Shown here: one piece after another, positions 1-64,000 of the stretch
How the letters are laid out: each line of letters opens with the position of its first letter
Position numbering within the stretch: the first letter of the stretch is position 1
DNA from: Spiroplasma litorale
GTDB taxonomy: Bacteria > Bacillota_I > Bacilli_A > Mycoplasmatales > Mycoplasmataceae
Assembly: GCF_001267155.1 (NCBI RefSeq)
Contig: NZ_CP012357.1
Coordinates: 682,001-746,000, forward strand
Length of the DNA stretch: 64,000 bases
Direction of reading: 5' to 3'
Notes under the pieces: model-generated
Told to the model about the DNA's origin: nothing
Database searches by the model: none
Seen by the model: the letters and a program-made list of their open reading frames with translations, nothing else
Translations under genes and position numbers: made by a program

Positions 1-906
1 CAAGTTTCATTTGTGTATGGTGCCTCCTGATCTGAATGAATTATTTTTGAAGCACCTATTTTTTTTAATGGCGCTTATTAAATTTGTATGACATAATTTA
101 TTATTAGGACTAACCGATAACTTTCAATCAATAATTTCTGAATTAAACAAATCCTTTATAACAGATAGATATACGTTTCCATTAATAGTTTTTATATAAG
201 TTACATCTGTTACTCATTTTTCATTTATATTTTTAGATTTAAAGTTTCTATTTAGTAGATTTTCAAATCTTAATGGACCTGATTTATCATAGTTTGGAAC
301 TTTCTTTTTCTTTGCTGCTTTTAAACTCATTATTTTCATATATCTATAAACAACTCAAGGGTTTAATCTTTCTTTAAAGTATTTGTTTAAAAATAAAGTT
401 ATCATATTATAACCATATCTTTTTTTAAACAAGTAAAAAAGGCATCTTATTTTAATTGCTAAAATTCTATTATAATTTTTATATTTTGGTTTTCCATTTT
501 TGAGTCATTTTAAATATCCATACCTTGAAACTTTTAAATATAAACAAGATAAATTCAAAAAAAACATTTTTTTAACATTAAAAATGGCGAAGTACTTTTC
601 CTTAGTCGTCTTCGCCAAATGCTTTTTTAAAGCTCGTTCCAGTTTCAAAGCTTTCTTAATTCTTCAATGCTCATATCATCAGGTTTTTTAAAAATTCAAT
701 CATGAGATTTAAATTTTTTAATATTTCCTTTTGCCTGTGTTCCGCTACCTCATTCAAGGGCTCCTTCACCTTTAACTTTTACCTCTGATTTTCATCTTTT
801 AATTGTGCTAGTACTAATATCAAACTTTAATGCCGCATTTAAAATACCCATTTTTTTGATTCCTTAATTATATTAAGTTTTTCGTTTTTTGTTCATTGTT
901 TTGCCA
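1..906 (-). mobile_element. IS3-family transposase (orfA/orfB), frameshifted, cut by window start
   Basis: The minus strand encodes an IS3/IS150-type transposase. The orfA-like part starts at ATG 906 (MAKQWTKNEKLNIIKE) and continues with a helix-turn-helix region (ALKFDISTSTIKRWKSE). An A7 run near 851-857 puts the annotated start out of frame with the rest of orfA; one extra A would restore it. A second shift near 627-650 passes into the orfB frame, which carries the DDE integrase core: first Asp in NEKWVTDVTYIK, second in IIHSDQEAPY. The catalytic Glu lies beyond the window edge. A shift between orfA and orfB is normal in IS3 elements, whereas the A7 shift looks like damage or relies on slippage. 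Two TGA codons read as Trp. The element sits about 150 bp from the distal end of the CRISPR array. The family assignment is firm; whether it is active cannot be judged from this fragment. Confidence 0.75.
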
Positions 907-1059
907 TATAAAAAGAACACCTTTCAATAAAATTTTAACAATAAAAGTACTTTTTTACTGTCAATTTTATTTTAGATGTTCATTTAGGACTTTTTAAAAA
1001 AATATTTGCTATGGTATTTACAATTATTTCCTTAAATTTTAATATTAATAATTTTTTTA

Positions 1060-3471
1060 ATTTTATTACTACATAATTTTACAGGGTACCATAACCCATT
1101 AATAAAACTAAACCTTCAAAGTTTGGTTCTACTACTACATAATTTTACAGGGTACCATAACATAATCTCTTTTGCAATAGATAAAGATTTTGTTCTACTA
1201 CTACATAATTTTACAGGGTACCATAACTCTCAAGAAGCTATTTGCTTCATTTTGTTTGTTCTACTACTACATAATTTTACAGGGTACCATAACAACAAAT
1301 TCGAATTACCAAATAATGCAAAAGTTCTACTACTACATAATTTTACAGGGTACCATAACTAACCTCGCTCATATTTATTTGACCAAAAAGTTCTACTACT
1401 ACATAATTTTACAGGGTACCATAACTTAACTCCGTTTGCTCCTACATAATTCAAAGTTCTACTACTACATAATTTTACAGGGTACCATAACACATTGTAA
1501 GTTGGTATCGGGTTTTTATTTGTTCTACTACTACATAATTTTACAGGGTACCATAACTGAATAGATGAATTGACACTGTTGTTGAAAGTTCTACTACTAC
1601 ATAATTTTACAGGGTACCATAACTTCAGTTGAGTCTGGGTCAAGTGTTTCGTCGTTCTACTACTACATAATTTTACAGGGTACCATAACTAATGAAAAGA
1701 AAGGAAAAAGAATAATGACGTTCTACTACTACATAATTTTACAGGGTACCATAACCTGCTATTGTACTTTCAAAACTGTTGACAAGTTCTACTACTACAT
1801 AATTTTACAGGGTACCATAACACCATTTTTGTTTGTGATAACGTGTGATATGTTCTACTACTACATAATTTTACAGGGTACCATAACGTTAATGAACATG
1901 AACTATTAGCATCTTTGGTTCTACTACTACATAATTTTACAGGGTACCATAACGCCTGTTCCTAATGCTAACAAAGTGAACTTGTTCTACTACTACATAA
2001 TTTTACAGGGTACCATAACTAGAATCACAACTTGCAACCCAGATTTAATGTTCTACTACTACATAATTTTACAGGGTACCATAACCTCAACTAATTAAAA
2101 TCTTATTTCATACTTGTTCTACTACTACATAATTTTACAGGGTACCATAACAATAAAAAAATGGTGAGATAATCAAAACTTGTTCTACTACTACATAATT
2201 TTACAGGGTACCATAACAGCATTTTATCAAATAAAGGGCTTGATTGTGTTCTACTACTACATAATTTTACAGGGTACCATAACATGTGTGATTTAAATAG
2301 AATTAGACAACCAGTTCTACTACTACATAATTTTACAGGGTACCATAACTGTGGAATTTCACTTTTTTCAATCTGTATCGTTCTACTACTACATAATTTT
2401 ACAGGGTACCATAACCATTGTATTTAAATCATTCCATTTTTCTTTGTTCTACTACTACATAATTTTACAGGGTACCATAACACTTTTACACTCTTATTAG
2501 ATTTTGCAGAGGTTCTACTACTACATAATTTTACAGGGTACCATAACGAGGACAAATAACTTATTTTATAGAAGTTAGTTCTACTACTACATAATTTTAC
2601 AGGGTACCATAACTTAGCAAAGATAGTTATCAACCTTTTTTATGTTCTACTACTACATAATTTTACAGGGTACCATAACCCACCTTCTTTTGGAAATCAA
2701 CTCATACCGGTTCTACTACTACATAATTTTACAGGGTACCATAACATCATATATTATTTTAGGAATTGCATAGCCGTTCTACTACTACATAATTTTACAG
2801 GGTACCATAACATATGAAATCTATCCATTGAAGATTTGAAAGTTCTACTACTACATAATTTTACAGGGTACCATAACATTTGTCTAATAAAACATTCATT
2901 ATTTTAAGTTCTACTACTACATAATTTTACAGGGTACCATAACACAAAGAGATACCAAAAATAAAAACCCGATGTTCTACTACTACATAATTTTACAGGG
3001 TACCATAACGTAATGTATATCATATGAGAGATGACAGATGTTCTACTACTACATAATTTTACAGGGTACCATAACCCAATTCCAGAAATAATTGACATTG
3101 CACCTGTTCTACTACTACATAATTTTACAGGGTACCATAACCATGTCTAGCAACATTTACATATGTTACGTGTTCTACTACTACATAATTTTACAGGGTA
3201 CCATAACGCAACTTATCTATAATTATCTTAAAATAAAGTTCTACTACTACATAATTTTACAGGGTACCATAACCAAACAACTTTTAAAATAAATTTTGTT
3301 TTAGTTCTACTACTACATAATTTTACAGGGTACCATAACAGCAAAAGAAATTATAGCAATTATTTTTCAGTTCTACTACTACATAATTTTACAGGGTACC
3401 ATAACATCCTTTATGAATGTTTTTGTTAGTATAGAGTTCTACTACTACATAATTTTACAGGGTACCATAAC
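1060..3471 (-). CRISPR. Type II-A CRISPR array, 37 repeats, 36 spacers
   Basis: A 36-bp repeat (plus strand begins GTTCTACTACTACATAATTT and ends ACAGGGTACCATAAC) recurs every 66 bp from 1126 to 3471, giving 36 identical copies. A 37th copy at 1060-1095 has three mismatches at its low-coordinate end. Every spacer is 30 bp. The minus strand is the crRNA strand: read that way the repeat begins GTTATGGTACCCTG, lies in the same direction as the cas genes, and pairs with the minus-strand tracrRNA at 5653-5745. The leader is therefore at the high-coordinate end next to csn2, and the degenerate copy is the oldest, terminal repeat. Several ORFs predicted within the array are repeat artefacts. Confidence 0.98.
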
Positions 3472-3498
3472 CTCAAATCAATACTTTTTATTAATTAT
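3472..3498 (-). promoter_or_regulatory. Minimal CRISPR leader with ATTTGAG anchor
   Basis: Only 27 bp separate the csn2 stop codon from the first repeat. On the minus strand this stretch ends in ATTTGAG directly against the repeat (plus-strand CTCAAAT at 3472-3478). ATTTGAG is the known leader-anchoring sequence that guides Cas1-Cas2 spacer insertion in streptococcal type II-A loci. The array promoter must lie inside csn2 or further upstream. A weak candidate is TTGAAA (3537-3542) with AATATT (3513-3518), 18 bp apart, but this is only a guess. Confidence 0.7.
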
Positions 3499-4428
3499 TT
3501 AATTATTTATTAAATATTGGAAAACAGGGTAGTTTATTTCAATTAATTCATTATTATAACTGCTTATTAATTTATTTATATTAGTTTTTAACTCTTCTAT
3601 AAATTCATTTTCACTAATTAAATTTGAAAAATTCATGTAAAATTTTATATTATCGTAAATATTTGAAAAATCTAAAAAGTTACTATCATATCAAACTTTC
3701 AAAATACTATTATTAATGTTATCACAATATACAAATTTATCTGTTATTATTGTATATTTTGATATATTAGAAATTTCATTATAATATTCAACAATTTCTT
3801 TATAATTTAGGAAATTAAAAGGATTAACAAATAATAAATGTATATTTTTGTCTTCAATATTAATTATTGATTTAATTAGCTCTAAATAAATTTTTCTTAA
3901 TTTACTTTGACACATATTAATTATATTTTCTTCACTGTTTATTGAACTAATTTTAAATATTGTTTGTTCAGCAATATAATTAATTATTTGATCTTGAATT
4001 TCATATTCAAAATTTAAGCCTGTTTTTTGATTTAAGTTATTTAATAAATTATCCAACAAACTTATTTCTGTTAAATCAATTGTATTAATAAAACTAAATA
4101 AGTTAGTAATGCTAGATGATGAAAAAGCATCATATTTTAAACATAATATTATCAACTCTTTTAAAATACTTTTGCCCCCTCCACAAATATCTTTTAAAAA
4201 ATCAAAATATGTTGGTATTTTAATTATTTTATCAACAGATTTATCTATTGAAATGTCATTTTTTTCCATAATAATATCATATTCGCTAGTAGAATATTTA
4301 TTATTAAAAATTAACGAAAGCACATTAAATATATCATTACTTATTTCAACGTTATTAATTAATATAATATTTTTATTCATCATATTGTAGTTAAAAAATT
4401 TATTATTATTTTTATTTATAACTTTCAT
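3499..4428 (-). CDS. csn2: Csn2-like type II-A spacer-acquisition protein
   Basis: A 309-residue protein in the fourth position of the cas operon. Its ATG overlaps the cas2 stop by one base (TAATG). A TGA at about residue 246 must be read as Trp; with that the protein runs on to TAA at 3499, 27 bp from the array. Csn2 is the type II-A subunit that forms a DNA-end-binding ring during spacer acquisition. The segment KNIHLLFVNPFNFLNYKEIV followed by a buried strand (SKYTIITDKF) resembles the C-terminal part of the Csn2 fold. Overall similarity to streptococcal Csn2 is low, so the name rests mainly on position and this region. At 309 residues it is nearer to the long Csn2 forms than to the 220-residue form. 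Confidence 0.75.
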
Positions 4429-4751
4429 TATAATTCTATAAGCCTCCTATCATTTATTAAAAGTTCTTTGTCACTTTTCTTACCAACAACAATTTGTATA
4501 TTTTGATATTGTTTTTCTGTTACTGTTAAAAATCTAACATTACCCATTTTTGGTAAAAATTTATTAATTCTTTTTATAACAAAATCAACAGATTCTTTAT
4601 TATAGCAAAGTTTACAATAAATAGAATATTGAATCATATGAAATCCTTCTTTGAATAAATTATTTCTAAACTTATTATAGTGTCTAACATTTTCTTTTGA
4701 ATCAAATGGTAAATCATAAAATATCATTAGTCTCATGTATCTATAACTCAT
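4428..4751 (-). CDS. cas2: CRISPR-associated endonuclease Cas2
   Basis: A 107-residue protein with the Cas2 ferredoxin-like start RLMIFYDLPFDSKENVRHYN, including the conserved Asp after the first strand, and the later segment NVRFLTVTEKQYQNIQIVVG. Cas2 dimers bridge two Cas1 dimers to form the integrase that inserts spacers. The gene starts inside the end of cas1 (11-bp overlap) and its stop overlaps the csn2 start, so the three are translationally coupled. Length and motifs are normal for type II Cas2, and no damage is visible. Confidence 0.95.
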   Translation of the reverse strand: MSYRYMRLMIFYDLPFDSKENVRHYNKFRNNLFKEGFHMIQYSIYCKLCYNKESVDFVIKRINKFLPKMGNVRFLTVTEKQYQNIQIVVGKKSDKELLINDRRLIEL

Positions 4752-5646
4752 AATATTCCACTGATGAGGCTATCGGATATTGAACTGTCTCTAGATTCTT
4801 AGTATCAAAATAATTTATTATCATATCAACATACTTATCAATTGCATTTGTTAAATAAACTTTTACACCATCCAATAAAATTTTTGAGTTTAATAAATTT
4901 ATAAGTTCTAATTTAATACTTCTGGTGAAATAATCTAATTGCATTACATTATTAAATACAAAATTGTCAACAATAGGTCTAAATGGTTCCATTAAATCAT
5001 CTGCTAAAGCAAACGCATTATACATATTATGATGGAATAATGCAATTGTTGGATGTAATCCTTTAGCACTTATAGTTCTTGCAAATGCATGCCTTAATAT
5101 GGTGTATCCAAAATTTAACGCTGCATTAATATGATTTTCATCACCTCTTGTGAATTCTTTTCCAAACAATTCTTTAAAATATACTTTTGCTGCATGCCCT
5201 TCTCTATTTGTAGAATCACTGTATTTTAATTCTTCAATATAATTGTAAAGTAGGTTAATTTTTGATAAATTTTTATAATTTAACTTTAATACATCAATTT
5301 GAGCTTCAATTTTTTGTTTAACAATTTTAGTTCATAAATTTAATTTATCTTCTTTTTTTCAATTAATTTGATTATTTATGATTTTTAATTGCATATGATT
5401 TGCTTCTATTGGTTGTATTATAGATATTGGTTTTAAATCAACATCGCAAATTATAGTTAGAATTTTCTTTTCTGCTAACTTGTTAATTGTTCTAGTTGTA
5501 ATAATAGTTTTATAATTTTCAAATAATATTACATTAATATCATCAATTGGTATTTGATATTTAATGTTGGAATTTTCAACAATTATATTATTAAGAAATA
5601 AACTTACCCTTTCTCCATTTTTTATAATAATAGTTTTTCAAGACAT
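4741..5646 (-). CDS. cas1: CRISPR-associated integrase Cas1
   Basis: A 301-residue Cas1, complete when TGA is read as Trp (for example the second codon after MS). The metal-binding residues expected for Cas1 are present: Glu149 in NREGHAAK, His198 in GLHPTIAL and Asp in ALADDLMEPFRP (216-217). The N-terminal beta domain starts MSWKTIIIKNGERVSLFL, typical of type II Cas1. The protein catalyses spacer integration at the leader end together with Cas2, with Csn2 and Cas9 taking part in type II-A. The start codon lies seven bases after the T-run of the tracrRNA terminator, so cas1-cas2-csn2 need either read-through from cas9 or a promoter inside the tracrRNA region. Confidence 0.95.
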
Positions 5647-5652
5647 AATTAT

Positions 5653-5745
5653 AAAAAAAAGAGGAATAAATTCCTCAGTTACGGCATTAAAGCCTTATAT
5701 ATGGTAGTCCTGTAAAATTATGTAGTAGTAGAACATTGCATATAC
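5653..5745 (-). ncRNA. tracrRNA
   Basis: An anti-repeat at 5701-5734 is nearly the reverse complement of the array repeat. Read on the minus strand, 26 nt pair perfectly with the crRNA repeat, then an asymmetric bulge follows (GT in the complement of the tracrRNA opposite C in the repeat), then a short lower stem through ACCAT. Downstream come a nexus-like hairpin (GGC TTTAAT GCC, 5683-5694) in the context AAGGCTTTAATGCCGT, very like AAGGCTAGTCCGT of streptococcal tracrRNA, and a terminator stem GAGGAATTTATTCCTC (5661-5676) followed by eight T. The plus strand has no such hairpins, which fixes the orientation of both tracrRNA and crRNA. The 5' end is estimated from the promoter. Confidence 0.93.
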
Positions 5746-5751
5746 TTTAAT

Positions 5752-5780
5752 AATATACTACATTTATTATAATTAGTCAA
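5752..5780 (-). promoter_or_regulatory. tracrRNA promoter overlapping cas9 stop
   Basis: On the minus strand TTGACT (5775-5780) and TATATT (5752-5757) are separated by exactly 17 bp and lie just upstream of the anti-repeat. The last base of the -35 box is the first base of the cas9 TAA stop codon, so the promoter starts where cas9 ends. Predicted transcription starts near 5740-5746. Confidence 0.75.
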
Positions 5781-8700
5781 TAATTTTTACTTTTGTTCTT
5801 GTGGAATTTGAAGTAATTAGTTTGATATTTTTCATTTTTTTAACTGTTTTATGTAATCTTTTATTATCATCTACTTTTTTATATAAATACTTAAACTCAA
5901 GTCTTTCATGAGTTTTATCAAAACCAACAACTATTAAATTAAATTTCTGTCCGTCATAATCAAAAACTAATTCATTATTTTTGTGCAAAGTAAATTTTTT
6001 TTCATATGTTTCATCAATTTTATATAAAATTTTCTCACTTTCATACTTTTTTAGTTTATATTTAATATTTGATGAGCTTTTATTAGATTCAAAATATGCA
6101 ACATTATGAGTAATTGGCAATACTTTATATAAGTTATAAACTTTAGAATAAAATAAATCTCATCCTATAGTGTTAGATCCAATCATAACAATTTCTTTGT
6201 TTGCCTTAATTTTATTGAATTTATGAGTAATTTTTGTATATTGGTTAATTACTGATCCTTTATATCTTAAATACCTAATACTTGGTGGTGTATTTTCATT
6301 TGATTGTTTAGTTATTCTTTCCCCTAATTCATTCACAAAATGATAAAATGGGTTTTTTACTGGTTTATCATTTTTATCAACATCATTTACATATGCTTTA
6401 TATATGTTTTCAAGATAGTCAAATGTTTTTTTATCAGATTCGTATATTAATAACTTATTTTTATTAGTTGTAAAAAGTTCTTTAATTATTTTAATTTTTG
6501 GTGGTTCAAGTGATAATAAATCAATTTTTTCTGTTTTTATTAAGTTTCCATTATCATTTATACATCTATAAATAGACTCATTAAATAATTGTGTATTTGA
6601 TTTTTTTTCTACTTTTTTTGTGAACTTATAAGCAAAGTTATTAATATCATTTTTTAAATCACCTAATTCTTCAAGTTTTAGAACAATATTTTCATCATCA
6701 CTATCAAGTATTTTATTTAGTGTTTTGCCTTCTGCTAAATCAATTATTGGAGCTATTGCACAAATTGTAGCATCAATTGCATGATGTTTGTAATCATCTC
6801 TATCTTTTTTTGGTAGTTTTAAATAAACATTTCTTATATAACTTGTTAAGCCTCCATTAATAGTTTTAATAGAATAACTTTTGTTAAGTTCCTTTTTAAA
6901 GAAAGTTAAGTAATTTTTGACTTCAACTGTTGCATATCTTGTATCATTTAAATTTCTATTAATAAACTTTTGTTTGACTTCAACATCATTAATATCTTCT
7001 TCTAAAACTAGGTTAGAATATTTTTTATTACCATATTTACCTAATTTTTTATTTTTGACATATAATGAATACATTTTTTCTTTAAATTCATTTCAATTCC
7101 TATTTTTATCTCTAAAATATTGATATGGTGATTTTTTACCTTTATCTTGATTTTCTTTTCATAAAACTAATACTTTATTAGTTCTTGAATCATCTAATGA
7201 AACTGAAAAAGGTATAATATGATCTATTTCACAATAATTTGGATCACTATATAATCTATCAATATCTATGGGTGTACCTGAATAAGCACATCTCCCATCT
7301 TGTTCATTAAATAAAATTAGTTTGAGTCTAGTTTTAAAATCTTTTTTTAATAAAGATACTTTGTGTTTTTCTAATATTTCTTTATTTTCTATCTCATTTT
7401 TCTTTTGAATTTCATTTATATATTTTTTAAAATCACTTGAATTTGATTCTCTTGCCAATTCAATAACAATGTCTTTTATTTGTAAATCTTTTATTTTTTC
7501 AATTTCTTTAATTATTTTAATACTTTCAATTAAAGATCTTTTTACAACTGGTGAAATATACATTTCTGATATTTTTTGTCTTAGCAATGGCATTGAATTA
7601 AATTTTCGATTAATTTTTATGTTATAGTCTGGTTTAATGTTTTTTTCTGCAAATATTTGCATATGATTCTTATTGTCATATCACATTTCATCAATTGCGA
7701 CTTTCATTGTTTTAAAACTTAAACTATGTGTTCCGGTTAAACTAATAAAAGATATTACTTCAGCTTGTTCGTTGCTGAAACTATAATCACAATCAATTAA
7801 TAACTTTTCTTTTCTAGATTCAGCTGTTTGATAAATTGTTAAAATTTCAGATATTTTATCTAATAAATCTATATTTTTAAGAGATATAAAAGATATATCA
7901 AGTTTAGAGTTAATTAATAATGTTCTTAATTTATTTATAAATTCAAACTTAGTAAAGTTCGGTTTATTTTCTTTATCAATTCTATAACCTTTAATATCAG
8001 ATTCTTTAACTTTTAATAATGAAGAAATTAATTTTAAAGTAATATTCTTATTTTTAGGACCATTATGATTTATTACAGACTCTATTAATTCATATTTTTG
8101 ATCATAAGTTAATCCTGATTCTATACCATCTATATTTATATTATTTAAATCATTTAAAATATTAAATAAATACGAAGTCATAGAATGTTTTGGAGCTCTT
8201 TTTTCATTACTGTTATATGTATCAAAACCAGTTAATCTACTATAAAACTCGTTTTCATCTTTTCACCCATATTCACTTTTTGAAGTTTTAGAACTAGTAG
8301 TTCACCCTGGTCCTTCAAAATATAATCTCTTACGGTCAAATAAATTAATATATTCTTGAACAAAACTTTGACTAACCACATTTTCTTCAACTTGTTTGTT
8401 AAGTATTTGTTCAAGTTCCTTTTTATACCATTCATGTGCAATTAATGAGTCAGTTTCTTTAACTCCTCTATATTTTCCATACTCATTAAAAATATTTGTC
8501 TGTATTTCAACAGGTAATAAATTAGTTTCTTTTTTTATATCATCTATACTAATATCATCAAACTTGTCTTTTTTTGATTCTAAAAGATCATCTTTATAAT
8601 TAAAACTTCCTCTTTTTTTAATGTAGTTAAATAATAAAACAATTAACTCTTCCTGAGCAATTTTTTCTTTAAGTGCTTTTTTTCTCATTTCTAAATAATT

Positions 8701-8982
8701 AATATTTAGATTTAGATTATAAAAATCATTTGTTTTATTTAAGTAGTTGTATTTTACAAATAATTTTAACAAATCTTGTTTTCTTAATATTAGTCTTCTT
8801 AAATTTCTTCTTCTTCCTCTTTGCATTCTTCTATCAGATGTTGTAGAAGAGTTAGAACTTCCTGAATTTGATTCACTAAACAGCCTAGAACCAGCGTTTA
8901 TAATTTTTTTGTTATCAATATCATAAATTGATCAACCAACTGAAGCAATACCAATATCTAAACCTATATTTACTTTTTTCAT
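5773..8982 (-). CDS. cas9: CRISPR effector nuclease Cas9, compact
   Basis: A 1069-residue Cas9, intact once about a dozen TGA codons are read as Trp. RuvC-I: NIGLDIGIASVGWSIYDID with Asp9. Arg-rich bridge helix: RRMQRGRRRNLRRLILRKQD. RuvC-II: DIVIELARES with Glu508. HNH: CEIDHIIPFS with Asp587/His588, then TNKVLVLWKENQDKGKK with Asn602 and Asn611 (equivalent to N854 and N863 of SpCas9). RuvC-III: YKHHAIDA with His734 and Asp737. All nuclease residues are kept, so cleavage activity is expected. The start is ATG 8982 after AAGGATGG. At 1069 residues it is shorter than the usual 1200-1370 of mollicute and streptococcal type II-A Cas9, mainly in the REC lobe between the bridge helix and RuvC-II. 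The PAM cannot be deduced here. Confidence 0.97.
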
Positions 8983-9067
8983 ATTATTACCATCCTTATT
9001 CAAAATAATTATAATATTAGTTTACAAATAAATTTATATATAAATAAAATTTTTGCAATTCTATTAT

Positions 9068-9117
9068 AAAAAAATCTAAGTATAGATTGATTAAAATATC
9101 TTTTACTTAGATTTTTA
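9068..9117 (-). terminator. Terminator after pfkB operon
   Basis: The inverted repeat TACTTAGATTTTT / AAAAATCTAAGTA lies directly after the pfkB stop and continues as a T-run on the minus strand. It separates the sugar operon from cas9, whose likely -10 (TATAAT-like, about 9008-9016) follows. Confidence 0.75.
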
Positions 9118-9119
9118 TT

Positions 9120-10061
9120 TTACTTTAATATATCCAATTTTATTGAACTTACATTTTCCAATAAATTATCAATTAGATCTTTTGAGGCAATTTTGTTAGA
9201 AAAAGCAGTAGCACTTCCACAAACGATACCCATTATTAATGATTCTTTAAAGTTGTTTTTTTCAATATACTTAGAAATAAAACCAGCTAACATACTATCA
9301 CCAGCTCCCGCTGCGTTAACTAAATTGTGGTTTCATTTACCAATGCTTGCTTTATATACATTATTTTTATTCATAAATATAGCTCCTTCACTTCCCAAAG
9401 AAACAAGAATATTTTCAACTCCTTTATTTAGTAACGTATTTCCAGCTTCAATTATATCTTCATCAGATTCTATCTTTTTATTAAGAGTTAAAGATAATTC
9501 ATCTTTATTCGGTTTAATTAAAAAAGGTTTTTTATTTACTGCTTCTAACAATGATGTTCCATATGAATCTATAACAAATTTACAACCAATTTCATTTGAG
9601 AGAACTGCAATTTTTGAATATATATCATTTCCAACATTATTAGGAATACTTCCAGTAGCAATAATATAGTCATTAGTTTTAGCATTATTTCTTAAGTATT
9701 TAAACAATTTCTCAATTTCATTTGCATCAATTTCAGGACTTAAAACGCTACATTCTGTTTGTTGACTGTCAATTATTTTAATATTTATTCTTATATCTCC
9801 TTTTGAATTAAATTTTTTATATTTAATACTTTCAATATCTAAATATTTGTAAAAATATTCTTCAAATTTTCCACTTGAGAAAATTAATGATTCATTAGCA
9901 AAACCTAAATTATTTAAAATCATTGATATATGAATCCCCTTACCAGCTGGGTACATTTCAGTATAATAAGGTCTATTAGTTTTGTTTAATAAAAAATCAT
10001 CGAATTTTAAAATATAATCAATTGCAGGACTCAAAGAAATTACATAAATATTATTTTTCAT
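9120..10061 (-). CDS. PfkB-family kinase (1-phosphofructokinase / tagatose-6-phosphate kinase)
   Basis: A 313-residue ribokinase-fold sugar kinase. It starts with NIYVISLSPAIDYILKFDDF, shows the substrate motif YPAGKGIHISMILNNLG, and ends with the PfkB signature NAAGAGDSMLAGF (catalytic Asp near residue 254). The chosen ATG is 10061, preceded by AAAGGA; an upstream in-frame ATG (10076) would place the ribosome site inside the gene. FruK and LacC enzymes both phosphorylate C1 of a ketohexose phosphate to give a bisphosphate for a class II aldolase, which is encoded divergently at 13204. The gene follows the PTS permease by 25 bp and ends at a terminator. Fructose-1-phosphate versus tagatose-6-phosphate cannot be decided from the sequence. 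Confidence 0.85.
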
Positions 10062-10086
10062 TTTTTTTCCTTTCATTAAATTTTTT

Positions 10087-12291
10087 TTAAACTAATTTTG
10101 GTTTAATTATGTTTTCTTTTATTTCCAAATTGTGTATGTTATTAAAATATAGATTTTTAAAATTATCTAAATTATTTAATTTTATAAACTCAATTTTGCT
10201 AACATATTTAACAATGTTATTATAATACTTTATTGTTTCGTCTGAAATTTCTTTTTGACTAACTTCAAGTTCTTTTACTAAGACATTAAATTTATCTTTT
10301 AAAATATTAATTTTACTTAATCTTCAATCATTTTCATTAGATTGTTTAATTAAAATATTTCCTTTTTCTTTTTTTTCGCTATTACTCATAAGCAACATTT
10401 TTTGTCCTTTATTAAATAATGAAGCATTTCTACTTTCTCTTAACTCTAAAAATCTATTTATACTATATTCTATATTTGTTTTTTTAATACTTAATTTATA
10501 GTGTTTTTTAGTTTTTGGTGCTAGTTCTTTTAGAGTGTTCAATGTTTTTATTATTTCTTGATAAGTACTATTTAATTCTATTTGTCTATCTGATCTAATT
10601 TCTTTAAGGTTTTTTATTAAATCTTTATTTAAATCCTTATCTTTTATATCGTTTTTTATATTAGAAATAAGTTGTAATAATTTAGGTTCTAAAATTTTAT
10701 TTATTTTTAATAATTCATCTTTTAATGTTTTTATTTCATTAATTAATTCTTCTTTATTACAATTTTTTTTGTTTGAGCTTTTAATTAATTTTATTAATCC
10801 TTGAGCGGAAAAATCATTTAATCCTTTTAAATGTTCTGATTTTGCAAGTTTTTTTGTTGTTTTAATTGCTAATGATTTTTCTGTTTTTTCTTCTCTTCAT
10901 AAAAAGAAAGTTATTAAAATACCTAAAGATAAAGAAGCTAAGTCTATTACAATAGCTAATATCAAATCATCAGTATATGCTAAGAAACCAACAATTCCAC
11001 CTAATCCGGCTAAATTATCAAGCGTTACTTTAAATATACCAATTAATCAACCTCCTATTCCACCTGCTAGAACACCAGTTAAAAATGGAATACCTTTTGG
11101 TAAATTAACCCCGTATATACATGATTCTGTTGGACCCGAAATTACTCCCGGTAATGCGGCAACAAATGCAGCAGATCTATCGATTGCTTTTTTTGATTTT
11201 ATTCCAACTGCAATTGTTGCACCCATTTGTGCTCATGCGGCTGCAAATGCAGCTGCTAAAAATATTGACGGATTATTGTTTACTGTTAAATCAGCTACAG
11301 CTGCAAAGAATAATATGTTATGAACACCTAATACAACAAGCGGTTGTCAAGTAATTCCAACAATTAATGCTCCAATTCCTATCGGTAAATTCATAAACCA
11401 ATTAAATGCATTTAATAATGCATTTTCAATTATTCCCATTATAGGACCCATTATAAAGAATGCTAATAATCCACCTATTAATAATGTTAAAAAAGGATTT
11501 AATATAAAATTGGCTACGGGGTTGAAATATTTTTCTATTGCTTTTTGCATATAAGCAATTATTATTCCCATAACAATAAATACCAATATTGTTGAATAAA
11601 ATGGTTTTAAAGTTATTTGTCAATTTCCTAATTTTATTAAATCTAATCCGCTTTCAGGTATTATTGGCGAAACCATTATCAATGATAATGCAACTGCTGT
11701 TGGTACTTTTCCACCCAAATACCTTACAACAGATCACATAGCTACAACACCCATCATTTTAAATCCGGTTGAAGCAATGATGTTAAGTACATAATCAAAT
11801 ATATTATAATCTACACCTAATATTGCACCAGCTTTAGTTGGATCAGAACCAATTTTTGTTCTTATTAATAATTGTTGAAAAGCCATTATTAGACCAACTC
11901 CAATTAAAAAAGGAATTAATGGACCAAAAAATGCTGATACTGATTTTATAAATTTTCTTCATAATGATATATTTTTATCTTGAACAATTTTTTTAGCATT
12001 GAAATCTGATGTATTTTGAGATTTAGTCACAGTAGTCGTAAGATTACTTTTTAAACTTTCTGTAATTTTAGAAACCTCAGCTCCAATAATTAATTGAAGT
12101 TCTCCATTTGATCATAATGCACCTTTTATATTTGAAATTGTCTTTAATTCATTTAATTTAGCTAAATCCTGATTGAATAATGATAGTCTCATTCTTGTTG
12201 CACAATGATAGACATCTTTAACGTTATCAGGACCACCAATTTTATCTAAAATATTTTGAACTAAAATATCTTTTTTTTCAATTTTACCCAT
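10087..12291 (-). CDS. PTS EIIBC permease with long C-terminal coiled-coil tail
   Basis: A 734-residue PTS permease of the glucose/sucrose superfamily. EIIB comes first, with phosphorylated Cys30 in VYHCATRMRLS and a GELQLIIGAEV segment. EIIC follows from about residue 100 with about ten membrane segments and the loop GALIVGITWQPLVVLGVHNI. There is no EIIA, so a separate EIIA-Glc would be needed. From about residue 462 (FLWREEKTEKSLAIKTTKKL) to the end the protein is Lys/Glu/Asn-rich and predicted helical or coiled coil, roughly 270 residues that normal EIIBC proteins of about 480 lack. The ribosome site AAAGGA precedes ATG 12291. It lies between deoR (38 bp) and pfkB (25 bp), which suggests a ketohexose-type substrate. 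Confidence 0.88.
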
Positions 12292-12329
12292 AAATAAAAG
12301 TCCTTTCTTAAAACTAGAAAGGATACAAT

Positions 12330-13067
12330 CTATTCCACTAAAATTGTATTTCCTTTAAAGTCAGAAGGTCTTTGTTCAGTAATTAGAGAAGTTTTTTTAT
12401 TATATGAAACTTTAATTCTGTTTTTAGAGTTAAATTTACTAGAATCCATTAGTAGATATGAATTTTCAGTATTACTGATCACTTTTTCTTTTATTATAGC
12501 TTCTTGTATATTTGTTGTATAAAACTCATTATTATCATAATTATTCATTCCTATAAATGCTTTATCAAAATAAAAATTATCTAAGAATTTTAAAGATAGT
12601 TCACCTGCTGTTGCATGTGTAGATGGAATTATAGTTCCTCCCACTAAACATACATCAATATCCAATTCTAAAAGTTCCATAGCAATTGAATATCCATTTG
12701 TAACAATTGTAAGATTTTTATCTACTAAATATTTTAGCATTTGTTTAGTAGATGTACCAGTATCTATAAAAACTAAATCACCGTCATCAATTAATTCAAC
12801 TGCTTTTTTAGCAATTTTATCTTTTATATGAATATTTACTAAGTTTTTTTCTTCATCAAAATGCTCTTGCATTTTTTTTACATTATTTTTTAATGATTTA
12901 GCACCACCATAAACTTTTATTAATAAACCTTCATTGTGTAATTCGTTAATATCTGTAATGATAGTTTGAATTGTTGAATTTGTTTCATTTGCTAGGTTAA
13001 TATTTTTTACAAATCCTTTTTTATTAATTATGTTTAAAATTTTTTCTCTTCTCTCATCTTTTAACAA
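12330..13067 (-). CDS. DeoR-family sugar operon repressor
   Basis: A 245-residue DeoR/FruR/LacR-type regulator. The N-terminus has the DeoR helix-turn-helix (DERREKILNIINKKGFVKNI, then NETNSTIQTIITDINELHNEG), followed by the sugar-phosphate-binding domain with DDGDLVFIDTGTSTKQM, LTIVTNGYSIAMEL and VCLVGGTI. It is the first gene of the PTS-pfkB operon and is divergent from the aldolase gene, so it probably represses both units through the repeated site at 13100-13159. A phosphorylated ketohexose is the likely inducer (family knowledge). Confidence 0.92.
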   Translation of the reverse strand: MLKDERREKILNIINKKGFVKNINLANETNSTIQTIITDINELHNEGLLIKVYGGAKSLKNNVKKMQEHFDEEKNLVNIHIKDKIAKKAVELIDDGDLVFIDTGTSTKQMLKYLVDKNLTIVTNGYSIAMELLELDIDVCLVGGTIIPSTHATAGELSLKFLDNFYFDKAFIGMNNYDNNEFYTTNIQEAIIKEKVISNTENSYLLMDSSKFNSKNRIKVSYNKKTSLITEQRPSDFKGNTILVE

Positions 13068-13099
13068 AGAAATCCCCCTAACTTAATAATACTATTAAA

Positions 13100-13159
13100 T
13101 TTAAAAAAGTTTAAAAATATTTAAAAATATTTAATAAAGTTTAAAATAGTTTATAAATA
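13100..13159. promoter_or_regulatory. Six 10-bp direct repeats between deoR and aldolase
   Basis: Six consecutive 10-mers with consensus TTTAAAAATA/G run without a gap: TTTAAAAAAG, TTTAAAAATA twice, TTTAATAAAG, TTTAAAATAG, TTTATAAATA. The period is one helical turn, so the A-tracts are in phase, which is expected to bend the DNA and places each site on the same face. It is probably the DeoR operator covering both promoters. Confidence 0.6.
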
Positions 13160-13203
13160 TAGTATTATTTATTTATACATAATTTATTATAAGGAGAAAT
13201 TAT

Positions 13204-14049
13204 ATGAAAGCAATGTTAAAAGATGAATTAATAAAAGCAAAAAAAGGTAAATATGCGGTTCCTGCATTTAATTTTGATAACTTAGAAATGATGAAAGGAA
13301 TTATTGAAGCGGCTGAGGAAGAGAAATCACCTGTGATATTAATGGTTACAGAAAGTGCTGCCAAATATATGGGTCTTGATTATGTATTCTCATTTGCACT
13401 AACAGCTGCAATAAATGCAACTGTACCAGTAGTTCTTCATTGAGATCATGGTTTTGATATTGAACTTATCAAAAAGGCAGTTGATGCAGGGTTTTCAAGT
13501 GTAATGCTGGATTCTTCATTAAAACCTTTTGATGAAAATATTAAAGAAACGCTTGAAGTTGTAAATTATGCAAGAAATAAAGGTGTTGATGTGGAATCAG
13601 AAATTGGTCATGTTGGTGGAAAAGAAGATGATAGAAACTCAGCGTTAAATGGTTATACAGATGTAAATGAAGCTTTAGAATTTGAAAAACAAACAAAAAT
13701 TGATGCATTAGCAATTGCTATTGGTACAAGTCATGGTTTATTCAAAGGAGAAATTAAACTTCAATTTGAAATACTAGATGAATTAAATAAAAAAATAAAA
13801 ACCCCTCTTGTATTACACGGTTCTAGTCAAGTTCCGCTTGAAGATTTAAAAAAAGCAATTAGCTTAGGTATAACAAAAATAAATATTGGCACTGATTTAA
13901 AAATCGCTTGTGCTGAAGGAATCAAAAAATGATTTAATGATAATCCAAATGGATATGATGCAAGAAAATATGGTAGAAATGCAGTTGATTTTGTTAAAAT
14001 AGAAGCTAAAAAGAAAATTATTGCTTTTGGTTCAAATGGTAAAGCATAA
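13204..14049 (+). CDS. fba: Class II fructose/tagatose-bisphosphate aldolase
   Basis: A 281-residue class II aldolase that splits a ketohexose bisphosphate into DHAP and glyceraldehyde-3-phosphate. Visible motifs are the start KGKYAVPAFNFDNLEMMKGI, the zinc/catalytic region VPVVLHWDHG (His and Asp; Trp by TGA), ESEIGHVGG, LVLHGSSQVP and GITKINIGTDLKIA. The ribosome site AAGGAG precedes ATG 13204. It stands alone with its own terminator, divergent from deoR-PTS-pfkB, so it acts on the kinase product and also serves central glycolysis. Fructose and tagatose bisphosphate forms cannot be separated reliably here. Confidence 0.93.
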
Positions 14050-14121
14050 AGTAAATTTTTACTTATAATTTATTATAATTATTAATACTATTTAATTTAG
14101 TTAAAATAAAAAACCTAAACA

Positions 14122-14148
14122 AACCAGTTAAAAATACTGGTTTTTTTT
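14122..14148 (+). terminator. Terminator after aldolase
   Basis: Stem AACCAGT / ACTGGTT around a short A-rich loop, followed by a run of eight T, 73 bp after the aldolase stop. Confidence 0.85.
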
Positions 14149-14307
14149 GCTAAAAAATAAATACATTAAAAATATAGCAACAAGATTAAAAAAATATATT
14201 AGTTAATAGGCAAAAAATAATTAAAAATTAATCTAACCAATTTTTAATAATTTTTTTATATATAACTTAAATTAATATAATTATAAAATACTATTGGAGG
14301 TACTAAA

Positions 14308-14793
14308 ATGAAGAAAGAGAAAAAATATCCAAATTATTTATTTTTATGATTTTATTATATATCTATATTTATATTCGTTTTATTGCTGTATTTTTTATCC
14401 ATACTTGCAATAAGTTTATTTTCTTCACTAATCGTAATAGATTTTATTGAAAAATTATTAATAAATTTAAAAGTAAATTGAACTTTTGAAACTTATATGT
14501 ATATTGTTTCAGCTATTACTGCGTTTATTTTTAATTTATTTTTAATAACATTTAGAATATCGAAAGTATTTAAGTTTATTAATAAAATTTGAATATCTAA
14601 AAATAATTTTATTCTTTTTGATGTTCATTTTAAATTATACGAAAAAGAAAAAGAACTAATTAACAAAGCAAAACAGTTTAACTCATTTAACAAAAATAAA
14701 CTTGAGGAAAAGATATTGAATATAGATAATAAAATTGAAGTTTACTTAAATAAGAGATTACAAATAGAAAATAAAAATATTATAAAAAATTAA
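14308..14793 (+). CDS. Small membrane protein with charged tail, unknown function
   Basis: A 161-residue protein that is open only with TGA as Trp. GGAGG precedes ATG 14308. Two strongly hydrophobic blocks (residues about 14-50 and 66-86) are followed by a Lys/Glu/Asn-rich helical tail from about residue 105. No recognised domain. It is a single-gene unit between the aldolase terminator and a convergent terminator. The layout of membrane part plus charged tail resembles, in miniature, the tailed PTS proteins nearby, but no homology is claimed. Confidence 0.7.
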
Positions 14794-14845
14794 AATCTTA
14801 CTCTTTTATTCAAATTTAACTATTTACACTAAAACTTATTAAATA

Positions 14846-14891
14846 TTCAAAAAAAATACATTATAAATATTTATAATGTATTTTTTTTGAA
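14846..14891. terminator. Perfect 46-bp palindromic bidirectional terminator
   Basis: A perfect palindrome, TTC A8 TACATTATAAATA and its reverse complement, lies between the convergent membrane-protein and GH1 genes. A-runs and T-runs flank both sides, so it can end transcription from either strand. Confidence 0.85.
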
Positions 14892-14903
14892 TTATATTTT
14901 ATA

Positions 14904-16367
14904 TTATCAAAGTTTACTTCCATTACTGTCAGACATTAATTTAAATCATTTTCCTGACTCTTTTATTTTTCTCGATTTATCCCCTTTTCCAAAATCATCA
15001 ATATTTACAAAAATTAAGCCATATCGTTTAGACATTTCTTTTGATGACATACTAACTAAATCAATAGCTGTTCACATTGTATAACCTATACATTCAACAC
15101 CATCTTCATAAATAGCTAATAAAATATTTTTCAAGTGATTTTTTAAATATTCAATTCTGTAAGTGTCATTTAATGTGTCATTATTAACATCTCATTTTTC
15201 ATCAACACCAATTCCATTTTCAACAATCATTAAAGGTTTTTTATATTTATAATATAATTCATTCATAAAAATTCTTATACCAATTGGATCAATATCTCAA
15301 CCTCATTCAGTTGATTCTAAAAATTTATTTTTAATTCCTGTTTCATATTTAACTAAATTAGTAGAATTGTCAATAAATTTATTTAAACAAGATGAATAAT
15401 AAGAAAATGAAATATAATCAACTGTGTTATTAGACAATATTTTTAATTCTTCTTCATTATAATCTAGTTTTATATTATTAAATGCAAAGTATTTTCACAT
15501 GTATTTTGGATATTTTCCATCTGCAATTACATCATAGAAAAATCATTTATTTATTTGAGAATATTTTAAGTTAGCTAGAGCATCTTTTGGGTCTGGACTT
15601 GCAGCATATGAATGTGATGCAGCGTTCATTGAACCAACCTTATTTTCAGGATTTATTTCTTTTGCTAGTTTTACACATAAAGCTTGTGCTACAAATTGAT
15701 TATGAACAGCATTATATAATTTTTCTAATCTATTTGGATCATTTTCATCAATTGTAAATCCTGCGCCAGTATAGCTTGAATGAAGTGTTAAATTTATTTC
15801 ATTAAAACCAATTCAATATGTTGTATATTCTTTAAATTCATTAAAAACTACTTTACAATACTCTAAGAATTTATTAATTGATTGTTTATTTAAAAAACCA
15901 TTATATTCTTCAAGTAATCATATAGGATAATCATAATGAGATAAAGTTAAAACAAGCTTTATATTATGTTTTTTTGCACATTCAAATATTCTTTTATAAT
16001 GTTGAATTGCAAGATCATTTACAACTCCATCACTTTTTGGAATGATTCTGCTTCATGAAATTGAAGTTCTAAAAGTATTTAAACCAACTTTTTTAAACAA
16101 CTTAAAATCTTCTTCATAATTATTATAAAAATCTATACCTCATCTAAATGGAAAAATACCATCATTATTATTTTTATTTTTTAAATATTCTTCAGTTGAC
16201 ATTTCTAACCAATTTAGTTTTGTATCTTTTCTGTCTAGATTTGGATTATAAGTTTTAAAATCTGCTACACACAAACCCTTCCCATCTTGGTCATATGCAC
16301 CTTCATATTGTGTTGAAGCTGCAGCACCACCAAACATAAAATCTTTTGGAAATTTGTAATTCTTCAT
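14904..16367 (-). CDS. GH1 6-phospho-beta-glucosidase
   Basis: A 487-residue glycoside hydrolase family 1 enzyme. It starts KFPKDFMFGGAAASTQYEGA, has the acid/base Glu in GFNEINLTLH near residue 187 and the nucleophile Glu in MIVENGIG near residue 384, and the C-terminal GYTMWTAIDLVSMSS typical of 6-phospho-beta-glucosidases. It is cytoplasmic and cleaves phosphorylated beta-glucosides delivered by the PTS. Its ATG overlaps the PTS stop codon by one base (TAATG), and the ribosome site GGAGCT lies inside the PTS gene, so the two are tightly coupled. Confidence 0.94.
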
Positions 16368-18901
16368 TATTTAGCTCCTTTATTTTTATATTCTTTAAAG
16401 ATATTTTTTTCTTCTTTATTCATTCCATATAATCTAGTATCTTCATAACCATATGATATATCTACTGAATGAATTGCATTTCAATATCCATTTTTAAAAT
16501 TATTTATATAAGGTATGTTAAATTTATTATCAATTTCATTTATTTTTTGTGAAACAATATTTTCAACACTTTTTATTTTTTCATTATAAGCGTCAATTAT
16601 TTGTTTATTATTTTTTGTATATTCTTGTTTATCAAATACTAATTTTGTTTTAATTTCAGCTAAAGAATAATTATTATACACTTTAACTAATCCTTCTTTT
16701 TTCTCAATACTTTTAGTATCATTTTTATTTTCAAGTCTTGATATTTTTTTATACATATTTTTTTTGAAATTATCTTCTTTTTGTTCAACTTTCAATAATT
16801 TATTTTCTATTTTTGTTACATATTGTAAGTATTTTTCATAATTAGCCAGTTCTTTTTTACTGTTTAAATATTCTTTATTAATAAACTCTAATTCTGATTT
16901 AACATCTATATTTTGTTTAAAGTTTAAACTAAATATATGTTTTTTTAATTTATTAGATATTTTTTTAGCATACTTATACTCCATGATTCTTTCTCTATAA
17001 AAAAGCATAGAAAGCAGTATTCCTGAACCTAAACTGACGAGTGATCCAATAACAAAATACAATTGATCAAGTCCATCTAATCCCATAGGATATAGTATTC
17101 CATCACCAACAAGTCTTTTTAGTTTAGCACCCAATATTCCCATTACAAGTCCACCAAATGCACCTGAAACACAACCAACTAAAAATGGTCTACCTTTAGG
17201 AATGTTTACACTATATAAAATAGTTTCAGTTATTCCAAAAGTTGCACTTGGTAAAGTTCCAATTATAATTGTTTTAAAATTTCAGTTTTTAGTCATTATT
17301 AATACACCAATTGCAGCACCAATTTGACCTCAAACTGCAGCTTGTCCACCTGGTAGTATTAAACTTTCAGCACCAGGAACACCCGCTAATAATTGTGCTT
17401 GTAATGTAACATAAACCGCAACATGTACACCCATAAGAACTAATGGTTGTATTATAAATGCAAATATTGCAACCCCAATTCCTATTGGTCAATTTTCTAC
17501 AAACCCAATTGCTTTAGCAACACCAATTTCAACTAATGATAATAGTGGTCCTAGAATGAATAAAGTAGGAAGTATTGTAATTAGTATTACTAGAGGATAT
17601 CTAAATACAACATCAACTGTTGTAGGCATTCAAGTTTTAATTCATTTATCAACATATGTTGATAAAAAACCAATCAATATAAATGGTAGAATTGAACCTT
17701 CATATGATCTAACAGTTACTGGAAAGTTTCCTATATTAAATAAAAATCAACCTGAAACTCCATAATTTTTATCTATTACATATGTACCAAATTTATATAA
17801 ATTTGGGTCCGACACTCCAGCTTGGAAATAAAATCTTGATACAAGTAGCAACCCTAAAAGTGCACCCAATAAAATATTTCCACCCAAATATTTAACTGTA
17901 TTCATACAAAAGAATACACCCACTAATACTAGACCTGTTTTACTTAATATTTTCATTATTGTAGAAAACATATTTGAATCATCATTTGCATTAATAACAT
18001 TAGTAGCCGCAAACAAAGCATATATTGCAGATAGAATTCCTGAAGCTAAAATTATAGGAACATTAGGAGCCATTATAGCTGTTATTACTCCTAAAGCTCT
18101 TTTTGAGAAAGGTGGTTTTAGTTTTGTTTTAGCTGATTTATTATTAATGTTTTTATCCATATTAATAATTTCATCTTTAACTTTGTAACACTCACCACCA
18201 ATTATAATTTGTAGCTCTAAACCATTTCAAACTACACCTTTTACAAGTTTGTTTTTTTCTATTTGTTTAATATCTACTTTTTCTTTATCAATGATAGAAA
18301 ATCTCAATCTAGTCATACAATTATAAACATCTTTGTAATTTTGTTTACCACCAATATTTTTTATAAAATATTCTGCTGCAATTAAGTATTTAGATTTATA
18401 TAGTTTTAAGTCATCATTATTTAAAGCTTTTTCATCTTTTTCTTCATAACAAACTTCAAATAATACATCACCTTTTTTTACATCACCACTTTTTAAATTA
18501 GTTATATCATATTCATAATCACCACTTATTGTAATTGGAGTAGCAATGCTTATTTCATTTTTTTTAATTAGTTCTAAATCAACATTAACAACAAGTTTAT
18601 TTAAATCAACTTCTTCTCCCTCAACAACTTTAGTATCAAAAGGTTTACCTTTTAATTTAACTGTATCTAATCCCATATGCATTAATATTTGATTTTTAAA
18701 ATTACTATTTTGAAAAAAATATGCGTGTTTTGTATCAAATATTTGTACAACATTTCCACAATCTAATATAGAATAAAAATTATTATTTTTAGGATAAAAG
18801 ACAATTCCTTTACCTAAAAAACCTTCTGAAAAAACACCATCATTTAATTTAGAAAGTTCTTCTACACTACCATCACATGGGGCAAAAACCTTTAAGTACA
18901 T
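16367..18901 (-). CDS. Beta-glucoside PTS EIIABC with coiled-coil tail
   Basis: An 844-residue three-domain PTS permease in the order A-B-C. EIIA: the phosphorylated His75 in ILMHMGLDTVKLKG and the supporting His59 in TKHA. EIIB: Cys195 in VYNCMTRLRFS. EIIC starts near residue 255 and holds about ten membrane segments, with FIIQPLVLMGVHVAVYVTLQ as the conserved loop. From about residue 637 onward (YRERIMEYKYAKKISNKLKK) about 207 residues are Lys/Glu/Asn-rich and helical; standard BglF-type proteins end near residue 620-640. The gene precedes the GH1 gene with a one-base overlap, which supports beta-glucoside uptake. No anti-terminator gene is adjacent. Confidence 0.9.
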
Positions 18902-18954
18902 ATATACCTCCTTGTTTATATTTAATAATTTTAATAATCTAAAAACAATAATAA

Positions 18955-18983
18955 AAAAGTACTATCATAATGATAGTACTTTT
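18955..18983 (-). terminator. Terminator at end of MerR-like gene
   Basis: Stem AAAAGTACTATCA / TGATAGTACTTT with a 3-bp loop, followed on the minus strand by a T-run. It overlaps the last codons of the gene ending at 18982 and isolates the PTS-GH1 operon. Confidence 0.8.
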
Positions 18984-19566
18984 AATTTTGACAACACCAT
19001 ATTAATGAATGTTTAAATAATTCTGGTCCATAATTGTAGTTAAGCCTATTTTTGATTTGTTTAACATATCTTGGATCTGTAGTTCATCATTTAAATAAAC
19101 ACAAAAAATGTAATCTGTTGTAATTGTTAATATTATTTCTTAAAAATGTTTTAATTTCATTAAAACAATAATATAGTTTTTCAATATTACTTTTTTCAAT
19201 ATAGTTACTAAACTCTAAAAATATGTTATTTCTAATTAATTTTATTTCCTTTTTTAAACCATCATTTTCATATCATAATTTTCTATAATTATACATTTCA
19301 AACATAACAGCCTTACCCAATGATTCTGATTTAAAATAACCAAAGGTATCTCTATCTACTTCTAATGTATTATGTTTAATGTATTTATTAAAGTTCAATT
19401 CAAACTTGATACATAGTTCTTTTTCTTTTTGTAAATAATAAATAAAGATACTATTTATATCTTCTATAGATAAATTATCAATAATGATTTTGATGTCATC
19501 TAAACTGAATCCTATTTCCATTAAAAATTTAACTCGATACAATATCAAAATAGAATTATCATCCAT
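18982..19566 (-). CDS. MerR-like regulator lacking a recognisable HTH start
   Basis: A 194-residue protein, open with TGA as Trp. Its first 40 residues (DDNSILILYRVKFLMEIGFSLDDIKIIIDN) match the second half of a MerR DNA-binding domain, the L..I..L...GFSL.DIK pattern, but the preceding helix-turn-helix of about 30-40 residues is missing. In the same frame upstream a TAA lies 36 bp before the ATG, with 27 further open codons beyond it, so the 5' end may have been lost to a nonsense mutation. The remainder is a helical region ending in FKWWTTDPRYVKQIKNRLNY. It is either a truncated regulator or a partner protein without DNA binding. Confidence 0.55.
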
Positions 19567-19921
19567 TTGAAGTTTATTGTCTTTGATAATACTACTATCT
19601 TATACATTTTTGTTTATGTAGTTTTTTATTTGTTTTAAAGAACTATTTGTTTTATGTCTTACATATTTACTTTCATATTTTATAATAAATATATTTTATA
19701 ATATTATAGTATTATTAAAAATAATTAATATGCTAAATTATTAAAAAATCGGTATTTTAAACTAAAATAAAAATCTTAAAGCAACTAATAATATCTTATG
19801 ATATTCTGTTTTTTTGGCCTATTCCATTTACAACAAAAAAACCAAAGTATTTTGCTTGTCTACTTGGGCTATTTTTTATTATATTAAAATTATAATGAAA
19901 CTTTTAATAGTTTTTAATTTA
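19567..19921. other. Non-coding AT-rich gap with a short decayed reading frame
   Basis: No gene of normal size. On the minus strand around 19803-19880 a 25-codon open stretch encodes NSPSRQAKYFGFFVVNGIGQ and ends at TAA. It looks protein-like but is not recognised and has no start, so it may be a gene remnant. Confidence 0.35.
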
Positions 19922-21865
19922 TTATTTTGATGGTCCAATTATAGATAAATGTTTTCTATAATTTTTAATTTGGTCAATGTAATAAAATGTTTTTAAATTT
20001 GTTAATTTTTCATCTACTTCAAATTGTATATTCATAAAGTTAAGTTTTATGTTTCCATATATTTTATTAGATAAAAAACGTTCATATGCACCAAAACCAG
20101 TCTCTTTATTTGCATATATTAAATAATAAAGTTTTTCTCAATCAAAATTTCATTCATATATATCTTGCTGCCCATCATTTGTTATGTGATTTAAAAATAT
20201 GCTTTGAGATGAAACTTTTAACGATAATAAATCATTAAAATATTTATAACCAATTGCTGCGCCCTCTCCAGAACTTAGCGTTTCTCACAAATTTTTTTCA
20301 ATTCCTTCAACTTTTGGTACACCACTAAAATTAGATAAGCTAAATCCTTTTCAATTATAACCTTCACCAAATTTTCAAGCGTTATCCTCATTTACATTAT
20401 CTGGTCCAAAATTATATATTTCCTTCATACTCTCAATACCATTAGCTAAATTTTTATAAACCGAACTAAAGATTGCACTTTCTTCAAAAAAATTATTATC
20501 AAAATTAGCACTTGCTAAATTGTAATTTAAAATATTGTCTTCTGCGCTTAGTGAAGTTAATACATTTATGTTTGGTAAACTTTGTTCAAAATTAGATCCA
20601 ATTTTTAGCTTTAAATTTTTCAATGATAATGAGCCAACTCTAATGTTGTTTTTTAAGTTATCATAATTTTGAATTTGATTTTCATCTAGTTTAAATAAAT
20701 TTGAAACTTCTTTATTATTATTTAAAAACATTTTTTTGAAATTATTTTTTAAATATTCATATAAATTTGTGTTAACCATAGCAGTTCTATCACCATACAT
20801 TGTTACTTTTTTAGTTTGGACAAGTTCATTTTCTCTAAAAATGAAATCATAAAAATCTTTATTTGATACTGTATAATTCTCATTTATTTTATCATCACTT
20901 TTTCAATTAATTTTTTCTTCTACCGAACTAATAATTGAAAGATTTTTATACGATTCAAATATTTCTGAATTATTATTTTTTTCATTTATTACAAATTTAA
21001 TATTGTCCTCTAATTTATAATTAGTATTAAAATTATTTATTAAATCATCTTTAAATTTTTTACCATTAATATACTCTTTTAATAAAGCACTATATTTATC
21101 ATTTGTTATCCAGAAACTTTTTTTATCATTAATATTTAGTTTTTCATGTGTTATTTTAAACAAATCTTTATTTTTAATTGAGTCTAATAAGGCATCAGTT
21201 TTTAATTTATTAAAAATTTCATTTATTATACTATTTATTTGTTTATTATTTGTAATACCATAAACAAATCCGTTTGAAAAAGTTAAAAAACTTTGATTAT
21301 TACTAATATCTTTATATGAGACTTTTATATTATATTGAAATAATACATTAGCAGCTGTAATTGAATTTACTTGTGCAAAAGTAATAATGACTGATTTATA
21401 ATTTATATCTAATAAAATTTCATTTAAGCTTTCCAACTTAAATATTTTATACTTTTCTTCATTAAACAAATTGTTAATTAATTCACTTAATTTATCTCAT
21501 ACTAATAGTTTTTTTGTATCCTTTTCTAGAGCTGCCTTTTCTTCTTCTGCTAAATCTATTTCTTTACCTGTTGGATTTTGTTTATCTTTTAGAATACTTA
21601 ATCTTAAAAATTCATTTTTAAGTGTTGAATTACCATTGTCTAATTCATATAAATTTGATATATTTTCATTCAAATGATTATTTATTATGTTGTTTACGTT
21701 TTTTTCAAAATCTTTTAATAGACTTTGAAATTCATCTTTTGGATCATAATCACTACCATTATTATCATTATTAGTTCAAGGTAGAATAAAACTACAAGAA
21801 ACTGCAAGAGATGAAGATCCCGCAAGTAATGATAATGATAGTAATAATTTACACAGCTTTCTCAT
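19922..21865 (-). CDS. Large lipoprotein, unknown function
   Basis: A 647-residue surface lipoprotein. The signal peptide MRKLCKLLLSLSLLAGSSSL ends at a lipobox AVS-C, giving a predicted lipidated Cys at residue 24. The rest is Asn/Lys/Ile-rich without a recognised domain; the C-terminal third has aromatic-rich segments such as DIYEWNFDWEKLYYLIYANK. TGA codons read as Trp and no frame lesions are seen. A ribosome site GGAGGT lies upstream of ATG 21865. Its neighbours are other lipoproteins and an IS element, typical of a variable surface-protein region. No function can be assigned. Confidence 0.8.
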
Positions 21866-21953
21866 AATACCTCCATATATATTAACAATTAACTATATAT
21901 TACTAAATATTGCATTAAAATGCAATATTGTGATTAATGTGCTGCAAAATCTT

Positions 21954-23418
21954 TATGTCAATAACATATGATATTTTCCTTATATATAACAAATTAAAAT
22001 TTCCCAAACTATAATTATTTTATTGGGAGGTTTAAAATGAGGAGATATTTAAAAATGAATGAAAAAAAGAGAATGGAAATTATCAAAGACGTTATAGATC
22101 AAAAAATAACAAAAGAGTCAGCTTCTATAAAGTTATGTCAAACAATTAGAAATGTAAATATATTAATTAATAAATATAAAAAAATTGGTTACATAGCTTT
22201 TATTCATAAGAATACTGGCAGATTGTCTTACAGAAGAATTAGCAGTGACATTAGTCAAAAAATAATTAAATTATATAAAGATGAATTTTGTGACTATAAT
22301 TACAAACACTTTCAAGAAAAGTTGGTAGAAAATTATAATATAAAAGTTTCGTATACATATTTACTTAGTTTATTAAAGGAAAATAACATGTATTCTCCAA
22401 GAATACATAGAGTAACTAAAAAAATAATTAAACAAAAAATAGCTAACAGTTTAAAAAATCAAAACATAAAAAATATAGAAGAAAAAGAGTATTTAAATAC
22501 TTTATTAAGTATTGAATATAGTCATCCGATGCAACATAGAAAAACTGAGTTTGGAGAAAGGTTGCAAACAGACGCTTCTGTACATTACTGAATTAAAGAA
22601 GAAAAATGATATCTAGATGGTTTTATTGATGATGCTACTGGCAAAATATTGGCTTTATATTTTGACACTGAAGAAACTCTTATGGGTTATTACAATATCA
22701 CAAAGAAAGTTTTGCTTAACTATGGAATTCCTAAAGAAATATTGACAGACAAAAGAACGGTATTTTGAAGTCCAAAAGAAAAGGATTCAGATCTACATTC
22801 TGACTCCTTAACACAATACGGATTTTTGTGTCACAACTTAGGAATAAAATTAACAACATCTAGCGTTCCACAAACCAAAGGTCGTATTGAAAGGTTGTGA
22901 AATACACTTCAAGATCGCCTGCCAAAGGAACTTAAAGAAAATAATATATCAACTATAAACCAAGCTAATTTGTTTTTAGATGAATATATAGATAAATATA
23001 ATTCACAGTTTTCCCTTCAAATAGAGAATATCACTAATTCTTTTAGATTTTTTGAAGAAACTAAAAATATAGATTTTTATTTATCTAGAAGATTTGAAAG
23101 AACAATAAATAAGGGTTCAACTATAAAATACCAAAATAAGTACTATATTCCGCATTCAAATGGAGAAACAGTATTTTATAAAAATAAAACAAAGATAATG
23201 GTTGTTGAGACATTTGATGAAAAACTATATTCAAACTCATATAGCGAATGAATGCCTTTATTAGAAGTGTTACAAAATTCTACTTATAAAGAGGTGTATG
23301 AAGATAAAAACCCGGCTGAGATAAATAAAATTTATAAACCAATAAAAACAAGCAGTCCTTGAAAGTATACTAATTGAATATTTTATAAAAACTCAAAAAA
23401 TAATTAGTTATTGACATA
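21954..23418 (+). mobile_element. ISNCY/IS1202-like insertion sequence
   Basis: A 12-bp perfect inverted repeat TATGTCAATAAC (21954-21965) and its complement (23407-23418) bracket a single transposase gene; the right copy begins at the last base of the stop codon. No clear target duplication is seen immediately outside, so the exact ends are uncertain. Confidence 0.7.
22037..23407 (+). CDS. ISNCY-family (IS1202 group) transposase
   Basis: A 456-residue DDE transposase, complete with TGA read as Trp. The N-terminus (KKRMEIIKDVIDQKITKESA) is a helix-turn-helix region. The rve core shows Asp in ERLQTDASVHYW (about residue 179), then LDGFIDDATGKILALYFD, a second Asp in PKEILTDKRTVFW (about 238) and Glu in QTKGRIERLWNTLQ (about 285). 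The C-terminus is a beta-rich domain with YQNKYYIPHSNGETVFY. The pattern IDDATGKI..LYF..EET..GY is characteristic of the IS1202/ISTde1 group. A GGGAGG site precedes ATG 22037. The gene looks intact and possibly active. Confidence 0.88.
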
Positions 23419-24232
23419 TATTTAATACCCTATTTTTCGAATACATTTATTTTATAATATATTTTATCTTAGTTGTAGAATCTCAGGTATAAATTAAAAT
23501 TATATATGCACCACATTTTTTAGTATTATAAGTATCTATTAAATGCGTTTTAAACTTTAATTATAGCCATTATCACTCATATAACAACTCTAGGGATCAT
23601 GAAAATAAGTAAATTAATTAAAATTAAATATATATATGTTGATTTAATTTGCAATTAACAAAAATAATATATTTTTTTAATAATTTTATAATTAATCAAT
23701 GTTTTTTTCATTGATTAATATTTTAGAAAATAAAACACATTATGTATAACTCTTTATTTTATTTCAACACTAAAAATATCTGCCCAACTTTTTTTTATTT
23801 CTTTATTTATTAAGAATTTAGAAGTTATTTATTTTAAAACTTCAAAAATTACATGGTTTCTTATTTTTTTTGAAAACAAATGTTATGAAATTAATTACTA
23901 TTAATCTAAATATCTATGTTTTAACCGATTTTTAAAAGTTTTTTCAATATTTTATAATATGTAAATCAAACTAATGCAATATGATTTTATTGATTACTAT
24001 TAATTGTAATAATATTATCTAATTTAATAAGTTATTTACCCATAATATTATTAAAATATATAATTATATAAGAATTATCAAAATATAAAAATAATATCAA
24101 TTATATTTGATATCACATTTATTAATTGTTTGGTATTAATAAAATTCAATATGTAAATTGAAAATATAATGTTTTAATAAAAAATACAACGAATAAAATT
24201 TATTTTTATAGGTGATATTTAATAATTTAATA
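23419..24232. other. 814-bp AT-rich region without genes
   Basis: No reading frame with protein-like composition was found on either strand. The only clear structure is a perfect hairpin ATTAATCAATG / CATTGATTAAT with a T7 loop at 23691-23719, which may be a weak terminator after the IS. The region is otherwise very poor in G and C and could be decayed sequence. Confidence 0.4.
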
Positions 24233-26838
24233 TTAATTATTATTTCTATTATAAGTAGATACTGCTTCAAATATATTTATTTTATTGTTTTCTACACTAT
24301 AATAATATCCTTTAATTTTTTTTACGTTTGTAGCTATTGTAACATTTGTATTCAAATATTTTGTAGTAACTGAACTTTTACTTGAAACAAAGTAATTGCT
24401 TGATGCTTTATTATAAGTAAAGTATAGGTAATTACTATCTCTATTATATTTTGCAAAGTTTATTTGGTAATTAGTTTGTAAGTAGTCATACTTACTTGAG
24501 CCATTTTTTTTGCTAACTTCTTTTGTAGAAATAATTAAATTATCTTTTTCATCGATATCTATGTAATTTACATCAACGCTATATTTAATATCCAAGTCAC
24601 TCATACTTGTAATTAATTTATTATTATTTAGATCATATTTATATATACTTCAAACTGAATCTTTAGAGTTCTTAATAGTCATAATATATACTTGTCTATT
24701 TTTTATTACATAGTTGATTTTTACATTATCACTTGGATACTTAATGTTCTCAAGTATAGTTTTACTCTCGTTTGAGTTTTTTAAATTTTGATATACTAGA
24801 TTTCCATTAGAACTAGTATAAACTAAATCATCATTTACAATGTTAAAATCATCAATAGAATATTTAAGATTTATAGTTGATAATTGATTGTTAGACAATT
24901 TATAAATATAACTATCTAACTCTCCAAAAAAGTAAGTTGAATTATCAAAATGCTTTACCTTTTTAATATCCAATGGTTTTGGTATTTCAAAAGAATTCAA
25001 ACTAACCAATCCATCATAATAAGTTATATTTGCTACATGTACTTTTCAGTCATTTGTGTGAATTAAAATATTATTGTCTTTTATTCTAAATACACTATCA
25101 ATTCTACTTAAATCAATTTTTCCACTAAAATCAACTACTTTTGATGATGATAATTGATTTTTGTATACTTCTAATGACGACACTTGGTCTTTACTATTTT
25201 TGAAGACTGATAAATATACCACTTGCTTTTGAAAAATCAGTATTCTACTTGGTCTTTACTATTTTTGAAGACTGATAAATAATCTAAACTATTTGATGAT
25301 AATTGTATTAACTTATCAACTTTTTTACTACTATCATAACTAAAGCTATCGTATTTTTTATCACTTCTTACATCATCATTAACTCAAGTGTATTTGAATA
25401 ATTTAGTTCCTACATAATAATCTTTGTCATGAGAACTGTGAGAAGGATTTCTGTAAACTATAGTAACTGTCATTTGTTTATTTTTTACTACATCACTATC
25501 ACTTTCTTCAAATGTAATTTCTTCTTCTTTAATATCAGTATTTAAATAAAACGATAAAGTATCTGCTATATATTTATAAACTAATTCCCTATCAACAACT
25601 AATTTATTATTAGATAATATTCCTAAATAATTATCAATATTTAAATCATCTATTTTAATTGCACCGTATATTTTACCTTCATAACTGTTATAAAATTTGT
25701 TAAATAATGGATTAATAGATTCAATTGGTTTTATTAAAAAAGTTCTTTTATTTTCATCAAAAGTAAATTCTATTTGAGATTCTACTTCATTAGTGCTTGT
25801 ATCTGATTTATTAGAAATTTCTTGAATTAATTTGTATTTTCATTGTTCTTGATTAGTGTCTGGTTTACAGTTAGTGTTAGTCACATATTTAATGTCAATT
25901 TTTGAAAGATCATATTTATTTTGATTATTTTTATTAGTAATTCATGTTCCTTCAAATCCGTCACTATATTTAATTTCTTTGTTATTATTATTTACAATTG
26001 TAAATCCATCTCTTTTAATATTATATTTTTTATAAATTTCTTTAAATTCATTTTTATTAACATAATAATCATAGACATCTGCACTAGTAAGCTCACCATA
26101 TGTATTATTAATATCCTCATTTAATAGTACATCGATTGTTTTTTCTAATTCAAATTTTAGTTTTAATGAACCTTTCACATCTAAAATATAATAACTAAGT
26201 CAATTATTGTTACTATTTTTAAATGATAAATCAAAATCTAATGTAACTCCATTTCTATATTTATAAGTTTGATTGTATAGAAAATCAAGTTTAAAATCCT
26301 CTTCTTTAATAAGATTAGTAACACCGTATTCTTTTATTAACTTATTATATAAAGGTTCATTATCATTACTTAAATCTAGTTTACCTAAATCTTCATTAAT
26401 ATTAGAATATTTATTTTTTGCATCAACTTTACTATCGCAATTAAATGTTAATTCTAAATCACTATTACCGAATTTTAATGTAAATGATTCTTTGTTTTCG
26501 CCAATGCTTTTAACACTAATTGAATACTCATTAATTTGATTATGTTTTACAACATCGCTAACAAAATAATCAATATATTGTTTGCTTACATCAATTAAGT
26601 AGATTTTATTATCAATATATTTTTTAAATATATTATATAATTTAAGATCCTCAGGTTTTGTTGGCACTTCTCCTCCGTTTGGGTCTGTAGGGTCAGTTGG
26701 CTCTGTAGGAGTTGTTGGGTTTATTGGGTTTATTGGCACTGACGAAGAATTTGTATTATCATTCGAACAAGAAATTACCATCAAAATTGGAAATATTAGC
26801 ATTAATACCAATATTAAACAACTATAAATTTTTTTCAT
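24233..26838 (-). pseudogene. Large lipoprotein gene frameshifted by a 65-bp partial duplication
   Basis: The gene starts at ATG 26838 with a signal peptide and lipobox MVIS-C, followed by a Pro/Thr linker (PINPINPTTPTEPTDPTDPN). The frame is open to TAG at 25171 (555 residues). Near 25182-25281 a 35-bp segment occurs twice at a 65-bp offset. Because 65 is not divisible by three, the second copy shifts the frame; deleting 65 bp gives one uninterrupted frame of 847 codons through to 24233 (2606-65=2541). The C-terminal part (VSLNSFEIPKPLDIKKVKHF onward) consists of beta-propeller-like repeats with Asn/Tyr-rich strands. It is either a recent inactivation or an on/off switch by loss and gain of the duplication. 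The function of the intact form is unknown. Confidence 0.8.
25182..25281. repeat. 35-bp direct repeat at 65-bp offset inside lipoprotein gene
   Basis: Copy A at 25182-25216 and copy B at 25247-25281 begin ACTTGGTCTTTACTATTTTT and end GACTGATAAATA, separated by 30 bp. The arrangement is a tandem duplication whose unit has partly diverged, or an insertion between duplicated ends. Confidence 0.85.
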
Positions 26839-26956
26839 AAATTAATATCCTTCCATGTAAAAACTATATTACTCATTTTTACAATACAAAAAAAATATAC
26901 AACATAAAGTGTTTTATTAACAAATAAGATTATAATTATTATTTTTAAAAATTAAT

Positions 26957-26990
26957 AAAAAAACAAAGAAATACACATCTTTGTTTAAAA
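26957..26990 (-). terminator. Terminator after repeat lipoprotein
   Basis: Stem AAACAAAGA / TCTTTGTTT with a 10-nt loop, followed on the minus strand by seven T, just after the stop at 26996. Confidence 0.8.
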
Positions 26991-26995
26991 ATATT

Positions 26996-28503
26996 TTATT
27001 CAATTACATTAAATTTTATAATTCCATCAATCAAACCATAAAGTAGTTCGAATTTCACTACACCTGCTTTTAGACCTGTATACGTTAATGTAAATTTACT
27101 TTTTATTTCTTTATCTTGTTCAATATCAATTTTATCATTTAAAATTAATCCTTCATCATTTTGATATGACTTACTTGCGCTTAATGTTGATCTATTATCA
27201 CCATTAATCATAGTAAAAGTAAATGTAGCAGTTTTTCCTACGCCAACATCAACACCTTCTAAATAATCTTTTCCATCTTTATAAGGATAACTTGCAAAAT
27301 CACCTTTATAATTTGTTAAAAATGTATAAGAACCTTTTAAATATTTACTTTCTTTAATTGCTATTACAGTTAATCTTCCTGTTAAATTACCAGAAGTTCC
27401 AGGTTGAAAGTATTCTTTTTTAAACTCGTAGTCTACACCTTCTTTAGCATTTGCTTCCAATTTGTTTTTTATAATATTATTAGCAGCTGCAACCGCTCCT
27501 TCATACGTATTATCTTCAGGGCTAATACTCTCAGATTGACTATTATTATTACTTAAAATATCTCTTAATTTGTACAAATCAGTTCTTTTATCATTGTACT
27601 CTAACATTAATAAAACTTTACCTTTAATAAATTTTGATGATTCAACTGCACTAAACTCTACATATCCATTTTCATATAATTTAGGTAATTTTATTTCATA
27701 TGTGTAATCAACATCTTTTTCAAATTTAAAGTTATCTACTTCTTTGAAAAATTTTTTTATAGCGTCAATTGCTTTATTTAATGAATCATTTTCATTTGTT
27801 TCGACGTTTTTTATTTGAATTGGTCAACTTTCATCTAAAACGTTTTTTTCCAAAGCAGTACCAATATCAGTTCTTTTGTCACTCATATCATTGTATGCTA
27901 AATTAAATTTAACTTCTCCACTAAAAGGACAGTTATATGAATTTGAGCTTGCAACTAAAACACCCTTAGAGTTAATTGTTGGTGCAATGAATTTTGATTG
28001 ATCAAAATTCATTTGATATGATTCAAATAATTCTAAATTATTGTAAATCAATAATTGTTGATAAGCGGCTATTTTTGCAGATTCAAAATCATTTCTAATT
28101 GGTTTTAAGTCTATATTTTTCATATCATTTAATATTAACTTACCAATATTGTCATTATATATCATAAAAGTAAATTCACCTTTATATTTAGAGCTATTTT
28201 CAACAGCAACAACTTTAATTAAACCTTTATTTGCTTTTGTTGGCGCTATAAAATTTTCAAATAATATATCTGTTCCTTCAATTAAATTTCATTTTTTAAC
28301 TTTTAAATATACATCTAAAATCATTTTTTTAGATGTATCAATATCATCTCATTGGTCTTATCATTTTATAATCACCACTTAGAATTAATAATTGTCTTTC
28401 ATCTTTACTATTAGAGGTTTTATTATTATCACCACATGATATAGTAGTTAATGAAGTTGGCGCAATCATTGCAACTGATAATAAACCAATTATTTATTTT
28501 ATT
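26996..28503 (-). pseudogene. Repeat-domain lipoprotein with lost start and frameshift
   Basis: The minus strand encodes a lipoprotein signal (IIGLLSVAMIAPTSLTTISC) but there is no ATG, and a TAA stands just before it. About 35 codons later the frame fails (TAA after RPMRWYWYI) and continues in another frame from DQWDDIDTSKK near 28357 to the stop at 26996. The long frame contains at least three copies of a roughly 90-residue module with the pattern G.(I/V).V.A...S.(Y/F).G....(L/M).YND, for example MLEYNDKRTD, NLAYNDMSDKRTD and FTFMIYND. A final region (KIDIEQDKEIKSKFTLTYTG) looks Ig-like. An internal ATG (28165) could allow a cytosolic fragment, but export would be lost. Tandem modules suggest a surface binding protein. 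Confidence 0.7.
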
Positions 28504-28582
28504 TTATACTCCTTATATTTTGTAAATATTATATACTATGTGTTTATAAATTTATAATAATTAACATTTTTAAAAATAAAAA

Positions 28583-28652
28583 AACATCAATAATAAAATA
28601 GAAAATAGACAACCCTAAAGAGACCAAATTATTTATTTTATTTTTGATGTTA
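28583..28652 (-). repeat. Solo IS end embedded in the loop of a terminator hairpin
   Basis: A 34-bp segment at 28602-28635 (contains GACAACCCTAAAGAGACCA) is identical to the left end of the IS at 42963-42996. It is flanked by arms AACATCAATAATAAAATA and TATTTTATTTTTGATGTT, which pair at 17 of 18 positions. On the minus strand the right-hand arm is followed by a T-rich run, so the structure is a terminator for the gene ending at 28686. Confidence 0.75.
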
Positions 28653-28685
28653 ACATTTAATTTAAATTTTTAATTATTCTTATTA

Positions 28686-29276
28686 CTATTTATATTTTGT
28701 GTTTACTAATGAAGCACAAACCACATGACCAATAAGACCAATTACAATTAGTGCTGTTGTTATTGCAAAATTAGTTCCTAATTTAAATTTTGGATCAAGA
28801 TTATTTTGAACATATGGTTTATTCAAATCTGTTGAAACAGAAGCCATTCCAGCAAGTGTTATTACTGCAAATAATGCAATTAATATTGTAAATACAATAT
28901 CTAAAATTAATTGTGTTTTATTATTTATGAAATCTGTTTTTTTAAAGCTAACAATATATATTATTGTTGTGTATATAAAATATAAAAATGAAAATAGAAA
29001 TGCAAGTACTGATACAGCAAATAATCCTTTGTTTAATATGCTTTGATAATCAGTATTTTTAAACACATCACCTAATGAATTAAAACCAGTTGATGTTGAT
29101 TTACCATCAGATGCAACAGTTACATCTTTTGATCATCCTTTAAATATAGTTTTAGAACCACCATCTCCATTTGCAGCAACAATGTCAAAACCAATTGCTA
29201 ATATACATATAGTTATTATTAGTCAAACTATACATGAATAAATCATTCTTCATAAATATTTTTTATTTAAACTCAT
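28686..29276 (-). CDS. Four-helix membrane protein, unknown function
   Basis: A 196-residue protein starting MSLNKKYLWRMIYSCIVWLI at ATG 29276, with AAAGGA seven bases upstream. Four hydrophobic segments are visible: residues about 8-34, 84-107, 122-146 and 172-190. A Gly/Ser/Asp-rich loop of about 50 residues between the first and second (NGDGGSKTIFKGWSKDVTVA) is probably outside the membrane. No recognised family. It is a single gene between a terminator with an IS relic and an empty region. Confidence 0.7.
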
Positions 29277-29439
29277 AATTTTCCTTTCAGTAAAGATTAT
29301 TCTTTACTCAAATTTTATTATATTACAATTTTTAAAATATTATTAAAATATATAACAATAAGGTGTATATTTTATTGTTTTTAATCTTTTTAGCGGATAA
29401 ATTTATTTTTATGACTTTATCCTCCTTTAATATAAATTT

Positions 29440-29640
29440 TGAGAATAAATTAAAATTATATATAATCTTCGACTAATGTAAATTTTTCGTTCTCTATTAT
29501 AGATTCTCTTTTATACGCTTTAAAAACATTCTATATAAGCATTTTCAGTTGATCTACCAAGTTTTATTATTTTGCGAAGTTTCCTTATTGTTATTTTATT
29601 ATTCAAATTTTTTTTATTGTATACAACAGTGCATTTGTAT
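29440..29640 (-). pseudogene. IS3 orfB C-terminal relic
   Basis: On the minus strand VYNKKNLNNKITIRKLRKII leads into KLGRSTENAYIECF, which matches the catalytic end of IS3 transposases (SMSR.G...DNA.IE.F, containing the catalytic Glu). A one-base shift then continues as KAYKRESIIENEKFTLVEDY, the usual following helix. No N-terminal part is found, so this is a fragment of a dead element in the 29277-29999 gap. Apart from a small TTATTTACT-rich stretch and a terminator nothing else is recognised there. Confidence 0.6.
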
Positions 29641-29918
29641 ATGCAAAGTTGTCAATTATTTACTTTTTTTAGTTGCTTTTGGTTTTGTTTCTTTTGTTGT
29701 TTTATACATTTAATTAATTTATCAATTGAATAAATGTAAACTTTTTTTTCTTAATAAAAACATATTAATATTAAAATAAACTAAAAAAAATATTAACTTT
29801 TGTTAATGAAAGTATAAAATTTTAAAAAAATAATAATTTAATTTTTTAAAGACGAAATTGGATAGTTTTATTAAAGTAATGTAAATTATATTCATAATAA
29901 GACGCAAAAAAGCAATTT

Positions 29919-29960
29919 ATTAAAAAAACTAATTATTATATAATAATTAGTTTTTTTAAT
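29919..29960. terminator. Perfect 42-bp palindromic terminator
   Basis: ATTAAAAAAACTAATTATTA and its exact reverse complement, centred on 29939/29940, with A- and T-runs at both edges. It lies just downstream of the small ORF ending at 30000. Confidence 0.8.
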
Positions 29961-29999
29961 ATTGATTATTTTTTAAAAATTATTAACATTATTTAGTAC

Positions 30000-30128
30000 T
30001 TAAACTTTCAAAATAGGTTTCATGCTTTCATCATTTACAAGTTTATTAACTGTTTTTTTCACTTCAGAGTTGTCATATGTGTATTTATTGTCTTTATTAA
30101 TATCATTATTTATAATTCAATTTTTCAT
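30000..30128 (-). CDS. 42-residue small protein downstream of fic
   Basis: MKNWIINNDINKDNKYTYDN and 22 further residues, ending at TAA. A good ribosome site (GAGGGG) lies about 10 bases before ATG 30128. It is acidic/basic mixed, soluble and of unknown family. It starts 37 bp after the fic stop and ends before a strong terminator, so it belongs to the fic transcription unit. It could be a regulator or antitoxin-like partner, but nothing in the sequence proves this. Confidence 0.45.
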
Positions 30129-30165
30129 ACAAAAAAAATCCCCTCTTTTTTGTTAAAAATACATA

Positions 30166-31035
30166 TTATACTTCTATTTTTGCATTTTTCATTAAAAATT
30201 TGTATAAATCTTCATAAATTTCATTATCTTTTTTTAAAACATTGGTTATTTTAATATCATATTGCTTCATTTTATTCATTTTAATTGAGTGTTTGTATTT
30301 ACTAGCAGTTTCTAAAGCTAATTTTTCAAAATTAGCAACGAAGCATGAATCGTTAAATATATCATTAGTTCCGATGTAAATATTTTGATTTATTAGAAAA
30401 ACATACAAATAGGCTAAAGCAGTTCTTTTATTCCCATTAGCTAAAAACTGTGTTTGAGCCATTCTTATATAACATTCTATCGAACGTTCAATCCAGCTTT
30501 TATTATATCCTTCTTATTTTTCAATTGAAGAACTTAGACTATCATATGATCATTTATAATATACTAGACTATATAAAAGTGTTTTTTGATCTTCGGTTGG
30601 CAAAAAATAACTTTTATTCTTCATCATAGTTTCTAAAGATAATTTTTTATAACCTTCTTTTACCATTAAATAAGGTATTTTTAGTATAACTTCTTCTAAT
30701 ATTTTTGTAAAGTGATTGTATAAATTATCAGATTCAACATCCAAATACAGGTAATTAAATTTTAAAAATATATTTGATGAATTTAATCTTGCAATATCAT
30801 TTTTGTCTATTAAATGCAATACCAAACCTATCACTAGGCCATTGTCTTTAACTACGATTTCATCAATAACATCTATTTTTATGTTAAATTTGTTTTCATT
30901 AACCAAATAATAGTATAAATCAATGTCTTTTTGGGTAAAAACATTTAAATTTATAACACGAAAATTTTCATAAATTGTATGGAGATCAATTATATTATTT
31001 ATTTTCACTTTTCTAAATATTTGTTTATTTTTCAT
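30166..31035 (-). pseudogene. Fic/Doc-family protein interrupted by TAA
   Basis: One reading frame of 290 codons is broken by a single TAA at 30514-30516 (codon 174). Upstream: 173 residues starting MKNKQIFRKVKINNIIDLHT. Downstream in the same frame: EGYNKSWIERSIECYIRMAQ, then the Fic loop TQFLANGNKRTALAYLYVFL. Fic enzymes transfer AMP or phosphate to targets through HxFx(D/E)GN(G/K)R. Here the catalytic His is replaced (TQF in place of HPF) and the acidic residue is Asn, while GNKR is kept. The enzyme would therefore be inactive even without the stop. It is probably a decayed Doc-like toxin or a non-catalytic Fic fold protein. Confidence 0.75.
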
Positions 31036-31082
31036 TTATCTCTCTTAACTATTATAAATATATATTACGCTTTATTAATAAA

Positions 31083-31112
31083 ATATGGTTAAAATTATTA
31101 TTTTAACCATAT
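31083..31112 (-). terminator. Terminator after GH1-PTS operon
   Basis: Stem ATATGGTTAAAAT / ATTTTAACCATAT with a 4-nt loop, followed by TTTATTAAT on the minus strand. Also lies upstream of fic. Confidence 0.75.
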
Positions 31113-31226
31113 AAATATTCGTACTAAATTGCAATATTTTTAAGATATTAAAAAACATAATATTTTTATATTTCCTCTTTAAGTTTTATTTATTTAAATA
31201 GATTATTTGTTTAATTAATTTATATC

Positions 31227-32876
31227 CTATTTTTTATTGTGTTGTTCTTTAAATTCTTTTTTACTTAATTGTTTCAATTCAAATATATCAACATTAAAAT
31301 CTTCTAATAAAAGATCTCTTGATCTGTTAGAAAATCATTTTACTTTACCTAAAATAATTGTCATTAAAAAAGTCACTACACAACTTACAATTATTGAAAT
31401 TGCTCCTCATAAGAATCCACCACCAGCTCAAGTATTTACCCCGGTTGCAAATGGAGCTTTGTGTTGGAACATTAGATATCCAAATATTGAACTTGCGCCT
31501 TGTAAAGCAAAAGTATTAGATGCCACAAGGACTAAACTTCCACAAAATACACCAATTGAACATGCGATTAATGGATATAAATGTTTAAGATTAACTGTAA
31601 ATAATGAGGGTTCAGTGATTCCACCAACAATTGCAGACACTCCATTAGAAACACCTAATTCTTTTAGCTGTTTTACCCTTCTATTTAATACAACAAAAGC
31701 AATAGTGGCAACTCCTTGTGATACATTTGATAATGTACATAATCCTTGAATAATTGTTGCTCCATAACTAGCTTGTCCTTGTAAAATTATTGGGGTTAAT
31801 GAGTGGTGTAATCCAGTTATAACTAATGGTCCATATAGTGCGCCCAATAATGGAAGTGCAATATATTTAGCAATATAGTTAGTACTCAATCAATTTACAC
31901 CAATTGACAAGTAATTTGTAAATAACATCCCAATTGGTGCAATTATAAATACAGCAAATAAGAATGTAACTGCAATAATTAACACAGGACTTAATATATT
32001 TTTTGCTGTTGTATTGCTTATTTTAGAAGTCCATCTTTCCATATAACCTCCAAAAATTGCAACACCAATCATTGGTACCATTAAACCATTAAAATTAATT
32101 TTATATGGATAACTTACTCCATCACCGAATAATGATCAACTTGGAAATTGACCTAAAATTGTTTGACCTTCTTGGGGTTTCACATCTCCCATGTTTGTAA
32201 GACCTGGTGCTGTTAGTACAACAGCAATTAATATACCATAAATTGGAGTACATCTCATTGCTTTAAAAACAGTATATCCAACAGCAATTGTAATAAATAA
32301 TGAAAAAGTACTTGTTAATACATTTAATATATCTGCAAATTGATTAAAGAAGTGAACACTATCACTTGCAGATGTTCCATCACCATTTCATTCTACAGTG
32401 AGTAATGATCATATTGTTAATAATAATCCATAACCAATTAATGGGTAAACTATTGGTGAAAACACTTTTGAAATAAATGATAAACATTTATTAGCAAAAC
32501 CTTTCACTCTAAACTTACTTTTAATAGCACTAATTTCTTCTACTTGTTTTGTTTTAAAATTTGTATTTTTATTTTGAACTAATGTTTTATCTATAATTGT
32601 TTTACCATCAATATCATAGTTATTTATTTTACAAAATGTTTCATAAAAATCTGAGACATCCATTCCAACAATTATTTGATATTCATTTCCTCCAGGATTT
32701 TTTTTAATACCTGTAGCATATGCGCTTTGTTTAATGTTATCTTCTTTAACAATATCTCAATTTTTCAATGTAAATCTCATTCTTGTCATACAATGAGTAA
32801 ATGAAATAATGTTTTCATAACCACCAAGATTATTAAATAAATCTTGAACACCATCTATGTATTTCTTTTTTATCAT
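31227..32876 (-). CDS. PTS EIIBC permease, beta-glucoside/trehalose type
   Basis: A 549-residue PTS permease: EIIB first (Cys29 in FTHCMTRMRFTL, then GGNEYQIIVGMDVSDFYETF), EIIC from about residue 125 with ten or so membrane segments and the loop GPLVITGLHHSLTPIILQGQ. There is no EIIA. It follows the GH1 gene (stop and start almost touch) and lies in an operon divergent from an RpiR regulator. GLHHS and GITEPSLF-like motifs are shared by trehalose and beta-glucoside transporters; the GH1 partner favours a beta-glucoside. Unlike three other PTS permeases in the window it has only a short charged C-terminus. Confidence 0.9.
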
Positions 32877-32877
32877 A

Positions 32878-34242
32878 TTAATTGTCTTCCTTGTTATTTA
32901 TTAATTCTTTATATCAATATGCAGATTTTTTAAACTTTCTAGATTGGTTTGTTAAATCAACTTCAATTAAACCATATCTATTTTTAAAAGCATTTCTAAA
33001 ACTTCAACAATCAAGAGCTGCTCATATATGATATCCAAAACAATTTGAACCATTATCAATTGCTCTTTTAATTTGTGTTAAATGATTATTTAAAAACTCA
33101 ATTCTATAATCATCATTAATGACACCATCTTTATCCCTATATTTATCTTCAGATTCTACTCCCATACCATTTTCTGCAATATATCATGGGATATTGTTAT
33201 ATTTTTCCTTAATTTCCATACCAATTTCATATAATGCTTCAGGAAAAATTTCTCATCCTCTGTGTGGGTTAATTTTTGCATTTTCTGGTATTTGAATAAT
33301 GTAATTATCCATAATTCATCTATTTTTATTATTAGGTTTTAATTTAACTCTACAAGGAAAGTAATAGTTTATTCCTAAGAAATCTACTTTTGTTTTTTTA
33401 ACAATTTCTATTTCTTCTTTTGTGTACTCAGGTAACATATTATATTGTTTTAAAGTGTCTACTAATATTTGACTAATATTTCCGTTATACATTATATTTA
33501 ATGGTCCTCTGTTAACATATGCATCATATACTTTTGCAGCTTGAATATCTTCTTCTTTATTTGAAAATGAGTAAGTATAGTTTCAATTAAATACAACACC
33601 AATTGGTGCTTTTAAATTAAATGTTCTATATGATAACAATACTTTTGAATGAGCTAAAAATATACCATAAGCTTGATTAACTGCTTGTTTAGGGTCATTA
33701 ATTGCTGGATAATGCTTGTCATTTAAATAACCTTCATAAACTGGAACCAATGGTTCGTTAAAAGTAACATAATAATCTACTTCATCATTAAATTCTTTAA
33801 ATACAAATTCACAATAATTAACAAATTTGTCAATAACTTCTCTTGATGATCACCCTCCTTTTTCATGTGCTCATAATGGCATATCAAAATGAAATAAGGT
33901 CATAAATAATTTAATATTATTTTTTTTATACTCATTTATATATGAATGATAAAAATCAACTGCATCTTTATTTAAGTTTTCACCATCTGGAAACAATCTC
34001 GCCCATGAAAACCCTGTTCTTAAAGAGTCAAAACCTATTTCTTTAAACATTTTTATATCATTTTTATAGTTTCTAGTTATATCACAAGTAATTGATGGGC
34101 CAACTTTATCAAAAAATAGTTCAGGGCTTTCTGAATAATATTTATCAAAAGCTAAATCACCAATTTTTGTAATACCTTTACCTTCTGTTTGCAATGCACT
34201 CATTGATGCACCAATTTGAAAATTCTTTTTAAATTTAAGCAT
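32878..34242 (-). CDS. GH1 6-phospho-beta-glucosidase/galactosidase
   Basis: A 454-residue GH1 enzyme, different from the one at 14904. It starts KFKKNFQIGASMSALQTEGK, with the acid/base Glu in YVTFNEPLVP near residue 163 and the nucleophile Glu in YIAENGMG near residue 357; the C-terminus has GYHIWAALDCWSFRNAFKNR. It hydrolyses phosphorylated glycosides in the cytoplasm. It is first in an operon with the PTS permease, ending two bases before the PTS ATG. The substrate cannot be fixed from motifs alone. Confidence 0.93.
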
Positions 34243-34363
34243 ATTAATACCTCCTAATTGAATATTATTATTTAGAATTTATTTTTACAATGCAATTCTA
34301 TAAATAGAGAAATTTTTAAAAAATTGAGAAATATTTTTGCTAATATTAATTAGAGGATAATGT

Positions 34364-35131
34364 ATGTTTAAAAGTATTAAAGAAAAATTGACTTTAATTA
34401 AAAATAATCCAGAAAATCAAACACATGTTGCAATAGCGAATTATTTACTAAATTGTATTGAAGAAAAAAAAGTCCCAAAAATTATTGAATGTTCAAAAGA
34501 ATCTTTTTGTTCAGAATCAGTAATTACTGCTTTTTCAAAGAAATACGGATATGATGGTTTTAAAGAGCTTGCAACACGAATAAAGATAGAAACTGAATAC
34601 TATAATTACAGTAATGTTGAAAAAAATGCAACTAGTTTAGATTATAGAGTTATAATAGATAATTCAATAGATATGATTGATCAACAAGTTGAAAAAATTA
34701 AAAAACTTATCAATTCTATTGATAAGGAAAATAATATTTATATGATAAGTTGTTATCAACAACTTTTTAATGTTGAATTATTTGCAAGTGAATTAAATTT
34801 ATATGGTTATAATGCATTTTTTAATTATCAACGAAAATTAAATCAAGCTTGAATAAACAAAGCTAAAAGAGACGATGTTTTTATATTTTTTTGTTTTGGT
34901 TTAGACAATCAATACATCGTGAATTATTATAACTTAGTTAAAAATACAAATAAAAATGTTTTTGTAATTTGTTCACCATCACAAAAACATAAATTTGATA
35001 TTTATAAGGAGTGTATAGTTGTTGATTATTATGAAAGAAGTGTTATTTTAGAATCAAGTAGAAATATATTAATAATGTATCTATTAAGTTATATAGTAAT
35101 TAATTTACTAAAAAATACTATTAACAATTAA
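34364..35131 (+). CDS. RpiR-family transcriptional regulator
   Basis: A 255-residue regulator with an N-terminal HTH_6 region (NYLLNCIEEKKVPKIIECSK, SESVITAFSKKYGYDGFKEL) and a C-terminal SIS-like sugar-phosphate domain (NNIYMISCYQQLFNVELFAS, KNVFVICSPSQKHKFDIYKE). TGA reads as Trp at residue 163. GAGG lies upstream of ATG 34364. It is divergent from the GH1-PTS operon and is the likely regulator. The 120-bp intergenic region holds two GAGAAAT-ATTTTT direct repeats (about 34307-34338) as a possible operator. It overlaps the convergent gene at its end by 4 bp. Confidence 0.88.
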
Positions 35132-35889
35132 ACAACTTCAACATTAATTTCACAAGTTAATATATTATGATAATTTATTTTAATACTCTCAGTTCCTTTT
35201 TTTAATAAAGTGTAAGGTATTTTATACCTTCCAGTACCTTTTCTATCAATAAATTTTTTATGATTAAAATATAAACTATCATTATAAGAAATAACTTCTA
35301 ACAATTTTAATTTTTCTGGGTTTATTATATTAATTGTTAAATAAAAAGTTTTGTTTTCATTATTTTTTAAGTAAATTTTTATATCATCAGGTTTTACTAA
35401 TATTGGTTGTTTAATATCATAAGGTTCAAAATTTTTTGGTAAACTTAATCTTTTTGCTATTTCTAATTGTTTTTTGCTTGAATAATCTACTTTAAAACCA
35501 TTTTTAACTAAGGCATTTTTTAATTTTTTATAATAATTATTTGTAAATAAAAAGCAAAAAATTGGTATTCATGATCTTTTTAAAGATTTTAAATAAATTT
35601 TGTAAATATATTCTTGTTCATTAACTTGATTTATAAATACAAATGTTTTTTTTAAATAAAATATTTGATATCAACTTAGCATAAAAACTAAAAACAAAGA
35701 TATTAATAGTGATATATATTACAGAGGGTCAATTTCTATTGCAGCTATAATAGAAGCTATAATAGAAGCTATGGTTGACATTATAAAAATTAACGAGTTA
35801 ATTAAATGATAGGTATAAATAATTTGACTTAATTTTTTTGAATAGATATCTTTTTTTGTATAATAATAATTTATTCAAATAGTTAACAT
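35128..35889 (-). pseudogene. Membrane-anchored protein with in-frame TAA
   Basis: A 254-codon frame starts at ATG 35889 (GAGGT upstream) and ends at 35128. It is interrupted by one TAA at 35719-35721 (codon 57) between two hydrophobic segments. Just before it the 12-mer GCTTCTATTATA is tandemly repeated, encoding IASIIASII. After the stop come a second membrane segment (YISLLISLFLVFMLSWYQIF) and a soluble domain with beta-strand-like pieces (KPDDIKIYLKNNENKTFYLT, FIDRKGTGRYKIPYTLLKKG). Unknown family. The same-frame continuation shows it was one protein. Confidence 0.65.
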
Positions 35890-35994
35890 AACATACCTCT
35901 TTAAATATTTATATTATACATAATAAGTGAAGTTATTATCTTTTAATAAAATTGTTTTATAATTTAAAATATTTTTTAGTCAATTTTTTATAAT

Positions 35995-36069
35995 AAAAAA
36001 ACACCTTTAATAAATTTTTAAAAATAAAATATTTTTTTTATTATTAAGATTTCATTCAGGTGTTTTTTT
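35995..36069 (-). terminator. Long-loop terminator
   Basis: Arms AAAAAAACACCT and AGGTGTTTTTTT enclose about 50 nt. It lies 40 bp after the ABC permease stop on the minus strand and can serve both strands. Confidence 0.65.
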
Positions 36070-36108
36070 AAAAAAGTTTATTTATTAATTGCAAATATAA
36101 ATTAAGTT

Positions 36109-36978
36109 TTATCTTTTGTTATTTCATCTAAAACTAAAGTATCCTCCAGTAATTAATAATGTTGAGTAAAAGAAAGCTGTTAAACAAGGAATTCATAATT
36201 GAAAACCAAAACTTATCATTTTACCTTCTCTTTCTGGATTCTCAAATGCTCATTTAACTTGTTCAGATGATGCTGCAATTATACCTACTCATACACTATG
36301 TTTATGAGGAACAAAGTAGCTCATAATTGTTAAAGGTTTAGATACGGACATTAAATCTAACGGTAATAAACAATCAGAAAATACTATACTAAACAAAACT
36401 ATAATTAATGTTATTGTTTGTGATAAGGCAATACTATTAATTAAACCACTTATTATAACTCCAATCGAAATTGAAATACTTATATTTAAACTTAATGAAT
36501 ATATTATACCAATTCAATCTTTAAATTCTCATAGACCAATTATTTCAAAAAACGATCCATTAGTTGCATTAAAATATATTAAAGATATAATAGACATTAC
36601 AATTAGTGACATTAAAAAAGAAACTATTCCAATTATAAAATTGAAAACATATAATGAAACAAAAAAGTTTAACCTGGATACCCCAGCACTATGTATCCTT
36701 TTTAAAAATACCGAGTTTTTTCATTCCGAAACTGTAGTATTTACTAAAAATATAATTGCAAATGTTGGTAAAATCATATACAAAAATAGTCTTGGTGGTT
36801 TAAACACACCACTTGTTGCATTTGTATATCATACATAAATCATTAAAAAAGCTAATGGTATAAAAAATACATAAACATATGTTCTAAAGTTTTTTAAAAT
36901 AGATAAAGAAATAATTATAAAGTTATTTTTAAAATTATTGAACATAGGTTTGAATTTAAATAATTCTTTATTTTTCAT
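36109..36978 (-). CDS. ABC exporter permease (ABC-2 type)
   Basis: A 289-residue integral membrane protein with six hydrophobic segments and the ABC-2 layout: an N-terminal amphipathic part (NNFKNNFIIISLSILKNFRT), a central pair (NFFVSLYVFNFIIGIVSFLM), and a C-terminal helix (FGFQLWIPCLTAFFYSTLLI). Its ATG lies inside the end of the ATPase gene (11-bp overlap), with AAGGTGAG as ribosome site, so the two form one transporter. Substrate unknown; ABC-2 systems usually export drugs, peptides or glycans. Confidence 0.8.
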
Positions 36979-37666
36979 ATAACTCACCTTTATAATATTT
37001 AATTAGCATATCTCTTACAGATTTATATTTTTTTCTAACTTCAACAATTTGCATATCTATAAATATTTTGCCACCATCAATAATCATGACTCTATCACAT
37101 AAATTTTCAACCTCTTCAGGTATGTGAGAAATTATTAAAAGAGTTTTCTTTTCTTTCTTTAAGTTTTGAAAAAAATCAGCAAGACGTAGTTGCATTTTTA
37201 AATCAAGACCAGTTATCATTTCATCTAAGAAAATATGACTTGGATCATTTAAAATCGCAAGTAAAGTATTAAGTCTTTGTTTTTGACCACCACTTAATAA
37301 ATTTAAGTCTTTGCTTAATATTGAATCAAGTTCAAATATTTTTATAAGTTCAATTGTTTTTTCATCAAATTTATTTGACCATTTTTTCTTGAAATATTTA
37401 ATTAATAATTTTGATGACATTCCTTTGGGTCAAAACCCTTCTTGAAATTGTATACCAACATTTTTATAAACATCGGTTTTACCATTTAGTAATACTTGAC
37501 CGGAAGTAGGTTTAATTTGTCCAACAATAATTTCCATCAATGTTGTTTTTCCGGCACCATTTGACCCAAGTATACCTACAGCTTCTCCATCATTAACAGT
37601 AAAATTTATATTATCTAAGATTATATTTTTGCCATACTTTTTGCAGACATTTTTAACTTCTAACAA
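36968..37666 (-). CDS. ABC exporter ATPase
   Basis: A 232-residue ATP-binding subunit, open with TGA as Trp. Walker A GILGSNGAGKTTLM, Q-loop GIQFQEGFW, signature NLLSGGQKQRL, Walker B SHIFLDEMITGLD (Glu present) and the switch His in IISHIPEEV are all there, so it should be active. The first possible start is TTG 37666 (a TAG lies 18 bp upstream); no better ATG exists before Walker A. It is 21 bp downstream of the GH85 gene and probably cotranscribed with it. Confidence 0.88.
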
Positions 37667-37687
37667 CTTTATTCCAGCTTTCTATAT

Positions 37688-40207
37688 TTATAAATCAATA
37701 CTAAATCATTTAACATTTGAATTTAAATTATTTACTAGTTTTATATATAATTTTGGACAATTTCAATCTATATTTTTTATATAGTAATCATTTTTATTTC
37801 CTTCTGCAATTCTTAATATTTTATTTGAGTAATCACCATATATTTCATAATATGAATATAAGTCTGAATCTTTTAATAAATTATCAAAATTTAATCGGTA
37901 ATTTCTTAAACCACTATCTCTGCTTATATCTAATTCTGATGTTACTTTATCAAAATTGTACGTGCTATTAGCAACTTGTGAGTCGCTATTCAATACTTTC
38001 ATTTCACCAACTTTAACTGTACCTTTACCACCCTTAAAGTTAATTCCTAATTTTGATATAGGAGCGCCACTATTTACTTCACCAGTTATTCTTGTTCAAT
38101 CATTTTCTAATTTTTTTGTAGTAGTTTTTGTTGCTTCTAATGATTTTTCATTATCTTTAGTTGTATCATAAATTACTTTAATTGATTCTGGATCTAAATC
38201 ACCAGTTGTTTTAACCACAAATTCTACTTTTTTATTTTTATTTGCAGAGTAGTTTGAACCCATTATTCATCAATCATAGTTAGTGCTTGATTCTAGATCA
38301 AAGTCTTGAATTTCACCTTTATCATTAAAACCACTTCCTAAACTAATTGAATTACCTTTTAAATAAGGATTATAGTAGTCATAGTATCCAGAAACTTTAT
38401 CTGAACTTTGTAATTTTTGATCTGTTGAACTTGCAATTCTTCATTTGTATGTTGGTTGAACATCCCCAATATTTGAATTTGATCATGGATAGTTATCAAC
38501 ACTAGTTATTTTTCCATCATCATTAATTGAGTTAAACATTTTACCATTTCCAGTTGAGAAATTAGTAAAGAAAACATTATTGTTATCATTTAAAACAGTA
38601 TTTTCTTGAATGATATGTCCCATACCATAACTATATTTTTCTAGTTTTTTATTATCACTTGTGTAAGTAATTACACCTTTATCTTTTTCATCAAGGACTC
38701 TGTTATGTCCAGTATAAAGCATATCATCATACATTGCAGCTGAAACAAGTTTATATATGTCTCTTTCAACTTCAGTTACATTTTTTAATTGATCTCCTAA
38801 ACTATTTGCAACATCATATCCATCTTGTGAAGCAAACATCGCAACAGAATTACTAATTGCATTTTCACCTAATGAAGAATTATCATAACTATATTTAACA
38901 ATTGGTTTACCGTCACTTCCTTTTTCAGTTTCATCTTTATTACTGTATTTATAAGCAAGTTGTTTTGTATCATATCTTCCTATTCTATCCTTGTTATAAT
39001 AAATTTCTTCATTAACTCATCCACCAACATTGTACATATTAAATACTTTTCGTGCTGCTTCTTTATTGTTATTTGTAAATCTTTCAGAACTATTAAAATT
39101 TTGACCAAAATCTGATAAGAAATAATCTGAATTATTATAAAGTTCGACAGACTCGTCACTAGTTTGTTTGTTGCTATCATCCATACCAAGTGAACCATTA
39201 TTTTTATATGAAAATAATGTTAAGTTTTTTATATACGAATCATTTGAATTTTTAACTTTATTATTTCATTGTTTCATAATTTCAATAATTTTTTTATAAC
39301 TAATAATTGAACCATCTGGAGAGTATCCATTTGGTTCATTATTTCAAAACCATCCATCAAATTGATATTGTTTTGCTAAATCTATTAGCTTATCAACTAT
39401 TAAATAATTACCTGAACTATCTTGTTTTATGAAATCTCTAAGCATTTCAACTTTTAAACCATGATAACCATCCAAAAAAATGTTACCCAAAATCTTTGTA
39501 CCATTCATATGAGCTTTTTGTACTTCATTTGATGCTGGAGGTAAAAGAATTCCTTCATCAGCCGCTCCACCTCATGATACTGTTATATCATTGTATTGAT
39601 AGTTATTTATTCCTCTTGCATAAGCTCTATTATTACCAACTATTGTATTTGCAAGTGAAGTTGACTCAATAACAGTTGACATATTCATTTCTTGAATATT
39701 TTTATCTTGACTACTAATTCATTTTTTAGCAGTTTTAGTTGTTTTTTGAAGTGGTATTCTAGATACATTATATTTAGCGTCACGATCTGAATCATAACTT
39801 CAATCTAAAATACTGTTACTTTCATCAAATATATCACTCTTAGGAACAACTTGTAAGTCTTTTTTGAAATTACCATTTGGCATAAAGTGCGAGTTTAAAG
39901 GCACTCCTGTTGGAGATTGTTTTTTTACATCATTTGCAGTTTTAAAACTTGTATTAAAACTTGAATAATCAATATAATTTTTAGAGTTTTCTTTAGCCAA
40001 AGAAATATTTTTTTCAACATTGGTAGGTATATTTTGTTTAGTCGTATTTTGATAACCTTCAAAATAAGGTTCTTCTTTTTTTCAACTATAATCTTCTAAC
40101 TCAGATAAATCTGTACCATAAATAGTTTTATCACCACACGAAACTACCGCGGTCAATATAGGTGTTACTAAAAAAGTTACATTAAGTAACATAATTAATT
40201 TTTTCAT
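37688..40207 (-). CDS. GH85 endo-beta-N-acetylglucosaminidase lipoprotein
   Basis: An 839-residue surface lipoprotein: signal peptide MKKLIMLLNVTFLVTPILTA with lipobox VVS-C. The catalytic module (about residues 150-430) fits family GH85: NDITVSWGGAADEGILLPP, AHMNGTKILGNIFLDG, and the active-site strand QFDGWFWNNEPNG with the Asn and Glu (near residue 290) that GH85 uses for substrate-assisted catalysis. Such enzymes cut between the two core GlcNAc residues of N-linked glycans. The C-terminal 300 residues contain a beta-sandwich module (DYWWIMGSNYS-like, then KKVEFVVKTTGDLDPESIKV) that may bind carbohydrate. GGGG precedes the ATG. An ABC exporter follows. A role in releasing host glycans is inferred. 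Confidence 0.82.
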
Positions 40208-40596
40208 TTTTATTCCCCTTTGTATTACTTTTTAAAAAATATTTAAAAAGATATATACAATTTGATTTTAACCAAAAAAAAAAAAAAAAGCAAATGACAC
40301 AAGCGAGGGGTCGTAGGAAATTTTAGACTTAATGCAATTTTGTTAAAATTTATAAATTAAAAAAATTAACTTTCTTTAAAAATCTAATAAAGATTTTTAA
40401 AGAAATAAGGAACTTAATAATGCTGATTATTAAAAAAATAGTTTTTTTATCTATTAATATTTATTTATCTAAACATTTATTTAATAATCTAGGAAAATAA
40501 ATCCTTAGATTATGAAAAACCGAATAGTACAATAGTATTATTCGGCTTTTCATATATTTATGTAATATTTAAATTTATAAATTTTATTAATAAAAA
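40208..40596. other. Intergenic region with two hairpins and an A16 tract
   Basis: No gene. It holds a run of about sixteen A (40273-40289), a perfect hairpin TTTCTTTAAAAATCT / AGATTTTTAAAGAAA (40371-40405) and a terminator at 40514-40551 for the dehydrogenase gene. The relatively GC-rich patch CACAAGCGAGGGGTCGTAGG follows the A-run and stands out against the surrounding sequence. Confidence 0.6.
40514..40551 (-). terminator. Terminator after alcohol dehydrogenase
   Basis: GCCGAATAATAC / GTACTATTCGG stem with a T-run on the minus strand, 45 bp after the dehydrogenase stop. Confidence 0.75.
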
Positions 40597-41640
40597 TTAA
40601 AATTTTATAAGTACTTTTAAAGCCTTATTTTCTTTTGCATTCTTAAATACATCAAAAGCTTTTTCGATTTCACTAAAATTAAATCTATGAGAAATTAATT
40701 TATCAATTGGAATTTTATAATCATTTATATTTTTTATTAAATCTAATGATGAATACGCATTTACAAGTCCTGTAGTAAGTTTTATGTTTTTTATTCATAA
40801 ATCTTGTAAATTAAACTCTACTGATTCACCAAAAACGCCAACAATAGCTATATTTCCAGCTATTGATACTATTTTTTGAGCTAAATCGAAAGTAAATTTA
40901 GTTCCGATTGCTTCAATTACAACATTTGATCCTTCATTATTGGTTAACTTCATTACTTGTTTTATTGCTTCATCACCTGTTGCACAAATTATATCTGTTG
41001 CTCCATTATTTTTTGCAAAATCTAATCTAGATTGATCTAAATCAATCATAATTATTTTTTTAGGGTTTTTTTGCTTAGCTGACATTAGTCCTGCTAATCC
41101 GATTGGACCAGCACCAATTATTGTAACAACACTATCTTCTTTAACTTCTCCATTTAAAACACCAATTTCATATGATGTTGGAAATATATCACTAATTAAA
41201 ACTAGATTTTCAAAACCAGGTTTACTTGGATCTAATTTGTGTAATGAATTAGTGGCATGTGGAACTCTTATATATTCTGAGTGTGTTCCATCAATTAAAT
41301 GCCCAAATATTCAACCCCCATCTTCACAATGAGATTGATAATTATTTTTACAATATTTACAAGTTCCACAACTTGTAATACAAGAGATAATTACAACGTC
41401 ACCAACTTTATGATTTGATACTTCACTACCTAATTGTTCAATTACACCAATACCTTCATGACCTAATACACAATTATCAGGAACTTCAGGTACATCTCCT
41501 TTAAGAATATGTAAATCTGTACCACAAATTGTTGTATACATCATTTTTACAATGGCATCTGTTTCTTTTTTTATAGTTGGTTTTTCAACTTCTTTTACTA
41601 CATATTTTAAACTATTTTTTTCAAAGCATGCTGCTTTCAT
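40597..41640 (-). CDS. Zinc-dependent alcohol dehydrogenase
   Basis: A 347-residue medium-chain dehydrogenase. The catalytic zinc site is Cys in TTICGTDLHILKGD, His-Glu in LGHEGIGVIEQLGSEV, and the structural zinc cluster is SCGTCKYCKNNYQSHC. The NAD-binding motif is VVTIIGAGPIGLAGLMSA followed by MIDLDQSRLDFAKNNGATDI. It probably interconverts acetaldehyde or a related alcohol/aldehyde with NADH, helping redox balance in fermentation; sorbitol-dehydrogenase-like activity is an alternative. Monocistronic. Confidence 0.92.
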
Positions 41641-41754
41641 ATTATCACCCTTAAATATAATAACATTACAAAAAGTGTTTTAATGAATAATATGGAATTA
41701 TTTTTATTTATATTATATATTTAAGAAATATTTTTATTTATTTTAATAATTAAT

Positions 41755-42705
41755 TTAGTTTTTTATAAAATTATAATTTAGTTGTATAAAGTTAGAATAT
41801 GGTGAATCAGGGTTATATGTTGAAACAAACTTTGGTCCTATATAGTTTTCTTCATCAAAATAATCTAATTTAACATTATTTTCAGTTAATTGATATTTTT
41901 TTGTTTCTTCTTTATTATTTCACTTATCTAAAACATCTTTTAGTGTTTCATGTTCTTCAGAACCATTTATATCTCCTAAATCAATAAACGCCCCATCATT
42001 TATATCTTGAAATAGATTTATTCTTTGACATTCAATATGAACTATCTTTTCAAGACCTGCATATTTTAATAATAGAGACACTTGGAAATGGAATTTTTCA
42101 ATTTCTCCATTGCTTTTTGCTATGTATTTATTTAATTTATATTTAATTTTAAATAAACCCTCTATTTTGTCATCTTTAATTGGTTCTAAAACTTCTAGAC
42201 ATTTTGAATCTTTTTCTTCGTTAGGTATTAAAACCTCGAGTTTTTTATCGCTTTCAAAATTGTTAATTTTAATACTGAATGTCTTTTCTTCAAAAACTTT
42301 TATATATAAATCAATATCATCAATTGAAAAACTTGGTTTAATTTTTTCATATGTATATTATAAAACAACACTACCTTTAACCTTTGAAGAGTTTGGTAAT
42401 GCCTCAATTTTAGCTTGATTTAAAGTTGGATTATCTGAAAATTTTACATCATTAATTGAAAAAGAATCATCTTTATTCATTTCAATAATTTTTGATATTA
42501 TATCTTTTAAGGTTTGTAAATCACTATTACTTTTTATTTCCTTCAAATCTTTTTCTCTGATTGAAGATAAATCTCTTTTTTGATCTTCAATGTTTGGTGT
42601 TGTTGTCTCTGTTGACTGGTTATTGTTATTCTCACAAGATAGCACATTACTAGGAACAATTCCAATACATAAAATCGCATTTAAACATAGTATTAGTTTT
42701 TTCAT
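41755..42705 (-). pseudogene. Lipoprotein interrupted by in-frame TAA
   Basis: Signal peptide MKKLILCLNAILCIGIVPSN with lipobox VLS-C, then a Thr/Asn-rich linker and DLSSIREKDLKEIKSNSDLQ, similar in style to mollicute lipoprotein repeat modules. A TAA at 42358-42360 (codon 116, after SKVKGSVVL) stops translation. The same frame continues YTYEKIKPSFSIDDIDLYIK for 200 more codons to 41755 with normal composition. The truncated 115-residue form might still be exported, but the larger protein is lost. Function unknown. Confidence 0.7.
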
Positions 42706-42966
42706 TTTATTTCCTCCTTTATAAATTGTGTTTTAATAATTATTTAATAAAAAAAATTACAATAAATATATATTTTTAATTTATATTATAAAATATAACG
42801 CAAAAGAAAAGTATTCATTGAAAATACATTTATTAATATTTCAATATAATTACTAATAATTTAATACAACAATATTTTATATTTTCAATTATGTTAATAA
42901 TGAAAAATAATTATCTACATATATAACTCATGCAAATAAAATAAAAAAACTCCAACTTATTTAAAA

Positions 42967-44343
42967 TAGACAACCCTAAAGAGACCAAATTATTTAAAAT
43001 TTTTTTAAATAATTGTTTCTACAGAAAGGGTGTTTTTTTATGCCAAAAATAATAGACAAAAAGATAAAATTATTAGCAATTAAGAAATTTCTTGCTGGTG
43101 AAAAAGCTTCTAAAATTGCCGAAGAATTAAATTTAAAAAGTGGGCAACCACAAATAAAACAATGAGTAAAAAGATATAATATTAGTGAACTAGAAAGCGA
43201 ATTAGATTATTCGCCTTGTGAGGTTAATATTTATATGAAAAAAGACATTGAAAACAAGATTCTTAAAGAAGAAAATAAAAAGTTGGAAAAAGAATTAAGT
43301 AAACTTAAAAAAGAAAAACTAAAATATAAGGCTAAAATAAATTTTTTGGAAAAGCGCATGCCTTCTTGCATGAATTTATCGAATACTCAAATGAAGATAG
43401 AAACAAGTAAGAAGGTTTGAAAAAATAACGCCTATAACATAATTTATTTTGATGATTCTACTGAATTAAACATAAAAGATAAATGCAAAGCTTTATTTGT
43501 TAATTTTGCTAACTATGCAAAATGAAAAAATAAAAATCAAAAAGAACTATCTGAAAATAAAAAAGTAGAATTAAAAAGAAAATATAATGATAAAGCGATA
43601 GACTTAATAAACAAGTTTTCAAAAAAGAATGGATCTTCTGGTTCATGAAATGTAAGTTCTTGAATTAGAGATGTTTTTAATATTAATGTTAGTTACAAAA
43701 TAATAAATAAATTAAGAAAAAATAAGTTAGTTGATCTAGTTAAAATTAAAAGAGATTCTAAAAGAACCACTCACCAAAGAGGAAACTTTGTACCAGACTT
43801 AATTAAAAAAGATTTTAGCACACAATATAACTTTCAAAAAATTGGAATGGATGGTTCTTACTTAGACCTTATAATTAAAGGAAAAAAAGTTAAAATATTA
43901 GGAGAGTTTGCCTACAATTGATATAACAGGGAAATGATTGCTTATAATTTTGATTTAACTGAAAATTCAGAAATTGTTAAAAAAACTATTTGTGAAGTAA
44001 TAGAAGTTATTAATAAACATAAGGTTAGCCATTCAATAATTCAAACTGATAGAGGAACCGCAAATACATCTTATGCTGTTAAAAATGTTATTGATTTATA
44101 TCCGAATGTTGTTTTATTAATGTCTGAGTCAGGATTTAAACATAATGCACCAACAGAATCTTTGAATGGTTGATATAAAGAATGTTTTTTTGCACAATAC
44201 GATAATGAATTTAAAAATTTTCAAGAATTCAAATTATTATTCGATCAATTTATAATTAAAAGAAATAACTTGCAAAATTACTTATATAATAAAAAAAGAA
44301 ACCAAATATTATAAAATATTTCTGGTCTCTTTAGGGTTGTATA
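42967..44343 (+). mobile_element. Intact IS3-like insertion sequence
   Basis: An 18-bp perfect inverted repeat ACAACCCTAAAGAGACCA at 42970-42987 and its complement at 44323-44340; outside it three more positions match with one mismatch. A single full-length transposase lies between. The left end also occurs alone at 28602-28635, so the element has been present elsewhere in this genome. Confidence 0.88.
43040..44314 (+). CDS. IS3-like DDE transposase in a single ORF
   Basis: A 424-residue transposase. N-terminal helix-turn-helix (DKKIKLLAIKKFLAGEKASK, IAEELNLKSGQPQIKQWVKR), a coiled coil rich in Lys/Glu (about residues 70-105), then an rve DDE core: Asp in FQKIGMDGSYLDL, Asp in SIIQTDRGTANTS and Glu in HNAPTESLNGWYKECFF. 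IS3 transposases are usually made by frameshifting between orfA and orfB; here both parts lie in one frame. TGA reads as Trp. The ribosome site GAAAGGGTG precedes ATG 43040. Probably active. Confidence 0.85.
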
Positions 44344-44388
44344 TTCTTTTCTAGAAGGAGTTATTTTTTAAAAATTAATTTTTCAATT

Positions 44389-45909
44389 TTAAATAATATC
44401 TATATATTTATATTCATAATTTAAAATTAATTCATTTTTTGTTTTTATTAAAATTTTTTCTGATGATGTGTATTTTGGAAATTTGATTGATGAGTAAACT
44501 TTATTACTTGGAAGAATTACTTCTATAGTAGTTCTGTCGATAATAAATTCAATATCTATATTGTTTTTAATCACTTCATCTAAATACACTTCTCTTTTTT
44601 TTGAAAAAGTTTCATTATTAGTAAATATACTATTAAATCTAGTAATAATAATTACGCTATTAAAAATATCAATTAATAAATTAAATGAATATTCATTGCC
44701 AATTATTGAAATTTCAACTGTGTTTTCTATATTATTAAGTAACTCAATATTTATCTTTAAATTAAAACTATCTCCTTCAATATTTGTAATTTCCAATTTA
44801 TCATTATTAGAATTTAGTTTACCTTTATTTATTTTTTTATAATATTTTTCAGGTATATAAAACATACTTTCTAAAGTATATTCATTATATTTTTTAAATA
44901 GATTTAGTTTTCTAACTAATGACATGTTGCCTACCTTACCTTGATTTGGTACTGAGGTTGCATAATTCCAATTACTCATTCAACCGGATATAAATAAACT
45001 ATTTTTATTATTTTTTCATGTTGCAGCACCATAAAAATCAGGTCCAAAATCAACTCTTTTCGGATTTTGCTCGGGTATAAAAATTTTATTTTCTATATGT
45101 CCAACAGAATAATAAGTACCAGTTGTTAATCTATCATCACCTTCATTACCACCATAAATCAAAACTCATTTCTCATCGCTTGCAGAATTAGTTACATTAA
45201 TTTTAAATAAATTTGGACATTCTAACGTAGGATATGGCATTTTTAAATAACCAATATTTTCAAAGTTACCTAAGGGGTTTTTAGATGCGTAAATTCCAAA
45301 CCTATCGTTTTCTGCCAAGTATATAATATAATCATCTTTCATTTTTAATATTTGAGGATCTCTAAAATCTTTTTTTCCATTATTTAATTGTATTGGATAA
45401 TCAACTATAGGATTAAACTTGTACCCGTTGTCAATTGAATAATAAACCATTGTATTTTGACCTTTATCACTATATGCAGTAGCATATGCAATTATTGCAT
45501 TTGATCCAAATCCAAAATCATTATCAAAATCTTCATATATACTTCCTGTGGCTACATCACCTCATTCTGTTATATATTTTTCAATCGCAACACCCTCATA
45601 TTTTCAGTTAATAAAATCAATTGTTGTAACGTGATATCAAGATGTACCATTTCCACCTAAGTTTATCCCATTACTCATTAATTTTGCATCTTTATTGTAT
45701 AAAAAATATAAGTGTCACTTTCCTTCTCGAAAGAATGCTCCTTGTATATCATTCATCATACCAAAGTCTGGCATTTGTAAATGAAATTTGTTTTTATATT
45801 TATCCACATAAACCTCTGAACTATTTTTAAAATTATAAATAAAGCTAATTAGACCGCTTCCACAAATAATTAAAATTAATGACGTTAAAATTTTAATTAT
45901 ATTTTTCAT
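44389..45909 (-). CDS. GH32 beta-fructosidase (levanase/sucrase), membrane-anchored
   Basis: A 506-residue GH32 enzyme with an N-terminal membrane segment (MKNIIKILTSLILIICGSGL) that acts as an uncleaved anchor or a weak lipobox around Cys16. Catalytic residues: nucleophile Asp54 in FGMMNDIQGAFF, stabiliser Asp184 in KDFRDPQILK, acid/base Glu230 in TLECPNLF. The C-terminal half is the beta-sandwich module of GH32. It therefore cleaves fructose from sucrose, inulin or levan outside the cell. It follows gntR by 11 bp with GAGG as ribosome site, next to a sugar ABC operon, suggesting fructan use. It ends just beyond the IS element. Confidence 0.88.
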
Positions 45910-45920
45910 TAACTACCTCA

Positions 45921-46616
45921 TTATAGTCATCTAACTACATATTCGTTTAAAGTACTGCTATCAGATCACTGCATTGATATTTCAACTATTTGATTATCCC
46001 AATAATTAACAATATGTTTTTTTATGCAAAAATCTTTATCCTTATCAAATAAATCAATGTCTAATATATTTACTGTAGATATGTTAAATACATTTTTTGT
46101 TATTACTACATTTTTTAATCTAAAAAAATTATTTAAAGAAATTTTAATTTCATCATAGTCAATTTCTCCTACAATTTTTTTATTTATATATATAATTGAT
46201 ATTTTTTCAACTTTATTTTCTTTTTTTACAATTTTTTTAAAACATGAAAAATCTTGAAAATTAATGACTCTATTGGATATATTTAATTTAGTTAAGATTT
46301 CTAAAATTTCATTTGCATCAAATTTATGTATTAATATTTCACTATTATAGGTTTTATCATAAGTTTTTTTATTTTCTGTCAAAGCTTTAATGGCAAATAT
46401 ATTAACTGAATCTCTTACAAAATAACCCGACCCTTTATGGGATTCTATTAACTCTCTATTAATAAAATATGACATTACTTCTCTAACTGATGATCTAGTA
46501 ATTTTAAATTTTGTTGCTAAAAAATATTCTGAAGGTAATTTATAATTTTTTATATGAATATTTTCTCTAATTAATTTACGTATATAATCAATTACTTCAT
46601 TTCTTTCATTTCCCAT
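45921..46616 (-). CDS. GntR-family (HutC-like) transcriptional regulator
   Basis: A 231-residue protein. The GntR winged helix is clear: VIDYIRKLIRENIHIKNYKL, PSEYFLATKFKITRSSVREV, SHKGSGYFV. A UTRA-like effector domain follows (about residues 75-231). The end is reached by reading two TGA codons as Trp. It lies immediately upstream of the GH32 gene in the same direction and downstream of the ABC operon, so it probably controls fructoside uptake and hydrolysis. A partial palindrome TTGGTTATCAACAA near 46637-46650 in its own promoter could be an autoregulatory site. Confidence 0.88.
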
Positions 46617-46756
46617 ATTAGTGCCATTCTAAATTATTGGTTATCAACAATTATTAAGTATTATTTATATAAATTTAAGTAGATTTAATGTTTTTTTAAC
46701 ATTAATTAATAAACATATATATTTATTATATTTAAAATTTATAAATATTTTTTGAT

Positions 46757-47836
46757 TTAATCAATTCTTTTCTCGGTGACTGCATCAAATAAATGATATT
46801 TATTAATTTTTAAACCGTAATCTTTGCCAAGTTGTTGAATATTTGCAAAATTTTCAATTGTCACAATAAAATTTTTATCTTCTTCATATTCAAATGTTAA
46901 TTGAGTATTAATACCTAATGATTCTTTATTTCTTAGTTTTAATATAATATCAGGTGTTTTTTCTTCTAGCTTAATGTCCTCTGATCTTATTCCAATTGCA
47001 AGATGCTCAATTTGATTATGATTAATATTTTTAATTTGAGAGTCGGATAATTTAAATTTAATTTTGAATTGCTCATTTATAAAGTATCCTTCTTTAAAAT
47101 CACCCGTAACAATATTAATAGTTGGTGAACCAATAAATTTTGCTGCAAATAAATTTGCGGGTTTATTATATAATTCCTCAGCTTTTCCAACTTGTTGAAT
47201 TACTTGCTCATTCATTAAAACGATTTTTGTTGCCATAGACATTGCTTCTAGTTGATCATGAGTTACATATATTGTTGTTGTTTCAAGCATATTATGAATT
47301 GTAACTAGTTCAGTTCTCATAGTTTCTCTAAGTTTTGCATCTAGGTTACTTAACGGTTCATCCATTAAAAATAGTTTTGGTTTTTTTACAATTGCTCTTC
47401 CTAATGCGACACGTTGTTGTTGTCCCCCACTTAACTCTCTTGGTTTTTTAAATAAATATTTTTCAATTTTAAGCATCTTAGCAGCTGCTCTAACCCTATA
47501 ATTTATAACTTCTTTTTTTTCTCTTTTTAGTTTTAAACCAAATGACATATTTTTATAAACTGTATAGTGTGGGTACAATGCATAACTTTGAAAGACCATT
47601 GCAATATCTCTATCTTTTGGTAATAAATTATTTGCTTTTTTACCATCAAATAATAAATCGCCTTTTGTAATGTAATTAAGTCCAGCAATTATTCTTAGTA
47701 ACGTTGTTTTACCACAACCAGACGGACCTAACAAAACACAAAAGTCTTTATCTTCAATTGCTAAATTTATATTTTCTAAAGTATAAAAGGAATTTCCTTC
47801 ATACTTTTTAGATATGTTTTTTAATTCTACTTTCAT
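46757..47836 (-). CDS. Sugar ABC transporter ATPase (MalK/MsmK type)
   Basis: A 359-residue ATPase: Walker A LGPSGCGKTTLLRI, Q-loop VFQSYALYPHYTV, signature LSGGQQQRVALGRA, Walker B LFLMDEPLSNLDA, switch His in YVTHDQLEAMSMA, and the C-terminal regulatory TOBE domain that marks sugar importers (IGIRSEDIKLEE). The start at 47836 is supported by AAGGA; a longer upstream frame (to 47923) runs into the permease gene and is rejected. It is the last gene of the ABC operon, four bases after the permease stop. Confidence 0.93.
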   Translation of the reverse strand: MKVELKNISKKYEGNSFYTLENINLAIEDKDFCVLLGPSGCGKTTLLRIIAGLNYITKGDLLFDGKKANNLLPKDRDIAMVFQSYALYPHYTVYKNMSFGLKLKREKKEVINYRVRAAAKMLKIEKYLFKKPRELSGGQQQRVALGRAIVKKPKLFLMDEPLSNLDAKLRETMRTELVTIHNMLETTTIYVTHDQLEAMSMATKIVLMNEQVIQQVGKAEELYNKPANLFAAKFIGSPTINIVTGDFKEGYFINEQFKIKFKLSDSQIKNINHNQIEHLAIGIRSEDIKLEEKTPDIILKLRNKESLGINTQLTFEYEEDKNFIVTIENFANIQQLGKDYGLKINKYHLFDAVTEKRID

Positions 47837-47840
47837 ATTT

Positions 47841-50246
47841 CTATCCTTTCTCTTTATTTCCTGACATTCCATTTGAAATTGTGTTTTGTAGTCCAATAAA
47901 CAATAACATAAGTGGAACAGCAACTAATAAAGCACCTGCCGCATATGCACCTTGTTGTAACCCGGCTTCACCAGCTGATAATGACGCTAAACCGACAGCT
48001 ACAGTCATTTGTCTTGTATCTCCAAATAATATACTTGGTCAAAATACATCACCAAATGGTCCAATAAATGATCAAAGAGCAATAATTGATAACATTGGTT
48101 TTGCCAAAGGAACAACCATTCTTCAATAAATTTGAAAACTATTACATCCATCAATTTTAGCGGCATCATCAATTTCACGTGAAATATTATCCATATATCC
48201 TTTTAATACAAATGCATTACCAGGTAAGGCTCCACCAGTATATATAAGTATTAACATCAAGTTTCCATTGATACCAACACTAGTTTGTAATAATGAATAC
48301 ATTATATAAAAGATAATAAAACTTGAAATAGTTGGTACTGATTGTATTATAAATACCATCATAAGACTTAAATTTTTTCCTCTGAATCTATATCTACTAA
48401 ATACATAACCAATAATCGAAATTAGTACCACGACAAGTAAGGTTGTTATTATTGCAATTATAACTGTATTGTAAAGTCATGTTCCAAAATATGTTTCATT
48501 AAATAGATATCTAAAGTTAGCTAAGGAGAAATCGAAATCAGTTAAGACAAAATATGCAAATCTTCCAGAGTTTTCATATGATGAGTAATAGTTAAAAGCC
48601 TGTACAAAAACCTGTGAAATTGGATAAACAATTATTAGAACTCAAATTATTATTAATAAATAACAAAAGAACATACCTATTTTTCCTGAAGTTGTCAAAG
48701 GTGGTCTATCTAATAAATACAATTTTGTTTTGTGTTCTGTTAAAAATGTTACTAGATTATTCTCTTTTTTTAAATTATTAACACCTAAATTATCATGAAT
48801 TTTTTCCAACATATTATTTTGAACAATAACCATATTATCATATGAAAATTTTTCATTAATAAAAGATAAATTTTTTCTTTTATTTTTTTTCAAGCGATCA
48901 TATTCATACATTTCATTGTTATAAAATCAATATGTCAAAACATCACACATAAGTTCTTTATCAATAGTTATAATTTTATCTAAAAAACTTACAATTCTTT
49001 TAGATTTTTCAAGGTAAGATAATTTAATATTATCAGTACATTTTATTGAAAATACTTCTTTTAATTCATTATCGTTTAAACCAAATTTTATAAGTTTAAA
49101 TTTTAATATATTTTCTATTATAGTTTTGCTTTTAAGTAACGTATTATTATGTGAATCATTTTTGTAATCAAAAGATAAATATAGTGCCAAAAACTTTATA
49201 AATATTACAATGTCATAATATTTTTTATACGGAATATTTTTGATTTTAAATAAATATTCAAATACATTTGTTAATCTATCACTTTTATCATATTTTTTGT
49301 AAGAAAATATTAGGGAATTTATATCGCTTCTATTAATATTATTTAAATCTTTATATTTGTCTGCTCCAATAAATTTAGAATATTTTTTTAAATAAGTTAT
49401 TTCACTATGAATTGATTTCAATATTTTTTGAGATGTACAACCATGCATTTTAGCTTGTCTTGAAGCTTTTAATTTTAATAATTGTTTTTGAACAACATCT
49501 CCAAAAGTTTTTTTATGATTATTTGTTTGAATACTAATAAATATTTTTAAAATATTATTTTTTAAATTGCTGTCTAGTTGAAGGTTAGAAACATCATTTA
49601 TAATATTTCTTAGTTGATCTTCTAAACTATTTCTTAAAAAATTTTCATTTAAATTAAGAGATTGAACCATTGTTTCTTCAATCAGAGTTTTTATTTCAGC
49701 TTTTATTTCATAACTAAAAATAAACATCTTGAATAATTTATCTTTTAAATAAAGTTGTAAATCATTTGTAAAATACTTAGATATTGTTTCATATATTTTA
49801 TATATATATTTTTTATTAAAATATTTTTTTAAACCAACTTTTAAAATATTATCAACAATTTCATTAATTTTATACTGATCATCATCTGATATATTTAAAT
49901 CGTATTTAAAGTTTCACATTTCATAATCAATGTCATCATTAAACTTTAAATAAACATTTTCATACAATTCTATAATAAATTTTTTTCAATTTTTATTATA
50001 ATCTTCTTCACTAGCTGTAAGTTTATAAACGTCTAATATTGAAAATAAAATTTGATTGTTTTTAATAATACTTTTATATAATAAATTATTTTTTTTATTT
50101 AATTTATTTAATAAGAATGTCTCTAGGTATTTATATTCTTTACTAAAACTATTTTTTTTATAAACATAACACTTATCTAGAAGGAGCTCATCAAATACAT
50201 AACTTTTTAAATTAATATTATTTATTTCCATTACTTTATTATTCAT
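47841..50246 (-). CDS. Sugar ABC permease (MalG type) with about 510-residue N-terminal extension
   Basis: An 801-residue protein. The C-terminal 290 residues are a normal MalG-type permease: six membrane segments from IGMFFCYLLIIIWVLIIVYP and the ATPase-coupling EAA loop REIDDAAKIDGCNSFQIYWR. Before it come about 510 residues predicted cytoplasmic, Asn/Lys/Leu-rich and helical, starting MNNKVMEINNINLKSYVFDE, with no recognised domain. Normal MalG proteins are about 280-300 residues. The frame is continuous only with TGA as Trp (three sites in the extension), and 802 codons fit exactly between start and stop. It lies 12 bp after the MalF-type gene and directly before the ATPase gene. Confidence 0.9.
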
Positions 50247-50258
50247 TTTTTCCTCCTT

Positions 50259-52496
50259 CTATTTATTTTTAAAAACTTTCATTCTTCTTAATGAAATTGC
50301 ATTTAATGCAACCACTATTGATGAAGAAATTAATAACATTGCAGCTGAGATACCATAATTATAAAAACTAGCTGTTGTTGATAATTTATATATAAATGAT
50401 ATAAATATATCTACAACTCCTGGGTTTCCTTTTAATGGAATACCTGCGGCATCAGTTGCAATAACATTTGCATTATAAAGTGCAATCATATTAAAGTTAC
50501 CAAAGTTAGCTATAAATGTTGCAAGTAACATGGGTGCGATTTGTGTCGCGATTATTGGGATTACAATTTTTATATTAAATCCAGCTCTTGAAGTTCCATC
50601 AACAATTGATGCTTCTTCTAAATCTTTTGATATTGTTTGTCTTATTCCTGTTACTAATAAAAAGAAATTAGATTGCGCAAGTCAAGCTTGAATAAATATT
50701 ATTGCTGTCCTTGCCTCAGACTCTTTAGTCCTTCAACCTGAAACACCTAAATATTTTTGAGTAAAATCATTAACTTGTTTAGATCCTAATAGAATACTAA
50801 ATACAAGTATTGTTATAAAAGAAGGTATGGCTCAAGGTAACATCATAACTAATCTTAGCAACGGTTTACACATTACTCTTTTATTATTCATTAAGAATGA
50901 TGCGGCTCACCCTGCAATAATTCCTCCAACAGAAGCTAAAATTGTTCAAATTAAAGTTCATTGTAATACATAAGCAAATGAATTTTTATATTCTCCTGCA
51001 AATAATGTTGTAAAGTTTTCAAATCCCACTCAAGATATATACTGATTTAGTTTAGCAGGGTCGTTACCTTTTCCATAATTTGTGAAAGCAATTAATACAG
51101 TTGCAAATATTGGCACTAATGATAAAAATATTATTGATAATATAGCTGGTAAACTTACAATATAGGGTACTCCTTGACTTGATAAAAAATTTCTAGTCTG
51201 ACTATTGTTGTGTGGTCTTGCACCCATATTTATTTGTTTATTTACAATTATCGAATCATATATATTACATATCCAATAACCTAAAACAAATGTTAAAAAT
51301 ACTATTGATAATACACCTTCTACTAAATAGTATCTTCCATCAGTATCTGGTCCTGGTGTACTTTTACCAAAATCACCTAAACCAAAAATACCATTACCTC
51401 CTATATTTATTATTCCTAAACTGTAAATTAAGAATATTATATTTAAAGGTAGCAATAATAAATATATAATCGCTTTTAAATTTTGTTTATGTATAAATTG
51501 CGACGCTCCTGGAATAAGCATAAATAATGTTGCTAACCAAATTGTTCTGCTTTTATTTTCTATTGGTATTTCATTATTTATTCTTTGCATACCATGTGCT
51601 CTATTTAATTTATTTTTTTTAATCTCTGAAATGTATGTAAATTTTTCAGATCTATAATCATCATAATTTTTTTTATAAATTTTAATCTTTGTAAATAAAT
51701 TTATTTTTTCTGTAGCATTAGTTTTAAATATTTGTTTTCTAAAATTTTTTATGTTATTTAAATGCGACTCTTTAATATTATTTATTTCATTATAATATTC
51801 TATGTCGACAATACATTTTTTATATTTATATTCATAATCATAATTAAAATCTTTATAGTTTTCATAATGACTTTTAATTTTGTTTAATTTTTCTAACTTA
51901 TCATCATTTTTAATGCTTATTATTAAATTTTTATATTCTTTTTTTTGTAACAATAGATTATTTTGTATAGTTTCAGATGAATATTTAACTTTTTTTGAGT
52001 ACATAATATCGCCGTCATTATTTAATAAAATGTCAAACTTCTTAACAATTTTTAGGGCCGATCTATGTGCCAAACTTAAGAAAAGAATGTTAATTTTTTT
52101 AATGTATTTATTTTTTAAAGAATACCATCTTAAAGTTCAATAATGTTCTTTTTTTTCAATGTATTCTAATTCTTTTTCATTATTAAATGTATCAGCTTTT
52201 ATATTTTTAAGTTCACTTTTTTTATAAAAAAATCTTCGTATAAATTGTTCATCTTTATTTTCTAAATAAGAATTTATTTTTTTAGAAGAAAATAAATTCT
52301 TATTATTTACATCGCCATTGTTTATAAATTGCATTTGTTTAACATTCACAAGAAAGGTTAAATCATTTTTTATTGTAGACTTTAGTTCCAAATATATTTT
52401 TTTAGCATAATCATTATTTTTTTTAGAGCTTTCTAATTGTGTTAGCTGCTTTTCTTTATTTAAAAAATCTATTTGGGAGTTGATAAAACTATTCAT
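50259..52496 (-). CDS. Sugar ABC permease (MalF type) with N-terminal coiled-coil extension
   Basis: A 745-residue permease. Residues 1 to about 190 are charged and helical (starting MNSFINSQIDFLNKEKQLTQ, and continuing through ELEYIEKKEHYWTLRWYSLK), followed by further helical sequence and then a MalF-like membrane domain: hydrophobic blocks LATLFMLIPGASQFI, IIYLLLLPLNIIFLIYSLGI and YIVSLPAILSIIFLSLVPIF. The EAA loop is DLEEASIVDGTSRAGFNIKI. A Gly-rich loop GGNGIFGLGDFGKSTPGPDT lies between segments. MalF-type permeases are usually 290-510 residues. Its start overlaps the preceding small gene by 8 bp and it precedes malG by 12 bp. Confidence 0.9.
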
Positions 52497-53034
52497 TTAT
52501 AAAACTCCTTTCTATTTATATACTTTTTTTATCTATTTTATTAGTTTGTTTTTTAAACATTGCTTTATTAAGTACATACTCTTTATAAACAAAATACATT
52601 ACTACACAAAAAGCTAAAAATATAATTAATGGGAAAATACTGGTAGCTTTAATACCTTTATCAAAAATTATTGGTGCAAATGCGTATCCTCAAAATATAA
52701 TTACTCAGAATATAATAAATATTAATCCAACTCTAACTTTTTCTCTGCTAGATAATAAAGAATATAAAACAAATATAAGAATAAAAGCATAAAATGAAAT
52801 AAATTGAACTATCCATGAAACAAATAATTTATTTTGCATCTCTTTGACTTTTGTTTCATTAAACTCTCCTTCAATACTTTGTTTTGCAATGCTATAAGAA
52901 TTAATATTTTGATACATAAATACTATTGTTGTGTAAAATACATAAATCAATGAAATAATTATTAATGATATAAAAAGTTTTTTATTCAAAAATATTTTTT
53001 TTGAATGTATATTTTTTTTATTTGTGTTTAACAT
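52489..53034 (-). CDS. Small membrane protein of sugar ABC operon
   Basis: A 181-residue protein with four hydrophobic segments (about residues 20-42, 73-93, 100-123 and 130-155) and basic ends, starting MLNTNKKNIHSKKIFLNKKL. The start is two bases after the binding-protein stop, and the end overlaps the MalF start by 8 bp, so it is translated as part of the operon. No known family. It may be an accessory membrane subunit linked to the enlarged permeases. The exact end depends on a T8 run at 52523-52530. Confidence 0.7.
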
Positions 53035-53036
53035 TA

Positions 53037-54689
53037 TTAACCAAATACATATAATTCTTTAAAGTGTTTTCATTGATTTATAAAATAATAAGTTAACGGA
53101 TTTAACTTAAAGCTTTTTCCGTTTGCATCAGTAGCATTTAAATCTAAGTTAGGTTTTTGAGGTGAAGCTTGATAGTTATGTCATAGTCTTACTGAGTCAT
53201 GATATGTATCTCAATATATATCAATTAAAGTCTCATCTGAACTAAAAGTAATTGATTTGTCAATACCTGTTGCTCCATAATCTTGATAATCTGAATACAC
53301 TCTTTCCATTCCTTCTAAAAGAACATTTGATAGTATTGTATTTTCTTCTTCTAAGTATTTTTGAGCTTCTATTTTGTTTTTTTCGTAAGGTGAATATCTT
53401 CCTAATAATTTTACTCACTGCGCTGAATATCTAGGTTGTGTTAACTCTCTAATAATCATTGCTGCTGCATCTTTTTTTGTCATCTCTTCACCATTATTTG
53501 TAGTTTCTGAAATTTTATCTATAGTTGTTTTAATGCCCATTCCAGATCCAATTTGAAAGCCGCTTAGTTTTGCAAGTTCTTGTTTAGATTCTTCTCCCCC
53601 AACTTTAACTCTAATATCTCCTAAACTAAGAGCTTTTAGGGGTGCTCCTTTATTCTTATCAGCTTGTGTTAAATAGGCTGTATATGCTGGTATTGAAACA
53701 GGTTGCAATATGCTCATACTAGTTTGTCCAATTTGAATTAATTCAATTTGTTTTGCAAATGATGTTGCAATATCGGTTAATGATTCATTTAAATCATTTC
53801 CTGTTGATAATGATCAATTAATTATTTGTTGAGCTACATCATTTAAATCTCTTATACAGTTCTTGTTTTCAAATATAGAATCATAATCAGATTTGTCTCT
53901 CGAATCTTCGGTTTGACTTTTATTTCAAATTACAGATGCTTTATTATTTAATGCCGCTTTTTTAATCTCTTCTTCATGTCTATTAACAATTATGTTCAAA
54001 AAAGGTGCTCCTGTTTCATAACTATTCATAATTTTTGTTGAAACAATCGGTTGTCCGGAACTGTTTTCAGAAGTATTAAGTTTTGTTATACCATCAATTG
54101 TTAAATCATATTTTTTTCCATTGTATAACATATATCCTTCGTCCGTATTAATAGTTAAATCTCTTGCGTTATATACTCATAAAATATTTTCAATTGATGC
54201 TGGAACATTATAGTAAATTCCATTTCTGTTATAACTTTTCCAACTTGTATTACCGTCAATTAATTTATCATTTGTAGAATCATATTTAATTTGGTATACA
54301 TCTTGATCTTCTTTATTTGTTGCATAATATTTTTTTATTACATCATTTAACTCTAATATATTTCCTTGTTGGATTTGAGTATTATATTGATCAGATTTTA
54401 TTGAAAAGACATCAGGAATGCTTCTTTCTCTTATTCCTTTTTTATTAATATTTCCAATGTTATCTCCAAGAGGTATAATAGTTTTTTCAGCTCTGAAACT
54501 AACTCCTAGTTCTTCAAATTTTCTATTAACTTCGTTTATAGCTTCGGTATAAGGACCTTCTATTTCATAATCAGTTTGAACTTTAATAATTGGTGTTTTA
54601 CCAAAACTACACGAAACACTAGTAGCAGTAATGATAATTAATCCTGTACCATAAGAAAATGATAGTAGTAATTTTAATAGTTTCTTCAT
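53037..54689 (-). CDS. Sugar-binding lipoprotein of ABC transporter
   Basis: A 550-residue solute-binding lipoprotein: signal peptide MKKLLKLLLSFSYGTGLIII and lipobox TSVS-C. The mature part has the cluster-B binding-protein features: IIKVQTDYEIEGPYTEAINE near the start, SIKSDQYNTQIQQGNILELN, and late APLKALSLGDIRVKVGGEES and MIIRELTQPRYSAQWVKLLG. ATG 54689 is chosen because of AGGAG upstream; an earlier in-frame ATG (54707) would add a non-signal leader. First gene of the operon binding lipoprotein, membrane protein, MalF, MalG, ATPase. Substrate probably an oligosaccharide, given its neighbour GH32. Confidence 0.9.
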
Positions 54690-54823
54690 AGAATAATCTC
54701 CTTTCACTAAAATTTTAATATATTTTCCAAAATTATATTATTTATAAGAAAATTTATTGTTTTCAAATTATTAACTTGTTGACAGGTTTTAAAGTTTTAA
54801 AATAATTTGTCTTTATAAATAAA

Positions 54824-54854
54824 AAACATATTCCACACTTAACAGAATATGTTT
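54824..54854 (-). terminator. Terminator after HNH gene
   Basis: Stem AAACATATTC / GAATATGTTT followed by TTTATTTAT on the minus strand. Confidence 0.8.
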
Positions 54855-54887
54855 AAAATACTTTATTTTAAATTTTTTATTAACTAA

Positions 54888-55151
54888 TTATTTATTACAT
54901 TTTTTATGAACTGCTATTAAGTTATCACTTATGTTGCCGCCACCTTCTGATTTTGGTTTTATATGTTCAACATTTCAACAATTAGGATTGCTTTTTTGTC
55001 ATCCTTAATATGCTCCATATTCCATTTGCTTATTGCATGAACTACATTTTTTATGACCTCTTTCGCTTGAGTCTTGTTCGGCTCCACAATTACAGTTAGT
55101 TGCATTTGTTCATGCTTTTCTTGCATTTGCAGGTAAATCTTTTTTTGCCAT
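54888..55151 (-). pseudogene. Small HNH endonuclease-like zinc protein with in-frame TAA
   Basis: An 87-residue zinc-finger/HNH protein: NCNCGAEQDSSERGHKKCSS with four Cys, then GWQKSNPNCWNVEHIKPKSE and NLIAVHKKCNK with the HNH pattern (His in VEHIKP, Asn in DNL, His/Cys at the end). Codon 49 (55005-55007) is TAA, following MEYGAY, where relatives would carry Gln (CAA). A single C-to-T change explains it. The ribosome site AGAGGTG and a terminator are intact, so decay is recent. Its role would be DNA or RNA cleavage, but partners are not visible. Confidence 0.75.
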
Positions 55152-55249
55152 ATTACACCTCTGAATATTATAAAAAGTTGACAAACTTATATGCTTATAT
55201 TAATTTTACATTATAATAAATTAATTAAATTAAAAAATTATTTTTAAAT

Positions 55250-57986
55250 TTAATTAATTTTAATTTTATATTCAACTATTTTATATAAGTTATAGCTAAA
55301 AAATATAAATATCGGTTGAACTAGTGAATTTATAAAATATATAACTCATAAATATCAAATCAAATTAACTGTTTTGAAATCAAAAAATACATTCATAGAA
55401 TCAAATGGTAGTAATGTTATCATAGTTACAACTATTGCCATCAACATAAATCCTACTAAAAAATAATTAATTTTATATTTATCTTTATTTTCAGTTTTAT
55501 TATTTATTTGGATTGGTAAAAACTTATTATCATATAATATTGAATAAAATATTGGTCCAAAAATAATTCCTATATAAACTCCTGCTTTTGCATAATCTTG
55601 AGCATAAATATTATTATCTAATAATAAAAAAGTTAATTGATAATTTAATATTGAAAATAATGAATTGAATAAAGTAGTTAAAAATATTTGAATTATTATC
55701 CCTTTTAATATAATTTCTTTTTTATTAATTGGAGGTTTATTATTCATAACCCCTTTTCTCTCTTTGGTCATACCAATTGGGATTGCTATAATTGTTTCTA
55801 CAATAAATATATGAAATAAAATATTTACAGAATTTAAAGCAATATCTTTATCAATAGCTAAAATTAATAAAATTGTTAAAATTTGACTTAAGTTAGCTGC
55901 AATTAAAAATGAGATTGAATATTTTATTTTTTCATAAACATTTCTACCAGAGTTAACTCCAGAGATATTACTTTTAAAATTATCATCACTCAAAATAACG
56001 TCACTAACTTCTTTTGCGACTTCACTACCATTAATACCCATTGCTATTCCAACATCAGCTTTTACTAAACTTGGTGAATCATTAACTCCATCACCTGTCA
56101 TTGCAACAATATTTTTATCTGATTGTAATATATCTAAAATTTTTGCCTTATGATCTGGATTTACTCGGGCAAATACATTTGTTGTTTTTAATCTTTCTCT
56201 TAGATCATCAATGCTTAAATCTTCTATTTCTTGTCCAGTAATTACATCATTGTGTTCTTCATCGACTATTCCAAGTCTTGAAGCAATAACATGAGCAGTA
56301 ACTTTGTGATCACCAGTTATCATAATTACCCTAATACCCGCTTGATGAGCAATTTGTACAGCTTCAAAAACTTCGGGTCTTGGTGGGTCAATTATCCCTA
56401 AAGCCCCAAGAAATATTTGTTCTTTTTCATATCTTTCTTTACGTACTGTTAACTCTTTATAAGCAAGACCCAATAAACGCAACCCTTGATTTGCAAATTT
56501 ATCAATTGTTTTAAGAATAATAACTTTATTTTCTTCAGTTAAAGGTGTTTTTACTCCATTAATTAATTTATATGTACAATTTTTTAAAACATAATCTAAG
56601 GCACCTTTTGAATAAACAACTTTTTTATCGTCAATTAAATTTAATGAAGTCATCATTTTTCTTTTTAAATCAAATGGAATTTCATCAATTCTTTTATATT
56701 CTTTTCTTAATTTTTTATAATTACACTTTATTTAGATGCAAACTCAATTGTCGCAAGTTCCGTTGGACTACCTATTTTGTTTTTAGCAATAATTGCATCA
56801 CTGCATAATGAAATACAATCAAAAAATTCTTTATTTTTTTCATTATATTCAATTTCATTGATTTCAAATTCTTCAAAATTACAAAAAACCTTATCAACTG
56901 ACATTTTGTTTTGAGTTAATGTACCTGTTTTATCTGAACATATTACATTAATATTTCCTAATGTTTCAATTGATTTAGGGTTTTTAATTAAAACATTTTT
57001 TCTTGCCATTTTTTTTGTAGCTACCATTAAACATATTTTTACAATAATTGTTAATGATTCAGGAATTATTGATATTGCAGCAGATACTGCAATTAATAAT
57101 AATTTATTTCAAGATCTTATATTTTCACTTAAATAATCTCTAATAAATCATGCTAAAATAAATAAAATTGACCCTAAAATTAATGAGATAATTCCAATAA
57201 TTGTTGTAAGTCTAATAACCTTTTTTTCAAGTGGTGTTTTTTGTTTTTTAGATTCAGTAATATTAGTTGCTATTTTTCCAATTTGAGAATCTTTTCCCGT
57301 ACCAAAAACAACACCTTGCATTTTACCTTCCATAATTATAGTCGACATAAAAGCAATATTTTTTTGGTCTCCAAGTACTAAATTTTCAGAATCATTTACA
57401 CCATCATCTTTTAAAACTGGTTCATTTTCTCCAGTTAATGCTGATTCATTAATTAATACAAATTGATTGTCAATTATTCTTATATCTGCAGGGACAAAAT
57501 CCCCTGCTTTAACAAAAATAATATCTCCAGGAACCAATTCTTCAATGTTTATCTGTTTTTTTACTGAGTTTCTTAATACAATTATTAATTTTTTTCTTTT
57601 GAATCAAGAGATGAAACATAGTTTTATGATTTTACTTCTTGAATTGTAGCTATGATTGAGTTAATTATAACAATTAAAAAAATGATTATTAATCCAACAA
57701 TATCAGGTGCAGCTAACTCATTAACAATCAATAATATTGTTAATGATAATAGTCCTGCAACAATCATAATTAAACTAAGTGGGTCTAAAAAAGTTTTTAA
57801 AAATATTAAAAATATACTTGGTTTTTTTGATGATGGTAGTATATTTTTTCCATATATTTCCCTTCTTTTTTCAACTTCATTGTTATTTAAACCCTTATTT
57901 GGGTCAACTTCAAGTTTGTTATAAATAGAATCATTAGATAACTGATATCATTCTGAACCATCTTCTAAAATGATTTTTTCTTCCAT
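55250..57986 (-). pseudogene. Cation-transporting P-type ATPase, multiply disrupted
   Basis: The frame from ATG 57986 reads MEEKIILEDGSEWYQLSNDS and two membrane segments, then TAA at 57624-57626 (codon 121, in QEVKS*NYVSS, where relatives have Gln). A one-base shift in an A7 run follows near 57595, and another shift near 56733-56738, where the N-domain breaks. All catalytic motifs survive in the pieces: ESALTGENEPV, the phosphorylated Asp in CSDKTGTLTQNKMS, KGALDYV and MTGDGVNDSPSLVKADVGIA, plus the C-terminal membrane segments. It resembles Ca2+-type (P2) ATPases. As written, no complete pump can be made. Confidence 0.85.
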
Positions 57987-58058
57987 AAAATTACTCCTTA
58001 AAGGAAATATTACTCTTATTAATAAATTTATGCAAATTGATTAATTTAATTAGACATT

Positions 58059-58087
58059 AAAAAATCTAACAATTAATTGCTAGATTT
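58059..58087 (-). terminator. Terminator after fructose PTS gene
   Basis: AAATCTA / TAGATTT stem around a partly self-complementary loop, followed by TTTTTTAATG on the minus strand. Confidence 0.75.
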
Positions 58088-58095
58088 AAATAATT

Positions 58096-60507
58096 TTATA
58101 ATTTTGATTTAAACTCATTTACATATTTTATATGTAAATCTATTTTTTTGTTTATATATAACTCTTTATAATTTTTAACAACTTTATTTTTTTCTTGTTT
58201 TATAATACTATAAGTTTCTTTTTTACTATCTAACTTTGTATTATCAATATTTTGTTTAATATCATTTAATTTATTAATTTTATTTTGTTTTAGTTTAATA
58301 AAGTAATCTTTAGTTGATTGTTTTTGTTCAATTGTATTTTTTTTGTCTTTAACTTTAATTTCATTAAATACTGATTTTGCTAAAGTTAATTTATCACTTA
58401 ACTCTTTATTTTTAAGTTTAAGTTTTTCAATTAATTGATTTGTGCTATTTATATCATTATTTTTTTTAGCTAATTTAATATCATTTTTAATTTCTAATTT
58501 TAATTCTTTATAGTCATTTTTTGTTTTTTCAACATATATTACATATGCTTCTTTTAAAGAACCAATAGTACCTTTTTCTGATAATAATCAAAAACCATAT
58601 AATAATGTTGTTAATGCAGCACCGCAAGCAATTGCAATAAAGAAAATTATTGTTTGTTCACCATAAGGAACTGCTCCAAGAATTGCTACAATTGGTCCAC
58701 CATGTCCAGCATTATCTTGCACTCTAAATGCACCAGCGATACCACCGGCTAAAGCTCCTCCAAGAACATTACAAGTAATAGCTCTTTTTGGATCTCTAAT
58801 AGCAAATGGAATTGCTCCTTCTGAAATTCCAATCATTCCCATTACTAATGCACTAGCGCCCATTGATCTTTCTTGATCATCAAAAAATCTTTTAAATATT
58901 AATGAAGTTAATCCCATTCCAAGAGGAGCTACTGGTATTCCAGCAGCTAAAGCACCCATTGGTTCAGAAATTTGACTATCTAGTAAAGCAACACAAGTTA
59001 CAAAACCTATTTTATTAATTGGACCACCCATGTCAAAAGCAGCCATTGCACCAAGAACTATACCAAGTCCAAGTCCAAGTCCAAGTCCAATTGATTCAGA
59101 ACTATATGCATTTTTAATAGCTGTAGAAAATTGTTGCATAATTCATCCAATTGGACCACCAATAACATAAATGAATAATAGAGAAATACCGACTCCACCA
59201 ATAATTGGAATAAAGAATATTGGCATTGCAGCTTTTAATGATTTAGGTACTTTTCAAGTATTAACTCATTTTGTAAAGTAACCAACCAAAAGACCTGCTA
59301 TAATTGAACCAATAAATCCCATTGGTGTAATTACATCTGGCATTCCAGGAAGAGGCATAAAATTACTTGCATCATTACCAATAAATCCACCTACCAACGC
59401 AGGTGCTATTGCAGCTCTTCCTCCAATAGAGTTAGCTATGAATGCAGCTAAAATTGGAATCATCAAAGTAAATGATGCAGCTCCTATTTTTTCCATAACA
59501 GCTAAAGGGTTTCAAGGATGTTCAATATTATTTGGTCCTGCTGTACCTGCTGTAGGTCCTCAAATTGCCTTAGCAATTCCAAGAGATGCAGCTAAACAAA
59601 TACCTCCAAGAATAATTATTGGAATCATATAACTTATACCAGCCAATATATGCTTAATTAATCCTTGATTTTGTTTTTCAATTCCTTTTTTATTGTTAAA
59701 TTCAGAACCTAATTCACTATATATTTTTGCATTTAATAATGCTTCATCTAAAAGTTTTAAAGGATCTTTAACTGCTTTAGATATTTTTGTCTCATATAAA
59801 TTTTTACCAACAAATCTTGATTTATCAACATTTGTATCTGTTGCAATTAATACTAAATCTGCATTGTCAATCTCTTTTTGAGTTAGTTTTGTTCCAACGC
59901 CTTTAGATCCTTGTGTTTCAACTCTAATGTTATGACCTTCAATTGAATACTTTTCAATCAATCTTTCTTCGGCCATATAAGTATGTGCAACACCAACAAC
60001 ACATGCTGTTACTGCTACAATATTTAGTTTTTTGTTGTTTTTAATTTCTGATTTTTTAATATCTTCTTTGTATTCTTTTAAAAGAATTTCTTTTAATTCA
60101 TTTGTACTTTTTGCATTAATAAAATCATTTTTGAACTCTTTTTTTAATAGTTTAGTAGCTATTGAACTTAATAAATTCAAATGATCTTCATTTGCATTAT
60201 CTGGAATTATTAGACATATAATATATTTTATAGGTAATCCATCTAGAGAGTCTCACTCTATACCATTTTTATTTTTTACTATAACAACTGATGGTTGTGT
60301 TATATTTTTTACTTTTGCATGAGGGATTGCAAAACCATCTTCAAATCCTGTTGATGCTTCTTTTTCCCTATTTATAAAGGACTCAAATAATAAATTTGAA
60401 TCTTTTACAATATTTTTTTGAAACGCTTGTAATGAAACGAAATTTAATAAATCATTTTTATTATTAAAATCCGTATCTATAAAAACAAGAGTGTTCTTTA
60501 TATTCAT
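58096..60507 (-). CDS. fruA: Fructose PTS EIIABC with coiled-coil tail
   Basis: An 803-residue fructose-family permease in the order A-B-C. EIIA: His63 in GFAIPHAKV. EIIB: Cys169 in NIVAVTACVVGVAHTYMAEE (relatives usually have ACPTGIAHT). EIIC from about residue 280 with GAASFTLMIPILAAFIANSI and MGMIGISEGAIPFAIRDPKR. From about residue 641 a helical, Lys/Glu/Asn-rich tail of about 160 residues follows (LKEAYVIYVEKTKNDYKELK); standard EIIABC ends here. GGGAGG precedes ATG 60507. It lies about 100 bp after the RpiR gene. Its product, fructose-1-phosphate, fits the pfkB kinase at 9120. Confidence 0.92.
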
Positions 60508-60613
60508 AATTATTACCTCCCAAAAAAATAATAACATTTTTTTGTTATTTAAATTTTTATTGGAGATTTTTTTATTGTATTTTTTTCATAAAATAGAAAA
60601 TTTTTTAGATATG

Positions 60614-61414
60614 TTACATTTTTTTATTTTTTACAACTCAGTTTATAAAAATGTAATCTAGAAGTTGAATCATTAACTGGGCTTTTACAGAGTTTATATT
60701 TCACAACTTATCTTCATCAGTGTCAATCACCAAATAATCATCAAATAAATCTTTGAAATTACAACTAATGTCCACTAATCCAATTAAATTTGTTTTCTTA
60801 CTCATTTTATCTGCAATTTCATTAATAATATTATTTTTACCTGAAATTGACAATAATATAACTAAATCATTTTTATCAATTAAATTTAAAAATGTTTGAA
60901 TTGATATATAATCACATTCAGAAATAATATCAACATTGTATCATTTTAATCTTTGACAAAAATTTTTAGAAATATTATAAGATAAATTAAAAGCAAATAA
61001 AAAAACTCTTTTTGAATTATTTATTAAGTTAGTGAAGTTATCAATCGATCTACTTTTTAAATAATTAAATTGTTTTTCAAAAGATCTTTTATGGATTTCC
61101 ATGTACTCATCCATAAACTTATTATTTTGCTTTGTAATTGAACCCTTTACATCGACATTATAACCATCAATTAATATTGTTTTAGAAAAATCTGATAATC
61201 TCAATTTTAATTCCGAAAAACCATTAAGCCCAATTTTATGAGCATATCTTGTGATTTTTGTGGGACTAGTCTCACAGTCTTTAGCAATTTTTGTAATACT
61301 TAAATTGCTAATTATATTTATATTATTAATTATATAACTACTTATTTTAATATTCTCTTCATCTTTATCTGTATTTTTGATATTTTCAATTGTTTTTCAT
61401 AAATCAATACTCAT
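60614..61414 (-). CDS. RpiR-family transcriptional regulator
   Basis: A 266-residue regulator with an N-terminal HTH_6 (ISSYIINNINIISNLSITKI, AKDCETSPTKITRYAHKIGL, NGFSELKLRLSDF) and a SIS domain (NSKRVFLFAFNLSYNISKNF, NDLVILLSISGKNNIINEIA). TGA reads as Trp. It is upstream of and in the same direction as fruA, and downstream of the srlD terminator, so it may control the fructose and/or hexitol genes in response to a sugar phosphate. Confidence 0.87.
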
Positions 61415-61424
61415 AATTATTCCT

Positions 61425-61458
61425 TATATAAAAAGGTTATGCTTTTACATAACCTTAT
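61425..61458 (-). terminator. Terminator after srlD
   Basis: Stem AAGGTTATG / CATAACCTT with a 6-nt loop, followed by TTTATAT on the minus strand, 28 bp after the SDR stop. Confidence 0.85.
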
Positions 61459-61483
61459 TATATATATTATATACTTTTTATAA

Positions 61484-62239
61484 TTACATTACTTGTCCAC
61501 CAGTTAAATTAATAGATTGACCGGTACAATAATTTGCTTTATCAGATATATAAAATTCCAAAATATTGAATACATCTTCAAATGAACAACCTCTTTTTAA
61601 AGGAACTTTATCAATATAATATTGCTTTACCTCTGATTCTTTTATATTTAATTTTTTAGCATACTGTGGAATTAACGATTCAAACATTTCAGAATCCAGC
61701 AAATTTCCCAACATAAATGAATTTACTCTAATATTATATTCTGCAAGATCAAGTGCTAAACTTTGAGTAAGTCCAACAGCTCCAAACTTAGCTGCGGAAT
61801 AACCTGAATTATGTTTTGAACCAACTCTACCAGATTTTGAATTTATTTGTGCGATTGATCCTTTTATATTATATTTAATCATATTTTTAGCAACTTCTTT
61901 TGAGCATAAAAAGTAACCATTTAAATTTATGTTTAATGATGTTATAAACTTATCATACTCAAACTTTGTAATTATGTTAGAATTTGCATAACCTGCATTA
62001 TAAATAAATTTATTAATTCCACCATATTCTTTATCTATATTATCAAATGTATTTATCACATTTTTTTCATCTGTTAAATCACATACATAAGTAATTAAAT
62101 TATCATTCTCTTTTTTTAACTCGTTTAAACTATTTTCATCAATATCCAAGACAATTACTTTATATTTTTTTTCACTAAATTTAATAGATAAATACTTTCC
62201 TAAACTTCTAGCTCCTCCTGCTATAACTAATACTTCCAT
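61484..62239 (-). CDS. srlD: Sorbitol-6-phosphate 2-dehydrogenase-like SDR
   Basis: A 251-residue short-chain dehydrogenase. NAD motif VIAGGARSLGKYLSIKFSEK, catalytic Ser/Tyr/Lys in AQINSKSGRVGSKHNSGYSAAK (Tyr-xxx-Lys present), and the distinctive C-terminal run MLGNLLDSEMFESLIPQYAK, YYIDKVPLKRGCSFEDV, NYCTGQSINLTGGQVM, nearly the same as enterobacterial SrlD. It oxidises sorbitol-6-phosphate to fructose-6-phosphate. It starts three bases after the mannitol-type permease stop, so both belong to one operon, and it probably handles the imported hexitol phosphate. No separate MtlD was found. Confidence 0.9.
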   Translation of the reverse strand: MEVLVIAGGARSLGKYLSIKFSEKKYKVIVLDIDENSLNELKKENDNLITYVCDLTDEKNVINTFDNIDKEYGGINKFIYNAGYANSNIITKFEYDKFITSLNINLNGYFLCSKEVAKNMIKYNIKGSIAQINSKSGRVGSKHNSGYSAAKFGAVGLTQSLALDLAEYNIRVNSFMLGNLLDSEMFESLIPQYAKKLNIKESEVKQYYIDKVPLKRGCSFEDVFNILEFYISDKANYCTGQSINLTGGQVM

Positions 62240-62242
62240 TAT

Positions 62243-63829
62243 TTATTCCTTCCCTTCAATATTATTAGCATTTAATATTTTTTTATAAAGATCATCATAA
62301 ATTCCTTTTCCTAAAAATTTATCTACTGGGTAAATATATGCACTAGGTGCTTTTTCAGAAGCGAATTTTGCAAAACCCTTCATAGTAACAACTACATCAA
62401 ATTTTGAATCAAGATCTTTTACTGCAATGTTTGAAACTTTAATGTCAAGTTTATTTTCTTTGACTCATTTTTTTATAATTCCTGATGCCATTGCGCTTGA
62501 ACCCATTCCTGCTTCACAAGCAACTACTATTGTTTTTATGTTTTCTCAACTAAAACTTGAGTTTGCAATTGTGTTGGCTTCATTTTTAACATCTTCACTA
62601 AATTGGATTCCTTCATCAGTAATTTTAAAGTTTGTTGTTGAGCCTACTTGATTTCTTTTTTTATCAGAGATTAATAAAATTGATGCTATAGCCAATGAAA
62701 CACCTGTTCCTACTGCAAATGCTAATAAATTAATTAATATTGCAGTTGTTCCTGGTGACAATGCAATCATTGATATTATAGAACCTGGTGAAGGGGTTGC
62801 GACTGTGCCCCCTCCAAGATAAGATGTAATGAATTGTGCTCCTACAACTCCTGCCATTGTAGCAAGAACCATTTTAGGTTTTGCTAATATGAATACAAAA
62901 TATACTTCGTGGATTCCTCCTATTAAATGAATTGCAGAAGATCCTGCAGCATTTGTTCTGCTTTCACCTTTTGTAAATATTATGTAAGCAATCAACATTC
63001 CCAATCCTGGTCCTGGGTTTGGATCAAATAGGAAAAATATTGATCTAGGATTTTCAGCATGTGCTTTAGCAAGATTATCTACTTCCATGTAACCAATTGG
63101 TCCTAAAACACCATGATTAATGGCATTGTTTAAGAAACTAACTTTTACTGGTTCAGTAAATATTCCTAATAGTGGTGCTGCTCATTTATTATTACCAAAT
63201 AATCCAATTATTTGCATCATAACTCATGTTATTCCTCACATTACCCAACCTCAGCCAAAGAATGCAACTAAACAAATTATTATTGAATATATTGCGATTC
63301 CAAAATTTTTAACTAACATGTCATAGCTTTTGTTTATTTTTTCTATGTAAATTTTTTCTATATATTTTAAAAATAATGCAGATAATGGTCCCAAAACCAT
63401 CGCCCCAATAAATTGATTTGGAGAACCAGGAACAGATCCATTACTCAATCTTATAAATTCTTGATATGTTCAGTCTGTACCTACAATTGTACCAATAATT
63501 ACAAAAGTACCCATCATACCACCTCTTATGCCATAAACAAGTTTTCCACCATTAAAAGCTATAAGAATTGGTAACAATCATTTTATTCCTGGTTCAATTA
63601 ACCTCCCTAACATTGGTGCGTCAAATCAACCAAGTTTTTTATTTGCATCATAATCATACAAAAACATTGCTGTTCATAGCCCTCATGCTAGTAAAATACC
63701 TATCGAAGGCATTATCATACCAGCCATAAAAGCACCTGTTTTTTGTAATTTAACTTTAAATAGTTGTGCTTTATTACTTTTTTCTGCTTTTAAAATTGCT
63801 ACAGTTTCATTTTTAATTTCTTTTTTCAT
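62243..63829 (-). CDS. mtlA: Mannitol-family PTS EIICB permease
   Basis: A 528-residue EIICB. The membrane domain shows MIMPSIGILLAWGLWTAMFL, FIGAMVLGPLSALFLKYIEK, LFDPNPGPGLGMLIAYIIFT and IHLIGGIHEVYFVFILAKPK, all typical of MtlA. The EIIB domain begins IKTIVVACEAGMGSSAMASG with the phosphorylated Cys. There is no EIIA fused. GGAGG precedes ATG 63829. It is followed immediately by the SDR gene. Because the partner enzyme resembles sorbitol-6-phosphate dehydrogenase, the substrate could be mannitol, sorbitol or both. Confidence 0.92.
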
Positions 63830-63863
63830 ACTACCTCCTACAAACATTATATTACTAAAATAA

Positions 63864-63934
63864 AAATATTTACATTAAATTGTAAATATTTACAAGAATT
63901 ACAAATAAACTTATAGTTATAAGTTTATTTGTAA
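63864..63934. promoter_or_regulatory. Two perfect inverted repeats in divergent promoter region
   Basis: AAATATTTACA / TGTAAATATTT at 63864-63891 (11-bp arms, 6-bp spacer) and TTACAAATAAACTTATA / TATAAGTTTATTTGTAA at 63899-63934 (17-bp arms, 2-bp spacer). They lie between mtlA and the plus-strand gene at 63972. Both contain TTACA/TGTAA, suggesting sites for a dimeric repressor or activator; the second could also act as a terminator. Confidence 0.65.
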
Positions 63935-63971
63935 GAAAATAAATAGTAATATATCATTAATAGGAGGATAT

Positions 63972-64000
63972 ATGGCTAAAAGCATTTTTTATGACAATGC
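63972..64000 (+). CDS. Start of a gene cut by the window end
   Basis: ATG with a strong AGGAGG site seven bases upstream begins MAKSIFYDN on the plus strand, divergent from mtlA. Too short to identify. Its position suggests a regulator or enzyme of hexitol use. Confidence 0.6.

Follow-up and report, generated by a model that had tools for sequence, protein, structure and literature searches.

Paired N-terminal extensions on the MalF- and MalG-type permeases of a CUT1-type importer in Spiroplasma litorale

The importer operon and its extended MalG-type permease

The window analysed here is a stretch of 64,000 nucleotides from the genome of Spiroplasma litorale (contig NZ_CP012357.1, positions 682,001 to 746,000), to which all coordinates below refer. 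Read under genetic code 4 and in minus-strand order, it harbours genes for a lipoprotein, a 172-amino acid membrane protein, a MalF-type permease, a MalG-type permease, an MsmK ATPase, a GntR-family regulator and a GH32 enzyme, which follow one another with no large gaps. The lipoprotein (53037–54690, the end also being given as 54707) carries an SVSC lipobox and found no match in Pfam; it is presumed to be the sugar-binding protein. Just upstream of its gene, at approximately 54890–55150 on the same strand, a stop-interrupted reading resembles a small cysteine-rich HNH-type protein. The 172-residue membrane protein (52516–53034) is the 5′ neighbour of MalF, a protein of 745 residues (50259–52496) made up of a lysine-rich extension with predicted long helices (residues 1–305, 51582–52496) and a PF00528 permease domain (50259–51581). 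MalG, with 801 residues (47841–50246), is followed by an MsmK/UgpC/MalK-type ATPase of 359 residues (46757–47836), the GntR-family regulator (45921–46616) and the GH32 protein, a member of the beta-fructosidase family with an N-terminal hydrophobic segment (44389–45909).

The MalG-type protein falls into two parts. The match to PF00528 (BPD_transp_1) covers residues 611–791 only, at 64.7 bits against a cut-off of 26.4, and lies within a permease domain of six transmembrane segments encoded at 47841–48698. The six hydrophobic segments begin at residue 523, no stretch within residues 1–512 reaches the transmembrane threshold (KD19 maximum 1.18), and the loop charges fit a cytoplasmic N terminus (N-in topology prediction). 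Residues 1–511 (48714–50246), which precede all of these segments, are therefore taken to be a cytoplasmic extension. It consists of a distal half (residues 1–245, 49512–50246), which aligns co-linearly in four genomes and is confined to a ‘long’ clade, and a proximal half (residues 246–511, 48714–49511), which represents the conserved core; a junction motif, LYLLDRP (48699–48719), stands just ahead of the first transmembrane helix. The original prediction of a MalG-type permease with a cytoplasmic N-terminal extension of about 510 residues is therefore confirmed by the open reading frame, the limits of PF00528 and the topology prediction, and the extension (∼511 residues) is indeed larger than the permease part (∼290 residues). 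The span first given for it, 48700–50246, stops short of the gene, which runs on to 47841.

The extension was also described as being in frame through TGA-Trp codons, and this is the case: the 801-codon frame contains eight TGA codons read as tryptophan, of which W87, W111 and W440 fall within the extension. At the base composition of the window, 510 open codons would arise by chance with a probability of ∼5e-19. A strong Shine-Dalgarno sequence, AAGGAGG (50252–50258), is located directly before the N-terminal ATG of malG and right behind the malF stop, and purine-rich, ribosome-binding-like sites occupy the same malG start in relatives. An internal translation start at the permease domain, with the extension left unexpressed, had been named as the observation that would speak against a full-length protein; no start signal supporting it was found, and in none of the nine relatives checked does a Shine-Dalgarno core accompany a conserved start codon close to the permease domain.

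The MalG extension is under purifying selection. In the closest trio of genomes (G030, G077, G078) dN/dS amounts to 0.13–0.18 for the MalG extension, 0.13–0.16 for the MalF extension and 0.02–0.05 for the permease domains; these figures are rough, as synonymous sites are near saturation, and still show constraint on the protein. The MalG extension aligns co-linearly over 540 residues with its counterparts in G011, G003 and G028, the last of which belongs to another genus. Outside the closest trio, identity drops to 17–46% in the extension as against 41–79% in the permease. A frame artefact or a wrong genetic code is excluded by the conservation across genera and by the dN/dS values. Taken with the chance estimate, the Shine-Dalgarno sequence at the N-terminal start and the lack of one at the permease, the selection seen in close relatives implies that the extension is no artefact.

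The operon has the composition of a CUT1-type importer, with a lipoprotein in the presumed binding role, a second permease and a MalK/UgpC-type ATPase. The EAA loop of MalG (E/D-A-A-x(2)-D-G...P-L-x(2)-P) is present as DDAAKIDGCNSFQIYWRMVVPLAKP, and its A-A, I-D-G and P-L-x-K-P elements are invariant across the six members of alignment A1. Against the NCBIfam MalG equivalog NF008231 the protein scores 114.3 bits, below the cut-off of 261, and MalF likewise reaches 114 bits against the MalF equivalog, whose cut-off is 392. On these scores the permease is classed as MalG-like, not as MalG proper (maltose). The junction ahead of the first helix has the consensus LxLSDxPP, with L511, D513, P515 and P516 invariant in A1, and a similar motif (..NxSDxKPPT..) is kept in MalG proteins almost devoid of an extension.

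Family searches, partner extension and distribution

The extension was said to have no recognised family, a statement that stands after searches of Pfam, NCBIfam and PDB sequences, in which no match was significant: hits were weak, mostly limited to a single member and at chance level. The candidates AP-2 mu, EAD11, CNK2_3 and DUF7390 each came from one member or had E > 0.01 and were taken as chance. A single-protein search of genome contigs with MalG retrieved ordinary permeases only. In composition the window MalG extension is 0.2% proline and 15% lysine, and the extensions generally are scarce in proline and glycine (0–2%) and rich in lysine and asparagine. A single-sequence AlphaFold2 model of the MalG extension contains almost only helices at a pLDDT of 36, which amounts to composition-level evidence; that of the MalF extension has a pLDDT of 51 and long helices with block means up to ∼80. 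Neither model is good enough to support a search by fold. The alignments contain no conserved catalytic-type motif in the MalG extension, where the invariant positions are scattered K/D/E residues and the junction TE...K..L.D.PP. When its two halves were compared with each other for signs of an internal duplication, a nine-row profile gave a probability of 6.6% and a pairwise E of 0.0016, and a four-row profile gave nothing. A literature search by title and abstract found no paper on MalG or MalF extensions; as far as such a search goes, they are undescribed and constitute new domains on a known type of transporter.

The ∼305-residue extension of MalF (gene at 50259–52496), which the original prediction had not mentioned, is distinct from that of MalG: a profile comparison of the two (hhalign) gave a probability of 0.1%, thus no homology. 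Profiles of the two extensions match exactly the same eight of 60 genomes of the window's family, in the same operons. Across operons a core of lipoprotein, small membrane protein, MalF, MalG and MsmK is kept, and within the family the MalG extension never appears without the small membrane protein, an MsmK of its own and an extended MalF. The extended operon is missing from most genomes of the genus. The 12 other PF00528 matches of the S. litorale genome are proteins without a comparable extension, some being fused permease pairs or having other long parts. Genome G011 also contains a plain MalF/MalG pair (494 and 323 amino acids), so that a single cell can have both the extended and the plain importer. 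Its third extended operon (L040, 5100–7415) is to judge from its sequence a decaying copy: stops and frame changes disrupt the extension as well as the permease part of MalG, and MalF and MsmK are open.

The MalG extension exists in two sizes. A long form of 511–561 residues occurs at four loci (the window, G011a, G003 and G028), the full-length homologues in the three other genomes being also given as 541–564 amino acids, and a short form of 271–284 residues, equivalent to the membrane-proximal half, at five further intact loci. The proximal half is hence found at nine intact loci of the family, and the distal half is absent from the short forms. The short form is also present in another family of the order, in G090 (E 7.8e-16), and probably in G204, which is weak alone (E 0.013); the two jointly give a probability of 97% and an E of 1.3e-11. 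A different arrangement characterizes the operons inspected in families f7 and f3: here MalF is typically 1013–1042 residues long with an extension of ∼570 residues, and MalG has ∼26–34 residues before the junction. Within this ∼570-residue extension, the final ∼150 residues are similar to the MalF extension known from the window's family (72% probability, E 3.5e-5), in the right position and order, and shuffled or reversed controls gave E values of 0.37–0.84. No homology was found between the MalG extension and the distal portion of these long MalF extensions, so that a literal move of the domain from one permease to the other is not supported.

Across operons the MalG extension ranges from 26 to 561 residues and that of MalF from 126 to 592, with a sum of 549–698 in most, 818–934 in the long clade and ∼400 in two. 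The small membrane protein (∼170 amino acids, no curated family) has matches in 64 out of 320 genomes from the order, through which many further operons were located. It is the 5′ neighbour of MalF in almost every extended operon inspected and is possibly an extra importer subunit. The original prediction had assigned the design to ‘this lineage’, a limit that proves too narrow, as three or more families of the order show this design. Beyond the order, no extended importer was found among the genomes searched; the MalF profile gave weak matches at class level (E 5e-6 to 5e-4), which probably represent nothing more than generic helices rich in lysine.

Trees built from the permease domains unite the long MalG form in one clade (99/99; 100/99 in the MalF tree) and the plain form in another (82/82 and 97/95), and the short form appears in several places. 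This pattern tentatively suggests that the short form is ancestral, the long form being derived by a gain of ∼240 residues and the plain form by loss; the order is tentative because the trees are rooted on a long-branched outgroup. In the plain-MalG clade MsmK is lengthened at its N terminus by a few tens of residues, which in most members include a conserved acidic motif (GFETIDLDKLVSEVG-like). The addition is seen only where MalG has no extension (L101, L102, L103, L105, L109 and L114) and is absent from the MsmK of the window. Individual operons show further peculiarities. At L103 (4027–5685, G171) an ORF that looks transposase-like by eye is inserted between the small membrane protein and MalF, whose N terminus is shorter, and at L112 (7619–8908, G140) MalG begins with ∼150 residues that seem unrelated to the helical extension and, in its place, resemble several membrane segments.

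C-terminal tails of ∼160–250 residues outside Pfam domains occur on three PTS proteins encoded in the window (10087–12291, 16367–18901 and 58096–60537). In the minus-strand EIIBC protein at 10087–12291 the tail comprises 254 residues (481–734), has no Pfam match and is conserved in 11 of 40 relatives; the other two, also on the minus strand, are EIIABC types with long lysine-rich tails. A phmmer comparison detected no similarity that would link these tails to the extension of either permease. The idea of a general design of cytoplasmic appendages on sugar transporters thus survives as a recurrent pattern, encompassing MalG, MalF and the three PTS tails; it does not extend to a single shared domain, as neither hhalign nor phmmer detected one.

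Possible roles of the extensions

The importer resembles the MalFGK2/CUT1 type I systems, such as E. coli MalG, B. subtilis MdxFG-MsmX and streptococcal MsmEFGK, in its permease domains, MalF/MalG pairing, MsmK/UgpC-type ATPase, binding lipoprotein and gene order. It differs from them in the ∼511 and ∼305 N-terminal cytoplasmic residues added to MalG and MalF, respectively, and in the small membrane protein before MalF. Regulatory domains on the ATPase are known from the C2 domain of MetNI, the trans-inhibition domain of ModBC, the CBS domains of OpuA and the C-terminal domain of MalK. The window importer shares with these systems a cytoplasmic domain added to an importer and a plausible feedback control; whereas their added domains are small and located on the ATPase, here they sit on the membrane subunits and span 300–570 residues. 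Closer at hand are the MalFG operons of other families (G176, G166, G298 and others), in which homologues of the small membrane protein, MalF, MalG and MsmK follow one another as in the window and the MalF extension is homologous in its membrane-proximal part. They differ in having ∼570 residues added to MalF, ∼30 to MalG and an N-terminal addition on MsmK.

The reading preferred here, at slightly less than an even chance, is that the extensions are paired all-helical cytoplasmic domains beside the MsmK ATPases, serving assembly or control of the importer and not catalysis. The MalG extension would be a folded all-helical protein–protein interaction domain of a CUT1-type (MalFGK2-like) Mollicutes importer. 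Together with the separate, probably coiled-coil, extension of MalF it would build a cytoplasmic appendage next to the two MsmK ATPases, which may hold the ATPases in place or curb their activity when imported sugar or phosphorylated metabolites accumulate. The helical fold, the contacts with MsmK and the MalF extension and the regulatory or assembly role are all inferred. In favour of such a role, the MalG and MalF extensions co-occur strictly in the eight family genomes, and the enzymes flanking the operon vary: GH32 in the window, GH31 and GH65 at L034, GH31 and GH13 at L064, an ADP-ribosylglycohydrolase at L035, GH38 at L038, GH1 at L040 and GH13 at L102 and L108. Because the operon core is constant and the flanking enzymes change, a function inside the importer is more likely than the docking of one catabolic enzyme. 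The purifying selection on the extensions, their paucity of proline and glycine, the almost purely helical models and the lack of a catalytic-type motif point the same way. The plain-MalG operons, with ∼570 residues on MalF and an addition on MsmK, look as if the same ATPase-side job were divided differently. Against assembly or control, the MsmK addition and the plain-MalG state coincide in one clade and may reflect a single evolutionary event; moreover, the low residue conservation of the extension also fits a loosely constrained spacer.

A bolder version of the assembly or control reading, which we consider doubtful, envisages a new Mollicutes module of type I ABC importers, split between permeases and ATPase in clade-specific proportions, through which the transmembrane subunits instead of the ATPases would carry a built-in regulator or a frame for assembly. 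The proportions found are ∼570 residues on MalF with ∼30 on MalG, ∼350 with ∼280, and ∼370 with ∼540.

Alternatively, the extensions might form a metabolic scaffold that channels imported sugar by docking cytosolic enzymes of catabolism or glycolysis, or else the HPr/EIIA machinery, at the pump. Large helical cytoplasmic domains without catalytic motifs would suit it, as would the long C-terminal tails, one of them conserved, on PTS permeases of the same genome. It is nevertheless unlikely, given that the flanking enzymes are entirely different among operons with homologous extensions, so that any docked partner must be a shared one, e.g. glycolysis, and given that the MalG extension, the MalF extension and the PTS tails are not homologous to one another.

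A spacer or elongated linker under little constraint, which AT-rich genomes would tolerate and which would have no specific function, could account for the fast divergence, the large length differences (26–561 in MalG, 126–592 in MalF) and the K/N-rich composition, but it is hard to reconcile with a dN/dS of 0.13–0.18 in the closest trio, the co-linear alignment of 540 residues across genera and the cross-family profile match at 97% probability (E 1.3e-11), and appears quite improbable. Comparably little credit is given to an anchor that ties the importer to the internal filaments or membrane organizer of wall-less cells. The confinement of the feature to the window's order among the genomes searched and the long lysine-rich helices of the MalF extension would agree with such an anchor, yet most genomes of the genus have no extended operon, though presumably they share the cytoskeleton, and among the PF00528 proteins of the window's genome only this type of transporter has the feature. 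That the extension acts as a separate protein, made from an internal start or freed by proteolysis, is very improbable: a proline-containing junction does lie immediately before the first transmembrane helix, but no stop intervenes, the nine relatives have no conserved start signal near the permease, and a search of the S. litorale genome with the MalG-extension profile recovered neither a further copy nor a standalone domain.

The sugar importers of wall-less bacteria with reduced genomes would be expected to be minimal; that of the window has instead gained ∼800 cytoplasmic residues, and each of its membrane subunits carries a conserved domain outside any known family. The extended importer looks like a lineage-wide modification of a well-known machine, with the domains on one or both subunits. 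Should they control the ATPases, this would be a new mode of regulation for a textbook transporter, located on the permeases; should they scaffold metabolism, they would provide direct evidence for channelling. Either way, a defined domain family is at hand with natural variants for testing: no, short or long extension, and MalF-heavy or MalG-heavy operons.

Elsewhere on the minus strand of the window, at 37688–40207, a gene encodes an 839-residue protein of GH85, the endo-beta-N-acetylglucosaminidase family, whose presence in a wall-less bacterium suggests glycan use.
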